64,000 nucleotides of DNA from an uncultured Clostridia bacterium (lineage in GTDB: Bacteria > Bacillota > Clostridia > Lachnospirales > CAG-274): assembly GCA_947624015.1 (NCBI GenBank), contig CANQIA010000007.1:1-64000 (forward strand), written 5' to 3'. A program made the position numbers and the translations under genes. The notes below the pieces were generated by a model. That model was given only the letters and a program-made list of their open reading frames with translations, was not told the origin of the DNA and searched no databases. Shown here in pieces: positions 1 through 64,000 of the stretch (the stretch's first letter is position 1; each line of letters starts with the position of its first letter).

Positions 1-59
1 TTAAGTTTTTTTGCCTCTACATAGGCTGAACGTCGTCTTGTTTCATCGGTTGGATTCAT
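1..59 (-). CDS. N-terminal fragment of an unidentified protein, cut by window edge
   Basis: Reading the minus strand from 59, an ATG is preceded by a good ribosome binding site (GGGAGGGC, 61-72 region) and opens a frame MNPTDETRRRSAYVEAKKL that runs off the window at base 1 without a stop. Only 19 residues are visible, basic and hydrophilic, with no signal peptide. I do not recognise it. It is divergent from yunB. The strong RBS is the main support that this is a real gene. Confidence 0.5.
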   Translation of the reverse strand, partial: MNPTDETRRRSAYVEAKKL

Positions 60-184
60 TGTCTGCCCTCCCAAATTTATAGAAAAATATTGCTTTAATA
101 TACATATATATAAGTATATAAATACCCTTGATATTAATTATAGCAGATATTTGTCAATATATAAAGCATAAATTTTAAAAAAAT

Positions 185-192
185 GTGGTGAT
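185..192 (+). promoter_or_regulatory. Ribosome binding site deciding the yunB start
   Basis: GTGGTGAT matches the extended Shine-Dalgarno AGGAGGTGAT used throughout this window (for example before addB and the AraC gene). Its spacing fits only the ATT at 196; the downstream TTG and ATG have nothing comparable upstream. Confidence 0.55.
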
Positions 193-195
193 TTT

Positions 196-792
196 ATTAA
201 AAAAGGATTAATTTTTACTCTTTTAACTACGCTTGTATTTTTGATAGTATTAATGTTTTGCTACAACCGTTTTGTACTGCCTTCAGCCATAGCCGTAAGT
301 CAGAAATATGCCGCAGACAGAATAAACAGAGAAATATCTCAGGCTGTGGATCAAAGCATAACGGGATCGGGCATAGATACGGAGGATTTCATACGGGAGA
401 TGGGAGAGGACAGGGTAAATATAGATTCATTACTCATAAATCGCCTTTGTTCAAAGACAGCCCTTTGCCTTTCCGAAAGACTTGGCAGGCTCAGAAACGA
501 AAGAGTGGAGCTGCCCGTAGGTATATTTTCGGGCATAGGCATATTTTCAAATATCGGCGTAAATGTGCCGGTATATCTCCAGTCTGCGGGAGAGGCGGTC
601 GTTGATTATGATACCGAGATGAGATCAGGCGGCATAAATCAGGTCGCCTATATGGTCTGGCTCAATGTGGAGTGCAGGATTGAGATAGTAAATCCCCTGT
701 GGAAAAAGGAGGTGTCCGTTAAAAGAAAGGTCATGCTTACCGATACCATATTAAAGGGCAAGGTGCCGGAGGGGTACATAGCGGGCAATTGA
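196..792 (+). CDS. yunB: Sporulation protein YunB
   Basis: YunB family protein, made during sporulation in Bacillus; its biochemical role is unknown. The C-terminal half carries the family-like stretch LPVGIFSGIGIFSNIGVNVPV followed by a beta-rich region. A gene caller would pick TTG at 241 or ATG at 253, but those starts lack an RBS and cut into the membrane segment. In the same frame an ATT at 196 gives MKKGLIFTLLTTLVFLIVLM, a standard signal-anchor, and it lies 7 nt after a GTGGTGAT Shine-Dalgarno (185-192). I therefore favour a rare ATT start. Total would be 198 residues. Identity is from remembered family pattern, not a search. Confidence 0.75.
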   Translation: MKKGLIFTLLTTLVFLIVLMFCYNRFVLPSAIAVSQKYAADRINREISQAVDQSITGSGIDTEDFIREMGEDRVNIDSLLINRLCSKTALCLSERLGRLRNERVELPVGIFSGIGIFSNIGVNVPVYLQSAGEAVVDYDTEMRSGGINQVAYMVWLNVECRIEIVNPLWKKEVSVKRKVMLTDTILKGKVPEGYIAGN

Positions 793-800
793 GATCCGCC

Positions 801-830
801 AAAAAAAATAAGCCGAGGAGATCCTCGGCT
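801..830 (-). terminator. Rho-independent terminator of the FMN-binding-like gene
   Basis: Perfect stem AGCCGAGG/CCTCGGCT (811-830) with a 4-nt loop. On the minus strand it is followed by TATTTTTTTT, so it terminates the gene ending at 895. On the plus strand only a short TTTA follows, so it may serve yunB weakly as well. Confidence 0.85.
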
Positions 831-833
831 TTA

Positions 834-882
834 GCGTGTGGATAAAATCGACACGCATGAAAGAAATGCTTGCATTTTTTTA
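834..882 (+). repeat. Fragment (copy D) of the dispersed hairpin element
   Basis: Two adjacent hairpins: GCGTGT...ACACGC (834-856) and GAAAGAAATGC-TT-GCATTTTTTT (859-881). These match the two outermost hairpins of the longer copies near 11757, 19448 and 34575-34596, but the rest of the element is absent. It sits between two convergent genes. Confidence 0.6.
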
Positions 883-894
883 GAATATTAAGGG

Positions 895-1296
895 CTATTT
901 TCTCTTTGCTTTTTCAAGAGCGCTGTCCACTGCCTGAAGGAGTATGCCCTCGCTTACCTCATAGTCCTTGTTCACTTCTATATCCGTACTTTGATTTTCT
1001 ATTACCGATGAGGCAAGCTCTTCAAAGCAGGAATTAAATGTAGGATAGAAAACAGCCTGAGTCTGATCCATGTCCCCCAGTGTTATTTCCTCTATTTCGT
1101 TTCGGCTTACCTTTACATTTACGTCTACGGGACTTCCGTGAAGTATTATTTCCGAGCTGTATGTACCCTCCTTGTATTCTCCCTTGCCTCCGAATAAAAA
1201 TATGAGCGCCCCTGCTATTATTCCTATTCCCAGCAGGGCAAACACCGCCGTTCTTATTATATCTTTAAGCTTTACAACAAAAATTCTGGACTGCAT
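895..1296 (-). CDS. Membrane-anchored FMN-binding-like domain protein
   Basis: 133 residues. Residues about 10-35 form one hydrophobic N-terminal anchor (IIRTAVFALLGIGIIAGALIFLF), the remainder faces outside. The rest follows the FMN_bind layout: YKEGTYSSEI, a VNVKVSRNEIEEI strand pair, and a C-terminal VSEGILLQAVDSALEKA helix that corresponds to the SGAT(Y/S)SS...AV..AL motif. The threonine/serine region used for covalent flavin attachment in NqrC/RnfG-type domains is not conserved (SGAT is replaced by VSEG), so flavin binding is doubtful. ATG start has RBS AAAGGAGAT. It is divergent from addB and has its own terminator. Function unknown. Confidence 0.6.
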   Translation of the reverse strand: MQSRIFVVKLKDIIRTAVFALLGIGIIAGALIFLFGGKGEYKEGTYSSEIILHGSPVDVNVKVSRNEIEEITLGDMDQTQAVFYPTFNSCFEELASSVIENQSTDIEVNKDYEVSEGILLQAVDSALEKAKRK

Positions 1297-1388
1297 ATAT
1301 ATCTCCTTTCGCAGTTTGTTTGTCTTTTAGTAAAATTATATTATCAATGTCCCTTATTTATGATATACTTATATTCGGAGGTGATATT

Positions 1389-4300
1389 ATGAGTTTAAGA
1401 TACATATTGGGCAAGACGGGAAGCGGAAAAACAACACAATGCATAAATGAGATAACAGAAAAGGATCCTGTGGGCAATACTCTTTTGTATATCGTACCCG
1501 AACAATTTTCCATGGAATCCGAAAGACTTCTGACTGCCGCCTCAGATAAAGGCGTCATAATAAATACAGGTGTTTTCAGCTTCCGTCATCTTGCATATCG
1601 CCTTATCAACAAAAACGGAACAAAGGGCAAGGTAATGCTTGACGATGTGAGCAAGGTAATGCTCGTGCGTAAAATAGCCTATTCTCTTTCGGACAAGCTT
1701 GTTTTTTTCGGCAAAAGTCTTGACAAGCAGGGCTTTACCGACAGCATATGCTCTACAATAGGCGAGCTTATAAGATATAATGTCACTGCCGATATTATAG
1801 ATTCCTCCCTTGAGGGTATGGACGAGGGCAATCTTAAGATGAAGCTTAAGGATATAGGGCTTATATACAGGGAATATATGGGCTATCTGAACAGGGAATA
1901 TATATCAAAAGACGATGTTTTGAATCTTCTTGCGGAATATATCAAGGACAGCGGCATATGTAACGACGAAATATGGATAGACGGCTTTATGGGCTTTACT
2001 CCTCAGGAGTACAGTGTTATTGAAAAGCTTATGGAATGCGCCGTAAGGGTAAATGTTACTCTCAATATAAACAGGGATAAAACATATTACAGTAAACCGG
2101 ATCCCTTTGACCCCTATTACAAAACCAAGTCTACTATAAACAGGCTTACCTCTCTTGCCGAGAAAAAGGGTATCAAAATAGAAAAGCCCCTTTATCTGGA
2201 GAAAAATCACAGGCAAAAGGACAAGGCGCTCATACATCTGAGCGAAAACTATCTCAGCTATGTTCCCAAGCCTTACAGAGGAGCTGCCGAGAGCATAAGG
2301 ATATACAAGGGCGCAGACAAGTATTCTGAAATAGATCTTGTATCAAGATCCATTGTAAAGCTTGTAAGGGACAAGGGCTATCGCTATAAGGATATAGCCG
2401 TTATATTGGGTTCCGAGGAATACGAGATGACTCTTTGCCGCAGCCTTAACAAGCACGGCATACCTAACTTTCTGGATCGAAGGCGCAGCATTATGAGTCA
2501 TCCTCTTACGGAGTTTATAATATCCGCCGTGGACATAGCTTCCACCAATTTCGGCAACGATGCTGTTTTCAGGTTCCTAAAGACAGGATATGCGCCGGTA
2601 GATGAAAATGAGGTATTCAATATTGAAAATTATGTTCTCGCAAACGGCATAAAGAACTATATGTGGAAAAACAAGGAATGGATCTACGGCTTCGGCTCCG
2701 ACTTTGACCATGATGAAATAAACTGTTTTAAAGACAAGGTGGTATCGCTTCTGTCGCCTCTTACCGAAAAAATACTTTACAACAGAAAATACAGCCTAAG
2801 AGAAATAGCGGCAAGCGTATTTGAGCTTATAGGCTCTCTTGAGGCAGACAAAAGACACAGCGACATAATAAACCAAAATGAAACGGAGGGAGACATTTCC
2901 TCAGCCGTTATAAACAGAAGCGTATGGAATATGATAGTCGATGTGTTTGAAAAGGCTGTGGCAATACTGGGAGATGAAAAGATATACCCCAAGGAATTTT
3001 CCAGAATATTGAAGACGGGACTTTCCACTGCCACAATAGGCGTGATACCCGAAGTACAGGATATGCTCATAGTAGGAAATATAGGCAGGACTATACTTCC
3101 CTCAGTAAAGGCATTGTTTATGGTAGGCGTAAACGAAGGCTGCGTTCCCTCCTATAAAGAGGTAAAGGGGATATTCAACGACAGGGAAAGAGAATATCTC
3201 AGCGCCAATGCCTTTGAGGTGGCTCCCGACAGCATACAGGAAATAAATTCCGAAAGATTTGAAATATATTCCTGCATGGCAAAGCCCTCCCAAAGCCTAT
3301 GCCTTACATATGCTCTGAGAGATCCCAAGGGCGAAGAGCTTATGCCTTCAGCCGTTATATTCAAGATATTGGATATTTTTAAGGATGTGAAAGCAGAGAA
3401 CATAGAGGATATTGCAACAGATGCAGACGATATCACAACCGAGGAAACCGCTTTTGATATGCTTATTTCACAGATATCGGAAGGCAAAGAGCTTTCTCCT
3501 CTTTACAGGGATATATACGGCTATATGAAAAACAGCGAAAGGTATTCCAAAAGGCTCGAATATGTTATGAGAGGCATAGCACGGCAGGCGGATATGGAAT
3601 ATCTTGAGGAAAAAATAACTCAAAGTCTGTTCCCCGACAGTATCTTTTCGGGCATATCAAGGCTTGAGACCTTTGCAAAATGCCCCTTTTCATTCTTTAT
3701 GAAATATATCATAAAGGCAAATGAAAGAGCGGTATATGAAATAAAGCCAAGGGATACAGGCAATATATATCACTGTGTTCTTGAAGATTTTTCTAAGGAA
3801 CTGAGAGAGAGCCGCAGAAACTGGCGAGAGCTTGACAAAAATGAGATAGAGAGCATAGTGGACAACAGCGTGGACAAGATAGCCTCCGAAATGGGTACTG
3901 ATATACTTAGCTCCACTGCCCGCTGCCGACAGCTTACTCAGAGAGTAAAGAGAATACTGAGCCGCAGCATATGGGCTCTCTCCGAGCAGATAAAAGAGGG
4001 ATATTTTGAACCCTTGGGCTATGAGATAGGCTTCGGTCCCGATGAAAAGCTGCCGCCTATTGTGATAGAGCTTAACAACGGCAGAAAAATGGTAATGACA
4101 GGTCGCATAGACAGAGTGGATATTATGGAAAAGGACGGAAAGGTCTATACCAAAATAATAGACTATAAAAGCTCTGACAGGGATATAAGCCTTACGGAAC
4201 TGTACTATGGAATACAGCTCCAGCTTCCCGTGTATATAGACGCCTTTGTAAGAAGCGGCAAAAATATAGGAAATAAGGATCTTGTGCCTGCGGGTATGTT

Positions 4301-4736
4301 CTACTTCCATATCAACGATCCCGTTACAGACGCTTTGCCTGTGGACAGTACGGAAAAGGCGGCAGAGATGCTGCTTGATAAATACAGCCTTAAGGGAATA
4401 ATACTTGAAGACGAGAATGTATACAGGGCAATGGATAAGGAAACGGACGGCAAAACAAGGGCAAAGGGCATACACGGTATCATGAAGGCGGCGTCGGTCA
4501 CGGACAGTGAGTTTACAGAACTGAGAGAGTTTGTAAACAATATCGTAAAGGATATAGGCAATGAGATAACAGCGGGAAATGTAAGCATAAGTCCGCTGAC
4601 ATCCTCTCATGTATGCGATTACTGCCCCTATGATGAAATTTGTCGCCATAAATACGGCATGGGAACTGAAAGAGAAAATGTATGCAGCTCCAAAAACGTA
4701 TGGGAGAAAATAAGAGAAAGAAATAAAAAAATATAA
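1389..4736 (+). CDS. addB: ATP-dependent helicase/nuclease subunit AddB
   Basis: AddB is half of the AddAB double-strand-break resection complex: an inactivated helicase plus a RecB-family nuclease that recognises Chi. The start is the ATG after GGAGGTGATATT. Walker A GKTGSGKT is at residues 8-15. The nuclease signature (GRIDRVD, IIDYKSS) lies near residues 905-930. The four cysteines of the iron-sulfur cluster are present: C765, then C1076, C1079 and C1085 (CxxCxxxxxC), matching the family spacing. Length 1115 residues is close to the usual 1150. The partner gene addA, usually immediately downstream, is not here; the next gene is cwlD. Confidence 0.95.
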   Translation: MSLRYILGKTGSGKTTQCINEITEKDPVGNTLLYIVPEQFSMESERLLTAASDKGVIINTGVFSFRHLAYRLINKNGTKGKVMLDDVSKVMLVRKIAYSLSDKLVFFGKSLDKQGFTDSICSTIGELIRYNVTADIIDSSLEGMDEGNLKMKLKDIGLIYREYMGYLNREYISKDDVLNLLAEYIKDSGICNDEIWIDGFMGFTPQEYSVIEKLMECAVRVNVTLNINRDKTYYSKPDPFDPYYKTKSTINRLTSLAEKKGIKIEKPLYLEKNHRQKDKALIHLSENYLSYVPKPYRGAAESIRIYKGADKYSEIDLVSRSIVKLVRDKGYRYKDIAVILGSEEYEMTLCRSLNKHGIPNFLDRRRSIMSHPLTEFIISAVDIASTNFGNDAVFRFLKTGYAPVDENEVFNIENYVLANGIKNYMWKNKEWIYGFGSDFDHDEINCFKDKVVSLLSPLTEKILYNRKYSLREIAASVFELIGSLEADKRHSDIINQNETEGDISSAVINRSVWNMIVDVFEKAVAILGDEKIYPKEFSRILKTGLSTATIGVIPEVQDMLIVGNIGRTILPSVKALFMVGVNEGCVPSYKEVKGIFNDREREYLSANAFEVAPDSIQEINSERFEIYSCMAKPSQSLCLTYALRDPKGEELMPSAVIFKILDIFKDVKAENIEDIATDADDITTEETAFDMLISQISEGKELSPLYRDIYGYMKNSERYSKRLEYVMRGIARQADMEYLEEKITQSLFPDSIFSGISRLETFAKCPFSFFMKYIIKANERAVYEIKPRDTGNIYHCVLEDFSKELRESRRNWRELDKNEIESIVDNSVDKIASEMGTDILSSTARCRQLTQRVKRILSRSIWALSEQIKEGYFEPLGYEIGFGPDEKLPPIVIELNNGRKMVMTGRIDRVDIMEKDGKVYTKIIDYKSSDRDISLTELYYGIQLQLPVYIDAFVRSGKNIGNKDLVPAGMFYFHINDPVTDALPVDSTEKAAEMLLDKYSLKGIILEDENVYRAMDKETDGKTRAKGIHGIMKAASVTDSEFTELREFVNNIVKDIGNEITAGNVSISPLTSSHVCDYCPYDEICRHKYGMGTERENVCSSKNVWEKIRERNKKI

Positions 4737-4739
4737 AAT

Positions 4740-4817
4740 ATGCCTTTTTATGCGGAGAATGCTGCGCCTATGGAATACCGGGATGTAAAAAAGCATATAC
4801 TGTCATATATGCGTTAA
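4740..4817 (+). CDS. Possible 25-residue small ORF between addB and cwlD
   Basis: ATG to TAA frame of 25 codons (starts MPFYAENAAPMEYRDVK) that begins 3 nt after the addB stop and ends 12 nt before the cwlD ATG. There is no clear Shine-Dalgarno, so it could only be reached by coupling from addB. Its end overlaps an inverted repeat GCATATA-N6-TATATGC (4792-4812 region). It may be chance; I do not recognise the peptide. Confidence 0.2.
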   Translation: MPFYAENAAPMEYRDVKKHILSYMR

Positions 4818-4829
4818 GGCAGTGGTATC

Positions 4830-5522
4830 ATGAGGCAGATCAGAGTATCCAGGAACAAGACACTTACAATTCTCTATATCCTTATTATATTTTTAGGCGT
4901 GGGCAAGACCTATTATGATGAAAATGTTGCCGTATCCGTGCTTCCCGTAGACAAGAAATGCATAGTGATAGATCCGGGACACGGAGGCTTTGATCCGGGA
5001 AAGGTAGCCTCAGACGGTGTTACCGAAAAAACAATAAATCTTGCCATAGCTGAAAAGCTTAGGGGATATCTGGAGCAGGGAGGCGCCGTTGTAATGGCTA
5101 CCAGAACAGAAGACAGCTCACTTTCGGAAAATAAAAGGAAGGACCTTAAGGGCAGGGCGGATATTGCCAACGGCAAAAATGCGGATATGTTCGTAAGCAT
5201 ACACCAGAATTCATTTCCCCAGGCAGGGGCTAAAGGCGCTCAGGTCTTTTATTACAAAGGCTCTCAGGAAGGCAAAAGGCTTGCGGACAGCATACAGGCA
5301 AGGCTCAAGGAAGTGGTGGATATGAACAACACACGAATCGCCAAGTCCAATACCGCTTATTATGTGCTGAAGGAAATAAAAATACCTTCGGTCATAGTAG
5401 AGTGCGGATTTTTAAGCAACAGCTCAGAACATGACAAGCTCATGGATGAGGAGTACCAATCCAAACTGGCGTGGGCAATATATATGGGCATATTGGATTA
5501 CTACGGCGAGGGAGCGGCATAA
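4830..5522 (+). CDS. cwlD: Germination-type N-acetylmuramoyl-L-alanine amidase CwlD
   Basis: Amidase_3 zinc hydrolase that cleaves MurNAc-L-alanine bonds; CwlD trims peptides in spore cortex so that muramic lactam can form. 230 residues, the size of CwlD, with an N-terminal signal-anchor (residues 10-25) and no cell-wall binding domain. Zinc ligands are visible as H51 (DPGHGG), E66 (TEK) and H125 (SIHQN), and the catalytic glutamate as E191 (VECGFLSN). ATG is at 4830, weak RBS. It supports a sporulating lineage together with yunB. A strong terminator follows. Confidence 0.9.
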   Translation: MRQIRVSRNKTLTILYILIIFLGVGKTYYDENVAVSVLPVDKKCIVIDPGHGGFDPGKVASDGVTEKTINLAIAEKLRGYLEQGGAVVMATRTEDSSLSENKRKDLKGRADIANGKNADMFVSIHQNSFPQAGAKGAQVFYYKGSQEGKRLADSIQARLKEVVDMNNTRIAKSNTAYYVLKEIKIPSVIVECGFLSNSSEHDKLMDEEYQSKLAWAIYMGILDYYGEGAA

Positions 5523-5532
5523 TAATAACCTT

Positions 5533-5582
5533 ACAACTCTGTTTTAGGGGCGGCATATGCTCTTAAAACAGAGTTGTTTTTT
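5533..5582 (+). terminator. Terminator after cwlD
   Basis: Long stem ACAACTCTGTTTTA ... TAAAACAGAGTTGT followed by TTTTTT. It closes the addB-cwlD transcription unit. Confidence 0.9.
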
Positions 5583-5606
5583 GCTGTGTAAAAAGGATGT
5601 CGCTGT

Positions 5607-5635
5607 TTGTCACTCTTTATGTGATATTGTAAAAT
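5607..5635 (+). promoter_or_regulatory. Promoter of the terminase-small-subunit-like gene
   Basis: TTGTCA (5607-5612), 17-bp spacer, TAAAAT (5630-5635). Placed between the cwlD terminator and the TTG start at 5663, so this gene appears to be its own transcription unit. Confidence 0.65.
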
Positions 5636-5662
5636 ACACATGATAAAAAAGGAGATGATATC

Positions 5663-6076
5663 TTGAATATAAAGCAGAAAAAAGCGGCGGATCTTTTCAT
5701 CGAAAGCGGCGACGGATATTCGGCGCTTATAGGGGCAGGCTACAGCGAAAGATATGCAAGGGCATATGATTCCTTTTTCGGCAAGACAGAAATAAGAGAT
5801 TATATAGGTAAAAAGCTTATGGAAAAAAGCTGTATGAATGAAAGCGACGAAGTAATACAGTACCTTTTCAGAGTAATGAGAGGAGAGGAAAAGGAAACGG
5901 AGCTTGTAAAGGGCAAAAACGAAAAAGGCGAGATAGTGTACGACTCTGTGGAAAGTCCCATGAGCGGAACGCTCCGCATGAAAGCGGCGGAGCTTTTGTG
6001 CAAACGCTACGGACTTTATAAGGAAAAGACCGAAAATACCCGGGATACGCCTGTGGTCATAAGAGAGGATATGTAA
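5663..6076 (+). CDS. Orphan phage terminase small subunit-like protein
   Basis: 137 residues, TTG start with RBS AGGAGATGAT. N-terminal helix-turn-helix pattern typical of TerS: KQKKAADLFIESGDGYSALIGAGYS, then a helix (RDYIGKKLMEK), a middle DEVIQYLFRVMRGEE and the family-like close LRMKAAELLCKRYGLYKEK. In phages this protein recognises pac/cos DNA for packaging. No large terminase, portal or capsid gene is near; neighbours are cwlD and the trp operon. It could be a phage relic, a packaging gene of a satellite element, or a domesticated DNA-binding protein. It has its own promoter and intact frame. Confidence 0.7.
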   Translation: MNIKQKKAADLFIESGDGYSALIGAGYSERYARAYDSFFGKTEIRDYIGKKLMEKSCMNESDEVIQYLFRVMRGEEKETELVKGKNEKGEIVYDSVESPMSGTLRMKAAELLCKRYGLYKEKTENTRDTPVVIREDM

Positions 6077-6140
6077 GAGAATATATTTTTGCAAAATAAT
6101 GCAAATACATATCGTTCAAAAAAAGTTTTAAATTTTGCTC

Positions 6141-6169
6141 TTTACAAATTCTCTTTACTGTGCTATACT
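6141..6169 (+). promoter_or_regulatory. Promoter of the trp operon
   Basis: TTTACA (6141-6146), 17-bp spacer, TATACT (6164-6169), immediately upstream of the T-box leader. Confidence 0.8.
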
Positions 6170-6175
6170 CTAACT

Positions 6176-6416
6176 AATTCAAAACTAAAGTCGATGATTA
6201 AGAGTAGTAACCTTTAGACGATGCTTCAGAGAGCTGTCGGTCGGTGCAAGACGGTGCAGGAGCTTTAGGAGAATGGACTTATGAGACCTGTGGCGAAATA
6301 ACAGTAGCTTACAGCGGGTTCTCCCGTTACAGAGACAGGATATGGTAGTATCTGCGAATTGGTGGCTTTTTTGGTTATTTATGACTTTGTCCAATTTGGG
6401 CAAAGTCTTTTTTTGT
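6176..6416 (+). ncRNA. T-box leader (tryptophan) of the trp operon
   Basis: Transcribed leader that senses uncharged tRNA-Trp. Stem I shows the AGTA (GA motif) near 6203, AGAGAG and GGTGCAAG terminal-loop region (6230-6250), and the specifier in GAATGGAC, codon TGG at 6274-6276. Then the Stem IIA/B sequence TCTCCCGTTACAGAG and the tRNA-acceptor bulge TGGC at 6363-6366. TGGC pairs with GCCA, consistent with discriminator G of tRNA-Trp. The T-box block itself is atypical (TTGGTGGCTTTTTTGG, without the usual ACCGCG). A terminator follows, so charged tRNA stops transcription before trpE. Confidence 0.85.
6383..6414 (+). terminator. Attenuator terminator of the trp T-box
   Basis: Stem GACTTTG..CC/GG.CAAAGTC with loop AATTT, followed by TTTTTTT; 19 nt before the trpE ATG at 6433. 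Confidence 0.85.
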
Positions 6417-6432
6417 ATCGGGAGGTAAAAGC

Positions 6433-7824
6433 ATGACGAAGCTAAAAACATTTGTAAGAGAATTTTCGGGGGATACGGAAACTCCTATTACACTTTTTTA
6501 CAAATATGTGGGAGATAAAAAGGGCTTTCTTCTTGAGAGCCGTGGAGAGGGCAAGACCAACTTTTCGGTCATGGGTAAGGATCCGAGAGCTGTCCTCTGG
6601 GGCAACGATGCGCTTACTGTGGAAGAAAAGGGCAAGGAGCCTGTGGTATGCCAAGGCAGGCTTTTGGACAGCGTAAGGGATTATATAAAAAGCTTTGATG
6701 TAGAGACCGATCTGGATATGGGCTTTATAGGCGGAGCCGTAGGAGCGGTAGGCTATGACGTAATAAGGCAATATGAAAAAATACCCGACGATAACAGGGA
6801 GGTAGTGGACACACCCACAGTTCACCTTATGGTATTCGACGAGTTTATAGTCTATGACCACCTTCATGACAGGATAAAGCTTATAGTGTTGGCGGATCCC
6901 GACGATAAGGAGAGCGCAGAAAAGATACTTGACAGAATGGAAAAAGAAGTAAAGTCTTCCGTTCCCGCAGAACACTATGCTATAAAGGAGCCTGAGTCCA
7001 TTAAATTCACATCAAATATGACCGAGGAAAAATATGAGGACATTGTGAGAAAAGCCAAGCAGTATATATATGAGGGAGATATTTTTCAGGTAGTGCTTTC
7101 ACAGCGGCTCACAGCCGAAACAAGGCAGAAGCCCATTGACCTTTACAGAAGGCTGAGAGCCATAAATCCCTCTCCCTATCTTTTCTTTTTCAACTTCGGC
7201 ACATACCATGTGGCAGGCTCTTCTCCAGAAATGCTTGTAGAGGTAACGGGAGATACGGTAAGGACCTGTCCCATAGCAGGCACAAGAAAAAGAGGTAAGG
7301 ACATAAAAGAGGATATAGCTCTTGCGGAAGATCTTCTTGCGGATCCAAAGGAAAGGGCTGAACATATAATGCTTGTGGATCTTGCCAGAAACGATATGGG
7401 AAGGGTAGCACAAATAGGCAGCGTAAATGTAAAGGAATTTATGCAGGTACACTATTATTCCCATGTTATGCATCTTGTATCCCTTGTAGAGGGTACAAAG
7501 CGAAAGGATATAGACAGCTTTGACGTGCTTTCCACATTCCTTCCGGCAGGTACGCTTTCAGGCGCTCCCAAAATAAGAGCAATGGAAATAATAGAGGAAT
7601 TGGAGGAGGAAAGGCGAGGACTTTACGGCGGCGCAGTAGGCTATTTCAGCTTTAACTCAAATATGGATACCTGTATTGCCATAAGAACCATGATAATAAA
7701 GGATAATAAGGTTTATATGCAGGCAGGAGCGGGAATAGTTGCCGATTCTGTACCCAAAATGGAGTATGAGGAAAGCCATAACAAGGTAAGAGCCCTTGTC
7801 AAGACCATAGGAGGCGAGGTATAA
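6433..7824 (+). CDS. trpE: Anthranilate synthase component I
   Basis: Converts chorismate and ammonia (from TrpG) to anthranilate. 463 residues, full length. The N-terminal LLES (residues 33-36) is the tryptophan feedback-binding motif, and the C-terminal chorismate-binding domain shows SSPEMLVEV, CPIAGTRKRG, LVDLARNDMGR and GTLSGAPKIRAMEII. The start follows RBS GGGAGGT. The stop overlaps the trpG start (TAATG), indicating translational coupling. Transcription is controlled by the Trp T-box. Confidence 0.97.
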   Translation: MTKLKTFVREFSGDTETPITLFYKYVGDKKGFLLESRGEGKTNFSVMGKDPRAVLWGNDALTVEEKGKEPVVCQGRLLDSVRDYIKSFDVETDLDMGFIGGAVGAVGYDVIRQYEKIPDDNREVVDTPTVHLMVFDEFIVYDHLHDRIKLIVLADPDDKESAEKILDRMEKEVKSSVPAEHYAIKEPESIKFTSNMTEEKYEDIVRKAKQYIYEGDIFQVVLSQRLTAETRQKPIDLYRRLRAINPSPYLFFFNFGTYHVAGSSPEMLVEVTGDTVRTCPIAGTRKRGKDIKEDIALAEDLLADPKERAEHIMLVDLARNDMGRVAQIGSVNVKEFMQVHYYSHVMHLVSLVEGTKRKDIDSFDVLSTFLPAGTLSGAPKIRAMEIIEELEEERRGLYGGAVGYFSFNSNMDTCIAIRTMIIKDNKVYMQAGAGIVADSVPKMEYEESHNKVRALVKTIGGEV

Positions 7825-8390
7825 TGATAGTTCTGGTAGACAATTATGACAGCTTTACATTTAATCTGTATCAGTATATGGGAGAGTTCGACAGGGATAT
7901 AAGAGTGTTCAGGAATGATGAGATAGACGGAAAGACGATACTTGAAATGAGGCCCGACAGAGTCGTTATATCTCCGGGTCCCAAGACCCCCGAGGAGGCA
8001 GGGAACTGCATAGAGATAATAAAGACGGTAGGCGGCAAGATACCTATACTGGGCGTATGTCTGGGACATCAGTCGATAGCAGTCGCCTATGGCGCAGTGG
8101 TAAGCAATGCAAAGGAGCTTTTCCATGGCAAAAGCTCTCTTATGGCGCATAACGGAAAAGGCATATTCGAACACTGCCCCAATCCTATGGAGGTTGCAAG
8201 ATATCACAGTCTTTCCGTAAAGGAGGATACCGTTCCCGACTGCCTTGAGATAACGGCAAAGGCAGAAGGCGAGATAATGGCAATAAAGCATAGGGATCTC
8301 GACGTTATAGGAGTTCAGTTTCATCCCGAAAGCATAAATACTCCCCAGGGTATGCAGATAATAGAAAATTTTATTAAAGGTAAGTTTTAG
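7824..8390 (+). CDS. trpG: Anthranilate synthase glutamine amidotransferase
   Basis: Class I glutamine amidotransferase supplying ammonia to TrpE. 188 residues with the triad C79 (GVCLGHQ), H167 and E169 (QFHPES). It ends with the amidotransferase domain, so there is no TrpD fusion. The gene for TrpD, which often follows, is absent: trpC begins within 20 nt. Confidence 0.96.
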   Translation: MIVLVDNYDSFTFNLYQYMGEFDRDIRVFRNDEIDGKTILEMRPDRVVISPGPKTPEEAGNCIEIIKTVGGKIPILGVCLGHQSIAVAYGAVVSNAKELFHGKSSLMAHNGKGIFEHCPNPMEVARYHSLSVKEDTVPDCLEITAKAEGEIMAIKHRDLDVIGVQFHPESINTPQGMQIIENFIKGKF

Positions 8391-8407
8391 AAAGGTGTTT
8401 GGTGGCT

Positions 8408-9184
8408 ATGATACTTGACGATATAGTTGCAAAGAAAAAAACGGCTCTTAAAGAAAGACCTTATAAATTTGACGCAAAAAGGCTGAGCAAAGCCTTGGAA
8501 AGCTCTGTTCCCTCCTTTTATGATGCTATCGGCAAAAAGGGACTGTCCATAATAGGAGAGGTCAAAAAGGCGTCTCCCTCAAGAGGACTTATTAAGCCAA
8601 ACTTCGATCCCGTTGCCATAGCGAAGGAATACGAGCAGGCGGCAGACGCCATATCGGTGCTTACCGAGGAGGACTATTTTATGGGAAGTCCCTCATACCT
8701 TAAAGCCATACATGAGGAGGTAAGCTTGCCTCTTTTGAGAAAGGACTTTGTAATAGACAGCTCTCAGATATTTGAGGCAAGAGAGCTTGGGGCTTCTTCA
8801 ATACTGCTTATAGTCGCTATACTCAATGAAGGAGATATCCTTCGAAAATTCATACGCACAGCAAGAGAGGTGGGACTGGAGCCTCTTGTGGAAGCTCACA
8901 ATAAGGAAGAGATCAATATTGCCCTTGATGCGGGAGCCGATATAATAGGTATAAACAACAGAGATCTGAAAGACTTTTCGGAAGATGTATATACTACGGT
9001 AAGGCTAAGAAAATATATACCCGAGGACAAGCTTGTAGTAAGCGAAAGCGCCATACACACGGCAGAGGATATAAGGATATTGAAAGACGCCGATGTAAAC
9101 GGCATACTTGTCGGAGAAAGCTTTATGAAAAGCGGAAATATAGCAAAAAAGGCAAAGGAGTTCAGAGATGCCTATGGATATTAA
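8408..9184 (+). CDS. trpC: Indole-3-glycerol phosphate synthase
   Basis: TIM-barrel enzyme converting CdRP to indole-3-glycerol phosphate. Landmarks: EVKKASPSRG, LLRKDFVID, EAHNKEE, GINNRDLKDF and VSESAIHTAED. I place the start at ATG 8408 (protein begins MILDDIVAKKK as in homologs); GTG 8402 is better spaced from AAAGGTG (8391-8397) and is an alternative. It follows trpG directly, and its end overlaps trpF by 17 nt. About 258 residues, normal length. Confidence 0.95.
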   Translation: MILDDIVAKKKTALKERPYKFDAKRLSKALESSVPSFYDAIGKKGLSIIGEVKKASPSRGLIKPNFDPVAIAKEYEQAADAISVLTEEDYFMGSPSYLKAIHEEVSLPLLRKDFVIDSSQIFEARELGASSILLIVAILNEGDILRKFIRTAREVGLEPLVEAHNKEEINIALDAGADIIGINNRDLKDFSEDVYTTVRLRKYIPEDKLVVSESAIHTAEDIRILKDADVNGILVGESFMKSGNIAKKAKEFRDAYGY

Positions 9185-9800
9185 GATCTGTGGACTGCGT
9201 AGGTCGGTGGACGCAGAATATATAAGCGAATTTGAAGAAATAAAATATGCAGGATTTGTTTTCTTTGAAAGAAGCAAAAGAAAGGTCAGTCCCGAGGATG
9301 TCATAGAAATAAAGAAAAAGCTCAGACCGGATATAAAAACGGTAGGCGTATTTGCGGAATATGATATTGACGATATAATAGATATAGTCAAAAAAGTGGG
9401 CTTTGATATATGTCAGCTACACTCGGATGAGACCAATGAGGACTGCGGCAAAATAGGTATACCCGTATGGAAGTCCATAGCCGTAAGGGACAGCTCAAGC
9501 CTTGAAAGGGCTAAGCAGTACACAAACGTACAGGGCTTTGTACTGGACAGCGACAGCGGTAAAAAAAGGGGCGGCGTCGGCAAGACATTTGACTGGGATG
9601 TTGCAAGGAGCTTTTCCGAAAAGTATTTTACGGTGCTTGCAGGCGGGATAAACTCGGAAAATATAGTTGCCGCCTATAATACCGTGAAGCCCAATGTTGT
9701 GGACTTAAGCTCGTCGGTGGAGACAGACGGCTATAAGGATCATGATAAAATAAAGGAATTGATATATACCATGAGAAAGGAAGAAAAATATGGAATTTAA
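9168..9800 (+). CDS. trpF: Phosphoribosylanthranilate isomerase
   Basis: TIM-barrel isomerase (PRA to CdRP). 210 residues with KICGLRR at the N terminus (catalytic cysteine in the KxCG motif), [16 protein letters not shown] and [11 protein letters not shown]; the acid-base aspartate region is [14 protein letters not shown] lies inside trpC, and the 3' end overlaps trpB by 11 nt. Its substrate requires TrpD, which is not encoded in this operon. Confidence 0.95.
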
Positions 9801-10974
9801 TAAGGACTTTGGCGTTTTCGGCGGTCAGTTTGTACCGGAAACACTTATGAACGTATTGAAGGTGCTTGAAAAGGAGTTTAAGGAGTACTGCTATTCCGAT
9901 GAGTTTAGAAATGATTATATGTACTATATGAAGCAGTATGTAGGCAGACCTTCCGTACTCTACTATGCGGAAAGACTGACAAAGGCTCTTGGCGGAGCCA
10001 AGATATATCTTAAAAGAGAGGATCTGAACCATACGGGCGCCCACAAGATAAACAATGCCATCGGTCAGGCGCTTCTTGCAAAGAAAATGGGCAAGACAAA
10101 GGTAATAGCCGAAACAGGCGCAGGTCAGCACGGCGTTGCAACGGCTACGGTAGCTGCTCTTTTTGATATGGAATGTCAGGTGTTTATGGGCGTAGAGGAT
10201 ATAGAAAGGCAAAAGCTCAATGTTTTCAGAATGGAGCTTCTGGGAGCGGAGGTAGTGCCTGTATCAAGCGGCACGGGTACTCTTAAGGACGCCACAAACG
10301 AGGCTATAAGAACATGGGTGGCAAGGGCTGAGGACACCTTTTATATTTTAGGCTCTGCCGTGGGACCTCATCCCTATCCTACTATGGTAAGGGAATTCCA
10401 GAAAATAATAGGCGAGGAAACAATAAAGCAGATACTTGATATGGAGGGAAGACTTCCAAATAAGATATATGCCTGCGTAGGCGGCGGAAGCAATTCCATA
10501 GGTATGTTCTATCCCTTCATAGAGAACAAGGAAGTAGAGCTTATAGGCGTGGAAGCGGCAGGACACGGCATTGAAACGGGTCAGCATGCGGCAGGATTTG
10601 CCCCTGATGCACGAATTGGCGTTCTCCACGGTATGAAGACCTATCTGTTGCAGGATGACGACGGTCAGATAAAGACAGCCTATTCCATAAGCGCAGGTCT
10701 TGACTATCCCGGCGTAGGACCCGAACACGCATATCTTCACGATATAGGCAGAGTAAATTATACGGCTATAAAGGATGACGAGGCAATAGACGCATTCCGA
10801 AAGCTTTGCAAATATGAGGGAATAATGCCTGCCATAGAAAGCTCCCATGCTCTTGCGGAGGCTATGAAAGACGCTCCCAAAATGAGCAAAGACGATATTA
10901 TAGTTGTATGTCTTTCAGGCAGAGGCGACAAGGACGTAAACACTGTTGCCAAGTACCTTGGAAAGGAGATCTAG
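9790..10974 (+). CDS. trpB: Tryptophan synthase beta chain
   Basis: PLP enzyme condensing indole and serine. 394 residues. The PLP lysine is in [14 protein letters not shown]; other marks are [26 protein letters not shown] (phosphate-binding loop) and CLSGRGDKD. The length and GAGQHG type match TrpB1, the partner of TrpA encoded just downstream. Confidence 0.97.
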
Positions 10975-10976
10975 TT

Positions 10977-11747
10977 ATGAACAGAATAGATGAAAAATTC
11001 AAACAGCTTAAGGAAAATGGTAAAAAGGCTCTTATACCGTATATATGCTCGGGAGATCCCGATTGCGAAACCACAGAAAAGCTGGTGTATGCTCTTGAAG
11101 AAGCAGGCGCCGATATTATAGAGCTGGGAGTACCCTTTTCGGATCCTCTTGCAGACGGTCCCGTGATACAGGCTGCCTCAGTGCGCTCATTGTCAGGGGG
11201 CTTTAAGATAAAATATGTTTTTGATATAGTTAAAAACGTAAGGAAAAAAAGTCAGATACCTCTTGCAATTATGATATATTACAGTTCAATATTGGGCTAC
11301 GGCAAGGAAAGGTTCGTTGAGGAATGTATAGCATCGGGGGTAGACGGACTTATAATACCAGATCTGCCCTATGAGGAGTATGATGAAATGCTTCCCGTTC
11401 TGGAAGGCACAGAGCTTTATATGATACCTCTTATTGCCCTTACGTCAAATGACAGGATACCTATGCTTGTAAAAAATGCAAAGGGCTTTATATACTGCGT
11501 TTCTTCTCTCGGCGTAACAGGAGAAAGAAAGGAATTTGATTCAAGAGTGGATTCCTTTGTGTCTAAGGTAAAAGAATATACGGATACGCCTGCCTGTATA
11601 GGCTTCGGCATATCCCGCAGAGAGGATACGCAGCGCTTCGGAAAGGTGGCTGACGGCTGTATAGTAGGCTCCGCCATTATAAGAAGGATACATGAAACAG
11701 GCGGGGATCTTGAAAAGGTCAAGGAATTTGTAAGAGGATTAAAGTAA
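10977..11747 (+). CDS. trpA: Tryptophan synthase alpha chain
   Basis: Cleaves indole-3-glycerol phosphate and passes indole to TrpB. 256 residues. Catalytic glutamate and aspartate lie in IIELGVPFSDPLADGPVIQ and PDLPYEEYDE; also CVSSLGVTGER and GFGISRRED. ATG at 10977, two nt after the trpB stop, with RBS GGAGAT inside trpB. Last gene of the operon. Confidence 0.96.
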   Translation: MNRIDEKFKQLKENGKKALIPYICSGDPDCETTEKLVYALEEAGADIIELGVPFSDPLADGPVIQAASVRSLSGGFKIKYVFDIVKNVRKKSQIPLAIMIYYSSILGYGKERFVEECIASGVDGLIIPDLPYEEYDEMLPVLEGTELYMIPLIALTSNDRIPMLVKNAKGFIYCVSSLGVTGERKEFDSRVDSFVSKVKEYTDTPACIGFGISRREDTQRFGKVADGCIVGSAIIRRIHETGGDLEKVKEFVRGLK

Positions 11748-11756
11748 AAATGTCTT

Positions 11757-11970
11757 GAAAGAAATGCTTGCATTTCTTTCAGTTTAATTAAAGTCGGAAC
11801 CAGCCGTGTTTTCTGCAATTTAGGCATAAATGCCTAAATTACAGAAAAGTTCCTGTCCTCGGAGGAAGTGAATTCCTCCTGCGGATTAAAGTCTGCGACG
11901 CTTTTTTGCAAGCTGTTCATCATTTTAATTCATGTTTACTGTCAAAATATTGTTTTTTCGACAGTCTGAA
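11757..11970 (+). repeat. Dispersed hairpin element, copy A (fills trpA - activase gap)
   Basis: This 303-bp gap has no gene. It carries, in order, hairpin GAAAGAAATGC/GCATTTCTTTC (11757-11780, also a likely trpA terminator with AGTTTAATT after), a mismatched long hairpin (11810-11847), hairpin GGAGGAA/TTCCTCC (11861-11879), the invariant core (11880-11899), GCTTTTTTGCAAGCTGTT, and the end hairpin CTGTC...GACAG (11939-11964). Copies at 19448 and 34268 have the same order but different stem sequences. Copy A lacks the GCATTAC/GTAATGC module of the other two. Confidence 0.75.
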
Positions 11971-11971
11971 A

Positions 11972-12012
11972 TGGGCTGAGAGCAAATGTTGTTTGCTCTC
12001 AGCCCATTTTAA
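11972..12012 (-). terminator. Hairpin ending the activase transcription unit
   Basis: Stem TGGGCTGAGAGCAAA with its complement (14-15 bp, loop TGTTG region), followed on the minus strand by TTTC and on the plus strand by TTTTAA. It lies between the stop of the minus-strand gene at 12051 and repeat copy A. Confidence 0.65.
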
Positions 12013-12050
12013 TGTTTACAGCGCATTGTAATTGCAGCCCTTTTTGTGTA

Positions 12051-15000
12051 TTATTCTTTTGAGGCTGCGGCTTCCCGCATAAGATTTTTTTCCGCTGCGG
12101 AAAGCATAAGCTTTATTCTGTTTACTTGGTTTACTTCGCTTGCGCCGGGATCGTAGTCTATGGCAACGATATTGCTGTTTTTGTTCCTGCGCTTAAGCTC
12201 TTTTATAACGCCCTTTCCCGTAACGTGGTTAGGCAGGCAGGCGAAAGGCTGAGTGCATATATTGTTAGGCACTCCGCTGTGTATAAGCTCTACAAGCTCT
12301 GCGGTAAGGAACCATCCTTCGCCTGTCTGATTGCACAGGTTTACTATATCCTTTGCCATTTCTCCCAGCTCCGCTATATCGCATGGAGGCTCAAAGCGTT
12401 TGCTCTCTTTAAGAGCGTTGCTCATGCAGCGCCTGTAACCCTCTATAAATTTGATACCTGCCGATGTCATAAGTGTGGTGCTGTGCTTCATGCCAAAGTA
12501 TTTTTCCTTGAATTTTGCATTGTAAAGACTGTATGTAAAGAAGTTGAGCAGGTCGGGAACGACAGCCTCCGCCCCTTCGTTTTCAAGAAGCGTTACAATA
12601 TCGTTGTTGGCTGTGGGATGAAATTTTACAAGTATTTCTCCTACAACGCCTACCTTTGGCTTTACTATCGTCTCATCCAAGGGCAGCTCGTCAAATTCCT
12701 TTACGATAGCCTTTACATTTCTGCTGAACTCACTGTAGCTCCTTCGCTTTACGGCTTCCTTACACAGGGCATTCCACTTTTCATAGAGAGCGTTTGCAGA
12801 ACCCTTTACTTTTTCGTAGGGACGCACCTTGTAAAGCACTCGCATAAACAGATCGCCGTAGAGTACGGCTTGCAGCAAGCCTATGGCAAGCTTGGGAGTT
12901 ATCTTAAAGCCTGGATTTTTTTCAAGACCGCTTGCGTTTACGGAAATAACGGGTATATGCTCCATACCTGCCTTTTTAAGAGCACGCCTTATAAAGCCTA
13001 TATAGTTGGTGGCACGACAGCCGCCTCCCGTCTGGCTTATCATAAGAGAAACATTGTCAAGATCGTACTTGCCGGACTTAAGAGCCTTCAAAAGCTGACC
13101 TACCGTAATAAGGGCAGGATAGCAGGCGTCGTTATTTACATATTTAAGACCTATATCTATACAATCTCTGTCTATGGCAGGCATAAGCTCTATGTTGTAG
13201 CCGCAGTTTTCCATAGCTGTCTTTGCAATGTCAAAGTGGATAGGCGACATCTGAGGCATAAGTATGGTATGGTTCTTTTTCATTTCCTTTGTAAAGAGTA
13301 CCCTCTCCTTGTTTTTAAGAGGAGAACGAGGCTTGAAATTCTTGGAACGCCTTTCCTCAAGAGCGGCAAAGAGAGAACGTATCCTTATCCTTACAGGTCC
13401 CAGATTGTTTACCTCATCTATTTTGAGTACCGTATATATTTTGCCCGAAGCAGCCAATATATCGTGTACCTCGTCGGTGGTAACGGCGTCAAGACCGCAG
13501 CCGAAGCTGTTGAGCTGTACAAGTTCTATATTCTTTTGCTCTCTGACAAAGCTTGCGGCAGCGTAGAGCCTTGAATGGTAAGCCCACTGATCTCTTACGT
13601 TAAGGGGTCTTGGTACCTTGTCCATGCCCAGGTGGGCAATGCTGTCTTCCGTAAGAACGGCTACGCCGTAGCCTGTTATCATTTCGGGTATGCCATGGTT
13701 GATCTCGGGATCCACATGGTAGGGACGTCCTGCAATGACAATGCCCGTCATTTCATTTTCGTTTATATATTCAATGGTCTCTTCGCCCTTTTTCTTCATA
13801 TCCTCCCGAAAAGCCATAAGCTCTTTCCAGCCTGCTCTCGCAGCTTTTTCCACCTGAGACTTGTCTATCTCGGGGAATTCCTCCTGTAAACGTCTTACAA
13901 GAACATCTTCTCCACCGAGGCTGAAAAATGGGTTTCTGAAATCTATATCCTTTTCCCTTATATCCTCTACGTTGTTTTTAATATTTTCGGGATAGCTTGT
14001 GACAATAGGACAGTTGTAATGATTGTCTGCGCCGGCTATTTCCTTGGTCTCATAGGCTACGCAGGGATAGAATATGAATTTAACGCCGTCGTCTATAAGG
14101 CTCTTTATATGACCGTGTACTATCTTGGCAGGATAGCAGGCGGATTCGCTTGGAATGGATTCGATACCCTGCTCGTATACGCCTCTGCTGCTCTTGGGAC
14201 TTAATTTTACACTGTAACCAAGCTTTGTAAAGAATGTGAACCAAAGAGGATAGTCCTCGTACATATTGAGTACCCTCGGTATACCTACAACGCCTCTTTT
14301 GGCTGTGGCTTCGGGAATAGGCTCATAGTTGAACAGTCTTTCGTATTTATATTCAAACAGATTGGGAACGCAGCCTCTTGAAGCTTCTTTGCCCAGTCCT
14401 CTTTCACAACGATTGCCTGATACAAAGCGCCTTCCGCCGCTGAATTTATTTATGGTCAAAAGACAGTTGTTTCCACAGCCCTTGCAGCGTGTAAAGCTTG
14501 TGGTTATCTCAAGCTCTTCAAGCTTGTCTGATGTAAGAAGCGTAGAGCTTTCCCCTGCAGCATATTTTTCCTTGGCTATAACGGCAGCGCCGAAAGCGCC
14601 CATTATACCGCTTATATCAGGGCGCACCGCATCTCTTTCGGAAATGATCTCAAAGCTTCTTAAAACCGCTTCGTTATAAAAAGTACCGCCCTGTACCACT
14701 ATATGCTCTCCCAGATCCGTGGGATCCGTCACTTTAATGACCTTTTGAAGAGCATTTTTTATAACAGAGTATGCCAGGCCTGCCGAAATGTCCGCTACAT
14801 CCGCGCCCTCCTTTTGCGCCTGCTTAACTCTTGAATTCATAAACACTGTACAGCGTGAGCCAAGATCTATGGGGCTGCTTGCAAAGAGGGCGCCCTTTGC
14901 AAAGGACTGTACGCTTAAGCCGAGACTTCTTGCAAAGGTCTCTATAAACGAACCGCAGCCAGCCGAACAAGCTTCGTTCAAAAGCACGCTGTCTATTACA

Positions 15001-16298
15001 CCGTCTTTTATTCTTATGCACTTCATATCCTGACCGCCTATGTCAAGTATAAAGTCTACGTCGGGATCGAAAAATGCTGCCGCTTTGTAGTGGGCAACGG
15101 TCTCTATTTCCCCTAAGTCTACCATAAGAGCCTCTTTTATAAGTCCCTCTCCGTAGCCTGTGACACAGGCTTTCTTTATCTCAACGCCTTGGGGCAGGAG
15201 CTTGTATATCTGCTTAAGGGCATTCATTACCATTTTAAGAGGATTACCCTCGTTTCCCGCATAGAAGGAATAGAGAAGATCTCCCTCCTCGCCGATAAGA
15301 GCCAATTTAGACGTGGTGGAGCCTGCGTCTATGCCCAGATACACATTGCCCTTGTAGCTGTCAAGATCTCCTTTTTTTACCTTGGCTTTGTCATGCCTTT
15401 CCTTAAACAGCCTGTACTCCTCTTGATCCTTGAAAAGAGGCTCAAGCCTGTTAATTTCCATGGTAAGATGCTTTTCGCCCTTAAGGTTGGCGATAAGCTT
15501 GTCAAAGTCAAAAGTTTTCTCTTGGCTTTCCGATGTAAGAGCCGAACCCATAGCCGCAAAGAGATGAGAATCCTCCGTATCTATTACCTCATCATTACTT
15601 AGATCAAGCACATCTATAAATCTTGCCTTAAGCTCCGTAAGAAAATGCAGAGGACCGCCTAAAAAGGCGACTCTGCCCTTTATGGGCTTACCGCAGGCAA
15701 GACCGCTTATAGTCTGATTTACAACGGCTTGGAATATGGATACGGCTAAGTCGGACTTGGCTGCGCCTTCGTTTATAAGAGGCTGTATATCGCTCTTGGC
15801 AAATACGCCGCAGCGAGCCGCTATGGGATAAATAACGTTGTAGCTCTTGGCATATTCGTTAAGTCCCTCGGCATCTGTCTGTAAAAGAGAAGCCATTTGG
15901 TCTATAAATGAGCCGGTACCTCCTGCGCAGATACCGTTCATCCTCTGCTCTATACCGCCTTTGAAATATATTATTTTGGCATCCTCGCCGCCTATCTCTA
16001 TGGCAACGTCTGTTTGAGGTACCTTAAAGTCTATGGCATTGCTTACAGCCACGACCTCCTGTATGAAAGGTATGCCTATCCATTCCGCTATGGAAAGACC
16101 GCCGCTGCCCGTTATCATAGCGGTAAAAGCTATATTTCCCACGCTGTTTTTTGCGTCCTCCATAAGCCCCAGCAATGTTTCCTGTATATTGGAGCGATGA
16201 CGTCTGTAATCCTTAAATATTATATTGTTATTTTCATCTAATATCACAAGCTTGATAGTGGTGGAACCTATATCAATACCTGCCTTATATTTACTCAT
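12051..16298 (-). CDS. Large acyl-CoA dehydratase activase-related protein (two BadF-type ATPase domains, DUF2229)
   Basis: 1415 residues. Two ASKHA ATPase domains in tandem: first DIGSTTIK with GGEDAK (~103) and CAGGTGSF (~122), second DAGSTTSK (~326) with GGQDMK (~424) and CSAGCGSF (~444). A CxxCxxxC cluster (RCKGCGNNC) is at ~603-611, a DUF2229 region starts near 671 ([14 protein letters not shown]), and the C-terminal third resembles the HgdB-like dehydratase subunit ([28 protein letters not shown]). Known relatives (HgdC) are homodimeric [4Fe-4S] ATPases that energise electrons for 2-hydroxyacyl-CoA dehydratases. The role of this giant fusion is not established. No dehydratase subunits lie nearby. 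It has its own promoter. Confidence 0.9.
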
Positions 16299-16364
16299 AG
16301 TAAAGACTCCCTCTGAATAATATATTCATCTACTAAATGATTAAAACAATTTTTTTCAACATAT

Positions 16365-16393
16365 ACTATACCACAAACCATTGCATATTTCAA
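16365..16393 (-). promoter_or_regulatory. Promoter of the activase gene
   Basis: On the minus strand: TTGAAA (16393-16388), 17-bp spacer, TATAGT (16370-16365), about 65 nt upstream of the ATG at 16298. Confidence 0.75.
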
Positions 16394-16521
16394 CAAAAAA
16401 GTAGTTATGTATTTTTTGAAGACAGAGCCGTAAAAAGTAAAAAAAGCCAAAAAATACCCGTATCATAGCATAGATTTTCTGTTCATATTAAAATGAGTAC
16501 CGATAATAAATGAGAAAGCTA

Positions 16522-16563
16522 AAGCGCAGCCAAATACCCTTGAACAGGGCTTTGAGCTGCGCC
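16522..16563 (-). terminator. Terminator of the PepSY gene
   Basis: Stem GCGCAGC/GCTGCGC with an inner ACCCTTGAACAGGG hairpin; on the minus strand it is followed by TTTAGCTTT. Confidence 0.65.
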
Positions 16564-16604
16564 GATACGATAGCAAATATATAAATATATGGCATTATTG
16601 CCTA

Positions 16605-17309
16605 TCAGTCTCTGTCTATATCCTTATCATAAATTTTGCCGTTTGAGGCATCTATCTGGTATTCGTACTTTGTATTGTTAAGCGCAAATTCCACCTCATA
16701 TACGGCTCTGCCGTCTTCCTTATCATTGTGAGAATAAATATATCTCACGGCGGACTTAGCGATACCTGCGTCCTTAAGAGCTATATTTTCGGCTTCGGCA
16801 GCGGTTATTGCGCCTGCGGTAGTCTGCTGTGCGCTTTGTCCGTTCTGATTATTGGAGCCGAATATATTGTTATAGTAGTCGATATCGGTTTTAAGTATCC
16901 TGCCGGTGGATGCGTCTATATCGTAGTCATATTCCTTACCGTCGTTTCTGAACTCCAGCTCAAATATCTGTCTGCCGTCGTCAAAGTCCTGCTTAGCCTT
17001 TATAAAATCGGCTGAAGTAAGTCCTGCGTCCTTCAAGGCGATGTTCTTTGCCTGCTCAAGAGTAACGGCAGTGGTCTGAGCTGTCTGAGGAGCCGTTGCC
17101 TGAGTATTGGCGCCTGTCTGTACGTTAGTCTGACCTACGGGAGTAAGCGCAACTTCGTACTGCTTTTGATTATATGTAAGCTGAAGCTTTGCAATGCCGT
17201 TTTGCTCCACTACTTTCATGTTAAAGTTATCCGCAACGCACATATGTACAGATACAAGTATAAGAGCTACGGCTGCGCATAATACAAAAAAGTTTTTTGC
17301 AATTTTCAT
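16605..17309 (-). CDS. Secreted protein with two PepSY domains
   Basis: 234 residues from the ATG at 17309 (RBS AAAGGGTGAT; an upstream GTG is less likely). Signal peptide or anchor at residues 1-27 (MKIAKNFFVLCAAVALILVS). A Thr/Gln/Ala-rich linker (~60-80) precedes two PepSY modules of about 65 residues: VTLEQAKNIALKDAGL ... YDYDIDASTGRILKTD and ITAAEAENIALKDAG ... YEYQIDASNGKIYDKD. PepSY domains occur in peptidase propeptides and YpeB-type proteins and are thought to inhibit or chaperone peptidases. No protease gene is adjacent. Monocistronic, with its own terminator. Confidence 0.85.
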   Translation of the reverse strand: MKIAKNFFVLCAAVALILVSVHMCVADNFNMKVVEQNGIAKLQLTYNQKQYEVALTPVGQTNVQTGANTQATAPQTAQTTAVTLEQAKNIALKDAGLTSADFIKAKQDFDDGRQIFELEFRNDGKEYDYDIDASTGRILKTDIDYYNNIFGSNNQNGQSAQQTTAGAITAAEAENIALKDAGIAKSAVRYIYSHNDKEDGRAVYEVEFALNNTKYEYQIDASNGKIYDKDIDRD

Positions 17310-17384
17310 AGAAATCACCCTTTCATTTATTATTCTGATTTTAATTTAACATACAGATGTGAATAATATATAAATAAAAAATTA

Positions 17385-17411
17385 AAAATACCTGAAGAAT
17401 CAGGTATTTTA
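17385..17411 (-). terminator. Terminator of the tail-anchored protein gene
   Basis: Stem AAATACCTGA/TCAGGTATTT with loop TTCT; on the minus strand it is followed by TTAATTTTTTA. Confidence 0.85.
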
Positions 17412-17424
17412 GCGTATTTTAATT

Positions 17425-17859
17425 CTATTTTTTCTTAAATGATGTTATGAGTTTTATTATGATGAGCATAGCTGTCAGAAGACCCGTAGCCACACCTACG
17501 ATTATAAGTATGGGAAGGGGAAGACGTTTGCTCTTTGGCTTTTCCTCCGTATCGATCTCGTTTACGGTTATGTCTGCAACAAGACCGTATACGCCGCTGT
17601 CATAGGTCACCATATAGTCGGATATGTCTATGGCAACGTCTTTGCCGTATTTTTCCCTTATGGAAGCAATGATCTCGGAGGGTATCTGTCCTATTGTCTT
17701 TATATTGTTGATAGGCTCTATATACTGTACCTCTATGCAGTTTTCCGCTTCGGTGTTTTCATTTGTAAGGAGTATATCCTCCTCCGTATTCAGATTTGCA
17801 AGTATTGTCTGGATCTCCGGAGTATCTGTGTTTTGTATAATAGCGTTGAATATTTCCAT
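17425..17859 (-). CDS. Unrecognised small protein with C-terminal membrane anchor
   Basis: 144 residues from the ATG at 17859 (RBS AGGAGGTATTTT). An acidic N-terminal part (residues 1-110) contains IPSEIIASIREKYGKDVAIDI and a VYGLVADITVNEID strand, then a short basic linker (KPKSKR) and a single hydrophobic segment (LPILIIVGVATGLLTAMLII) ending in FKKK. Topology suggests a tail-anchored protein with its bulk in the cytoplasm. I do not recognise a family. It starts 45 nt downstream of the proS stop and shares its terminator, so it is probably cotranscribed with proS. Confidence 0.65.
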   Translation of the reverse strand: MEIFNAIIQNTDTPEIQTILANLNTEEDILLTNENTEAENCIEVQYIEPINNIKTIGQIPSEIIASIREKYGKDVAIDISDYMVTYDSGVYGLVADITVNEIDTEEKPKSKRLPLPILIIVGVATGLLTAMLIIIKLITSFKKK

Positions 17860-17903
17860 AAAATACCTCCTGTCTTTATTACGGGTCCCAATGCCCCTAG
17901 GTG

Positions 17904-19337
17904 TCAATAGGCTTTGCCCCAGTAAACCATAGTCTTGGCAGGTTTGCCGCAGCATACGCACTTGTCAGAGATCTCCTCCTGCTCAAAAGGCATACATCTT
18001 GACGTAGCGGTAGTCATTTCCTTTATTTTGAGTTCGCAGGCTTCGTCGCCGCACCACATGGCTTTTATAAAGCCGGGAGTTTCTTTAAGTATCTTGGCAA
18101 ACTCGTCCATGTTGACTGCAGTATAGGTATGAGCGTCTCTGTGCTTTTTGGCTCTTTCGAGCATATCATGCTGTATTGCTTCAAGCAGTCTTGAAACTTC
18201 TTCGGCAATATTGTCAAGACTTACGGTAATTTTTTCTCCCGTATCACGCCTTGCAAGTACAGCCTGATCGTTTTCTATATCTCTCGGTCCAAGCTCAACT
18301 CTTACGGGAACGCCTCTCATTTCGTGTTCGCTGAATTTCCAGCCGGGAGATTTGTCGCTGTCGTCAAGAACAACTCTTGCCACAGATGATATCCTTTCTT
18401 TTATCTCGGCTGCCTTTTCAAGAACGCCTTCCTTCTTTTGCATTATAGGAACGATCACAACCTGGGTAGGCGCTATCCTTGGAGGAAGCACAAGACCGCT
18501 GTTGTCGCCATGTACCATTATTATGGCGCCTATTATTCTCGTTGACATTCCCCAAGAGGTCTGATGCACATATCTGAGCTTGTTGTCTTTGTCCGTATAC
18601 TGTATATCGAATGCATGGGCAAAGCCGTCGCCAAAGTTGTGGCTTGTGCCTGACTGCAAAGCCTTGCCGTCGTGCATGAGAGCCTCTATCGTGTATGTAG
18701 AGTGAGCGCCGGCAAATTTTTCCTTGTCAGTCTTTTTGCCCTTTATCATAGGAATGGCTAAGACCTGCTCGCAGAAATCGGCGTATACGTTAAGCATTTG
18801 TATAGTTCTCTCTTCCGCCTCTTCCGCTGTGGCATGAGCTGTGTGTCCCTCTTGCCACAGAAATTCCATAGAACGTAAGAAAGGTCTTGTGGTCTTTTCC
18901 CATCTGACAACGGAACACCACTGGTTGTAGAGCTTTGGCAGATCTCTGTAGGACTGTACTATATTTGAATAGAGATCGCAGAAAAGAGTCTCTGACGTAG
19001 GTCTTACGCAAAGTCTTTCCTGAAGCTTTTCAAGACCGCCGTGAGTTACCCATGCCACCTCAGGCGCAAAGCCTTCCACATGATCCTTTTCCTTTTGCAA
19101 AAGACTTTCGGGTATGAACATGGGCATATACACGTTTTCTACGCCTGTTGCCTTAAAGCGGGCGTCAAGCTCCTTTTGTATATTTTCCCATATGGCATAG
19201 CCTGAGGGTCTTAATATCATACAGCCTCTTACGCTTGAATAATCTATAAGCTCAGCCTTTTTTACAACATCTGTATACCACTGAGCAAAATCCTCCTCCA
19301 TGGAGGTGATCGCCTTTACCATTTTTTCCTTAGCCAT
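17904..19337 (-). CDS. proS: Prolyl-tRNA synthetase, archaeal/eukaryotic type (ProS type 3)
   Basis: Charges tRNA-Pro. 477 residues, the short form lacking the INS editing domain of the common bacterial ProRS. Class II motifs: [40 protein letters not shown] (motif 2 region) and [15 protein letters not shown] (motif 3). The C-terminal extension ends in a cysteine pair CVCCGKPA and a terminal Tyr, as in type 3 enzymes. ATG start with RBS AAGGAG. No T-box is seen upstream; a consensus promoter is at 19372-19400. Confidence 0.96.
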
Positions 19338-19371
19338 TTTTATTTCTCCTTATTTCATTTATATAGAATAA

Positions 19372-19400
19372 ATTTTAATACGATAAAGGGGATTTGTCAA
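19372..19400 (-). promoter_or_regulatory. Promoter of proS
   Basis: Minus strand: TTGACA (19400-19395), 17-bp spacer, TAAAAT (19377-19372), about 35 nt before the ATG. Confidence 0.85.
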
Positions 19401-19447
19401 GGTATTTGGGAAAACAAGAGTTTGACAGACCGCAATGAGGTGTTTTT

Positions 19448-19712
19448 ATCGATACGCTTGCAAGAAATGCCTTACGACATTTCTTGCAGATATTCGGGTA
19501 TAAAAATATTGAGCTTTACGAAAGCCAATTTATGGCTTTCTAAGCTCAAATTTTTTCCTCAGGCGGGCAAAGCTCGCCTTGCGGATTAAAGTCTGCGACA
19601 CGGATGCATGGCGAGCAGCATTACAAAGTAATGCGACCAGCGCTTTTTTGAAAGCTGTTCTTTACTTAAAATCTATATTTTCTTTCAAAATATTGTTTTT
19701 TCGACAGTCTGA
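19448..19712 (+). repeat. Dispersed hairpin element, copy B
   Basis: Occupies the 410-bp gap between proS and the SHOCT/LEA-like gene; no protein gene is there. Modules: GCAAGAAATG/CATTTCTTGC (19460-19487), TGAGCTT.ACGAAAGCCA/TGGCTTTCT.AAGCTCA (19510-19548), GGCGGGC/GCTCGCC (19562-19578), core of 20 nt (19580-19599), GCATTAC/GTAATGC (19618-19634), GCTTTTTTGAAAGC, and the closing TTTTTTCGACAGTCTGA (19697-19712). Nearly identical to the reverse-oriented copy C at 34268-34598. Confidence 0.8.
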
Positions 19713-19738
19713 GGGGCTGTCTTGTCAACAGCCCCTCT
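19711..19738 (-). terminator. Hairpin after the SHOCT/LEA-like gene
   Basis: Stem GAGGGGCTGT/ACAGCCCCTC with a 7-nt loop, directly between the stop at 19748 and copy B. T-tract is poor on both strands, so termination strength is uncertain. Confidence 0.5.
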
Positions 19739-19747
19739 TATTGTTTA

Positions 19748-20236
19748 TTATTCAGTCTTATCCTTGATATCCTCGGCAATATCCTCAGCCTTATCCTTTA
19801 CGTCCTCGGCAATATCCTCAGCCTTATCCTTTATGTCCTCGGCTTTGTCCTTAACAGCCTCGGCAATGTCCTCCGCCTTTTCTTCGACTACCTCTACTTT
19901 ATCTGTGATATCCTCGGCAGCCTCGCTTACAGGCTCTGCCACAACGTCGTTGTTAAAGTCGGCTTTGCGTGGTCTGTTCTTTATTTCAGTTACCTTTACG
20001 CCTATTACGTCGGCTGACTTTTTGGCGCCCTCGGCAATGCCGCCGGCAACGGTCTTTGCCATATTGGCAGCCTTCTTAACAACGGGCTTTGCATCCTTTG
20101 TAAGAGATGATAGCTTTTCCTTCACATCGGAAAAAGCGCTGCCGCTGTTCATGGCGCTCATAAGCTTAACGGCGTCGTCAGCCGTTATCTTTCCGTCTTC
20201 AACCATTTTCAGAATTGCCATTTTTTCTTCTTTCAT
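19748..20236 (-). CDS. SHOCT-like helical protein with LEA-type 11-mer repeats
   Basis: 162 residues, RBS AAAGGAGG. The N terminus (EEKMAILKMVEDGKITADDAVKLMSAM) is a SHOCT-like/YvlB-type short helical domain. The middle (residues 35-75) is Lys/Ala-rich. The C terminus (from ~115) is a tandem amphipathic 11-residue repeat of the form KAEDIAEDVKD, interrupted once by a 7-mer KAEDIKD, highly charged and alanine-rich like LEA or apolipoprotein helices. At DNA level the repeat is near-exact with a 33-bp period. Possible membrane-surface or desiccation/stress role is inference only. It begins 34 nt after the plsC stop, so the two form one operon. Confidence 0.7.
   Translation of the reverse strand: MKEEKMAILKMVEDGKITADDAVKLMSAMNSGSAFSDVKEKLSSLTKDAKPVVKKAANMAKTVAGGIAEGAKKSADVIGVKVTEIKNRPRKADFNNDVVAEPVSEAAEDITDKVEVVEEKAEDIAEAVKDKAEDIKDKAEDIAEDVKDKAEDIAEDIKDKTE
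19755..19850 (-). repeat. 33-bp in-frame tandem repeat
   Basis: The unit TCCTCGGCAATATCCTCAGC (plus-strand beginning) with CTTATCCTTTA following recurs at a 33-bp spacing, encoding KAEDIAEDVKD. Such near-identity invites length variation between strains. Confidence 0.7.
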
Positions 20237-20270
20237 AAAAATATCCTCCTTTTTGATCCATATATAGATT

Positions 20271-20996
20271 TTATTTCATGTAGGGCATATCTGCCTCTAT
20301 AATGCCTTTTACTTTTTTGGGAAGCTCTGCTATCTCTTCCTTTGTCATAAGGGCTGTGTTTATAGGCTCGTGGATATACAGATTTACCGTTGCGGGCTTT
20401 ATTATATAGTGATTGCCCTCCATAATATTAAGCGTACCGTCTATCGTAACGGGAACTATGGGCTTTTTTGCCTTTGTGGCAAGCTTGAAGCTGCCCGACT
20501 TGAAATCAGCCATTTTACCTGTCTTGCTTCTTCTGCCTTCGGGGAATATAACCATATTTATGCCGCTTTTAAGCTGTTTTATTCCCGAAAGTATTATCTG
20601 AGCCGACTGCTTGATATCGTCTCTGTCCATAAAAAGACAGTGTATCCTTTTCATCCACTGATTGACCCAAGGGAATTTTTCCAATTCGATCTTGGCTATG
20701 AAGCCCTTTGGTACAGGGATATAAGATAAGAGCAGCAGTATATCGAAATTGCTCTGGTGGTTGCATACAAAGAGTATGCCGTTTTCTTTAGGTATGTTCT
20801 CTATACCGTATACATTGACCTTGGCTCCGCAGTCCTCCATCCTTTCCTTTGCCCAGCCTGTGACCGTTGAGTATACAAAGTCTTCATATTCCTGATTTTT
20901 GCCTAAGGTCAGCATTTTGTCGGCTTTTTTAAGCTCTCCGTTGTGAAGAGAAAGTGAAAGTATGAACTTCAGATACCACTTTATTGTCCTAAACAT
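20271..20996 (-). CDS. plsC: 1-acyl-sn-glycerol-3-phosphate acyltransferase
   Basis: Acylates lysophosphatidic acid to phosphatidic acid at the membrane. The acyltransferase motifs are present: HQSNFD (HX4D), FMDRDD, and FPEGRRSKTG (glycerophosphate-binding EGR), plus VPVTIDGT. N-terminal hydrophobic stretch WYLKFILSLSL. I use ATG 20996 (protein starts MFRTIKWYL) with GAGGTGATG upstream; ATG 21005 or GTG 21008 are alternatives. About 241 residues. Cotranscribed with the SHOCT/LEA-like gene and divergent from rsmB. Confidence 0.9.
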   Translation of the reverse strand: MFRTIKWYLKFILSLSLHNGELKKADKMLTLGKNQEYEDFVYSTVTGWAKERMEDCGAKVNVYGIENIPKENGILFVCNHQSNFDILLLLSYIPVPKGFIAKIELEKFPWVNQWMKRIHCLFMDRDDIKQSAQIILSGIKQLKSGINMVIFPEGRRSKTGKMADFKSGSFKLATKAKKPIVPVTIDGTLNIMEGNHYIIKPATVNLYIHEPINTALMTKEEIAELPKKVKGIIEADMPYMK

Positions 20997-21118
20997 GGCA
21001 AACATCACCTCATATATGTAAAAAACTCTTTTGTAATTCGCAAAAATATGTTAAACTGTATCTATATATAAGTATACAATATTTTTGATAAAAATAAAAG
21101 GTTTTTTTGGAGTAAAAA

Positions 21119-22438
21119 ATGAAAGAAAGAGAAATTGCGCTTTTTGTGCTTATGGATATATTGCAGGAGTCTGCTTATAACAATATAATATTGAGAAAGA
21201 CACTTAACGAACACAGCGAGCTTAACGGAGTACAGAAGGCTTTTATAACGGAGCTTGTAAACGGCACTCTGAGAAATCTTAAAAACATAGATCATATAAT
21301 AGACAAATTTTCAAAGACACCAACGGCTAAAATGAAGCCCTTTATAGCCTGCAATATAAGGCTTGGCGTTTACCAGATGCTCTATATGGACAAAATACCC
21401 GTAAGCGCAGCCTGCAACGAGGCTGTAAAGCTTGCAAGGAAAAGGCATTTCGATAACTTGTCGGGCTTTGTGAACGGCGTGCTGAGAGCTGTGGCAAGAA
21501 ATAAGGACAATATAGAATATCCCAAGGACACAACCGAATATCTTTCGCTGAAATATTCATATCCTCGCTGGATGATAGAGTACTGGCTTGAGGATATGGA
21601 TAGGGATACGGTTGAAAAAATGTGCATAGCAAACAGTAAGCCGCCCCACATATCCATATGTGTGAACACCTTGAGGACAGATAAATATGCCCTTGCCGAT
21701 ATGCTTGAAAAGGAGGGCATGGAAATTAAGAGTAATACTTTGCTTGACAACAGCTTATATTTATATAGGACAAACAATATATCAGAAAGCGACGCCTATA
21801 AAAGGGGATTGTTCCATATTATGGACGAAAGCTCTCTTATAGCCGTAAAGGCGCTTGACCCCAAAAAGGGAAGCACGGTCATAGACCTGTGCGCAGCGCC
21901 GGGAGGAAAGAGCTTTGCAATAGCCGAGGCTATGGAGAATAAGGGAAAGGTAATATCAGGGGATATATATGAGCATAAGCTGGCGCTTATACGGGAGGGC
22001 GCTATAAGACTGGGACTTGACTGTATAAATGCCGTACTGAGGGATGCTTCTGTACCCGATGAGAGCATAAAAGCGGAATATGTGGTAGTTGACGCCCCCT
22101 GCTCGGGGCTTGGACTTTTGAGGAAAAAGCCCGATATTAAATACACAAAGAGCAAAGAGGATATAGACAGCCTTGTAAATATACAGAGGGAAATATTATC
22201 AGCCGCCCAAGCCCGCGTAAAGGAAGGTGGCGTGCTTCTCTATTCCACCTGTACCGTGTCCTGCAAGGAGAATATTGAAAATATAAGGTGGTTTTGCAGT
22301 CGATTTGACTTTGAGCCCGAAAAAATAAAGCTGCCTAAGGGTATTGAATATGACACGGCAGAAAAGGGCTATGTACAGATATTGCCCTGCGATCACGATA
22401 CCGACGGCTTTTTTATAGCAAGACTGAGGAGAAAATAA
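21119..22438 (+). CDS. rsmB: 16S rRNA (cytosine-967-C5)-methyltransferase
   Basis: SAM-dependent RNA methyltransferase. 439 residues: N-terminal NusB-like RNA-binding domain (residues 1-~130), then Rossmann domain with DLCAAPGGKSFAIAEAM (SAM motif I), VVDAPCSGLGLLRKKPDIKY (catalytic PC motif IV) and LLYSTCTVSCKENI (second catalytic cysteine, motif VI). ATG preceded by TTGGAG. First gene of a plus-strand run; its stop is 1 nt before the rlmN ATG. Confidence 0.95.
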   Translation: MKEREIALFVLMDILQESAYNNIILRKTLNEHSELNGVQKAFITELVNGTLRNLKNIDHIIDKFSKTPTAKMKPFIACNIRLGVYQMLYMDKIPVSAACNEAVKLARKRHFDNLSGFVNGVLRAVARNKDNIEYPKDTTEYLSLKYSYPRWMIEYWLEDMDRDTVEKMCIANSKPPHISICVNTLRTDKYALADMLEKEGMEIKSNTLLDNSLYLYRTNNISESDAYKRGLFHIMDESSLIAVKALDPKKGSTVIDLCAAPGGKSFAIAEAMENKGKVISGDIYEHKLALIREGAIRLGLDCINAVLRDASVPDESIKAEYVVVDAPCSGLGLLRKKPDIKYTKSKEDIDSLVNIQREILSAAQARVKEGGVLLYSTCTVSCKENIENIRWFCSRFDFEPEKIKLPKGIEYDTAEKGYVQILPCDHDTDGFFIARLRRK

Positions 22439-22439
22439 T

Positions 22440-23483
22440 ATGGACAAGCCCGATATACGCTCTCTCACATTGGAGGATCTTACGGCGCAGCTTGTATCGA
22501 TGGGAGAAAGACCCTTTCGTGCAAGGCAGATATTCAATTGGCTCCACGGGAAATATGTAAGGGATATGGATCAGATGACCAACATTTCCAAGGAGCTGAG
22601 AGAAGAGCTAAAAATTAAATTTACATTAAATAATATAAAAATAGTTGAAAAATTCTTCTCAATGGAGGATAATACAGTTAAGTATCTTTTTGACATAGGC
22701 AACGATATACTGATAGAAAGCGTGCTTATGAGATATTCCTACGGCAATGCGGTGTGCATAAGCTCTCAGGCAGGCTGCCGCATGGGCTGTACCTTCTGCG
22801 CATCCACCACAGGCGGACTGGAAAGAGATCTGCTTGCGGGAGAAATGGCGCAGCAGATATATGAGATACAGAGAGATACGGGAGAAAGAGTTTCCAATGT
22901 AGTCATAATGGGAAGCGGAGAGCCTCTCGATAACTTTGACAATGTGCTGGACTTTCTGGAGATAATACATGATAAAAACGGCAACGATCTCAGCCATAGG
23001 CATATCACTCTTTCTACCTGCGGCATTGCGGATAAGATATATGAACTGGCTGACAGACGGCTACAGATAACTCTTGCCATATCTCTCCATGCGCCTAATG
23101 ACGAGATACGCCAAAGGACAATGCCCATAGCGAGAAAATACAGCTATGATACTTTGCTTAAGGCGGCAAAGGACTATGCCGACATTACAAAAAGACGTGT
23201 TACATTTGAGTATGCTCTTATTGACGGGATAAACGACAGCAAAGAAAACGCAAGAGAGCTGGCTTCACATCTTAGGGGAATAATGTGTCATGTAAATCTT
23301 ATACCCGTAAACGATGTAAAGGAAGCGGGCTATATAAGAAGCAGCGATAATAAAATAAAGACCTTTGCGGATGTACTCAAAGACAAAGGGATAGAAACCA
23401 CAATACGCCGTAGGCTCGGCAGCGATATTAATGCCGCCTGCGGTCAGTTGAGAAAGAGATATAAGGAAAACAGAGGTGTTTAA
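22440..23483 (+). CDS. rlmN: 23S rRNA (adenine-2503-C2)-methyltransferase
   Basis: Radical SAM enzyme modifying A2503 in 23S rRNA and A37 of tRNA. 347 residues with the cluster motif C113-x3-C117-x2-C120 (GCRMGCTFCAST), MGSGEPLDNFDNV, LALSLHA-like ITLAISLHAPND, and the C-terminal RRRLGSDINAACGQL holding the catalytic cysteine. Follows rsmB directly and is followed by the phosphatase, the standard Firmicutes order. Confidence 0.96.
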   Translation: MDKPDIRSLTLEDLTAQLVSMGERPFRARQIFNWLHGKYVRDMDQMTNISKELREELKIKFTLNNIKIVEKFFSMEDNTVKYLFDIGNDILIESVLMRYSYGNAVCISSQAGCRMGCTFCASTTGGLERDLLAGEMAQQIYEIQRDTGERVSNVVIMGSGEPLDNFDNVLDFLEIIHDKNGNDLSHRHITLSTCGIADKIYELADRRLQITLAISLHAPNDEIRQRTMPIARKYSYDTLLKAAKDYADITKRRVTFEYALIDGINDSKENARELASHLRGIMCHVNLIPVNDVKEAGYIRSSDNKIKTFADVLKDKGIETTIRRRLGSDINAACGQLRKRYKENRGV

Positions 23484-23484
23484 G

Positions 23485-24222
23485 ATGTATGGATTCGGAG
23501 CGAGTCATGTAGGAAAAGTACGGCTTAAAAATGAGGACTCCATATTTGTGTCAAACGAGGCTGTAGGCAGACTGGACAACCTTTACATCGTCGCAGACGG
23601 CATGGGCGGTCACAAGGCGGGACAGGTTGCCAGCGCCACAGCCATAGAGAGCTTTGTTTCAAGCGTGAAAAAGGCTGAGGATGACGAAGCTCTCGACATA
23701 ATGATTGGAGGCGTATCTGACGCCAATAATGCCGTGTTCAGCCTGAGCAGAGAGTATGAGGAGTATTCCAATATGGGTACCACCATGGTCGCCTGTACGG
23801 TAAAGGACAAGGTGCTTTATGCTGCCCATGTGGGAGATTCAAGGCTTTACAGAATATCAGAGGGCAATATAACACAGGTGACAAACGACCATTCCTATGT
23901 AGCCGAAATGGTAAGGGCAGGCAAAATGACTGAGGAGGAGGCTCTGGTACATCCTCAGAGAAGCTGTATCACAAGAGCGGTGGGTACAGACAGATCTGTG
24001 CGAGTAGACGGTCTTATTGTAAATGTAAAGGCAAAGGATATATACATAATATGCAGCGACGGTCTGAGCAACATGGTAGGCAAGGACGAAATGCTTGAAA
24101 TATGCCTTGACAGCGGCAAAACAGTTGAAGATAAGGTAAATACACTTATAGACAGGGCAAACGAAAAGGGCGGACCCGATAATATATCCGCCGTTCTCAT
24201 AGATATGGAGGAATGGCAATGA
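23485..24222 (+). CDS. prpC: PP2C-family serine/threonine phosphatase (PrpC/Stp)
   Basis: Metal-dependent phosphatase that reverses PrkC phosphorylation. 245 residues from ATG 23485 (RBS GAGGTG overlapping the rlmN end). Metal-binding motifs: KNEDSIF, YIVADGMGGHKAGQ, MGTTMVAC, HVGDSRLYR, IICSDGLSNM and GGPDNISAVLI. The stop overlaps the kinase start (ATGA), so phosphatase and kinase are translationally coupled. Confidence 0.95.
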   Translation: MYGFGASHVGKVRLKNEDSIFVSNEAVGRLDNLYIVADGMGGHKAGQVASATAIESFVSSVKKAEDDEALDIMIGGVSDANNAVFSLSREYEEYSNMGTTMVACTVKDKVLYAAHVGDSRLYRISEGNITQVTNDHSYVAEMVRAGKMTEEEALVHPQRSCITRAVGTDRSVRVDGLIVNVKAKDIYIICSDGLSNMVGKDEMLEICLDSGKTVEDKVNTLIDRANEKGGPDNISAVLIDMEEWQ

Positions 24223-26273
24223 TATTAGAGAAAAACCGCATTATAAACGACAGATATAAAATAATAGAAAAAATAGGCATAGGCGGTATGGCAATAGTCT
24301 ATAAGGCAAAGGACATACAGCTTGACAGAGATATAACCTTTAAGGTGCTTAAGCAGGAATTCATAGAGGACGAGGAATTCATAAACCGCTTCAGAACAGA
24401 GGCAAAGGCTGCCGCTCAGCTTTCCGATGCCAATATAGTAAGCGTATACGATGTAGGCAACGACGGAGACATATCCTATATCGTTATGGAATATATTGAC
24501 GGCTTTACACTTAAGGAGCTTATATACAACAAGGCTCCCTTTTCCAATGAGGATGCTGCCGAAATAGCAATACAAATAGCTTCGGCTCTCGACCATGCTC
24601 ATTTAAACGGCATCGTTCACAGAGATATAAAGCCTGAAAATGTACTTATTGCAAAGGTAGGGAACGAGGGCAAGGCCATGGTCACCGACTTCGGTATAGC
24701 CAAGGCGGCAAAGATCACGTCTACCACCGACGATTATATGGGATCTATACACTATTTCTCTCCCGAACAGGCTAAGGGCGACGATGTGGACAACAGAAGC
24801 GACATATATTCCTTGGGCATAGTTCTCTATGAAATGGTAACGGGAGAGCTTCCCTTCGACGGAGACGAGGCTCTGGATCTTGCCATGCAGCATATAAAGA
24901 ACCCTATCCCCGATCCCAGAGAGATAAATCCACAGGTCTCTGAGGAAATAGTTGATATAATAAAAAAGGCATGCTCCAAGGAACCCAGAAACAGATATCA
25001 GTCCGCAAAGGATATGATGGACGATCTTAAGCAGGCAATAGGCGTGTCAAAGCTTAATTGGGAGGAACTGGAGGATAATGTAGAACCTATCGCCTCCAAT
25101 GAAAGCGGCACAAGAAAGTTTGATCCCAACGAGCTTGAGGACGAGGATTATGACGACGACTATGACCAAGAGGAAAGGGAATACCGCTCCAAGGAAATAA
25201 AGGTAATAATTGCCGCTGTAATAACAGGTATCATACTTATATGCGCTCTTACCTTCGGAACAAAATATATAAACAAAACTCTCTACGGAGATACTATAAG
25301 GGTTCCCGATTTTGTGGGAATGAGCTATGACAAGGCTTGCATGAAGGCTGAAAGAAAAGGCATAACGGTGGAAAGAAAAGAGATATATGAGGAGGATGTG
25401 AACTCCGGCGATGTGGCAAGACAGTCTCCCGAAAAGGGCGAAAGGATAAATGCAGGCGATGTCGTTATACTCTATGTAAGTCAGGGAGCAGGCGATATAC
25501 AGGTGCCTTCTCTTGAAAATCTCAGTAAGTCAAAGGCTGAGGAGGTACTTAAAAAACAGGGACTTAAGCTTAGCGACAATGTGGAATACGTACACAGCGA
25601 CAAGCCCATAGGCACCGTTATATCTCAGTCCCCCGAAGCAGGCTCAATGGTAAGCGCCGATACGGAAATATCCATAAAGATAAGCCAAGGCAGTATAGAC
25701 GAGGAGATACCTATGCCGGACTGCCGCAACAAGACTAAAGACGAGGCTTTAAAGCTTCTTGACGAGGCAGGTATTTCAGGCAGATTTATAGAGGGCTACA
25801 GCGATACGGTACCCGAAGGCAGCATTATAGATCAGGGCATAGATCCCGGTACGCTCATTTCTGTGGGAAGCAACGTGATACTGACAGTAAGCAAGGGCGT
25901 AAACGAGGAGACGAATACTCAGGAGGATACTCCTCCCGCTTCGGCTGTATTACCGCCTGTTGTAGACGTAGAGCCCGAACCTCAACAGCCCGAGGTACAG
26001 CCTGAGCCCGAGCAGCCCGACACCATAGAGGAGGAGCCTGTGCCTCAGGCTGCTCCCAAGAGTGTGAGCATACCGGTAAATCCGGGTCAGGATTCTCTTT
26101 CGGAAAGTAATTCTCTTAGGATAACAGCCACAACAGACGGCGTTGAAAGAGTAGTGAAGGAAGGAACCTTCAGCAAGGATGATTTCCCCTTTACCGTTTC
26201 GGACAGCACATCGGGTACAACGGAATACAAGGTCTATCTGAACGGAGAGGTAATACACAGCGAAACGAGATAA
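24219..26273 (+). CDS. prkC: PASTA-domain serine/threonine protein kinase
   Basis: Membrane Hanks-type kinase sensing peptidoglycan fragments; controls cell wall metabolism and germination in relatives. 684 residues from ATG 24219. Kinase domain: IGIGGMAIVYKA, K42, HRDIKPEN (D136), DFG (D157), SPEQAKGD and SDIYSLGIVLYEM. Acidic juxtamembrane region, one transmembrane helix (~325-348), then three PASTA domains (~360-424, 426-490, 494-557). A Pro/Glu-rich linker (PEPEQPD repeats) leads to an extra C-terminal beta domain of about 90 residues, so it is longer than a bare three-PASTA kinase. Confidence 0.95.
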   Translation: MILEKNRIINDRYKIIEKIGIGGMAIVYKAKDIQLDRDITFKVLKQEFIEDEEFINRFRTEAKAAAQLSDANIVSVYDVGNDGDISYIVMEYIDGFTLKELIYNKAPFSNEDAAEIAIQIASALDHAHLNGIVHRDIKPENVLIAKVGNEGKAMVTDFGIAKAAKITSTTDDYMGSIHYFSPEQAKGDDVDNRSDIYSLGIVLYEMVTGELPFDGDEALDLAMQHIKNPIPDPREINPQVSEEIVDIIKKACSKEPRNRYQSAKDMMDDLKQAIGVSKLNWEELEDNVEPIASNESGTRKFDPNELEDEDYDDDYDQEEREYRSKEIKVIIAAVITGIILICALTFGTKYINKTLYGDTIRVPDFVGMSYDKACMKAERKGITVERKEIYEEDVNSGDVARQSPEKGERINAGDVVILYVSQGAGDIQVPSLENLSKSKAEEVLKKQGLKLSDNVEYVHSDKPIGTVISQSPEAGSMVSADTEISIKISQGSIDEEIPMPDCRNKTKDEALKLLDEAGISGRFIEGYSDTVPEGSIIDQGIDPGTLISVGSNVILTVSKGVNEETNTQEDTPPASAVLPPVVDVEPEPQQPEVQPEPEQPDTIEEEPVPQAAPKSVSIPVNPGQDSLSESNSLRITATTDGVERVVKEGTFSKDDFPFTVSDSTSGTTEYKVYLNGEVIHSETR

Positions 26274-26275
26274 CT

Positions 26276-27145
26276 ATGAGCAGAGGAAGAATAATAAAAG
26301 GCGTCGGAGGCTTGTATTATATAGCCTCCGATGGCGTTGTATATGAATGCAGCGCAAGAGGAAGATTCAGAAAGGCACGCATAACTCCCACAACGGGAGA
26401 TAATGTCGGCTTTACGATACTGGATAAGGAAAAGAGAAAAGGCTCGCTGGATACGATCGAAAAGAGAAAAAATATACTGCTGAGACCAAGGGTGGCGAAT
26501 ATAGACTGCGCTGTAATAATATTTGCCGCAGCAAGTCCCGATATAAACACAGATCTTCTGGATCGTTTTCTTATACTGGCTGAGGAAAGGAAAATACCCG
26601 AGGTTATCATTTGCATAAACAAGTGGGATATTGCCAAGGAAGGGCTTCGTGAAAGGCTTGAGAGGATATACGGCGGGTATTACCCAATAGTATTTACATC
26701 GGCTGAGGAAAACAAAGGCATTGACGAGCTTAAAGCCCTGCTTGAGGGCAAGGTATCGGTATTTGCAGGTCCGTCAGGCGTGGGCAAATCCAGTCTTATA
26801 AACCGCATAATACCCGAAAGCAACAGACAGACAGGCGAGATAAGTCGTAAAATAGAGAGAGGAAAGCACACTACAAGACAGGTGGAGCTTATAGACGCAG
26901 GGAACGACACATATATTGTGGATTCTCCGGGATTTACCTCCCTTACTCTTGAGTTTATAAAGCCTGAGGAGCTTCAGTATTATTTTAGGGAGTTTAAGCA
27001 GTATATTGACAAGTGCCGCTTTGCGGACTGCGCCCATATACATGAACCCGACTGTATTATAAAGGAAAACGTAGGAAAGACCATAGCCAAGGAGAGATAC
27101 GACGCTTTTGTCTTTCTATACAATGAATTGAGGAGCTTGTTATGA
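26276..27145 (+). CDS. rsgA: Ribosome small subunit-dependent GTPase A
   Basis: Circularly permuted GTPase that checks late 30S maturation. 289 residues: N-terminal OB fold, G4 motif NKWD, then Walker A GPSGVGKSSLINRI (~165) and switch/G3 DSPGFTSL, followed by a C-terminal zinc finger (CRFADCAHIHEPDC). Begins 2 nt after the prkC stop and overlaps rpe by 4 nt. Confidence 0.96.
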   Translation: MSRGRIIKGVGGLYYIASDGVVYECSARGRFRKARITPTTGDNVGFTILDKEKRKGSLDTIEKRKNILLRPRVANIDCAVIIFAAASPDINTDLLDRFLILAEERKIPEVIICINKWDIAKEGLRERLERIYGGYYPIVFTSAEENKGIDELKALLEGKVSVFAGPSGVGKSSLINRIIPESNRQTGEISRKIERGKHTTRQVELIDAGNDTYIVDSPGFTSLTLEFIKPEELQYYFREFKQYIDKCRFADCAHIHEPDCIIKENVGKTIAKERYDAFVFLYNELRSLL

Positions 27146-27816
27146 AATATATTTTATCCCCGTCACTGCTTTCAGCCGACTTTACAAGGCTTGAAAGAGA
27201 TATAAGATTATGTGAGAACAACAATGTACCCTATCTTCATGTAGATGTTATGGACGGTCATTTCGTACCCAATATATCCATAGGCGTGCCTGTTGTAAAG
27301 AGTATAAGACAGTGTACGGAGCTTGTGCTTGACGTACACCTTATGATAAGCCAGCCCGAAAGGTATATAGACGCTTTTGCCGAGGCAGGCTCCGATATCA
27401 TAAACATACATTATGAGGCTGAAGGGGATAAAAAAGCTCTCCTTAAGAAAATAAGGGAAATGGGCAGATCTCCCGCCTTGACCATAAAGCCCAATACTTC
27501 CTACAAGGAGGTACTGGAGCTTGCGGACTATGTGGATATGTTCCTGGTAATGAGTGTGGAGCCGGGCTTCGGAGGTCAGAGCTTTATTGAAAAGACTCTT
27601 AAAAATGCGGAAGGTCTTGCAAGGTTCAGAGAAAAGCATGGTCTGGATTATGATATAGAAATGGACGGGGGCATAAGCGCATCTAATGTGGCAAAGCCCC
27701 TTGACGCAGGCGTAAACGTAGTCGTGGCAGGCTCCGCCATATTCGGAGCCGAAAGCCCCGAAAGGGAAATAACCAGATTCAACGAGATATTGAGCAGATA
27801 CGAGGCAATGATATGA
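27142..27816 (+). CDS. rpe: Ribulose-phosphate 3-epimerase
   Basis: TIM-barrel metalloenzyme of the pentose phosphate pathway interconverting ribulose-5-P and xylulose-5-P. 224 residues; SPSLLSADF, HVDVMDGHFVPN (metal His/Asp), DVHLMI, HYEAEGD, MSVEPGFGGQ and EMDGGI are all present. ATGA overlap with rsgA upstream and with thiN downstream. Confidence 0.97.
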   Translation: MKYILSPSLLSADFTRLERDIRLCENNNVPYLHVDVMDGHFVPNISIGVPVVKSIRQCTELVLDVHLMISQPERYIDAFAEAGSDIINIHYEAEGDKKALLKKIREMGRSPALTIKPNTSYKEVLELADYVDMFLVMSVEPGFGGQSFIEKTLKNAEGLARFREKHGLDYDIEMDGGISASNVAKPLDAGVNVVVAGSAIFGAESPEREITRFNEILSRYEAMI

Positions 27817-28445
27817 GAACTATAATAATAGGCAACGGAGATATTAACAATTACGATATTGTGAGAGAGTATTTTGACGGAGCGTACATTATAGCCTGTG
27901 ACGGCGGTCTGCGTCATTGCAGAGCTATGATGATAACGCCCAATGTAATGGTGGGAGATTTTGACTCTGCCAACAAGGGGGATATTTCCTTTTACGAAGA
28001 GCTGGGAGTGCTTAAGGTGGACTTTCCAAGGAAAAAGGATATGACCGATATGGAAATAGCCATTGAAAAGGCTCTTGAGAAAAGCTCCGATGAGATATAC
28101 ATCGTAGGCGGTCTTGGAACACGCTTTGACCATAGCCTTGCCAATGTACACATACTTATAAAGCCTATAAGAAAGGGCGTAAGGACATATCTCCTTGATG
28201 AACACAATATCATAACTCTTGTGGAGGATTCCATAGAGATAATAGGAGGGATAGGACAGACTGTTTCCCTTATCCCCCTTACCACCGAGGTAACAGGTAT
28301 CGAAACCAGAAATATGGAATATCCTCTCTATAACAGAACGCTTACCGTAGGCACTTCCCTTGGCATAAGCAATGTTATGACAAAGGAAGAGGCGTTTATT
28401 TCGGTGAAGGAAGGTATTCTTATCGTAATAATGTCAAAGGAATGA
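27813..28445 (+). CDS. thiN: Thiamine pyrophosphokinase
   Basis: Transfers pyrophosphate from ATP to thiamine. 210 residues with the family motifs CDGGLRHC, MVGDFDS, KDMTDMEIAIEKAL, GGLGTRFDHSLANVHIL and the C-terminal GTSLGISNVM. Position after rsgA-rpe is the usual one in Firmicutes. No TPP riboswitch is seen. Confidence 0.95.
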   Translation: MRTIIIGNGDINNYDIVREYFDGAYIIACDGGLRHCRAMMITPNVMVGDFDSANKGDISFYEELGVLKVDFPRKKDMTDMEIAIEKALEKSSDEIYIVGGLGTRFDHSLANVHILIKPIRKGVRTYLLDEHNIITLVEDSIEIIGGIGQTVSLIPLTTEVTGIETRNMEYPLYNRTLTVGTSLGISNVMTKEEAFISVKEGILIVIMSKE

Positions 28446-28450
28446 TACTT

Positions 28451-29263
28451 ATGAAGAAAATTACGGCATTGCTCGTTCTTATGCTTTTTGTTATAGGCGC
28501 TTGCTGTGTAAGCGCAGGCGCGGACGCATACAGAATTACCGTAAACAAGTCCACCAACTGTGTGACCGTTTACAAAGCCGACGAAAATGGGGAGTACAAG
28601 CCCTTTAAAGCTATGATATGCTCTGTGGGGAAAAATGATTCCACTCCCTCGGGCAGCTTCAAAACACAGGCAAAATATGTTTGGAGAGAGCTTTTCGGCA
28701 ATGTTTACGGACAATATGCCACAAGGATAAACGGACACATACTCTTTCATTCTGTCTATTACAATAGGACAAGCCCGGATACCCTTGAAACATCAGGCTA
28801 TAATCAGCTCGGTACGGCTGCGTCTATGGGATGCGTAAGGCTTACGGCAGCCGATGCCAAATGGATATATGACAACTGTCCCTTGGGTACCCGGGTGGAT
28901 ATAATAAACGAGGGTAAGGATCCCCTTGAAAGACCAAATGCCATAAAGCTGGGCAAAAACGCTACATATCCGAGCTGGGATCCTACCGATCCGTCTCCCG
29001 ACAATCCATGGAAAAACGAGGGCGTCAAGTTCCACTATATAGCCCTTCACAAAAAGGTAAAGGCAGAGGGACTTACCTCCGAAAAGCTTGCCGAGGTAAT
29101 AAGATCCGGTATAGTTGCCTTTGATACTGCAAATAATATTATACATTTTGACCTTGCCTATGATATTTCGCCCGAAAAAAAGGGGAAATATGATGTAAAG
29201 TATTTTGCAACGGACGTACTGGGAAATTACGGAGAGATAAACGGCACCGTGGTCATAGAGTGA
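28451..29263 (+). CDS. Secreted L,D-transpeptidase (YkuD domain)
   Basis: 270 residues from ATG 28451 (AAAGGA upstream). Signal peptide residues 1-~25 (KKITALLVLMLFVIGACC). The YkuD domain begins with YRITVNKSTNCVTVYK; the catalytic motif is HSVYY then SMGCVRL with nucleophile C128. Such enzymes form 3-3 peptidoglycan crosslinks or attach proteins. The C-terminal part (from ~170) is an extra domain ending VKYFATDVLGNYGEINGTVVIE, Ig-like in pattern. Overlaps the thiN end region, so it belongs to the kinase operon, linking wall signalling with wall crosslinking. Confidence 0.9.
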   Translation: MKKITALLVLMLFVIGACCVSAGADAYRITVNKSTNCVTVYKADENGEYKPFKAMICSVGKNDSTPSGSFKTQAKYVWRELFGNVYGQYATRINGHILFHSVYYNRTSPDTLETSGYNQLGTAASMGCVRLTAADAKWIYDNCPLGTRVDIINEGKDPLERPNAIKLGKNATYPSWDPTDPSPDNPWKNEGVKFHYIALHKKVKAEGLTSEKLAEVIRSGIVAFDTANNIIHFDLAYDISPEKKGKYDVKYFATDVLGNYGEINGTVVIE

Positions 29264-29380
29264 TGGAAAATCACATTTGAGATAGACCATGAGCATGGTT
29301 CAATTTGTCATATTTTTCGGCAGTCGGCGGATCAAAAGGCTGTAATTTGTTTATACGATAAAATTAAATATATAACCATA

Positions 29381-29422
29381 AATAAGGAAGCGTTTTATAA
29401 TCAAGTATGGCGCTTCCTTATT
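29381..29422 (+). terminator. Terminator-like hairpin after the kinase operon
   Basis: Perfect 12-bp stem AATAAGGAAGCG/CGCTTCCTTATT with an 18-nt loop. No long T-run follows, so function as terminator is probable but not certain. Confidence 0.6.
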
Positions 29423-29566
29423 CATTGCGTAAAACCTAGGGAATACGGGCAGATTTTTTGCTCTGATACGGGGTCGGATATGTTATGGCGCTTGTCTGTA
29501 ATATATGAAATATAAATGAAGTATTTTTATACAAAACGTCAAAAGATTATTTGTTTTGTTTGCATA

Positions 29567-29583
29567 TTGTATTTAAAATACAA
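29567..29583 (+). promoter_or_regulatory. Palindromic operator candidate before the pectate lyase
   Basis: TTGTATTT-A-AAATACAA, 8-bp arms. Its centre is about 39 bp before the inferred transcription start, i.e. where the -35 hexamer should be and is missing, the usual place for an activator site. Confidence 0.45.
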
Positions 29584-29601
29584 AAGTTGTATCATTAAGC
29601 T

Positions 29602-29607
29602 TATAAT
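29602..29607 (+). promoter_or_regulatory. -10 element of the pectate lyase promoter
   Basis: Consensus TATAAT. No -35 hexamer is found 16-18 bp upstream; the palindrome 29567-29583 occupies that place. A start near 29614 would leave the ATG at 29616 without a leader, which supports the ATG at 29658. Confidence 0.6.
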
Positions 29608-29657
29608 GGAAAAGAATGAAGTTTGGCTTTTTCAAAAAAAATAAGGAGGAAAAAAGA

Positions 29658-32600
29658 ATGAAGTTTTTCAGAAAGGCTTTATCGGCTATCCTTGCGGCGT
29701 CATTGTTGCTGGGTTCCATATCCGTTGATACGATAATGGTCTCTGCGGCAACGCCAAGCAGAGCGGGAGGCTGGTATGAATCTATCTATGCAGAGTGGAA
29801 GGATGCAGATCCGGACAATGCAACAGTTGAGTATAAGCTCAGTACAGACAGCGCTTATACTGCCCTTAAGGGCAACGATGCGGAATATCTTATAAGAGAG
29901 GCGGCTTCAAAGGGTTACGGTCGTGTTGATATACCCGGACTTAAGGAAGGTACATATGACCTGAGGATAACTGCCTCCGATAAGAATGTTTATGAAAGAA
30001 AGAATATAAGCGTTATTGCATTTGACCGTTCGGGTTATGCTCACTGGACACCTGCCGGTCCGGAGACCTATAACGACATAGGCGGCTATAATAACGACGG
30101 TACGCCAAAGTCCAACGCTATCGTAGTTTATGTAACAGATGAAAATAAGGATACGGTAGCTATACCGGGATATGAAGATCATCCCGACATCAGTTACAAA
30201 AATAAAGACGGCGCCACATGGACAAGAGGCACAAAGGGTATAGGCAATATACTTAACAATAACTATACATTTATAAAAGAGGTTACCGATGCGCATCCTC
30301 TTATCATAAGATTTATAGGCAAGGTAACGCTTCCCAAGAATCTTACTCCCTATAATATGAAGGATGTTGCTTTAGGCGGCTCCAAGGGCGACAACGGAAA
30401 TCTTGCCATTACAAAGTACGGCAAGAACATTACACTGGAGGGTATAGGCGACGACGCCGAGATAAACGGCTGGGGCTTTACCTTCTCCCAGACTTCAACC
30501 TGCCCTGCCGACTCAGGCAAGAACTTTGAGGTAAGAAATCTTACCTTTAGAAACTATACGGAAGACGCCTTAGGCTTCCAGGGCGACGACGCCATTTCAT
30601 ATCCTATTGAGAGAATATGGGTACATAACAATGTATTCTATCCGGGCTACTGCGCTAATCCTACAGAGGGCGATAAGAGCGAAGGCGACGGCTCTTGTGA
30701 TTTCAAGAGAGGTCAGTACTATACAATGAGCTACAATCATTATATAAAATGCCATAAGACAAATCTTTTAGGCGCAGGCGACGGCGATGACCAGTTCTTT
30801 ATGACTCTTCATCATAACTGGTATCAGAATGTTGGGGCAAGACAGCCTCTTGGCGCAGGCGGAAATGTGCATATTTACAACACATATTTCCAGGATGAAA
30901 TGCCAAACGGCGCAAACAAGCACAGCACAAGCACGGTAATAGACCTTAGAGGAAATGCGTCAGTGCTTGCGGAAAATAATTGTTTCGAGGCTTGTAAAAA
31001 CTGCTATTCATTAAGAGATCCCGCTTCAACGCTTAAGAGCTTCGGTAATATTTATAAGTCTATAACAGTAGGCGGCAAGCAGGTAGACTGTGAGATACAG
31101 AATCCAAAGAGGTGGGAAGGCAAGTTTACGGAAGTAAAGAACAGAAACGATAAGGGACTTCCGTCCAATGGTCTTTTGATGCCCGACGGTGGCTCAATAG
31201 CAGATTGGGATATTAATTCAAAGTATTTCTACTGCGATCCTGCCGGCAATTCTATAGTTGAGCAGATGGAAGAAGCCGAACAAGTACCGAATATAGTCAA
31301 GGATTATGCAGGTACTTTACACGAGCTGCCTCAGACGGAGTTCGGCTTTGTTGAAATAACCGTTACAGACAATAACAATAACCCTGTAAACGATGCTTCC
31401 GTTACGGCAAGCGGTCTCAGCTTTACAAATCAGGGCAGCGGCGTATACAGAGCAAAGGCGTCTCTTTACTCAGAATATGAAGTAACGGTTTCAAAAGACG
31501 GCTTTGAGAATGTTGTTATAACTACCGGCGCCATTATGAGCAACGGCGATATAAGTAAGGGTTCGGCTGTACTTGTGCCGGATACCGACGGCAAGGCGGC
31601 AGTTAAGCTGGTAAGCCTGTCAGACGGTACTCCTATTGTAGGCGCAAAGGTCACTCTTACAAAGGACAACAGAGTTCTTACGGACAACGGAGACGGTACA
31701 TACGACTCAGGAGAGTATCAGTATGATGTAGGCGAATACAGCGTTACGATTACGGATACAGGCGATTTTATCCCTCCGGAAGGTCCCAAGACAATTCAGA
31801 TAAAGACTACAAACGCTCCTACGGAGATCAAGCTTGAAAGAGCCAAGGGTACGGTAGAGATCACCGTAAAGGCGTCAGAAGGAACAGAGAAGGAACTTGA
31901 TCTGAGTACAGCAGAGGTATATGCAGGCACTGTTAAGCTTGAAAAGACAGGCGCAGATACCTTTGGCGGAACCGTAGAGGTAGGCGTTTTGTTACCTATT
32001 TCGGTAAGAGTTCCCGGCTGGCAGATAGCAAGCATTGTGCCTGCCGAAATAAAGGCTTCCGTAACGGGTAAAGCCACTGCTTTGGTAACATTGCAGGAAG
32101 GCGGAGAGGAATATATATGGGACTATACAAACGGTATAGGCATAGAGGATGAGTTCTTCGTATTCGGAAGCGGCTGGAGCAATTGGGGAGACGCTAAGAA
32201 GAATCCGCTTCCAAATCCCGACGATCCCGAGAGCAGCCTTACCAATGCACGTAAAATGGAGTCAAACAAAGTGATAACCTTTGACGCTCCCGCAAAGGGC
32301 AAGCTCCTTATAGTTATCCACGGAAAGGGCGGCACTCCTACAATAAAGCTTACAAATCCCGACGGCACTGTTCAGAAGGGCATAAATGTTCCTTCCAACG
32401 GCGGTACCATAGTGCTGGATGTAGAGCAAGGCTTAAATAAGCTTGAAAAGGACAGCAAGGAAAGTGAATTGTATTATCTTAAGTATACGGCAGGCGACTA
32501 TGTAGCGCCTCCTATACCGGGCGGCGGCACTACCGAGGAACAGACCGACGAACAGACTGAGGAACAGACCGAGGAAACAACATATTCTATCCCTGTTGAA

Positions 32601-33995
32601 TTGGGTACTCCCGATACTAACAACGGCAGTTTACCCGACGGTACAGCTACTGTTGAATATCATCCCGATACGGATACATGGTATCTTGCGGATACATCAT
32701 CTTCAGCGGCAGCAGAGCTTATAATTCCGTTTAAGGAGCCTATTACAAAGGGCGAGGTAATAATCACAGGCAAGGTAACTCCTTCCACAAACAACTCAAA
32801 GTGGGGCTTCATAAGAGCGGTAGGTACAGTGAACGGCAATGAAAAACAGGATGTTGCGGCTTTCGCAACAAGTGAAAAGCCGATCAGTGTTTCTCTCAGG
32901 ACCCATACGGGTACGACTGAGGATCCCTATGTTTATACGGTGGCTCAGCCTACAACTGCCGTAGAAGGCGGCACGACCTATGATTATGTGATTTATATCA
33001 ATATGGATACAAAGAAGGCTGTGCTTACAGTAGACGGCAAGACAACAGCTTCTGCCGATATAATAGTTGACGCTTTGACAGGTGTTGGTTCCATTACAGG
33101 CATGAAGGATGTGGAAAGAACCGTTACTCTTACAACTCCTTATGTTGGTATACCTACTGAGGCTCCGGCTCCTTCGGATACTCTCAGCGATGAGTATATG
33201 TGGCCTGTAAATACTAACCTTACAAATGACGATACGGGTATGCTTACCTGGGGCGATACGTTCAGAAGCTCAACGGATGAAAAGGGCGAGGTGCCTTTCG
33301 TTGACGGCGATAAGACATATATGCTTTCAAAGTATATAAAGCCTAATCTTGATCCTAAGGGCGCTGACGGATTCGATCCCGTTACAAGCACAGATAACAA
33401 CAATATTCCCGTATCAGGTGGTTATATTAAGTTTACGCCAAAGGCAAACGGCGTGCTTACACTGGCTTTAAAGACAAACGCAGGAAAAGCCAACTATATT
33501 ACCGATGAAGCAGGTACAATAGTTAAGCATATTGACAATATCAATGGCAACGATTCCGTATATGATATAGTAAGGATCGATGTTAAGAAGGACAAGAGCT
33601 ACAATATATTTGCCTCAAAGTCTAAGATATGTATTTACTATATCGGTTATACAACTGATAAGGATACAGAAGGCTCAACAAGCGAGCCTCCTACTCAGGG
33701 TACAACGGCTCAGCCTCCTGCGCCTGCCGGAGATAACGAGATATACGGCAATGCAGACGATAACGACAATATAGGCATACAGGATGCAGCCGAGCTTTTC
33801 GACTTTGTACTGGGCAACGGTATCGAGCAGACAGGCGGCGGTGTTGTTACACCGGGCAATATAGAAGAATCGGGCTGGATGCACTGGCTTGATGTAAACG
33901 AAGATAAAGTTATAGATTCAGCCGATGTTGCGGAGGTACTCCAGAAAGTACTTGACGGCAGCTATTTGATGCCTGTTGAAAGGGCTAAAAATTAA
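29658..33995 (+). CDS. Secreted multidomain pectate lyase (PL1-type) with dockerin-like C terminus
   Basis: 1445 residues from ATG 29658 (RBS AAGGAGG). Signal peptide 1-~31. Pectate lyase parallel beta-helix at ~80-500: KNITLEGIGDDAEINGWG, RIWVHNNVF, DGSCDFKRG (calcium Asp), TMSYNHYIKCHKTNLLGAGD, LHHNWYQNVGARQPLG (catalytic Arg) and NVHIYNTYF. Then carboxypeptidase-regulatory-like beta domains (~561-618, 644-704, 730-790), a repeated carbohydrate-binding-like domain (~817-947 and ~1175-1330), a Thr/Glu linker (~957-975), a beta-sandwich (~976-1165), a second linker, and two EF-hand-like duplicated segments (~1359-1430; DVNEDKVIDSADVAEVLQKVL) typical of dockerins. Cleaves polygalacturonate outside the cell. 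Confidence 0.9.
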   Translation: MKFFRKALSAILAASLLLGSISVDTIMVSAATPSRAGGWYESIYAEWKDADPDNATVEYKLSTDSAYTALKGNDAEYLIREAASKGYGRVDIPGLKEGTYDLRITASDKNVYERKNISVIAFDRSGYAHWTPAGPETYNDIGGYNNDGTPKSNAIVVYVTDENKDTVAIPGYEDHPDISYKNKDGATWTRGTKGIGNILNNNYTFIKEVTDAHPLIIRFIGKVTLPKNLTPYNMKDVALGGSKGDNGNLAITKYGKNITLEGIGDDAEINGWGFTFSQTSTCPADSGKNFEVRNLTFRNYTEDALGFQGDDAISYPIERIWVHNNVFYPGYCANPTEGDKSEGDGSCDFKRGQYYTMSYNHYIKCHKTNLLGAGDGDDQFFMTLHHNWYQNVGARQPLGAGGNVHIYNTYFQDEMPNGANKHSTSTVIDLRGNASVLAENNCFEACKNCYSLRDPASTLKSFGNIYKSITVGGKQVDCEIQNPKRWEGKFTEVKNRNDKGLPSNGLLMPDGGSIADWDINSKYFYCDPAGNSIVEQMEEAEQVPNIVKDYAGTLHELPQTEFGFVEITVTDNNNNPVNDASVTASGLSFTNQGSGVYRAKASLYSEYEVTVSKDGFENVVITTGAIMSNGDISKGSAVLVPDTDGKAAVKLVSLSDGTPIVGAKVTLTKDNRVLTDNGDGTYDSGEYQYDVGEYSVTITDTGDFIPPEGPKTIQIKTTNAPTEIKLERAKGTVEITVKASEGTEKELDLSTAEVYAGTVKLEKTGADTFGGTVEVGVLLPISVRVPGWQIASIVPAEIKASVTGKATALVTLQEGGEEYIWDYTNGIGIEDEFFVFGSGWSNWGDAKKNPLPNPDDPESSLTNARKMESNKVITFDAPAKGKLLIVIHGKGGTPTIKLTNPDGTVQKGINVPSNGGTIVLDVEQGLNKLEKDSKESELYYLKYTAGDYVAPPIPGGGTTEEQTDEQTEEQTEETTYSIPVELGTPDTNNGSLPDGTATVEYHPDTDTWYLADTSSSAAAELIIPFKEPITKGEVIITGKVTPSTNNSKWGFIRAVGTVNGNEKQDVAAFATSEKPISVSLRTHTGTTEDPYVYTVAQPTTAVEGGTTYDYVIYINMDTKKAVLTVDGKTTASADIIVDALTGVGSITGMKDVERTVTLTTPYVGIPTEAPAPSDTLSDEYMWPVNTNLTNDDTGMLTWGDTFRSSTDEKGEVPFVDGDKTYMLSKYIKPNLDPKGADGFDPVTSTDNNNIPVSGGYIKFTPKANGVLTLALKTNAGKANYITDEAGTIVKHIDNINGNDSVYDIVRIDVKKDKSYNIFASKSKICIYYIGYTTDKDTEGSTSEPPTQGTTAQPPAPAGDNEIYGNADDNDNIGIQDAAELFDFVLGNGIEQTGGGVVTPGNIEESGWMHWLDVNEDKVIDSADVAEVLQKVLDGSYLMPVERAKN

Positions 33996-34015
33996 ATTGC
34001 TGAGTAAATAATAAA

Positions 34016-34054
34016 GGCTGTCGCATTTGTGATACAAATGCGACAGCCTTATTT
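34016..34054 (+). terminator. Terminator of the pectate lyase gene
   Basis: Stem AAGGCTGTCGCATTTGT/ACAAATGCGACAGCCTT with loop GAT, followed by ATTTTATTTAT. Confidence 0.9.
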
Positions 34055-34098
34055 TATTTATGGCTGAATTTTTGTTAATGCGACGATTTTGTGGAAGC

Positions 34099-34147
34099 AC
34101 CTCTCCGTCAGTCCTGCGGACTGACACCTCCCCTCAATAGGGGAGGT
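34099..34147 (-). repeat. Second repeat family (GGGGAG-type), copy 1
   Basis: Reads ACCTCCCC-TATTGA-GGGGAGGT then GTCAGTC-CGCAG-GACTGAC and GGAGAGGT on the minus strand: two adjacent hairpins. Copy 2 at 34601-34677 has the same layout on the plus strand. Similar short intergenic repeats are familiar from many gut Firmicutes genomes (recollection). Confidence 0.7.
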
Positions 34148-34247
34148 TAAAAAGAATAGTGTAGGTTTTGGAAGAAGAATAGCGGGGCTGAGGCGGAAAG
34201 GTAGGCGCAATAATAACACAAGTATTTTTGAAATAGCTATAAGCTAA

Positions 34248-34265
34248 AGCTCCCCTATCAGGGGA
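34248..34265 (+). repeat. 18-nt direct repeat, left flank of element C
   Basis: AGCTCCCCTATCAGGGGA, identical to 34599-34616. The two brackets enclose copy C exactly, as if C had inserted into (or moved with) the GGGGAG-type repeat. Confidence 0.7.
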
Positions 34266-34267
34266 AC

Positions 34268-34598
34268 TCAGACTGTCGAAAAAACAATATTTTGAAAGAA
34301 AATATAGATTTTAAGTAAAGAACAGCTTTCAAAAAAGCGCTAGTCGCATTACTTCGTAATGCTGCTTGCCATGCATCCGGGTCGCAGACTTTAATCCGCA
34401 AGTTTGCAACCGCAAGAGAGTAATGCGGCTTGCTTTGCGAAGCAAAGTTGCTGATTGAGCTTTGCCCGCCTGAGGAAAAAATTTGAGCTTAGAAAGCCAT
34501 AAATTGGCTTTCGTAAAGCTCAATATTTTTATACCCGAATATCTGCAAGAAATGTCGTAAGGCATTTCTTGCAAGCATGTCGATTTATCGACACGCAG
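34268..34598 (-). repeat. Dispersed hairpin element, copy C
   Basis: On the minus strand this repeats copy B module for module: hairpin GCGTGTCGATAAATCGACATGC (34596-34575), GCAAGAAATG/CATTTCTTGC, TGAGCTT...AAGCTCA, the invariant core (34400-34381), GCATTAC/GTAATGC, and the closing TTTTTTCGACAGTCTG. It has about 45 extra bases beside the core, including GCATTACTCTCTTGCGG and TTTGCTTCGCAAAGC (a perfect palindromic hairpin). With the flanking repeats it fills the 695-bp gap between the pectin genes; no protein gene is there. Confidence 0.8.
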
Positions 34599-34600
34599 AG

Positions 34601-34677
34601 CTCCCCTATCAGGGGAGCTGTCAGCCCTTGGCGATAAGTCGTATGAAATTTACTTTGAGTGGGGCTGACTGAGAGGT
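34601..34677 (+). repeat. Second repeat family (GGGGAG-type), copy 2
   Basis: CTCCCC-TATCA-GGGGAG, then CTGTCAGCCC ... GGGGCTGAC and TGAGAGGT. Same two-hairpin layout as 34099-34147 in opposite orientation, with a longer second loop. Confidence 0.7.
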
Positions 34678-34690
34678 AAAAAGCAGATTT

Positions 34691-36883
34691 TTACAGCAGC
34701 CCAAGTTCTGAGGCGTATTTATAGTAAAGCGTAACGGGTATCATCATCTGCGCAAAGCTTTTTGTACCCATACCGCCTTGTATGAGAGAGCCCTCCGCTA
34801 TTCTCTTGGCATAGTTTACGCCTGCGGGCTTAAAGGAGATAACATACTTAAGTGTAGGCAGACCGTACTCTATATATTTTTTATCCCCTGTCAGCTCATA
34901 GGCTATGGACAGAGCCTCAAGTATAAGAGGATTGTTGCCGAAACGCTTAAGAGAGGGAAGCTCCTTATAATAGAAAAGTCCGTTATCCAGCCTTGCGTTT
35001 TCGCACAGATCGTCTACGGCATTAAGTATCATACGCTTTATTTCGGCATTGGGACGCACTCTGTAATATCTCATAAGGCTGCCTACCGCAACGGATATCA
35101 TAAATACCACTCGTATGGCTGTATTGTCCGTATAGGGAGAGAGCCACAGACCGTAGCGCTCCTCCCACTCCTTGAAATGTCCTACTATCCAGTCGCATTT
35201 TTCCAGCCATTTTTTATCGTTGGTCTCAATGTAAAGCGCCGTAAGGCTTCTGAGCGCCCAACCCGTTTCCCTTGCGTTGGCGTCGCCTGCCCGATGAAAC
35301 ATAGGCGTTTCAAGCAGCCGAAGTATATTTTCGCCTATGCCTATGGCAGTATTATAGCCTTCGATATCTCCGCTGAGATGATAATAGTCCAGAAGTCCCT
35401 CTACCCACTGGTGGGAGCAGACTACGTTCCCTGCGCCTATATGATCCCATGTATGCTCGTACTGTCCGCCAAATATGAGAGGGTCTTTGTTGTAGTGACA
35501 CACGTCAACGTCTATCCAGTGCTTTGCCGTTACAAGCACATAGTCCAGAAAACGCCTTATGCCTGTTCTGGCATACTGCAAGGCGCAGGCATGGGGAAAG
35601 TCGTATTCATTGTTTGTCCACACAAGCTTACCATTTCCTCTGCCCTGATTTGTGTAGCCCATATCCGGGGAATCTCCCCAGTACATCATTCCGTATGCTC
35701 TTGAGTGATCGTCAGCCTTGGCGGAAATATACATTTCCATATCATAGTTCTTATTCTTTACAAACAAGTCGAGGAATACACCTGAATTTTCAAATATCTC
35801 GGGGGCTATTTCGGGCTTGTCCGGCATCTGATATATTATTGTTTTATTATTTATGCTTTGAAGCTCCTCTTGGGCATCGTGGATATAAAAAAGCACCTTC
35901 TGTTCTCTTGCCATTCCGCTTAATATGGTCACATCGCCCATGTCCTTTGGCACAAGCATTATCTCGGCTTTTGTATCCTGTACTTTTATAGCCTTGGGGA
36001 AATTTTGCTGCGCCTGATATATGCAAGCGCAAACTCCCATTTCTTCATCTGTGTAGTCCCCGAAAAATGTGCCGTAGAACACCTCTGAATTGTGTTCGTT
36101 GGACTCCATAAGCAGCATATTTGCGTCAACGTACTTAAAGGCTGCGCCGCCGTTTTCGTTAATATCAAATGAGGTCTTGTAGTTGGAATAAGCGGCAGCC
36201 GCTCTTGTATTGCCCTTTGCTTCTTTGCTGCTTTCCATAACAAGGCTTTCTATCTCAAGAGCCTCGTCTGTATCGTTTATTATCCTGTAGCCTATCTCAA
36301 GAGCCGATTTATCTCTGAAAACAGTAATATTAAGCTCAAATGAAAAGACATTGCTTCCGTTAAGGGTGTGATGTCCTTTGCCCCTTAGTATAACACAGAG
36401 AGGACTTTTTTCCGCTATTTCCCACTTTGAAATAAGGCTGTCATATATATTTCCCGCCTTATCCTTAAGTATTGGGGCATTTATGAGAGTGCTGTATCTG
36501 ACTCCTTTGTATTCTATATAGTCGAAAATACTGCCCTTGTCTGTTGAAGGACAAAGCTTAATTACGCCGTTGTCGATAACATTGTTTACAATATGTATAC
36601 CTCTTTCAAACACATAGCCTTTGTCGCTGTCCGTATCGATAAAATATACGGCGCCTTTATTGGCAGGGATATCTGCTTCAAAACGTGTAAAAAGCCATTT
36701 TATGCTGCCGTCACTCCAGAGTCCCGTAGGCTTTGAAAAGCTGGGCACTATATTTCCAAGGCTGTCCTTTACGGCGACCCTGTTTATATCAAAAAGCTTG
36801 CCTTTTGGCAAAGGCAGACCTATATAGCAGTTTTCCGCTTTTCTGTCTGTGGAATATATTTTTTCAAAATTTAAACTGATCAT
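34691..36883 (-). CDS. YetA-like / exo-rhamnogalacturonan lyase family protein
   Basis: 730 residues, no signal peptide, so cytoplasmic. The N-terminal region follows the PcRGLX/YetA RIFT-barrel pattern: CYIGLPLPKGKLFDINRVAV, then GLWSDGSIKWLFTRF. A central beta domain (~250-400) is followed by an alpha/alpha-toroid domain (~400-730) with HWIDVDVCHYNKDP, YEHTWDHIGAG, HQWVEGLLDYYHLSGD and RETGWALRSLTALY. Family members remove rhamnogalacturonan units or lie in pectin operons. RBS GGGAGG before ATG 36883. Its neighbours, a pectate lyase and a divergent AraC regulator, fit intracellular breakdown of imported pectin oligosaccharides. Exact substrate not shown. Confidence 0.7.
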   Translation of the reverse strand: MISLNFEKIYSTDRKAENCYIGLPLPKGKLFDINRVAVKDSLGNIVPSFSKPTGLWSDGSIKWLFTRFEADIPANKGAVYFIDTDSDKGYVFERGIHIVNNVIDNGVIKLCPSTDKGSIFDYIEYKGVRYSTLINAPILKDKAGNIYDSLISKWEIAEKSPLCVILRGKGHHTLNGSNVFSFELNITVFRDKSALEIGYRIINDTDEALEIESLVMESSKEAKGNTRAAAAYSNYKTSFDINENGGAAFKYVDANMLLMESNEHNSEVFYGTFFGDYTDEEMGVCACIYQAQQNFPKAIKVQDTKAEIMLVPKDMGDVTILSGMAREQKVLFYIHDAQEELQSINNKTIIYQMPDKPEIAPEIFENSGVFLDLFVKNKNYDMEMYISAKADDHSRAYGMMYWGDSPDMGYTNQGRGNGKLVWTNNEYDFPHACALQYARTGIRRFLDYVLVTAKHWIDVDVCHYNKDPLIFGGQYEHTWDHIGAGNVVCSHQWVEGLLDYYHLSGDIEGYNTAIGIGENILRLLETPMFHRAGDANARETGWALRSLTALYIETNDKKWLEKCDWIVGHFKEWEERYGLWLSPYTDNTAIRVVFMISVAVGSLMRYYRVRPNAEIKRMILNAVDDLCENARLDNGLFYYKELPSLKRFGNNPLILEALSIAYELTGDKKYIEYGLPTLKYVISFKPAGVNYAKRIAEGSLIQGGMGTKSFAQMMIPVTLYYKYASELGLL

Positions 36884-36900
36884 GGCAATTTTCCTCCCGA

Positions 36901-36931
36901 TAAATACAATAACGCAAAAAATATGTATTTA
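36901..36931. promoter_or_regulatory. Inverted half-sites between the YetA-like and AraC genes
   Basis: TAAATACA (36901-36908) and TGTATTTA (36924-36931), arms of 8 bp, centres 23 bp apart (about two helical turns). The half-site TGTATTT/AAATACA is the one in the palindrome before the pectate lyase, in the opposite relative orientation. Low sequence complexity makes chance possible. Confidence 0.3.
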
Positions 36932-37000
36932 CCTTAAAAAGATTATGTGTTATAATAATTTTACAGAAAATTTGCACAGCTTTTATGTGAGGTGATTTTT

Positions 37001-37834
37001 GTGGAGAGAATGGCATATGAGGAAATGGAAGTAAATACCAGCAAGCAAGGTAAATATTATAAAATGCCTAACGCTCACTTTCACAATGCTTTTGAAATAT
37101 ATTATCTTATTGCAGGCACAAGAAAGTTTTTTATAGACAGTGAGATATACAATATTTCCAAAGGTACTCTTGTGCTTTTGGAGAGAAATGTCATGCACAA
37201 GACCGAATACAGCTCCGATAAGCTTGGAGAAAGGACTTATGTGCTTTTTAGCGACAAGTATTACAACAATATGGTAAATGCTTTCGGCTCAGAGGCTGTG
37301 GGCAACTGCTTTAAAAGAAAGATATTCCCCATACCCCGTCACAGAAGGGGATATATAGAGGGCATACTGCGCCAGCTTGAAAACGAATACAAAAACAAAG
37401 ACGAATATTCCCAAAGCCTTATGGAAATATATATGAGAGAGCTTTTTATATTTCTTATACGTTACGACAGAAGCATGGGAGAAAACGATATGCCTATACT
37501 GAGCAGCGGCGATGAGATAATACAAAGCGCCGCCCGCTATATTACGGAAAATTACAACAAGAATATATCTCTTTCGGATGTGGCGGAGTTTGTAGGTATG
37601 AGCAGCACCTATTTTTCCAAAAAATTCAAGGAGGTAACGGGCTTCGGGTTCAAGGAATACATACTTAACATACGCATGAAAAGAGCCTGCACTCTTCTTT
37701 TGGAAACAAGGCTTTCCGTTACGGATATAGCCTATGAAACAGGCTTTAACGACAGCAATTATTTTGGCGATGTTTTTAGGCGGATGAAGGGCATATCTCC
37801 TCTTAAATACAGGAAAAACAGAGAGTATATATAG
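37001..37834 (+). CDS. AraC-family transcriptional regulator
   Basis: 277 residues from GTG 37001 (RBS GAGGTGAT; the upstream in-frame GTG at 36992 lies inside the RBS). N-terminal cupin-like sensor (HFHNAFEIYYLIAG, LLERNVMHKT) and C-terminal double helix-turn-helix (~180-277): ISLSDVAEFVGMSSTYFSKKFKEV and the signature LSVTDIAYETGFNDSNYFGDVF. Divergent from the YetA-like gene, so it probably controls the pectin genes in response to a sugar ligand (inference from position). Confidence 0.9.
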   Translation: MERMAYEEMEVNTSKQGKYYKMPNAHFHNAFEIYYLIAGTRKFFIDSEIYNISKGTLVLLERNVMHKTEYSSDKLGERTYVLFSDKYYNNMVNAFGSEAVGNCFKRKIFPIPRHRRGYIEGILRQLENEYKNKDEYSQSLMEIYMRELFIFLIRYDRSMGENDMPILSSGDEIIQSAARYITENYNKNISLSDVAEFVGMSSTYFSKKFKEVTGFGFKEYILNIRMKRACTLLLETRLSVTDIAYETGFNDSNYFGDVFRRMKGISPLKYRKNREYI

Positions 37835-37862
37835 AAAAGCAAATGACAGATCGCCTTATTAT

Positions 37863-37896
37863 ATTAAGTTTTCGCCAATAAAAACTTAATTTTTAT
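37863..37896 (+). terminator. Terminator of the AraC-family gene
   Basis: ATTAAGTTTT/AAAACTTAAT stem with loop CGCCAATA, followed by TTTTAT. Confidence 0.65.
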
Positions 37897-37898
37897 CC

Positions 37899-37927
37899 TT
37901 GACAACAAGTCCTGTATCTGTTAAAAT
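37899..37927 (+). promoter_or_regulatory. Promoter of the leuA transcription unit
   Basis: TTGACA (37899-37904), 17-bp spacer, TAAAAT (37922-37927); near-consensus, directly before the T-box leader. Confidence 0.85.
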
Positions 37928-37934
37928 ATCATCT

Positions 37935-38204
37935 ATCAATAAGGTAACACTATGATAAGGAGCAGTAAGTTAAAAAGGACTTTCAGAGAGTCGGCGGTAG
38001 GTGTAAGCCGATATTCCGATTTGACCGAACTCGCCTTTGAGTGGTCGCGCTGAACAAACAGTAGGTGCGAACGGAAGCTCACCGATAGAGGAGCAGGGTA
38101 TCGGCACAGTCCCGTACCTGTAGAGTGCATTAATTTTTATTAATGAATTAGAGTGGTACCACGGAGTATATCTTCGTCTCTTGGAGGAGACGGAGATTTT
38201 TTTA
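37935..38204 (+). ncRNA. T-box leader (leucine) of leuA
   Basis: Stem I with GAGCAGTAAG (GA motif, ~37960), AGAGAGTCGGCGGTAGGTGTAAGCCG (terminal loops), and specifier CTC at 38030-38032 in CCGAACTCGCC, a leucine codon. The canonical T-box block AGAGTGGTACCACGG is at 38149-38164; its TGGT (38154-38157) pairs with ACCA of tRNA-Leu. Uncharged tRNA-Leu(GAG) should allow read-through into leuA. Confidence 0.92.
38170..38204 (+). terminator. Attenuator terminator of the leuA T-box
   Basis: ATCTTCGTCTC/GAGACGGAGAT stem (one G-T pair) with loop TTGGAG, followed by TTTTTTT. Confidence 0.9.
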
Positions 38205-38273
38205 TTGCATTTGATATTGGCAATAGGCTCCTATTGATAAATATATTGTTTAAATTTGAAAGGAGAAAACAAA

Positions 38274-39923
38274 ATGAATCATCAACGTTACAGACAGTTT
38301 CCGCCTGTGGATCTGCCCAACAGACAGTGGCCTTCAAGGGTCATAGAAAAAGCCCCGGTGTGGTGCAGCGTAGACCTTCGTGACGGTAATCAGGCTCTTG
38401 AGAAGCCTATGAATCTGGATCAGAAAATAAAGTTTTTCAGATATCTTGTGGAAATAGGATTTAAGGAAATAGAAGTAGGTTTCCCTGCTGCCAGCGATAC
38501 GGAATTTAATTTCTGCCGTACTCTCATAGAGCAAAACCTTATTCCCGACGATGTTACCATTCAGGTGCTTACACAGGCAAGAGAGCATATTATAAGAAGG
38601 ACATTTGAAGCCCTCGAGGGTATACCAAGGGCTATCGTGCATCTGTATAATTCCACTTCCACACTTCAAAGAGACGTTGTGTTCAATATGTCCAAGGAAG
38701 AGATCACAAAGCTTGCCACAGACGGCGCAGAGCTTGTGGACAGACTTGCCGAGGAATACGGTAAGGACAGATTTCTCTTTGAATACTCTCCCGAAAGCTT
38801 TTCGGGTACCGAAATGGACTATGCTGTGGATATATGCAACGCAGTGCTTGACGTATGGAAGCCGACTCCCGAAAGAAAGGTAATAATAAATCTGCCCAAT
38901 ACGGTGGAAATGGCTACTCCCAATGTTTATGCCGACCAGATAGAATATGTATGCAATAATATAAAATACAGGGAAAACGTAATTATCAGCCTTCATACCC
39001 ATAACGACAGGGGATGCGCCGTTGCCGCTTCAGAGCTGGGCGTAATGGCAGGCGCAGACAGAGTTGAGGGTACGCTTTTCGGAAACGGCGAGAGAACAGG
39101 CAATGCAGATATACTTACGATTGCCCTTAATATGTTCTCACAGGGCATCGATCCCAAGCTGGACTTTTCAAGAGTGAATGAGGCAATAGATATATACGAA
39201 TCATCTACGGGTCTTGCGGTGCATCCGAGACATCCCTATGCGGGAGACCTTGTTTACACAGCCTTTTCGGGATCTCATCAGGACGCTATAAAGAAAGGTA
39301 TGGCAAAGATGATAGACCATCCCGACAGATGGGAGGTCCCGTATCTTCCCATAGATCCTCTTGATGTAGGCAGAAATTACGATCCTATCATAAGGATAAA
39401 TTCACAGTCGGGCAAGGGCGGCGTAGCCTATATTCTGGAAACAAATTACGGCTTACATGTGCCTAAGGCAATGCAGCAGGACTTCGGACCCAAGGTAACA
39501 CAGGCTTCCGTTGACGGAGACAAGGAGCTTACACCTAAGGAGATATACGATCTGTTTTTGGATACCTACTATGTTAAAGAACCTCTTTCAGTGGTATACT
39601 ATACAGAGCATTCTACAAAGGACAATGTAGATATGGAGTGCAATATTACATACAGAGGAGAAGATATTGTACTCAAGGGTCATGGCAACGGTATCGTAGA
39701 CGCTTTCTGTAAGGCGCTTATGGACAGGTTTGACATTACATTCAATGTAGCCGATTACAGTCAGCATTCTATGGAATTCGGCAATAAGTCAAGAGCAATA
39801 ACCTATGTGCAGGTATTTAATTGCAGGAACGAGTCCTACTATGCAGTGGGAATAAGCTCAAACACCGCAAAAAGCTCTATAAGAGCTATTGCCTCTGCGG
39901 TCAATCAGTTCAAGAAGATATAA
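38274..39923 (+). CDS. leuA: 2-isopropylmalate synthase (long form)
   Basis: Condenses 2-oxoisovalerate with acetyl-CoA, first step of leucine synthesis. 549 residues, the LeuA type with N-terminal YRQFPPVDLPNRQWPS as in Corynebacterium and many Clostridia. Catalytic barrel: VDLRDGNQALEKPM (metal Asp), IEVGFPAAS, HTHNDRGCAVAASE (metal HxH); C-terminal LeuA regulatory domain (feedback by leucine). RBS AAAGGAG. It stands alone: leuB, leuC and leuD are not adjacent. Controlled by the Leu T-box. Confidence 0.96.
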   Translation: MNHQRYRQFPPVDLPNRQWPSRVIEKAPVWCSVDLRDGNQALEKPMNLDQKIKFFRYLVEIGFKEIEVGFPAASDTEFNFCRTLIEQNLIPDDVTIQVLTQAREHIIRRTFEALEGIPRAIVHLYNSTSTLQRDVVFNMSKEEITKLATDGAELVDRLAEEYGKDRFLFEYSPESFSGTEMDYAVDICNAVLDVWKPTPERKVIINLPNTVEMATPNVYADQIEYVCNNIKYRENVIISLHTHNDRGCAVAASELGVMAGADRVEGTLFGNGERTGNADILTIALNMFSQGIDPKLDFSRVNEAIDIYESSTGLAVHPRHPYAGDLVYTAFSGSHQDAIKKGMAKMIDHPDRWEVPYLPIDPLDVGRNYDPIIRINSQSGKGGVAYILETNYGLHVPKAMQQDFGPKVTQASVDGDKELTPKEIYDLFLDTYYVKEPLSVVYYTEHSTKDNVDMECNITYRGEDIVLKGHGNGIVDAFCKALMDRFDITFNVADYSQHSMEFGNKSRAITYVQVFNCRNESYYAVGISSNTAKSSIRAIASAVNQFKKI

Positions 39924-39937
39924 TGTTTCTTCTATAT

Positions 39938-39970
39938 AAAAATGGGGCTACCTTAAGGCAGCCCCATTTT
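39938..39970 (+). terminator. Terminator of leuA
   Basis: AAAATGGGGCT/AGCCCCATTTT stem with loop ACCTTAAGGC; T-run within the 3' arm. Confidence 0.9.
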
Positions 39971-40141
39971 GCCTTACAGAGGCTCTGCGATGGCATAATG
40001 CCAAAAACGGGCTTTTGAATATGTATCTTCCGCATAGGAGATAATTGGTTTTTTTGTTCCCATTGTATAATTTGCCATAAAAAAATATGTAAAAAAATTG
40101 AAAATTCAGTTAAAAATTTACAGAAAAAATTCAAAAAAGGC

Positions 40142-40170
40142 TTGCATTTAAGCCGAAAATATGGTATTAT
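40142..40170 (+). promoter_or_regulatory. Main promoter of the S10-spc operon
   Basis: TTGCAT (40142-40147), 17-bp spacer, TATTAT (40165-40170), about 257 nt before rpsJ. The stretch 39971-40140 upstream holds nothing I recognise. Confidence 0.75.
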
Positions 40171-40177
40171 ATCCGTG

Positions 40178-40426
40178 TTGTGACATTAAGAGCGTAGATG
40201 CAGAAGGTTGCTGTAACGCTGATAAACACATAGGTTTTACAGGTTTTTCTGCGGAGCAATGTCCAGGTCAAGACACCGGGCGACAAGGTCACTGTGCGGA
40301 TATATTTGTGTGTGGAATCAAGAGCGAAAGCTCGGGAGTTGCAAAGAGGAAACACACGGATGAGTGTACAGTCACCACTTGTCGTGCTAAGATTTTTAAA
40401 AGTACGAAAAGGAGGCGACTTTTTTT
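40178..40426 (+). ncRNA. Structured leader of the S10 operon
   Basis: Roughly 250-nt untranslated leader. Nested pairing: GGTCACTGT (40287-40295) with ACAGTCACC (40368-40376, one mismatch), GTGTGT (40308-40313) with ACACAC (40352-40357), and GAGC-GAAA-GCTC (40322-40333), a GNRA-capped hairpin. An upstream AGCGT...ACGCT hairpin is at ~40190-40219. S10 leaders in other bacteria are bound by L4 for autogenous control; that this one is, is inference. Confidence 0.55.
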
Positions 40427-40738
40427 ATGGCTAATCAGAAGATTAGAATCAGTCTTAAGTCATTCGATCACAAGTTAATCGATCAGTCAGCTGCTCAGAT
40501 AATTGAAACAGCTAAGAAAACAGGTGCTAAAATAAGCGGTCCCATACCGCTTCCCACCAAGAAGGAAGTTGTTACCATTATAAGAGCCGTTCATAAGTAC
40601 AAGTATTCAAGAGAGCAGTTCGAGCTCAGGACCCACAAGAGACTTATCGACATATTACAGCCTACGGGCAAGACTGCCGATGCATTGTCAAGACTTGACT
40701 TACCGGCAGGCGTTGATATTACGCTTAAGGTCATGTAA
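40427..40738 (+). CDS. rpsJ: 30S ribosomal protein S10
   Basis: 103 residues, full length. Begins [17 protein letters not shown] and contains [16 protein letters not shown] and the loop [17 protein letters not shown], all standard for S10. In the ribosome it contacts 16S rRNA in the head, and as NusE it takes part in antitermination with NusB. RBS AGGAGGCGAC. First gene of the cluster; 126 nt separate it from rplC. Confidence 0.98.
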
Positions 40739-40815
40739 TAACACAAAGACTGAACACAAAAAAAGCGAAAACGAATCGGTTTATATAAGTAGAAAGCCTT
40801 ATGTAGACCTAGAAT

Positions 40816-40834
40816 GATCATCCTTGGGATGATC
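40816..40834 (+). other. Hairpin in the rpsJ-rplC spacer
   Basis: GATCATCC-TTG-GGATGATC, a perfect 8-bp stem with no T-run, 31 nt before the rplC ATG. It could be a processing site or part of a regulatory fold. Confidence 0.45.
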
Positions 40835-40864
40835 CGCTGTAGAGTTTATTATGGAGGTAAAACA

Positions 40865-41494
40865 ATGAAGAAAGCAATCGTTGCCAAGAAAATTGGTATG
40901 ACACAGATCTTCACTGAGGCAGGCTTACTTGTTCCCGTTACCGTATTGGAAGCAGGTCCCTGTGTTGTAACTCAGGTAAAGACAGTCGAAAACGACGGAT
41001 ATGAAGCAGTTCAGGTTGGTTTCGGCGATGTAAAGGTTAATAAAGTCAATAAGCCTATGAAGGGTCATTTTGACAAGGCTAAGACAGATCCCAAGAAGGT
41101 ACTTAAGGAATTCAAGCTTGAATCACTTGAAGGTCTTGAGGTGGGTACGGAGATCAAGGCTGATGTATTTGCAGCCGGCGACAGAGTTGACGTATCAGGC
41201 GTATCCAAGGGTAAGGGCTACCAGGGTCCCATCAAGAGACACGGTCAGCACAGAGGACCTATGGCTCACGGTTCCAAGTTCCACAGAGCAGTTGGTTCAA
41301 TGTCATCCGCAACTACTCCCGGTAAGGTAAAAAAGGGAAAGAAGATGGCAGGACATATGGGCTCTGTAAACGTAACGGTTCAGAACCTTGAGGTAGTAAG
41401 AGCCGACGCCGAGAAGAACCTTCTCCTTGTAAAGGGCGCAGTTCCCGGAAGCAAGGGTTCGGTAGTAGTAATCAAGGATAGCGTAAAGGCTTAA
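40865..41494 (+). CDS. rplC: 50S ribosomal protein L3
   Basis: 209 residues from ATG 40865 (RBS ATGGAGGT). [16 protein letters not shown] at the start, [27 protein letters not shown] (central extension that reaches the peptidyl transferase centre), and [13 protein letters not shown]. The frame is open further upstream, but the RBS decides this start. Confidence 0.98.
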
Positions 41495-41522
41495 TTAATC
41501 TTTACGAAAGGAGGAAGACCTA

Positions 41523-42140
41523 ATGGCAAATGTAAAAGTGTTCAACATGAGCGGAAGCGAAGTTGGTACAATAGATTTAAATGACGGTATTTTTGCGGTA
41601 GAAGTAAATACTCACGTTATGCATCAGGCAGTTGTTCAGTATCTTGCCAATCAAAGACAGGGTACTCAGAGCGCTTTGACTCGTGCAGAAGTTCGTGGCG
41701 GCGGCAGAAAGCCTTGGAGACAGAAGGATACAGGCAGAGCAAGACAGGGCTCTATCCGTTCTCCTCAGTGGACAGGAGGCGGCGTTGTATTTGCGCCAAA
41801 GCCAAGAGATTATTCATTCAAGCTCAATAAGAAGGTCAAGAGATTGGCTCTTAAGTCAGCTTTGAGTTCTAAGGTAAACGACAATAAGCTTATTGTGGTA
41901 GACAATATTACTGTAAATGCCAAGACTAAGGAAATGGTCAAGGTCATGGACAGCTTAAAGGTAGAAAAGGCGCTCCTTGTTTTGGAGGCAGGCAATGACA
42001 ATGCCGTACTTGCCGCAAGAAATATTCCTACTGTAAAAACTGCATCAGTAGGCACTATAAATGTATATGATATTTTAAAGTATGATTCTTTAGTAGTTAC
42101 TAAGGAAGCGGTCAAGAAAATAGAGGAGGTGTACGCATAA
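41523..42140 (+). CDS. rplD: 50S ribosomal protein L4
   Basis: 205 residues. The long internal loop lining the exit tunnel is present (RGGGRKPWRQKDTGRARQG, SPQWTGGGVVFAPKPRDYS). L4 is the usual autogenous repressor of S10 operons, so it is the natural candidate ligand for the leader at 40178-40426. Stop overlaps the rplW start (TAATG). Confidence 0.98.
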   Translation: MANVKVFNMSGSEVGTIDLNDGIFAVEVNTHVMHQAVVQYLANQRQGTQSALTRAEVRGGGRKPWRQKDTGRARQGSIRSPQWTGGGVVFAPKPRDYSFKLNKKVKRLALKSALSSKVNDNKLIVVDNITVNAKTKEMVKVMDSLKVEKALLVLEAGNDNAVLAARNIPTVKTASVGTINVYDILKYDSLVVTKEAVKKIEEVYA

Positions 42141-42439
42141 TGGCAGATATCAAGTATTATGACGTTATATTAAAGCCTGTTGTTACAGAAAAGTCTATGA
42201 ACGACATGGCAGATAAGAAGTACGCTTTCTATGTACACCCGGATGCAACCAAGATACAGATAAAGCAGGCTGTAGAGAAGATGTTTGAAGGCACTAAGGT
42301 AGCCAAGGTAAACACTATGAACTGCACCGGCAAGGTAAAAAGAAGAGGCTATACCTTCGGCAAGACCAATGCCAGAAAGAAAGCCATTGTTCAGCTTACT
42401 GCCGAAAGCAAGGAAATAGAGATCTTCCAGGGTATGTGA
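42140..42439 (+). CDS. rplW: 50S ribosomal protein L23
   Basis: 99 residues. YYDVILKPVVTEKSMNDM, then KMFEGTKVAKVNTMNCTGK and RRGYTFGKTNARKKAIV. L23 lies at the tunnel exit and is the docking site for trigger factor and SRP. Coupled to rplD by start/stop overlap; 81 nt precede rplB. Confidence 0.97.
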   Translation: MADIKYYDVILKPVVTEKSMNDMADKKYAFYVHPDATKIQIKQAVEKMFEGTKVAKVNTMNCTGKVKRRGYTFGKTNARKKAIVQLTAESKEIEIFQGM

Positions 42440-42520
42440 TAAAGGGTACGTTATCCCCATAAAGAATAAAGTATAGACACGAAAAAGTGTTTGCAAATAT
42501 TTGGAAAAGGAGTGTAAAAA

Positions 42521-43351
42521 ATGGGTATTAAGAGATTTAAGCCTTATACACCTTCAAGAAGACAGATGACGGTTTCTGACTTCGCTGAAATTACAAAATC
42601 TACTCCCGAAAAGAGCCTTGTAGTACACATTAAGACTACGGCAGGCAGAAATAATCAGGGTAAGATAACCGTTCGTCATATAGGCGGCGGCGCTAAGAAA
42701 AAGTACAGAATAATCGATTTTAAGAGAAATAAAGACGGTATCCCCGCAAAGGTCACCGCTATCGAGTACGATCCTAACAGAACAGCCAACATTGCGCTTG
42801 TATGCTATGCCGACGGCGAAAAGAGATATATACTTGCTCCCAACGGCTTAAAGGTAGGCGACACCGTTATGAGCGGCAAGGGCGCAGAAGTAAGAGTGGG
42901 CAACGCTCTTGCTATGAAGGATATACCCGTAGGCGCCGAGATACACAATATTGAAATGATCCCCGGCGCAGGCGGACAGCTTGTTCGTTCAGCAGGTAAT
43001 GTGGCTCAGCTTATGGCTAAGGAAGGCAAGTATGCAACAGTAAGACTTCCATCCGGCGAAATGAGATTATTACCTATCAACTGTAAAGCAACTATCGGTC
43101 AGGTGGGCAATTCCGACCACGAGCTTATCAATATCGGCAAAGCCGGTAAGAAGCGTCATATGGGTATCAGACCTACGGTAAGAGGTTCTGTTATGAACCC
43201 CAACGACCATCCACATGGCGGTGGCGAAGGTAGAGCGCCTGTAGGACGTCCTGCGCCAAGTACTCCATGGGGTAAGCCTGCTCTCGGTCTTAAGACCAGA
43301 AAGAAGCATAAGGCTAGCAATAAGTATATAATTCGTGGTAGAAATAAATAA
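42521..43351 (+). CDS. rplB: 50S ribosomal protein L2
   Basis: 276 residues. The conserved C-terminal [20 protein letters not shown] holds the histidine near the peptidyl transferase centre. N-terminal [17 protein letters not shown] is typical. RBS AAAGGAG. Its codons (GGT, CGT, ATC) differ from the ATA/AGG-rich non-ribosomal genes, reflecting high expression. Confidence 0.98.
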
Positions 43352-43366
43352 TAGGAGGCCTGAATA

Positions 43367-43651
43367 ATGAGTAGATCACTTAAGAAGGGTCCATTCTGCG
43401 ACGACCACCTTATGAAGAAGGTCGTAGCTCAGAATGAGGCTAATACAAAAAATGTTATAAAGACTTGGTCACGTCGTTCTACTATCTTTCCTGAAATGAT
43501 AGGTCATACTATTGCGGTACATGATGGTAGGAAGCATGTTCCCGTATATATTACGGAGGATATGGTCGGTCACAAGTTAGGCGAATTCGCTTTGACAAGG
43601 ACATACAGAGGTCACGGCAAGGATGCCGAAAAGAAGTCAAAGGTTAAATAA
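43367..43651 (+). CDS. rpsS: 30S ribosomal protein S19
   Basis: 94 residues. [38 protein letters not shown] and [16 protein letters not shown] are the family landmarks. Head protein of the small subunit near the A-site finger. RBS AGGAGG. Confidence 0.98.
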
Positions 43652-43677
43652 TTACGTTTCGGAAGGAGGTTACCTTA

Positions 43678-44070
43678 ATGTCAAAGGGACACAGAAGCCA
43701 GATAAAAAAGGAAAGAAACGCTACAAACAGGGACAGAAGAGCGCAGGCTCATGCTAAGTATGTAAGGGTTTCAGACACTAAGGCCAGGATCGTTTTAGAC
43801 CAGATAAAGGGCAAGAGCATTGGCGAGGCTATGGCAATACTTGCTTATTCCCCCAGATATGCTGCCGAAATAATAACAAAGGTATTAAAGTCTGCGGTTG
43901 CCAATGCAGAGAATAACCTTGAATTGGATGTAAATAATTTGTATGTTGCAGATGTAGTGGCTAATCAGGGTCCGACTCTTAAGAGGATCCGCCCCAGAGC
44001 TCAGGGCAGAGCTTACAGGATCAACAAGAAGACTGCTCACATTTCAATATACTTAGACGAGAAGAAATAA
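43678..44070 (+). CDS. rplV: 50S ribosomal protein L22
   Basis: 130 residues, slightly longer than usual (about 110) because of a basic N-terminal tail ([19 protein letters not shown]) before the normal [20 protein letters not shown]. Ends with the tunnel-lining hairpin ([20 protein letters not shown]). RBS GGAGGT. Confidence 0.96.
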
Positions 44071-44081
44071 GGAGGTCAACC

Positions 44082-44741
44082 ATGGGTCAGAAAGTAAATC
44101 CGCATGGATTAAGAGTCGGCATCATTAAGGACTGGGAATCTACATGGTATGCTGACAAAAAGGACTACGCTAATTTCTTAGTAGAGGATAACAAGCTTAG
44201 AAATTATATAAGAACAAGATTGGCAAACTCAGGCGTTTCCAAGATCGCTATCGAGAGAACCAATGAAAGAGTTAAAATAACTATCCATACTTCAAAGCCC
44301 GGTATAATAATCGGTAAGAGCGGCGCTTCCATTCAGGAGCTGAGCAATGACTTACAGAAGATGACCGACAAGAAGGTAATGGTAAATGTAGAAGAAATAA
44401 AGAGACCTGAGCTGGATTCTCAACTGGTAGCTGAGGATATAGCAAGACAGCTTGAGAACCGTGTAACATTCAGAAGAGCTATGAAGAAGGCTATGCAGAC
44501 TACTATGAAGTTTGGCGCTAAGGGTATCAAGACTGCCTGCAGCGGTCGTCTTGGCGGAGCCGAAATGGCACGTTCAGAAAGCTATCACGATGGTACTATA
44601 CCTCTTCAGACCTTAAGAGCAGATATAGACTATGGTTTTGCCGAAGCTAACACAACATACGGCAAGATCGGTGTTAAGGTATGGATATATAAGGGTGAGG
44701 TACTTCCTGAGAAGAAGAATAAGAAAGGAAGTGTTCAGTAA
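44082..44741 (+). CDS. rpsC: 30S ribosomal protein S3
   Basis: 219 residues. [22 protein letters not shown] domain with [15 protein letters not shown] (GxxG), and the C-terminal GCKT-like [13 protein letters not shown] and [13 protein letters not shown]. Part of the mRNA entry channel. Stop overlaps the rplP ATG. Confidence 0.98.
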
Positions 44742-45172
44742 TGTTAATGCCTAAGAGAGTTAAAAGACGTAAGCAGTTCAGAGGTCGTATGACAGGCAAG
44801 GCTTTAAGAGGCAATAAAATAACATACGGCGAATACGGTATCGTGGCTCTGGAGCCTAGCTGGATCACTTCCAGACAGATAGAGGCAGCCAGAGTTGCCA
44901 TGACAAGATATATTAAAAGAGGCGGTAAAGTCTGGATAAAGATATTTCCCGACAAGCCTATCACAGAGAAGCCCGCTGAAACAAGAATGGGTTCAGGTAA
45001 AGGTTCTCCCGAGTATTGGGTAGCAGTAGTTAAGCCGGGACGTGTTATGTTTGAGATCGCAGGCGTAACCGAGGATATAGCAAGAGAGGCTTTAAGACTT
45101 GCTATCTATAAGCTGCCTATCAAGTGCAAGATCGTAACACGCGCTGAGCTTGAAAAGGAGTGTGACAATTAA
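44741..45172 (+). CDS. rplP: 50S ribosomal protein L16
   Basis: 143 residues. [16 protein letters not shown], then [22 protein letters not shown] and [20 protein letters not shown]. Contacts the A-site tRNA region. Start overlaps rpsC and stop overlaps rpmC. Confidence 0.98.
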
Positions 45173-45378
45173 TGAAGACTAAGGAATATGTTGCAGAATT
45201 AAAGAACAAGACTGTTGATGAGCTTAATAACGAATTGGTAGAGGCTAAGAAGGAATTGTTCAACTTAAGATTCCAAAATGCTACCAACCAGTTGAGCAAC
45301 ACAGCAAGGATCAGCCTTGTGCGCAAGAATATTGCAAGAATTCAGACTGTTATCACACAGAAGCAGAAGGCACTTTAA
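45172..45378 (+). CDS. rpmC: 50S ribosomal protein L29
   Basis: 68 residues, two-helix protein at the tunnel exit. [19 protein letters not shown] and the C-terminal [11 protein letters not shown] are characteristic. Translationally coupled to rplP. Confidence 0.97.
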
Positions 45379-45399
45379 CAGTTATATAAGGAGGACATT

Positions 45400-45654
45400 A
45401 TGGAAAGAAATCTTCGTAAAACAAGGATCGGCAGAGTTGTCAGCGATAAGATGGATAAGACTATCGTTGTAGCTGTTGAGAACAATGTAAGACATCCATT
45501 ATATAACAAGATTGTGAAGACTACTTATAAATTAAAGGCTCACGATGAGAATAATGAGTGTCAGATAGGAGACAGAGTAAAGGTTATGGAAACAAGACCA
45601 TTATCCAAGGATAAGAGATGGAGATTGGTTGAAATAGTAGAAAAGGTTAAGTAA
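45400..45654 (+). CDS. rpsQ: 30S ribosomal protein S17
   Basis: 84 residues, OB-fold. [19 protein letters not shown] and [19 protein letters not shown] are diagnostic. RBS AAGGAGGA. Confidence 0.98.
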
Positions 45655-45680
45655 TTCCTGGATAAAGGAGGAAATCGACA

Positions 45681-46049
45681 ATGATCCAGCAGGAAAGTAG
45701 ACTTGTTGTTGCTGATAACTCAGGTGCTAAGGAATTATTATGTATCAGAGTATTAGGCGGCTCAACCAGAAGATATGCCAATATTGGCGACGTTATAGTT
45801 GCTACCGTTAAAGATGCAACACCCGGCGGCGTTGTTAAAAAAGGCGAGGTCGTAAGAGCAGTTGTTGTAAGAACCAAAAAGGGCGCTTCAAGACCCGACG
45901 GCTCCTACATTAAGTTCGATGAGAACGCTGCTGTAATAATAAAAGAAGACAAGAACCCCAGAGGTACTCGTATTTTCGGACCTGTTGCAAGAGAGCTGAG
46001 AGAAAAGCAGTATATGAAAATATTATCTCTTGCTCCTGAAGTATTATAA
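45681..46049 (+). CDS. rplN: 50S ribosomal protein L14
   Basis: 122 residues, normal length. [20 protein letters not shown] at the start and [18 protein letters not shown] near the end. Forms part of the subunit interface and binds the silencing factor RsfS in other bacteria. RBS AAAGGAGG. Confidence 0.98.
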
Positions 46050-46067
46050 TAGGAGGTCAGAACCCAT

Positions 46068-46370
46068 ATGAAGATTAAAAAGGGCGATAAAGTACAGATT
46101 ATCGCAGGTAAAGATAAAGGCAAGGAAGGCAAGGTACTTGTTGTAAATAGGAAGAACAATAAGGTCATCGTAGAGGGTGCAAACAAGGTAAAGAAGCACG
46201 TTAAGCCAAGTCCGGCTCATCCTCAGAGCGGTATCATTGAGCAGGAAGCTCCCATTGACGCTTCTAATGTTATGCTTGTTTACGCAGGTAAGCCGACCAG
46301 GATCGGTTACAAGGTAGTAGACGGCATTAAGCAGAGAATTGCCAAGGCAACCGGCGAAGTGATCGATTAA
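46068..46370 (+). CDS. rplX: 50S ribosomal protein L24
   Basis: 100 residues. KOW motif [20 protein letters not shown] at the N terminus, then [15 protein letters not shown]. Assembly initiator protein for the large subunit. Confidence 0.98.
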
Positions 46371-46391
46371 TTCTGAAAAGGAGGACTATTG

Positions 46392-46931
46392 GTGAACGCA
46401 TTCAGAGAATTTTATGAGAAGGAAGTAGTTCCTGCAATGCAGGCTAAATTTTCATACAAGAATATAATGGAAGTTCCTAAGCTTGAAAAGATCGTTATAA
46501 ATATGGGTCTTGGCGAGGCTAAGGAAAACACTAAGGCACTTGATTCGGCTGCTTCCGATATGGCTATTATTTCAGGTCAGAAGCCTATCATCACAAAGGC
46601 TAAGAAGTCGATCGCTGCTTTCAAGCTCCGTGCAGGTATGCCCATAGGATGTAAGGTCACATTAAGAGGCGAAAAGATGTACAGCTTCGCAAGTAAGCTT
46701 ATCAACATATCTCTTCCTCGAGTTCGTGACTTCAGAGGCGTAAGCGCCGAGTCATTTGACGGCAGAGGCAACTATACGTTAGGTCTTAAGGAGCAGCTTA
46801 TGTTCCCTGAGATACAGTATGACAAGATCGATAAGATAAGAGGTATGGACATAGTATTCGTTACTACTGCCAATACCGACGAGGAAGCAAGAGAGCTTCT
46901 GAGATTATTTGGTATGCCATTTAGGAAGTAA
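46392..46931 (+). CDS. rplE: 50S ribosomal protein L5
   Basis: 179 residues. I choose GTG 46392 (8 nt after GGAGG) over the adjacent TTG 46389. [33 protein letters not shown] and [19 protein letters not shown] are typical. Binds 5S rRNA. Confidence 0.97.
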
Positions 46932-46946
46932 GGGAGGCAAGAGATC

Positions 46947-47132
46947 ATGGCTAAAACATCAATGAAGATAAAGCAGGCAAAAAAGCCTAAGTTTTCAACA
47001 CAGGGCTATACTCGCTGTAGGATCTGCGGAAGACCGCATGCTTACTTAAGAAAGTTTGGCATATGCAGAATTTGCTTCCGTGAATTGGCTTATAAGGGCG
47101 AGATCCCCGGCGTAAAGAAAGCTAGCTGGTAA
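46947..47132 (+). CDS. rpsN: 30S ribosomal protein S14, zinc-binding type
   Basis: 61 residues, the short zinc form (S14 type Z): [20 protein letters not shown] gives the CxxC-CxxC ligands. The spc operon copy being zinc-dependent is normal for Firmicutes; a zinc-free backup would be elsewhere if present. Confidence 0.97.
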
Positions 47133-47152
47133 TTTGAAAGGAGGTTTTTTAA

Positions 47153-47554
47153 ATGTCAATGAGTGATCCTATCGCAGATATGCTCACAAGAATAAGAAAT
47201 GCAAATACTGCAAAGCATGACACCGTAGATGTACCTTCAAGTAGAATGAAGGAGGCTATTGCCAATATTCTTTTAGACGAGGGATATATTGCAGGTTTTG
47301 AGATCATAGAAGACGGCGTAAAGAAGACCATGAGGATCACACTTAAGTATGGTGTGGACAAGAATGAAAAGGTAATCTCAGGTATAAAGAGAATTTCAAA
47401 GCCCGGTCTTAGAGTTTACGCTAACACAGAAGAAATGCCAAGAGTTTTAGGTGGTCTGGGAACAGCTATCGTTTCCACAAACAAGGGTATCATTACCGAC
47501 AAGGAAGCCAGAAAGCTCGGCGTTGGCGGCGAAGTTATCGCCTATGTATGGTAA
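47153..47554 (+). CDS. rpsH: 30S ribosomal protein S8
   Basis: 133 residues. [31 protein letters not shown] and [20 protein letters not shown] are diagnostic. In E. coli it is the spc autoregulator. RBS AAAGGAGG. Confidence 0.98.
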
Positions 47555-47572
47555 TAGAAGGAGGTAAATTAT

Positions 47573-48112
47573 ATGTCACGTATAGGTAAATTACCTGTTG
47601 CTATTCCGGCTGGCGTTGAAGTTAAGCTTGAGGATGGCAATGTAATTACAGTTAAGGGACCTAAAGGCACACTTACCCGTAAGCTTGTTGACGAAATGAC
47701 GGTAGAGGTTGGCGCAGCAGAGGTCACCGTAACAAGACCCAATGACTTAAAGAAGAATAAGCAGCTTCATGGTCTTACAAGGACTCTTATACACAATATG
47801 GTAGAGGGTGTAACAAACGGCTATTCAAAGCAGCTTGAGATAAATGGTGTAGGTTACAGAGCGGCTAAGTCAGGCAATAAGCTTACACTTACTCTGGGCT
47901 ATTCACATCCCGTTGAGATGATAGATCCGGAAGGTATCGAAACTAAGGTAGACGGCAACAAAATAACAGTATCCGGCATCGATAAGGAAAAGGTCGGTCA
48001 GTTTGCTGCCGAGATAAGAACAAAGAGACCTCCCGAACCATATAAGGGCAAGGGTATCAAGTATGCTACCGAACAGATCAGACGTAAGGTCGGCAAGACC
48101 GGTAAGAAATAA
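47573..48112 (+). CDS. rplF: 50S ribosomal protein L6
   Basis: 179 residues. [26 protein letters not shown]-like start and C-terminal [20 protein letters not shown]. Lies near the sarcin-ricin loop. Confidence 0.98.
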
Positions 48113-48130
48113 TAAAGGAGTGAATGTGCA

Positions 48131-48499
48131 ATGATTAAAAAGCCATCACGTGCTGATGCGAGAATGAAGCGTCATTACAGACTTCGCAATAACATTTCCG
48201 GCACAGCCGAAAGACCAAGATTGGCAGTATTCAGATCAAATATGCATATATATGCGCAGATCATAGACGATACAGTAGGCAATACACTTTGCGCCGCATC
48301 TACAGTTGAAAAGGACATTAAGGCTAAGCTTGAAAAGACCAACGACGTAGAGGCTGCAAAGGTTGTAGGCGAGGCTGTAGCAAAAAAAGCGATTGAAAAG
48401 GGTATCACTACCGTGGTATTCGACAGAGGCGGATTTGTATATCATGGCAAAATTCAGGCTTTGGCTGAAGCTGCCAGAGAAGCAGGTCTTAAGTTCTAA
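48131..48499 (+). CDS. rplR: 50S ribosomal protein L18
   Basis: 122 residues. [32 protein letters not shown] and [20 protein letters not shown]. Binds 5S rRNA with L5. Confidence 0.98.
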
Positions 48500-48514
48500 T
48501 TAGGAGGGAAAGAC

Positions 48515-49021
48515 GTGAGAAATAAAATCGATGCAAGTACCCTTGATTTAAAAGATAAGGTTGTAACTATCAAAAGAGTAACAAAGGTAGTTAAGGGTGG
48601 TCGTACCTTCCGTTTTGCAGCCTTAGTAGTTGTTGGCGATGAGAATGGTCACGTAGGCGTAGGCTTAGGCAAGGCTATGGAAATTCCCGACGCTATCCGT
48701 AAGGGTAAAGAGGATGCGGCTAAGCATCTCGTATATGTTGAAAGAAATGAAAATGACAGTATTTATCATGAGATATATGGTAAATTCGGCAGCTCAAGCG
48801 TTCTTCTTAAGCCTGCTCCCGAAGGTACAGGCGTTATTGCGGGTGGTCCCGCAAGAGCTGTTATAGAGTTGGCAGGTATCAAAAATATCAGAACCAAGTC
48901 TTTAGGCTCAAGAAACAAGAAGAATGTTGTTAATGCAACTCTTGAGGGTCTGGCTTCAGCTATGTCTCCCGAAAAGGCTGCAAGACTTCGCGGTAAGACA
49001 GTAGAAGAAATAATGGGCTAA
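48515..49021 (+). CDS. rpsE: 30S ribosomal protein S5
   Basis: 168 residues from GTG (RBS AGGAGGG). Double-stranded RNA-binding part ([19 protein letters not shown]) and [20 protein letters not shown]. Involved in decoding fidelity. Confidence 0.98.
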
Positions 49022-49035
49022 GGGAGGATATTGAG

Positions 49036-49209
49036 ATGTTAAGAATTACTTTAGTTAAATCTACAATAGGTGCTATCCCAAAGCATAAGAAGACAGTTCA
49101 GGCTCTTGGCTTAAGAAAGCCCGGCAATGTTGTAGAGCAGCAGGACAACGCTGCTATAAGAGGTATGATAGATCAGGTCAAGCACCTGGTTAAGGTAGAG
49201 GAAATCTAG
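49036..49209 (+). CDS. rpmD: 50S ribosomal protein L30
   Basis: 57 residues, short but full length for bacterial L30: starts [20 protein letters not shown] and includes [22 protein letters not shown]; 14 nt after rpsE. Confidence 0.95.
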
Positions 49210-49226
49210 TTAAGGAGGTGTTTTCA

Positions 49227-49670
49227 ATGTTATTAAGCGAATTAAGGCCTGCTGAAGGCTCAAGATCCGACAGGTTCAGAACAGGCAGAGGTCATGGCTC
49301 AGGCAATGGCAAAACTGCCGGTAAGGGACACAAGGGTCAGAACGCTCGTTCAGGCGGCGGTGTAAGACCCGGCTTTGAGGGCGGTCAGATGCCTCTTTAC
49401 AGAAGAATTCCCAAGAGAGGTTTCAAATGCATTAATTCCAAGGACATTGTTGCCATAAATATCAGTCTTTTAAACGACAGATTTGAAGACGGAGCTGTCG
49501 TAGACGCTCAGGCTCTTAAGGACAAGGGTATCGTGAGCCATGTTAAAGACGGCGTTAAGATCTTGGGTAATGGCGAAATTACTAAAAAGCTTACCGTTAA
49601 GGTAAACTATTTCAGCGCTTCAGCTAAGGAAAAGATTGAGGCGGCAGGCGGAAAAGCTGAGGTGATTTAA
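49227..49670 (+). CDS. rplO: 50S ribosomal protein L15
   Basis: 147 residues from ATG 49227 (RBS AAGGAGGTG). [39 protein letters not shown] and [15 protein letters not shown]. The stop abuts the secY TTG directly. Confidence 0.98.
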
Positions 49671-50930
49671 TTGTTCAGCGTATTGAGAAATGCATTTACA
49701 GTTAAGGAAATCCGTATCAAAATATTTTACATGCTTTTGGTACTCTTTATAGTACGAATAGGCACACATCTTCCCGTACCGGGCATAGATATGAATGCTC
49801 TTGCAAACACAGGGGCTTCAAATACTCTGTATTCCCTTATTACGGGCGGTAACTACGGTACAATTTTTGCTATGGGTATCGGACCATATATCAATGCTTC
49901 TATCATCATGCAGCTTTTAACGGTTGCTATACCCAAGCTTGAGGAAATAAGCAAGGACGGAGAGGAAGGCAGAAAGAAGATATCTCAGTATACAAGAATA
50001 TCTGCTGTGCTTTTATCTATATTACAGGGTTCAGGTCAGATATACACTATACACACTGCCTTTAACGATCCCAACTGGTTTGTTTATATTATCGGTCTTA
50101 TAACAATGGTAACAGGCACCATATTCATAATGTGGTTAGGCGAGAAGCTTACCGACGTAGGTATCGGTAACGGCGCTTCATTCATTATTTTTGCCAACAT
50201 CCTTGAAAATCTGGATGACGGTATCAAGGCTCTTGCCGTTGAGGCTCAGGGCAAATCTATGGGTTGGCTTGTTGTACTTGTTATAATTGCGGTACTTGTA
50301 CTTGCAATGGCATTTGTTATTTTCGTACAGGACGGCGAGAGAAGAATACCCGTTCAGTATTCAAAGAAGCTTGTGGGTAACAGGTATTTAGGCGGTCAAA
50401 GCTCATATATACCGATAAAGGTAAATATCGCAGGCGTTATGTCAATAATCTTTGCGATATCACTTTTACAGTTCCCACAGACTATAAATCAGCTCATACA
50501 GAGCAATTTTTTGGGCAGGATAAGCAGATGGCTCTCATTTAATTACTTTATAAAGGGTGTACTGCCATTGGGAACCATATTATATGTTATTCTCATTTTC
50601 TGCTTTACATTCTTCTATACCTCTTTTGCGTTCAATCCCATTGAGGTTGCGGAGAATATGAAGAAGAACGGCGGTTTTGTTCCCGGTATAAGACCGGGCA
50701 AGCCAACGTCAGACTATATCCAGACAATAGTTGACAGAGTTTCTCTTATAGGAGCTATCGCATATGCTCTTATAGCTCTTTTGCCAATAGTGCTTGAGTG
50801 GGTCACCGGCATGAATATGGGCTTTGGAGGAACTACGCTCCTTATCGTATCAGGTGTTGCTCTTGAGCTTGTAAAGCAGCTCCAGACTCAGTTGATAATG
50901 CGCCACTACAAGGGCTTCTTAAACGATTAA
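49671..50930 (+). CDS. secY: Preprotein translocase subunit SecY
   Basis: 419 residues, TTG start with the RBS GAGGTGAT lying within the rplO end. Ten hydrophobic segments; plug region GIGPYINASIIMQLL, cytoplasmic loops with RKKISQYTR and EIAENMKKNGGF-like EVAENMKKNGGFVPGIRPG. Channel of the general secretion pathway. Used by the exported proteins of this window (pectate lyase, LDT, PotD). Confidence 0.97.
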   Translation: MFSVLRNAFTVKEIRIKIFYMLLVLFIVRIGTHLPVPGIDMNALANTGASNTLYSLITGGNYGTIFAMGIGPYINASIIMQLLTVAIPKLEEISKDGEEGRKKISQYTRISAVLLSILQGSGQIYTIHTAFNDPNWFVYIIGLITMVTGTIFIMWLGEKLTDVGIGNGASFIIFANILENLDDGIKALAVEAQGKSMGWLVVLVIIAVLVLAMAFVIFVQDGERRIPVQYSKKLVGNRYLGGQSSYIPIKVNIAGVMSIIFAISLLQFPQTINQLIQSNFLGRISRWLSFNYFIKGVLPLGTILYVILIFCFTFFYTSFAFNPIEVAENMKKNGGFVPGIRPGKPTSDYIQTIVDRVSLIGAIAYALIALLPIVLEWVTGMNMGFGGTTLLIVSGVALELVKQLQTQLIMRHYKGFLND

Positions 50931-50962
50931 GCGGCGGTTTGATATAATAATAAGAAGGTTTA

Positions 50963-51014
50963 AAATATGTCTTGTCTGAAACGAAAAACCGTTTCAGACA
51001 AAAAAGACATATTT
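50963..51014 (+). promoter_or_regulatory. Long hairpin directly upstream of the adk ribosome binding site
   Basis: Outer stem AAATATGTCT/AGACATATTT (10 bp) and inner stem TGTCTGAAACG/CGTTTCAGACA (11 bp), loop AAAAAC, with AAAA bulged on the 3' side. It ends just before AAAAGGGGGA and 18 nt before the adk ATG. There is no T-run, so it is not a normal terminator. Confidence 0.7.
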
Positions 51015-51032
51015 GAAAAGGGGGATCTTACA

Positions 51033-51665
51033 ATGAAATTAGTGCTTATAGGCTGTCCGGGCGCCGGCAAAGGTACTCAGGCAAAAATGCTTTCCAAGAA
51101 ATTTGATATAGCTCACATTTCCACAGGCGATCTTTTGAGAGATCAGATGAAGAGAGGCACCGAGCTTGGCAAAAAGGTCAGCGAAATAATGAATTCAGGC
51201 GGTCTTGTATCCGACGATATAGTATCGGCAATGCTTGCCGAAAGGATAAAGGAAAAGGACTGCGAGAAGGGATACATATTAGACGGCTATCCCAGAAATG
51301 TTGCTCAGGCACAGGGGCTTGAAGCTATAACGGGACCTCTCGATAAGGTCATTTGCTACGATGTGGCAGACGATGTTATAGTTGACAGAATGACAGGCAG
51401 AAGAAGCTGCCCCGTGTGCGGCAGGATGTATCACGTTTCCTATAATCCTCCAAAGGCAGAGGGAAAGTGTGACGACTGCGGAGCAGAGCTTATACAGAGA
51501 AAGGACGACAATGAGGACACTGTTAAGAACAGACTGAAGGTCTACCATAGCTCCACCGCTCCTGTGATCGACTATTACAGGGACAAGGGCATACTTATGG
51601 TCGTAAACGGCGTCGGAGATATTGACCATATCTTTAATACCGTTGCTTCTGCTCTTGAGGTATAA
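51033..51665 (+). CDS. adk: Adenylate kinase
   Basis: 210 residues from ATG 51033. P-loop GCPGAGKGTQA, DLLRDQMKRGTELG, LDGYPRNVAQAQGLE, and a zinc-type LID domain with CPVCGRMYHVSYNPP and CDDCGAE (four cysteines). Balances ATP, ADP and AMP. An in-frame ATG further upstream (50967) lies inside the hairpin and has no RBS. Confidence 0.97.
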   Translation: MKLVLIGCPGAGKGTQAKMLSKKFDIAHISTGDLLRDQMKRGTELGKKVSEIMNSGGLVSDDIVSAMLAERIKEKDCEKGYILDGYPRNVAQAQGLEAITGPLDKVICYDVADDVIVDRMTGRRSCPVCGRMYHVSYNPPKAEGKCDDCGAELIQRKDDNEDTVKNRLKVYHSSTAPVIDYYRDKGILMVVNGVGDIDHIFNTVASALEV

Positions 51666-51669
51666 GCTC

Positions 51670-52419
51670 ATGTCTATTACAATAAAAAAAGACGTACATA
51701 TAGCGGCAATGAGGCTTGCAGGCAGGATAACGGGAGATGTGCTTGCTCTTATCGAAAAGGAGATACGTCCCGGTATCACAACTGCCGAGCTTGATAATAT
51801 CGCCGAGGAATATATAAGAGCGCAGGGCGCCGTTCCTTCCTTTAAAGGGCTATATGGTTATCCTGCCTCAATATGCGCTTCGGTCAATAACGAGATAATA
51901 CACGGTATCCCCGATGGCAGAATGCTCAGGGAAGGGGATATTGTAAGCATTGACACAGGCGCATATATAAAGGGCTTCCATGGAGATGCGGCAAGGACCT
52001 TTGCGGTGGGAAGGATATCTCCCGAAAGGCAAAGGCTTATAGATGTGACCCGTGAAAGCTTTTTTAGAGGTATAGAATATGCAAAAGAAGGTAATCATCT
52101 ATCTGAAATATCGGCAGCCATACAGGACTATGCTGAGAGCAGCGGATTTTCGGTAGTTCGTGATTACGTTGGGCATGGCATCGGAAGAGAAATGCATGAG
52201 GATCCCGAGGTTCCCAACTACAGAAGGGGAAGGAAGGGTCCAAGACTCATAAAGGGCATGACGATAGCTGTGGAGCCAATGCTTACGGCAGGAAGCTTCA
52301 GAGTGCGTATACTAAAGAACGACTGGACCGTCGTTACAAGAGACGGAAGCGATTCTGCCCATTATGAAAATACGGTTCTCATTACTGATGGTGAGCCTGA
52401 GCTTTTTACACTGGTATAG
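51670..52419 (+). CDS. map: Methionine aminopeptidase type I
   Basis: 249 residues. Metal ligands lie in SIDTGAYIKGFHGDAART (Asp pair), GHGIGREMHEDPEVPN (His) and TIAVEPMLT (Glu), with the final Glu in HYENTVLIT. Removes N-terminal methionine of new proteins. Begins 4 nt after the adk stop. Confidence 0.97.
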   Translation: MSITIKKDVHIAAMRLAGRITGDVLALIEKEIRPGITTAELDNIAEEYIRAQGAVPSFKGLYGYPASICASVNNEIIHGIPDGRMLREGDIVSIDTGAYIKGFHGDAARTFAVGRISPERQRLIDVTRESFFRGIEYAKEGNHLSEISAAIQDYAESSGFSVVRDYVGHGIGREMHEDPEVPNYRRGRKGPRLIKGMTIAVEPMLTAGSFRVRILKNDWTVVTRDGSDSAHYENTVLITDGEPELFTLV

Positions 52420-52477
52420 GCAGGCTTTGGATATACGCTTTACTTTCCGAGCCGCTTAGAGGCTGTGGGGTGAAGAT

Positions 52478-52741
52478 ATGTATTCAAAGGGACAGATAGT
52501 TTTCTCCAAAAAAGGACGGGACAAGGGACTGGCTTTTATAATATACGATCATGACGAAGCCTATGTTTACCTTGTAAACGGCAAAGAGAGAAGGCTTGAA
52601 AAACCGAAGAAAAAGAAAATCATACACATTCAGCCTACCAATATGACGGATGCTGCCATAAAGGATAAGCTGGAAAAGGGATCTTATATACAGGATTCCG
52701 ATATAAGAAAAGCTCTGGCAAAATATAACGGCAATATGTAA
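52478..52741 (+). CDS. KOW-domain RNA-binding protein
   Basis: 87 residues. KOW/L14e-like start (KGQIVFSKKGRDKGLAFIIYDHD) followed by VYLVNGKERRLEKPKKKKIIHIQPT, a basic linker. Small proteins of this kind commonly lie between map and infA in Clostridia; a ribosome-associated role is presumed, not shown. Confidence 0.85.
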   Translation: MYSKGQIVFSKKGRDKGLAFIIYDHDEAYVYLVNGKERRLEKPKKKKIIHIQPTNMTDAAIKDKLEKGSYIQDSDIRKALAKYNGNM

Positions 52742-52765
52742 CAGATTTGAAGGAGGTAGAGAGCC

Positions 52766-52984
52766 TTGGCAAAGGACGATGTAATTGAGGTTGAAGGCAC
52801 TGTCCTTGATAAGCTTCCCAACGCTATGTTTCAGGTTGAACTGGACAATGGACATAAGATTATTGCTCATATCTCAGGTAAACTAAGAAAGAACTTTATA
52901 AGGATAATACCCGGCGACAGAGTAAAGCTTGAAATGTCTCCCTACGACCTTACAAAGGGCAGGATTACTTGGAGAGGCAAATGA
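52766..52984 (+). CDS. infA: Translation initiation factor IF-1
   Basis: 72 residues, TTG start (RBS AAGGAGGTAG). [21 protein letters not shown] and [24 protein letters not shown] are hallmark sequences. OB-fold protein that blocks the A site during initiation. Confidence 0.97.
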
Positions 52985-53000
52985 GAAAGGAGAATGAACA

Positions 53001-53114
53001 ATGAAGGTAAGACCATCTGTTAAACCAATGTGCGAAAAGTGCAGAGTAATAAAGAGAAAGGGCGCAGTAAGGATAATATGCGACAACCCAAAGCATAAGC
53101 AAAGACAGGGTTGA
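53001..53114 (+). CDS. rpmJ: 50S ribosomal protein L36
   Basis: 37 residues: [20 protein letters not shown], ending [11 protein letters not shown]. Zinc-type with C11, C14, C27 and H32 present. RBS AAAGGAG. Last gene before the terminator. Confidence 0.97.
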
Positions 53115-53138
53115 TCTCTTTATTAAATATATGTGAAA

Positions 53139-53166
53139 AGACAAGGTTTGCCGCCTTGTCTTTTTC
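53139..53166 (+). terminator. Terminator at the end of the spc segment
   Basis: AAGACAAGG/CCTTGTCTT stem with loop TTTGCCG region, followed by TTTTTCC. It separates rpmJ from the alpha operon. Confidence 0.85.
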
Positions 53167-53223
53167 CGTTCAGAATAATGAATAAAATATTAATTTGTTC
53201 ACAAAATATTTACAAAAAAATTA

Positions 53224-53252
53224 TTGCTTAATATTGGATAATATGGTATACT
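53224..53252 (+). promoter_or_regulatory. Promoter of the alpha operon (rpsM-rplQ)
   Basis: TTGCTT (53224-53229), 17-bp spacer, TATACT (53247-53252). Confidence 0.8.
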
Positions 53253-53258
53253 TTATCC

Positions 53259-53431
53259 TTGGTAGCTTTTCGTTTTAACGTAATTTTTTATGGTTTTAGA
53301 GGGTCAAATGCCCTTGCAGGCCTTTAGTACCGTTCCGGGACGCGGCTGCCTCGGAATACGCATTTTTGTTTAGAACGATAAAATACCGAATTAAACCGAT
53401 AAAATACTATTTAAGTGAAAGAGGTGTAGTT
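53259..53431 (+). ncRNA. Leader of the alpha operon, possible autoregulatory RNA
   Basis: About 170 nt untranslated. It contains AGGG-TCAAAT-GCCCT (~53299-53314) and TTCCG ... CGGAA around GGACGCGGCTGCCT (~53333-53357), plus a direct repeat CGATAAAATAC spaced by about 24 nt (~53378 and ~53398). S4 is the known regulator of alpha operons in several bacteria; rpsD is in this operon. No family match could be tested. Confidence 0.4.
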
Positions 53432-53800
53432 ATGGCTCGTATCGCAGGTGTAGATTTACCCAGAGAAAAGCGAATTGAAATTGGTCTTACTTATGTATAC
53501 GGTATCGGCAGATCCAGCTCTCAGAGAATATTGGCTGAAGCAGGTGTAAACCCGGATACAAGAGTTAGAGATCTTACAGACGACGAGGTGGCAAGGATAA
53601 GAGATATTATTGCCGAATCTCAGACTGTTGAAGGTGATTTAAGAAGAGAAACCGCTCTTAATATCAAGCGTCTTGTGGAAATAGGATGCTACAGAGGTAT
53701 TCGTCACAGAAAGGGTCTTCCCGTCAGAGGTCAGAAGACCAAGACCAATGCAAGAACAAGAAAAGGTCCCAGAAGAACTGTTGCGAATAAGAAGAAATAA
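53432..53800 (+). CDS. rpsM: 30S ribosomal protein S13
   Basis: 122 residues from ATG 53432 (RBS AGAGGTG). [32 protein letters not shown] and [20 protein letters not shown]. First gene of the separately promoted alpha operon. Confidence 0.98.
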
Positions 53801-53835
53801 TCAATTATTGCTATTGATTTAAGGAGGTTAATTAA

Positions 53836-54237
53836 ATGGCTAAGAAGACAGTTAAGAAAGCCGGAGGCCGCAGACGTCGTGACAGAAGAGTTGTAGAACG
53901 TGGTCAGGCTCATATACAGTCAAGTTTTAATAATACTATCGTAACTATTACAGATGCAGCAGGCAATGCTCTTTCATGGGCAAGCGCAGGCGAATTAGGT
54001 TTCAGAGGCTCAAAGAAGTCTACTCCTTATGCTGCTCAGATGGCGGCTGAGAAGGCAGCAGGCGCAGCTAAGGATTATGGTTTAAAGACTGTAGAAGTAT
54101 TTGTAAAGGGTCCCGGCAGCGGCAGAGAGGCTGCTATAAGAGCTTTACAGGCAGCAGGTCTTGATGTGACCATGATAAAGGATGTTACTCCCGTTCCTCA
54201 CAACGGCTGCAGACCGCCTAAGAGAAGAAGAGTATAA
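53836..54237 (+). CDS. rpsK: 30S ribosomal protein S11
   Basis: 133 residues. [36 protein letters not shown], and [14 protein letters not shown] at the end. Platform protein. RBS AAGGAGG. Confidence 0.98.
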
Positions 54238-54288
54238 GTATTATTGATTTTGACATTTGTTTGATTATATAAATGGAGGTACTATTTA

Positions 54289-54879
54289 ATGGCTAGAGAG
54301 ATTGGTCCTATCATTAAAAGATGTAGATACTTAGGCATTGAGCCAAGCGTTCTCGGTTCATCCAAAAAGATGGGCAGACGTAAGAGAAATATGCGTAAGT
54401 TAAGTGAATACGGTGTTCAGTTAAAGGAAAAGCAGAAGGTCAAGTTTATTTACGGCGTACTTGAAAAGCAGTTCAGAAATTTATACGAGAGAGCTGACAA
54501 GATGCCGGGTATCACAGGCGAAAACTTGCTTATGCTTCTTGAATTAAGACTTGACAGCGTTGTATACAGATTAGGCTACGGTCGTACAAGAAAAGAAGCA
54601 AGACAGATCGTAAGGCATAATCTTGTGAGAGTAAACGGTAAGAAAGCGAATATCCCTTCGATCACATTAAAGGTCGGAGATGTTATAGAGGTCAAGGAAT
54701 CCAAGAAGGATCTTCAGAGATTCAAGGATATACTTGAGGTGACTTCTACCCGTATCGTTCCAGAATGGTTATCTGCTGACCATGACAACCTCAAGGGCAG
54801 CATAAATGCACTGCCTCAGAGAGAGCAGTTAGATTTACCTGTAAACGAAACACTTATTGTCGAGCTGTATTCTAAGTAA
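54289..54879 (+). CDS. rpsD: 30S ribosomal protein S4
   Basis: 196 residues. Lacks the N-terminal zinc cysteines of some S4 forms (CRYLG only); S4 domain VYRLGYGRTRKEARQIVRHN and VNGKKANIPS. Placement between rpsK and rpoA is the clostridial arrangement. S4 is the likely autoregulator of this operon (family knowledge). Confidence 0.97.
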   Translation: MAREIGPIIKRCRYLGIEPSVLGSSKKMGRRKRNMRKLSEYGVQLKEKQKVKFIYGVLEKQFRNLYERADKMPGITGENLLMLLELRLDSVVYRLGYGRTRKEARQIVRHNLVRVNGKKANIPSITLKVGDVIEVKESKKDLQRFKDILEVTSTRIVPEWLSADHDNLKGSINALPQREQLDLPVNETLIVELYSK

Positions 54880-54940
54880 TACATTTATTGTTATAGACAT
54901 TGCGGTAAATATATATATAACCATGAGGAGGTTGGGTTGA

Positions 54941-55894
54941 GTGTTTGAGTTTGAAAAACCTCGTATAGAAATTACTGATAAAAATGATAAGTATGGTTGC
55001 TTTGTTGTTGAGCCTTTGGAAAGAGGCTATGGCACTACACTTGGTAACTCATTAAGAAGAATTCTTCTTTCATCCCTTCCGGGCGCTGCTGTAAGTAATG
55101 TCAAGATCGACGGCGTGCTTCACGAGTTCAGCACCATTCCCGGTGTTAAGGAAGATGTTACCGATATTATACTGAACCTTAAAAACCTTGCCATCAAGGT
55201 AAACAATGACAGCACTGAGCCTAAGATCGCATATATTGACGCTTCAGGCGACTGTGAGGTAAAGGCAGGCGATATAAGGATAGATTCCGATATAGAGATC
55301 CTTAATCCCGACCTGCACATTGCTACCTTAAGCGGCGGCGCCGACAGCAAGCTTTTTATGGAAATTACCATAACAAAGGGTCGTGGCTATGTAGAGGCTG
55401 CCAAGAACAAGAGAGCTGACCAACCCCTTAGGATGATCCCTGTTGACTCACTTTATACTCCCGTAAGGAGAGTAAACTTCAAGGTCGAGGATACAAGAGT
55501 AGGTCAGATAACAGATTATGACAAGCTTACATTTGAGGTGTGGACAGACGGTACCATATCTCCCGATGACGCAGTAAGCTTAGGCGCAAAGATACTTAAC
55601 GAGCATCTTAATCTGTTTGTGGATTTATCTGACAGTGCCAAAAATGCTGAAATTCTTGTTGAAAAGGAAGTCGGAACAAAGGAAAAGGTTCTTGAACAGA
55701 CTATTGAAGAGCTTGATCTTACAGTTCGTTCCTACAACTGCTTAAAGAGAGCGGGTATCCATACCGTTGAGGATCTTACAAGAAGGACAGAAGACGACAT
55801 GATGAAGGTACGTAACCTTGGACGTAAGTCTCTTGAGGAAGTACTTAATAAGCTGACAGAGCTTGGTTTAAGCTTAAGTCCCAATGAGGACTGA
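54941..55894 (+). CDS. rpoA: DNA-directed RNA polymerase alpha subunit
   Basis: 317 residues from GTG 54941 (RBS GAGGAGGTT). N-terminal domain: [26 protein letters not shown]-terminal domain: [44 protein letters not shown]. Complete enzyme subunit. Confidence 0.98.
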
Positions 55895-55936
55895 GCGGAC
55901 AAGTGTTACTGTTGATATTTTAAAGGAGGATTAGCA

Positions 55937-56413
55937 ATGGCTGAATATAGAAAGCTTGGTCGTACATCAAGCCAGAGAAAGGCGCTGTTACGCAACCAGG
56001 TAACTAATTTATTATACCATGGCAAAATTAAGACTACCGAAGCTAAGGCTAAGGAGATCAGAAGTATTGCTGAGAAGCTTATTACCACAGCAATAAAGGA
56101 AAAGGACAACTTCGAAGAGGTCAAGGTCACTTCCAAAAAGGGCGGAGAGACCATAGAAAAGACTATTAAGAAGGATTCTCCAAGCAGATTGAACGCAAGA
56201 AGAAAGATATTAAGCGTTCTCTATCCCGTAGTTGAGGTTCCTGCCGACGGTAAGAAGAAGAGAGCCAATACAACTGTTGTAAATATGGCAAATAAGCTCT
56301 TCGAGGAGATCGCTCCAAAGTACGCTGACAGAAACGGCGGATATACAAGAATGATAAAGGTCGGCACAAGACGTGGCGACGGCGCTATGGAAGTTATTAT
56401 AGAGCTTGTATAG
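55937..56413 (+). CDS. rplQ: 50S ribosomal protein L17, extended
   Basis: 158 residues against the usual 110-130. Starts normally ([32 protein letters not shown]-like [19 protein letters not shown]). A lysine-rich insertion of roughly 30 residues ([18 protein letters not shown]) sits before the [10 protein letters not shown] segment; it then ends normally with [17 protein letters not shown]. Last gene of the alpha operon, followed by a terminator. Confidence 0.95.
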
Positions 56414-56423
56414 TTTATAAAAT

Positions 56424-56455
56424 AAGGGCGCTGCTGTAAAGCGGCGCTCTTTTTA
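56424..56455 (+). terminator. Terminator after rplQ
   Basis: AGGGCGCTGCT/AGCGGCGCTCT stem with loop GTAA, followed by TTTTTA. Confidence 0.88.
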
Positions 56456-56536
56456 TGTGCGCAGCAACCGAAATTGCGGATAGTTCCCTGAGATATGGGC
56501 AAAAGGGCAAAAGGGCATTTTCTCTTTACGGTATGC

Positions 56537-56564
56537 TTGACATTTATGGCGTTTATTGTATAAT
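56537..56564 (+). promoter_or_regulatory. Promoter of the MerR-family gene
   Basis: TTGACA (56537-56542), 16-bp spacer, TATAAT (56559-56564): both hexamers perfect. Confidence 0.88.
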
Positions 56565-56613
56565 AAAAGTACAAGTATAAAAGTTGAAGTTAAGTTTAAT
56601 TGGAGGGATAGTT

Positions 56614-57057
56614 GTGTATACTGTCGGAGAAATGGCTAAAAAGCTGGGTGTTGCCCCTTCAACACTAAGGTATTATGATAAGGAGGGGCTTTTGCCGTTC
56701 GTTGAGCGCAGTAACGGCGGCACAAGAATATTTAAGGATGAGGATTATGAATGGCTCCAGGTAATAAGCTGCCTTAAAAAAACGGGTATGTCCCTTAAGG
56801 ATATAAGGGACTTTATATATATGACCATGAAAGGCGACGAGACCATTGAGGACAGGCTAAATCTCTTTAATAAGCAAAGGGAGATCGTTGAAAAGCAGAT
56901 CTCCGAGCTTAAAGACACCCTTGAAACGGTCAGGTTCAAGTGCTGGTATTATGAGAAGGCAAAAAAAGACGGCACAACAGAGGCGGTCAAGAATCTGGAC
57001 AGCAGCGACGTACCTGCCGAATTCAAGGAGGTATGGCATAGGCTGGTAAAGGGCTGA
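56614..57057 (+). CDS. MerR-family transcriptional regulator
   Basis: 147 residues from GTG 56614 (RBS TGGAGGG). N-terminal winged HTH: YTVGEMAKKLGVAPSTLRYYDKEGLLPF and NGGTRIFKDEDYEWL. A long dimerisation coiled coil follows (~70-115, NKQREIVEKQISELKDTLETV), with a short C terminus without metal-binding cysteine pair, so a metal sensor is unlikely. Target unknown; no adjacent plus-strand gene shares its operon. Confidence 0.9.
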   Translation: MYTVGEMAKKLGVAPSTLRYYDKEGLLPFVERSNGGTRIFKDEDYEWLQVISCLKKTGMSLKDIRDFIYMTMKGDETIEDRLNLFNKQREIVEKQISELKDTLETVRFKCWYYEKAKKDGTTEAVKNLDSSDVPAEFKEVWHRLVKG

Positions 57058-57082
57058 TGAAGCACACGCCCTGTAATCGAAA

Positions 57083-57114
57083 AAAAGGGAGCTGCCTTAA
57101 AACAGCTCCCCCAT
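57083..57114 (-). terminator. Bidirectional terminator between MerR and HIT genes
   Basis: GGGAGCTG/CAGCTCCC stem with loop CCTTAAAA. On the minus strand it is followed by TTTTTTTCG, serving the HIT gene. Confidence 0.85.
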
Positions 57115-57135
57115 ATTTGTAAAAATAATCGATAA

Positions 57136-57552
57136 TTACAGATTGCTCTTGATCTTTTCTATTATCTCGGCATACTGGGCGTCGGTAAGGTACTTGGGAG
57201 GCTCTACATTCATTTCGAATGTACCGCCAAAGCCGTAGCCGTCCTTTTGCTTGGGTACTATGTGTACATGGAGATGAGGAAGAGTATCGCTGTACATACC
57301 GTAATTGACCTTAGCTGGAGATACGCTCTTCATAATGGCTTTGCCTACGGTCTGCATATCCTTTATAAACAGCGCTGAGTCTTCCTCGGAAAGCTCTGTA
57401 AAGTCTACGTTGTGCTCCTTATAGGCAATTACGCATCTGCCGTAATAGGTCTGCTCCTTAAAAAGATACAGCTTAGTGACATTGAGATCTGCAATATAGA
57501 TCATAAGAGAATCTAATTTTTCCTTATTTTTGCAATATAAACAATTTTCCAT
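57136..57552 (-). CDS. HIT-family hydrolase
   Basis: 138 residues from ATG 57552 (RBS TTGGAGGTAA; an in-frame TTG upstream overlaps the RBS). The histidine triad is in LPHLHVHIVPKQ. N-terminal CLYCKNK gives a cysteine pair that may bind zinc. The family hydrolyses or transfers nucleoside monophosphate derivatives; the physiological substrate here is unknown. Monocistronic. Confidence 0.9.
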   Translation of the reverse strand: MENCLYCKNKEKLDSLMIYIADLNVTKLYLFKEQTYYGRCVIAYKEHNVDFTELSEEDSALFIKDMQTVGKAIMKSVSPAKVNYGMYSDTLPHLHVHIVPKQKDGYGFGGTFEMNVEPPKYLTDAQYAEIIEKIKSNL

Positions 57553-57583
57553 TTCTTTTACCTCCAAAATATGTTATACTCTA

Positions 57584-57612
57584 ATTATATAATGACATTT
57601 TGATGCTGTCAA
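57584..57612 (-). promoter_or_regulatory. Promoter of the HIT gene
   Basis: Minus strand TTGACA (57612-57607), 17-bp spacer, TATAAT (57589-57584); perfect consensus. Confidence 0.9.
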
Positions 57613-57662
57613 TTTTATTTTGGCTACCGAGGAAAAAAATATTTAAGAAGGGAGAGATATTT

Positions 57663-59135
57663 ATGGTAACCTTGGCAAGAGAATTTTTTGTTATAGGCGC
57701 TTTGATATTATATATTACCAATATTATATTTGCAATATTCGTAGTGTTTTTTGAGAAAAAGAATCCCGGCGTTACATGGGCTTGGCTTATGGTGCTTGTA
57801 CTGGTACCCTATTTTGGCTTCCTGTTTTACATGGTGCTTGGTTTCGAGGGCAGGAAGCATAAGGTATTTGGCATGAAATTAACAGAAGATATAAAGCTCT
57901 TTGATGAATTTGTTAAGAAATATCCTCGGTATGCCCAAGACGAAAAGTCTATGGATGAAATAGACGGCATAATACCTATTGAGAACACTGCCTATCTCAA
58001 TAACTTTGTGGAGATGAACAAGAACAGCGGCAGAAATCCGTACAGACAGAACAACAGCGTAAAGGTGTTCCACGAAGGAAATACCAAGTTTGAAAGTCTT
58101 CTGGAGGATATAAGAAACGCAAAGATCTTTGTGCATATGGAGTACTATCTTATGCATGACGACGCTCTGGGCAAACGCATTATGGAGGCTCTTGCAGAAA
58201 AGGCTCGTCAGGGAGTGGAGGTAAAGGTGCTTTACGACGGCATGGGAAATGCAAGAAACAAGCCTTCATTTAAAAAGATACTTTTAAACGCAGGCGGCGA
58301 AGTAAGAATATTCCTGCCGCCGAGAGGCATAAGAGTAAATTACAGAGATCATAGAAAAATAGCGGTAATAGACGGTAGGATCGGCTATGTGGGCGGACTT
58401 AACATAGGCGATGAATATATAGGACAGAAAAAGCGTTTCGGCTTTTGGAGAGATTCTCACATAAGAGTGATAGGAGATGCGGTAAAGGATCTGGAGCTTC
58501 GATTTATGATGGACTGGAACTTTACAAAGGGAGAAAACATAGGACTTGAGGAAAAGTACTTTCCCCCTGCCGAAAAGCAGGCTCGCAATGTTAATATGCA
58601 GATAATATCCAGCGGTCCCGATACTCAGTGGAACAGTATATTAAACGGCTATTTCAAAATGGTAACCGAGGCAAACAGGAACATATATATAGCAACGCCT
58701 TATTTTGTGCCTGATGACAGCCTTCTTGTGGCGCTGAGGACTGCCGCTCTTTCAGGCATAGATGTAAGGATAATAATTCCCGGAAAGCCCGATCATCCCT
58801 TTGTGCATTCAAGCAGTCTGAGCTATATGGGCGAGCTTATCGAAGCCGGTGTAAAGTGTTATGAATACAGGAAGGGCTTTATACACGCAAAGGTAATGAC
58901 AATAGACGGTATTATTACCTCGGTAGGTACTGCCAATATGGATATAAGAAGCTTCAGCCTTAATTTTGAGGTAAACGCCTTTATATATGATAAGGAAGTG
59001 ACCTCTGAATTTGAAAAACAGTTCCTTATAGATTTTGAAGACTGTGACGAGATCCAACCTGAGGAATACAGGAACAGAGGAAATTTCGAAAAGGTCAAAG
59101 AGGCTTTTGCAAGACTTATATCGCCATTATTATAG
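57663..59135 (+). CDS. cls: Cardiolipin synthase
   Basis: Phospholipase D-type enzyme making cardiolipin from two phosphatidylglycerols. 490 residues from ATG 57663 (RBS GGGAGAGA). Two N-terminal transmembrane helices (residues ~5-27 and ~35-58, with NPGVTWAWLMVLVLVPYFGF), then two HKD motifs: H230 (HRKIAVIDGRIGYVGG) and H408 (HAKVMTIDGIITSVG). 11 nt before the next gene, so probably cotranscribed. Confidence 0.95.
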   Translation: MVTLAREFFVIGALILYITNIIFAIFVVFFEKKNPGVTWAWLMVLVLVPYFGFLFYMVLGFEGRKHKVFGMKLTEDIKLFDEFVKKYPRYAQDEKSMDEIDGIIPIENTAYLNNFVEMNKNSGRNPYRQNNSVKVFHEGNTKFESLLEDIRNAKIFVHMEYYLMHDDALGKRIMEALAEKARQGVEVKVLYDGMGNARNKPSFKKILLNAGGEVRIFLPPRGIRVNYRDHRKIAVIDGRIGYVGGLNIGDEYIGQKKRFGFWRDSHIRVIGDAVKDLELRFMMDWNFTKGENIGLEEKYFPPAEKQARNVNMQIISSGPDTQWNSILNGYFKMVTEANRNIYIATPYFVPDDSLLVALRTAALSGIDVRIIIPGKPDHPFVHSSSLSYMGELIEAGVKCYEYRKGFIHAKVMTIDGIITSVGTANMDIRSFSLNFEVNAFIYDKEVTSEFEKQFLIDFEDCDEIQPEEYRNRGNFEKVKEAFARLISPLL

Positions 59136-59146
59136 GAGGTTCGTAT

Positions 59147-60106
59147 ATGAAGATAAGACGTTTTTCAGTATGTATTTTATTTATGTTATTATTATGCTCC
59201 GCTGCCAATGTATACGCAAAGGATATCAAGCTTATCGTTGAGGGCGAGGAGCTTAAAACGGACAATCCTCCCGTTATTATGTATGACAGAGTTATGCTCC
59301 CTGTCAGAGCCATATTCGAGGGTGTGGGAGCCGAGCTTGCTTGGAACGGAGAGACCAAGACCCTTATAGGCACTAAAGAAGGTCATGTAGTTGTAATGAC
59401 CGTAGGCAGCGAGGAGTATACAATAGACGGCGAGGAAAAGGAAATGAGCATTGCTCCCCTTATATTGGAGGGCAGAGTGTTCGCTTCGGCAAGATATGTG
59501 GCTGAGGCATTCGGCTATGAGGTAAATTGGGACAAGGACGAGCTTATAGTCAGAATAGAAGCTAAGAAAAAGACAGAAGAAAAGACGGAGAAAAAGGAAG
59601 AGGAAAAAGCCGAAAAGGAGCCTGTTACGGAGGCTACCACAAAGGCTCCCGTTACCGAAACCACCACAAAGGCTCCCGAGCTTGTATCATCGGTAAGCCC
59701 GGCTCTCTTTAACAAGATAAGCGAGGATCTTAAGATCGCCTTTGACGGATATACTCTGGGTACAGCCGATAACAACAACAGATTCAAGATAGCTACGGTA
59801 AAGCAATATAAGGCAAGCTGGGACGAAGCCGCCTCCACTTCTGCGGACAAGAAATTTGTAAGCTACAGCAAGATACTGTACGACAGAATGATAAATACCG
59901 CAAAGAGGATAGACTATGTTTATAACCGCTCCAAGTACAGGACTATACGGGAAATTGCAGACGACTGCCGAGAAAACAAGGCTTTGCTCAAGGAATATGT
60001 GTACGATTTCTTTGAATGCGAAACTATGGATCAATGCAAGGCTGTGACAGACGAGCTTCAGACCTTTTATAATGAAATAAAGACAAAGTATCCCGAATAT
60101 GAATAA
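59147..60106 (+). CDS. Secreted protein with copper-amine-oxidase-like stalk domain
   Basis: 319 residues, RBS TAGGAGG. Signal peptide 1-~24 (SVCILFMLLLCSAANVYA). Residues ~25-140 form the paired stalk domain (MYDRVMLPVRAIFEGVGAELAW ... EGRVFASARYVAEAFGYEVNW), common in clostridial cell-surface proteins. A Lys/Glu-rich then Thr/Pro-rich linker (~145-185, TEATTKAPVTETTTKAP) leads to an all-helical C-terminal domain (~190-319) that I do not recognise. Function unknown; position with cls and pot genes gives no clear hint. Confidence 0.8.
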   Translation: MKIRRFSVCILFMLLLCSAANVYAKDIKLIVEGEELKTDNPPVIMYDRVMLPVRAIFEGVGAELAWNGETKTLIGTKEGHVVVMTVGSEEYTIDGEEKEMSIAPLILEGRVFASARYVAEAFGYEVNWDKDELIVRIEAKKKTEEKTEKKEEEKAEKEPVTEATTKAPVTETTTKAPELVSSVSPALFNKISEDLKIAFDGYTLGTADNNNRFKIATVKQYKASWDEAASTSADKKFVSYSKILYDRMINTAKRIDYVYNRSKYRTIREIADDCRENKALLKEYVYDFFECETMDQCKAVTDELQTFYNEIKTKYPEYE

Positions 60107-60123
60107 ACATATTTTATGTTTTT
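60105..60123 (+). terminator. Weak AT-rich hairpin between stalk-domain gene and potA
   Basis: AAACATA/TATGTTT stem, loop TTT, then TT. Only weakly stable, and potA may be read through. Confidence 0.3.
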
Positions 60124-60139
60124 GCAAAGGGAGGCAGAA

Positions 60140-61708
60140 ATGAACAAGCTTATTCAGTTTAAAAATCTAGTGAAGGAATTTGATTCCCAGATCGTTTTAA
60201 AAGGTATAAACTTAGATATATATGAAAATGAATTTGTTACTCTCTTGGGACCCAGCGGCTGCGGAAAGACCACATTGTTAAGGATATTGGGAGGCTTTCT
60301 GGAACCCAATGAAGGGGAAGTGCTTTTTAACGGCGAAAACATAGCGGGTATACCCCCCTATAAAAGAGAGATAAACACTGTGTTCCAGAAGTATGCGCTT
60401 TTTCCTCATCTTAACGTATATGACAATATTGCCTTTGGTCTTAAAATAAAAAAGGAGCCAAAGGATATAATAGAACAAAAGGTAATGCGTATGCTAAGGC
60501 TTGTAGGTCTTGAGGAATACGGTAAGAGAAGAGTGACCGAAATGTCGGGAGGTCAGCAGCAGAGAGTTGCTATAGCCAGGGCTCTTGTAAACGAACCTAA
60601 GGTGCTGCTTCTGGATGAGCCTTTAGGCGCTCTTGACCTTAAGCTGAGGAAGGAAATGCAAAGAGAGCTTAAGAAAATACAGCAGGAAGTGGGCATTACT
60701 TTCATATATGTAACTCACGATCAAGAGGAAGCTCTTACCATGTCCGACAAGATCGTTATTATGAATCAGGGGGAGATACAGCAGATAGGCTCTCCCACAG
60801 ATATATACAATGAGCCTGCCAACAGGTTTGCAGCCAACTTTATAGGCGAAAGCAATATTATAGACGGTATAATGATAGAGGATCGCAGAGTTATGTTCGA
60901 GGACAATATTTTTGATTGTGTGGACAAGGGCTTTGCAAAAGATGAAAGCGTGGATGTGGTAATACGTCCCGAGGATATCGATATCGTACCTGTTAAAGAG
61001 GGAAAGCTCACAGGCATAGTAAAGTCTGTGCTTTTCAAGGGCGTACACTATGAAACGATAGTTGAGACAAAGACAGGCACAGCCATAACAGTACAGATGA
61101 CCGTGTCCGATGCCAAGCCTGTGCAGAATTTATCGGCAGACGAATCCATGAGCGCCAACGACTTCTATATCGACATAAGCGATATACCCGAGCTGACGAT
61201 CGCAGAAATAATAGCAAGAGCCGATGCTCAGGCGTGGAAGACTTCTACCGAGGAGCTTGTGTCCATTACAAAGGTGGACTATGAGCTTAAGGAGGAAAAG
61301 GGAAGCTATCCCGTTACATTTTCCACTGCAGCAGGCACTATGGACACAATACACATGATAGTTGCCGACGAAAATAAGGTGGAAGCCCCGAAGACCAACG
61401 AGGTCATATATGCCGTTAATATATACAAGACAATAGACGATATAAAAGAAAGCATAGCTCTTGATACGGATCTTAAGACCTGGGCAAATGCTCAGGCATG
61501 GACCTCCGACGGAGATACGAGCATTGCCATTACCGATGTGGACTATGATTTTGTTCCCGAAAATATAGAAACAGGCACATATCCCATAACTTTCAGCACA
61601 AGAGGCTACGAGTATAAAATAGATACTACACAGGAGCATAAGGTAGGCGACAGAGTAGGGCTTACATTTACGCCTGACGATTTGCATATAATGGCTAAGG
61701 AGGGTTGA
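60140..61708 (+). CDS. potA: Spermidine/putrescine ABC transporter ATPase PotA with split TOBE domain
   Basis: 522 residues from ATG 60140 (RBS GGGAGGC); ordinary PotA is about 350-380. ATPase domain normal: Walker [10 protein letters not shown] (37-45), Q-loop [15 protein letters not shown] (~136), [11 protein letters not shown], and H-loop VTHDQEEA. The TOBE domain starts normally ([16 protein letters not shown], ~295) but after VQMTV (~319) about 175 residues intervene before the closing strand [19 protein letters not shown] (~497). The insert has two related repeats sharing AQAW, SI-I/T-x-VDY and G-YP-TFST. Frame is intact and codons look native. Energises polyamine uptake with PotBCD. 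Confidence 0.93.
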
Positions 61709-61710
61709 CC

Positions 61711-62550
61711 ATGAAGAATTTCAAAACTCTGGCATATCCTTATATTGTATGGTCGGCTGCCCTTATAGTATTGCCTATGCTGCTTATAGTGGTCTATGCC
61801 TTTACAAAGGAAGGAAACTCAGTAATAAATATACAGTTTACATTTGATAATTTTGCAAGGTTTTTCAGCGACAAGGTGTTTTTTGATGTGCTTAAGCGCT
61901 CCTTGTATATAGCTGTTATGACTACTGTCGTGTGTATACTGCTGGGTTATCCTTTTGCCTATATAATAGCCCAGATGAAGCCTCGTTCACAGGTGGTTAT
62001 GGTGTTCATAGTGACTATACCCACATGGATAAATATGCTGGTAAGAACATACGCCTGGAGAGGTATGCTTGATAAAAGCGGCATTATAAACAGCCTCCTG
62101 GGGCTTATGGGCATAGGCCCCGTAAGGCTGCTGGAAACGGGCTTTGCGGTAATACTGGGTATGGTATACAATTTTTTACCCTTTATGATACTCCAGATAT
62201 ATAATTCACTGAGCAAAATGGATTACAGCTATATTGAGGCTGCTTCGGATCTTGGCGCAGACAGGGTACAGACTTTTTTAAAGATAGTTCTGCCCCTTTC
62301 CATACCCGGAGTTATAAGCGGCATAACGCTTGTGTTTTTGCCTGCCGTATCCAGCTTCTTTATACCCAAGCTTTTGGGCGGAGGAAAATACGTACTCATA
62401 GGCAACGTAATAGAAAATCAATTTCTTACAAGCGGCGATTGGGGTTTCGGCTCTGCCATTTCACTTATAATGGCGGTCATAATAATTATATCCATGCATA
62501 TTACCAAAAAGCTTGACAGAGATCCCTCAAAAGAAGGAGGGAATATATGA
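61711..62550 (+). CDS. potB: Spermidine/putrescine ABC transporter permease PotB
   Basis: 279 residues from ATG 61711, 2 nt after the potA stop. Six hydrophobic segments; the EAA loop contacting PotA is EAASDLGADRVQTFLKIVLPLSIPG. Cytoplasmic membrane. Stop overlaps the potC start. Confidence 0.95.
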   Translation: MKNFKTLAYPYIVWSAALIVLPMLLIVVYAFTKEGNSVINIQFTFDNFARFFSDKVFFDVLKRSLYIAVMTTVVCILLGYPFAYIIAQMKPRSQVVMVFIVTIPTWINMLVRTYAWRGMLDKSGIINSLLGLMGIGPVRLLETGFAVILGMVYNFLPFMILQIYNSLSKMDYSYIEAASDLGADRVQTFLKIVLPLSIPGVISGITLVFLPAVSSFFIPKLLGGGKYVLIGNVIENQFLTSGDWGFGSAISLIMAVIIIISMHITKKLDRDPSKEGGNI

Positions 62551-63347
62551 TGAAGAAGAAAAGACATATCCCTGCCAAAATATTTGCAGGGCTTATGATA
62601 GCCTTTTTTTATCTTCCCATACTGTATACGGTTGTGTTTTCATTTAACGAATCCCGCTCTTTAAGTGTGTTCAGCGGTTTTTCTCTAAAGTGGTATGAGA
62701 AGATGTTCAATAATTCGGATATGATGGATTCCGTGTTTTACACTATTGCAATAGCCGTATTGGCAACTGTCATCTCAACTGTGGCAGGTACCGTTGCAGC
62801 CATAGGCATTTCAGGGACAAACAAGGTTTTAAAAGGTATTGTGGAGCAGATTAACAATCTGCCTATTATGAACCCTGAGATAGTAACGGCTATAGGATTG
62901 CTTATGCTTTTCAGCTCGCTTGCGGTATCAAAGGGATTTACAACGCTTTTGCTGGCTCACGTTATGTTCTGTATACCCTATGTTATACTCAGCATAATGC
63001 CAAAGCTGCGATCTCTGGATCCCAATATACTGGATGCGGCGCTGGATCTGGGCTGTACCCCCGTTCAGGCGCTTATAAAGGTAATAGTTCCCCAGATAAC
63101 ATCAGGTATATTTGCGGGAGCGCTTATAGCCTTTACCATGAGCTTTGACGATTTTGTGATATCATACTTTGTAACGGGAAATGGCGTAAACAATATCTCG
63201 ATAATGATATATACCATGGCAAAGAGAATAAATCCTACAATAAACGCATTGTCTTCTCTTATAATAGCAATTATTACGGCAGTGCTTTTAATACTTAATA
63301 TTACACCAATTATACTGGAAAAGCGAAAGGAGAAAAATGGAAAATGA
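62547..63347 (+). CDS. potC: Spermidine/putrescine ABC transporter permease PotC
   Basis: 266 residues. Six membrane segments; EAA-type loop DAALDLGCTPVQALIKVIVPQI; starts KKKRHIPAKIFAGLMIAFFYLPI as usual for PotC. SFDDFVISYFVTG is the conserved segment near the fifth helix. Overlaps both potB and potD by ATGA. Confidence 0.95.
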   Translation: MMKKKRHIPAKIFAGLMIAFFYLPILYTVVFSFNESRSLSVFSGFSLKWYEKMFNNSDMMDSVFYTIAIAVLATVISTVAGTVAAIGISGTNKVLKGIVEQINNLPIMNPEIVTAIGLLMLFSSLAVSKGFTTLLLAHVMFCIPYVILSIMPKLRSLDPNILDAALDLGCTPVQALIKVIVPQITSGIFAGALIAFTMSFDDFVISYFVTGNGVNNISIMIYTMAKRINPTINALSSLIIAIITAVLLILNITPIILEKRKEKNGK

Positions 63348-64000
63348 AAAAATTGCTGGCTTTACTCTTAAGTGGTGCATTTATTATGACAGGCTGCGGA
63401 GGCGGAGGCTCGGAGGCTATTGAAAAGGTTCCGGGCTTTGAGGGACAGACTCTTAAGCTGTATAACTGGGGAGAATATATAGGGGAAAATGTTATTTCGG
63501 ACTTTGAGGAAAAATACGATGTGACCGTTGTTTCGGAGTATTTTGATTCAAACGAGATGATGTATACAAAAATAAGCGCAGGAGATACTTACGATGTGCT
63601 TGTTCCCTCGGATTATATGATAGAAAGGCTTATAAAGGAGGATATGCTCCAGCCTATTGACAAGTCAAAGATACCCAATATCGCCAATCTTACAGAAGGC
63701 GTAAGGAATCTGAGTTATGACCCGGACAATACCTACAGCGTACCGTATTTCTGGGGTACGGTAGGTCTTGTATACAACAAGACAAAGGTGCCTACCGAGA
63801 AAATAGAGGCAGAGGGCTATAACATACTTAAGGACACAGAGTATAAAGGCAATATTTATATCTACGACTCAGAGAGAGACGCCTTTATGACAGGCTTTAA
63901 GGCGTTGGGCTACTCCATGAATACGGAAAATGAAGACGAAATAAATGCGGCATACCAATGGCTTGAAGATATAAACAATACCATGGAGCCTGCCTATGTA
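63344..64000 (+). CDS. potD: Spermidine/putrescine-binding lipoprotein PotD (partial, cut by window end)
   Basis: 219 residues visible, 3' end missing. Lipoprotein signal with lipobox FIMTGC (C18). The mature part shows LKLYNWGEYIGENVISDFEE, YDVLVPSDYMIERL and VPYFWGTVGLVYNK, which are PotD landmarks (the W and D residues that hold the polyamine). Translationally coupled to potC. Confidence 0.95.
   Translation, partial: MKKLLALLLSGAFIMTGCGGGGSEAIEKVPGFEGQTLKLYNWGEYIGENVISDFEEKYDVTVVSEYFDSNEMMYTKISAGDTYDVLVPSDYMIERLIKEDMLQPIDKSKIPNIANLTEGVRNLSYDPDNTYSVPYFWGTVGLVYNKTKVPTEKIEAEGYNILKDTEYKGNIYIYDSERDAFMTGFKALGYSMNTENEDEINAAYQWLEDINNTMEPAYV

Follow-up and report, generated by a model that had tools for sequence, protein, structure and literature searches.

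The window analysed here (64,000 nucleotides, from the start of contig CANQIA010000007.1 of an uncultured Clostridia bacterium) contains several copies of a hairpin-rich intergenic repeat, which raises the question of whether the repeat is mobile DNA, a structured RNA, or one carried by the other. Three copies (A, B and C) and a fragment (D) described in an earlier note were recovered at the places given there (Table 1). The genome-wide search that the note proposed revealed a larger family than first reported. The 20-nt core TGCGGATTAAAGTCTGCGAC has 41 matches in the 1.95 Mb genome (at most 2 mismatches, both strands) and its reversed control has none; a covariance model of stem P4 and the core likewise returned 41 copies. 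Within the window the core occurs three times, against 0.01 expected from shuffles. We conclude that the repeat is very probably a non-autonomous IS1182-type MITE; this judgment concerns the element as mobile DNA and does not extend to the role of its interior.

Table 1. Positions of the element copies, their modules and the flanking hairpins in the window.
Feature	Position	Strand	Remarks
Copy A	11755..11969	+	retains the type-A interior and the right end; has lost the P1 palindrome (left end) and the left copy of the terminator
A, stem P2 (TGAAAGAAATGC/GCATTTCTTTCA)	11756..11781	+	covaries across genera
A, long stem P3 (GGAAC...GTTCC), conserved CCAGCCGTG	11796..11853	+
A, stem P4, 19 nt, GGAGGAA/TTCCTCC	11861..11879	+	preceded by invariant CCTC
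A, invariant 20-nt core	11880..11899	+	hairpin GCGGA/TCTGC
A, right terminal inverted repeat TTTTTTCGACAGTCTGA	11953..11969	+	IS1182-like
A, terminator hairpin at right end	11970..12008	+	surviving copy of the presumed duplicated target
Copy B	19447..19712	+	type-B interior and optional module at about 19597-19643; left end partly preserved
B, core	19580..19599	+
B, terminator hairpin at right end	19713..19735	+
Copy C, complete element	34268..34596	-	P1 34575-34596; right terminal repeat 34268-34284
C, left copy of duplicated terminator hairpin (AGCTCCCCTGATAGGGGAGCTCT)	34597..34619	-
C, right copy of duplicated terminator hairpin (GTTCCCCTGATAGGGGAGCTTT)	34246..34267	-
C, inserted hairpin module between P4 5' arm and core	34401..34456	-	recurs in other copies
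C, core	34381..34400	-
Fragment D, left end only (P1 834-856 and P2)	834..882	+	directly after terminator hairpin 812-829

Full copies measure about 215-400 bp and keep a fixed order of modules: the P1 palindrome (GCGTGTCGATAAAATCGACACGC), the P2 hairpin, the long P3 stem (with CCGTG in type A), CCTC, P4 (19 nt), the core hairpin, an AT-rich tail and the right end TTTTTTCGACAGTCTGA. They start with (CA)GCGTGTCGATAAAA and finish with TTTTTTCGACAGTCTGA, whose reverse complement is TCAGACTGTCGAAAAAA, and so carry imperfect terminal inverted repeats. The contrary statement of the earlier note was wrong, probably because copy A is devoid of P1 and copy B retains only part of it. Its description of B and C as nearly identical is accurate except for the 56-nt module inserted in C, and A does differ from B by other stems at the same places, exchanged as whole modules. 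No ORF was found inside the element, which excludes it as an autonomous IS1182 copy; among the ORFs located within 2.5 kb of the copies, only element-overlapping frames and ordinary host genes recurred. The 41 short, noncoding copies thus have neither a recurring transposase nor an element-specific ORF in their vicinity, and they combine the imperfect inverted repeats with a target duplication, as expected for a MITE. Short tandem 33-nt repeats lie directly to the right of copy B (19752-19925). Elsewhere in the window we observed a T-box leader (37943-38184) and an S10-Clostridia ribosomal protein leader (40187-40286).

The target was deduced from the flanks, which were compared by a local alignment score with a threshold of 15. 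Where both ends of a copy could be located, it is in most cases flanked on each side by the same terminator hairpin, which is specific to the locus. In the own genome, direct-repeat flanks scoring at least 15 were found for 23 of 33 such copies, while mismatched pairs reached 13 at most; these repeats measure 17-36 nt. In the comparison across genera, flank repeats reaching the threshold were present in 80 of 143 copies, versus 3.7% of the control pairs. In the window, the hairpin duplication is seen at the flanks of copy C (AGCTCCCCTGATAGGGGAGCT / AGTTCCCCTGATAGGGGAGCT). Orthologous sites that are empty were also found in related species. Locus L204 has the single hairpin AAGACTGCTGCGGCAGTCTT, and the same hairpin stands on each side of the element at L201. 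The pair L062/L168 gives the same empty and occupied pattern with a diverged hairpin; in the pair L221/L234 the element is absent and one different terminator hairpin is present. At a further locus (L176/L157) two species share the element in one position, indicating that some insertions are old. Insertion into stem-loops or terminators, the target habit of IS1182, is also that of the element. Together with the IS1182-like ends, the duplicated hairpin and the empty sites favor the non-autonomous mobile element among the options that had been considered in the note, and mobility appears well supported at the sequence level.

Besides fragment D, the genome contains about ten solo left ends (C1:95923, C2:141623, C6:18006, C8:79532, C10:24065, C11:54559, C12:33908, C16:30425, C18:23128 and C38:6383). 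In each case a terminator is followed directly by P1, usually with P2, and then by unrelated sequence; neither the right end nor a second hairpin was seen. Many of them are truncated after P2 but before P3 begins.

Among the genomes sampled, the element is restricted largely to one bacterial family. Of 37 genomes sampled from this family, 25 had core matches; the sampled genomes of the other families of the order had none. The covariance model, another check that the note had named, detected copies in 28 of the 37 and gave seven further, weak matches in a single genome from another family. The exact P4-core pattern was found in two genomes of a class-wide draw of 391, both from the own genus. 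Among the named carriers are Chakrabartyella piscis, Candidatus Gallispira and rabbit-gut Clostridia assemblies. One weak model match (L330), possibly from the single other family with matches, keeps CCTC-P4-TGCGGATTAAAGT and has a different 3' part. A scan of viral contigs with the exact core identified one IMG/VR contig (L253), which holds a copy of the core and the fold.

The ends of the element resemble those of autonomous IS1182 elements from the same genus and from C. piscis. A genome of the same genus (G003) encodes a full IS1182 transposase, scoring 417 bits against a curated cut-off of 270, and C. piscis has 11 transposase copies above the curated cut-off. In G003 the IS1182 ends read CAGTCTGTCAATAAA / (reverse complement of TTTTTTGACAGACTG), and in C. 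piscis they read CAGACTGTCAAAAAAG / CAGACTGTCAAAGAACC; the right end of the MITE reads CAGACTGTCGAAAAAA on the other strand and resembles them. Every C. piscis IS1182 copy inspected has a terminator hairpin at both ends, mostly as identical copies. In G003 (L254, C1:106940-111241) an autonomous IS1182 and a MITE are inserted in one terminator, and three hairpin copies separate and bound the two. Several observations count against this account. No IS1182 transposase was found in the own genome (a draft, 95.8% complete), nor in several other copy-rich genomes. The left end of the MITE, CAGCGTGTCGATAAAA, is a weaker and imperfect match to the IS end. The element copies inspected in C. piscis have no left end, and a P1-like palindrome pattern gave no match in that species. 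IS1634 was also considered as a partner, being suggested by long variable duplications and similar ends (PMC2266710); it is absent from the genus, and the ends and targets of IS1182 fit better.

We propose that an IS1182-family transposase would act in trans on the ends CAG..TGTCGA..AAAA and direct insertion to the foot of an intrinsic-terminator hairpin that has been extruded. If the two strands are joined at opposite feet of the hairpin, repair would duplicate the hairpin as a whole. The host gene would then be left with a terminator on each side, and the insertion would probably be neutral. The ends, the duplicated hairpin, the empty sites and the existence of IS1182 elements that resemble the MITE in their ends and share its target habit can be read directly from the compared sequences; action in trans and the geometry of strand transfer are what we infer from them.

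A conserved interior across genera is unusual for a MITE and is not predicted by the MITE account, since a selfish MITE needs its ends only. P4 occurs as 32 distinct sequences that keep 6-8 of 8 pairs. The covariation score of an alignment of 33 sequences was higher than in any of the 500 shuffles or of the slid controls. Covariation was found again with 24 distinct sequences including further genera, in an alignment that was fitted to the model and hence leans towards structure. Compensatory changes were present in 27 of 48 pairs (11-sequence alignment). Point covariation between genera is real, but the differences between A and B, which the note had compared, are module swaps and not point compensations. 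Whole hairpin modules are exchanged en bloc, and additional ones have been inserted at several points. One secondary structured module, about 50-70 nt in length, recurs at different positions within loops or junctions of the element, as if nested (L073, L096, L098, L232, L063 and 34401-34456 in copy C of the window). Among own-genome copies, located via the core with at most 3 mismatches, diversity is 0.012 in the core versus 0.233 in the tail, a difference of about 20-fold. Whole-element BLAST yielded no right halves with a decayed core, so that search bias alone is unlikely to explain the invariance. These data point to P2, P3, CCTC, P4 and the core hairpin as a conserved fold under constraint, and selection on structure, as the note had suggested, is supported by them, with the caveat on hairpin repair discussed below.

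What the constraint serves can be read in several ways. The interior might be a functional RNA of the host or the element (a small RNA or a protein-binding 3' RNA), spread by the IS1182 ends, with transcription arising from its own promoter or as read-through. This would be compatible with the MITE account, as it concerns the interior, and we regard it as a serious though not a probable possibility. The covarying fold, the invariance of the unpaired CCTC and core, an invariant G.U pair in the core on the + strand, and a core and ACCAGCCGTG motif that stay nearly invariant while the tail diverges all argue for it, as does the occurrence of the interior with differing ends in other genera. However, P4 has no G.U preference over A.C (cells 10 vs 15), the orientation bias relative to genes is weak (left gene co-directional in 70 of 112 cases, right gene in 57 of 112), and Rfam contains no family matching the element, also at relaxed thresholds. 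The same lack of strand preference in P4 is what would be expected if self-templated repair of the DNA (quasipalindrome correction) maintains the hairpins, in which case the covariation would not reflect structural selection. Duplicated terminators do carry compensated changes inside the hairpin (in the own genome, L003, CCCTAGGG vs CCTTAAGG, L024 and L068), which suggests either hairpin repair or selection for both terminators. Such self-correction could be the source of part of the covariation; it cannot account for the invariant core, CCTC and CCGTG, nor for the module order retained across genera, and as the whole explanation it is unlikely.

Hairpin-rich intergenic repeats would also be expected of a REP-like element mobilised by a Y1 (RAYT-type) transposase, and Y1 transposases exist in some genomes of the family, including the own one. 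Yet the copy-bearing genomes G007, G019, G022 and G023 have no Y1 transposase, so this enzyme does not occur wherever the copies are and was rejected as partner. The long hairpin target duplication, which largely refutes this reading, and the DDE-type terminal repeats do not fit it either, leaving it with hardly any probability. We return to the IS1182-type MITE and its constrained interior. Our best guess is that the interior most likely serves the propagation of the element itself, and that it does so by binding a protein, either as folded RNA or in the form of single-stranded DNA. That it is an RNA or single-stranded-DNA component of the IS1182 transposition system kept across the bacterial family, for example a transposase cofactor or a target-finding structure, is in our estimate rather improbable.

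Members of the IS1182 family, including IS1272, are known to target stem-loops, often terminators (PMC4923244, PMC5678879), and the element resembles them in this target and in its ends. In staphylococci, IS1272 and TnSha1 delete the hairpin or replace it (PMC4923244, PMC5678879), whereas the element duplicates the whole hairpin and contains no transposase gene; duplication of the whole stem-loop was drawn as a hypothetical pathway b (PMC5678879). IS1182-related MITEs of 160-169 bp, with ISMac2 as partner, are tabulated for Methanosarcina acetivorans (PMC3852290). They are likewise short, multicopy, non-autonomous IS1182 derivatives, but PMC3852290 lists no whole-hairpin duplication for them, and the present element differs also in its large conserved folded interior common to several genera. 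The BOX and SPRITE repeats of pneumococcus (PMC10969869), compared by description and as a lead only, are similarly folding intergenic repeats thought to be mobile. No earlier description of the element was found in the literature searched.

These loci provide many natural cases, autonomous and non-autonomous, in which structure-guided insertion leads to duplication of an entire terminator hairpin; in the literature consulted for comparison this route is drawn as a hypothesis for IS1182-family transposases (PMC5678879). The main point of interest is the conserved folded module that mobile DNA carries throughout a family of gut bacteria.
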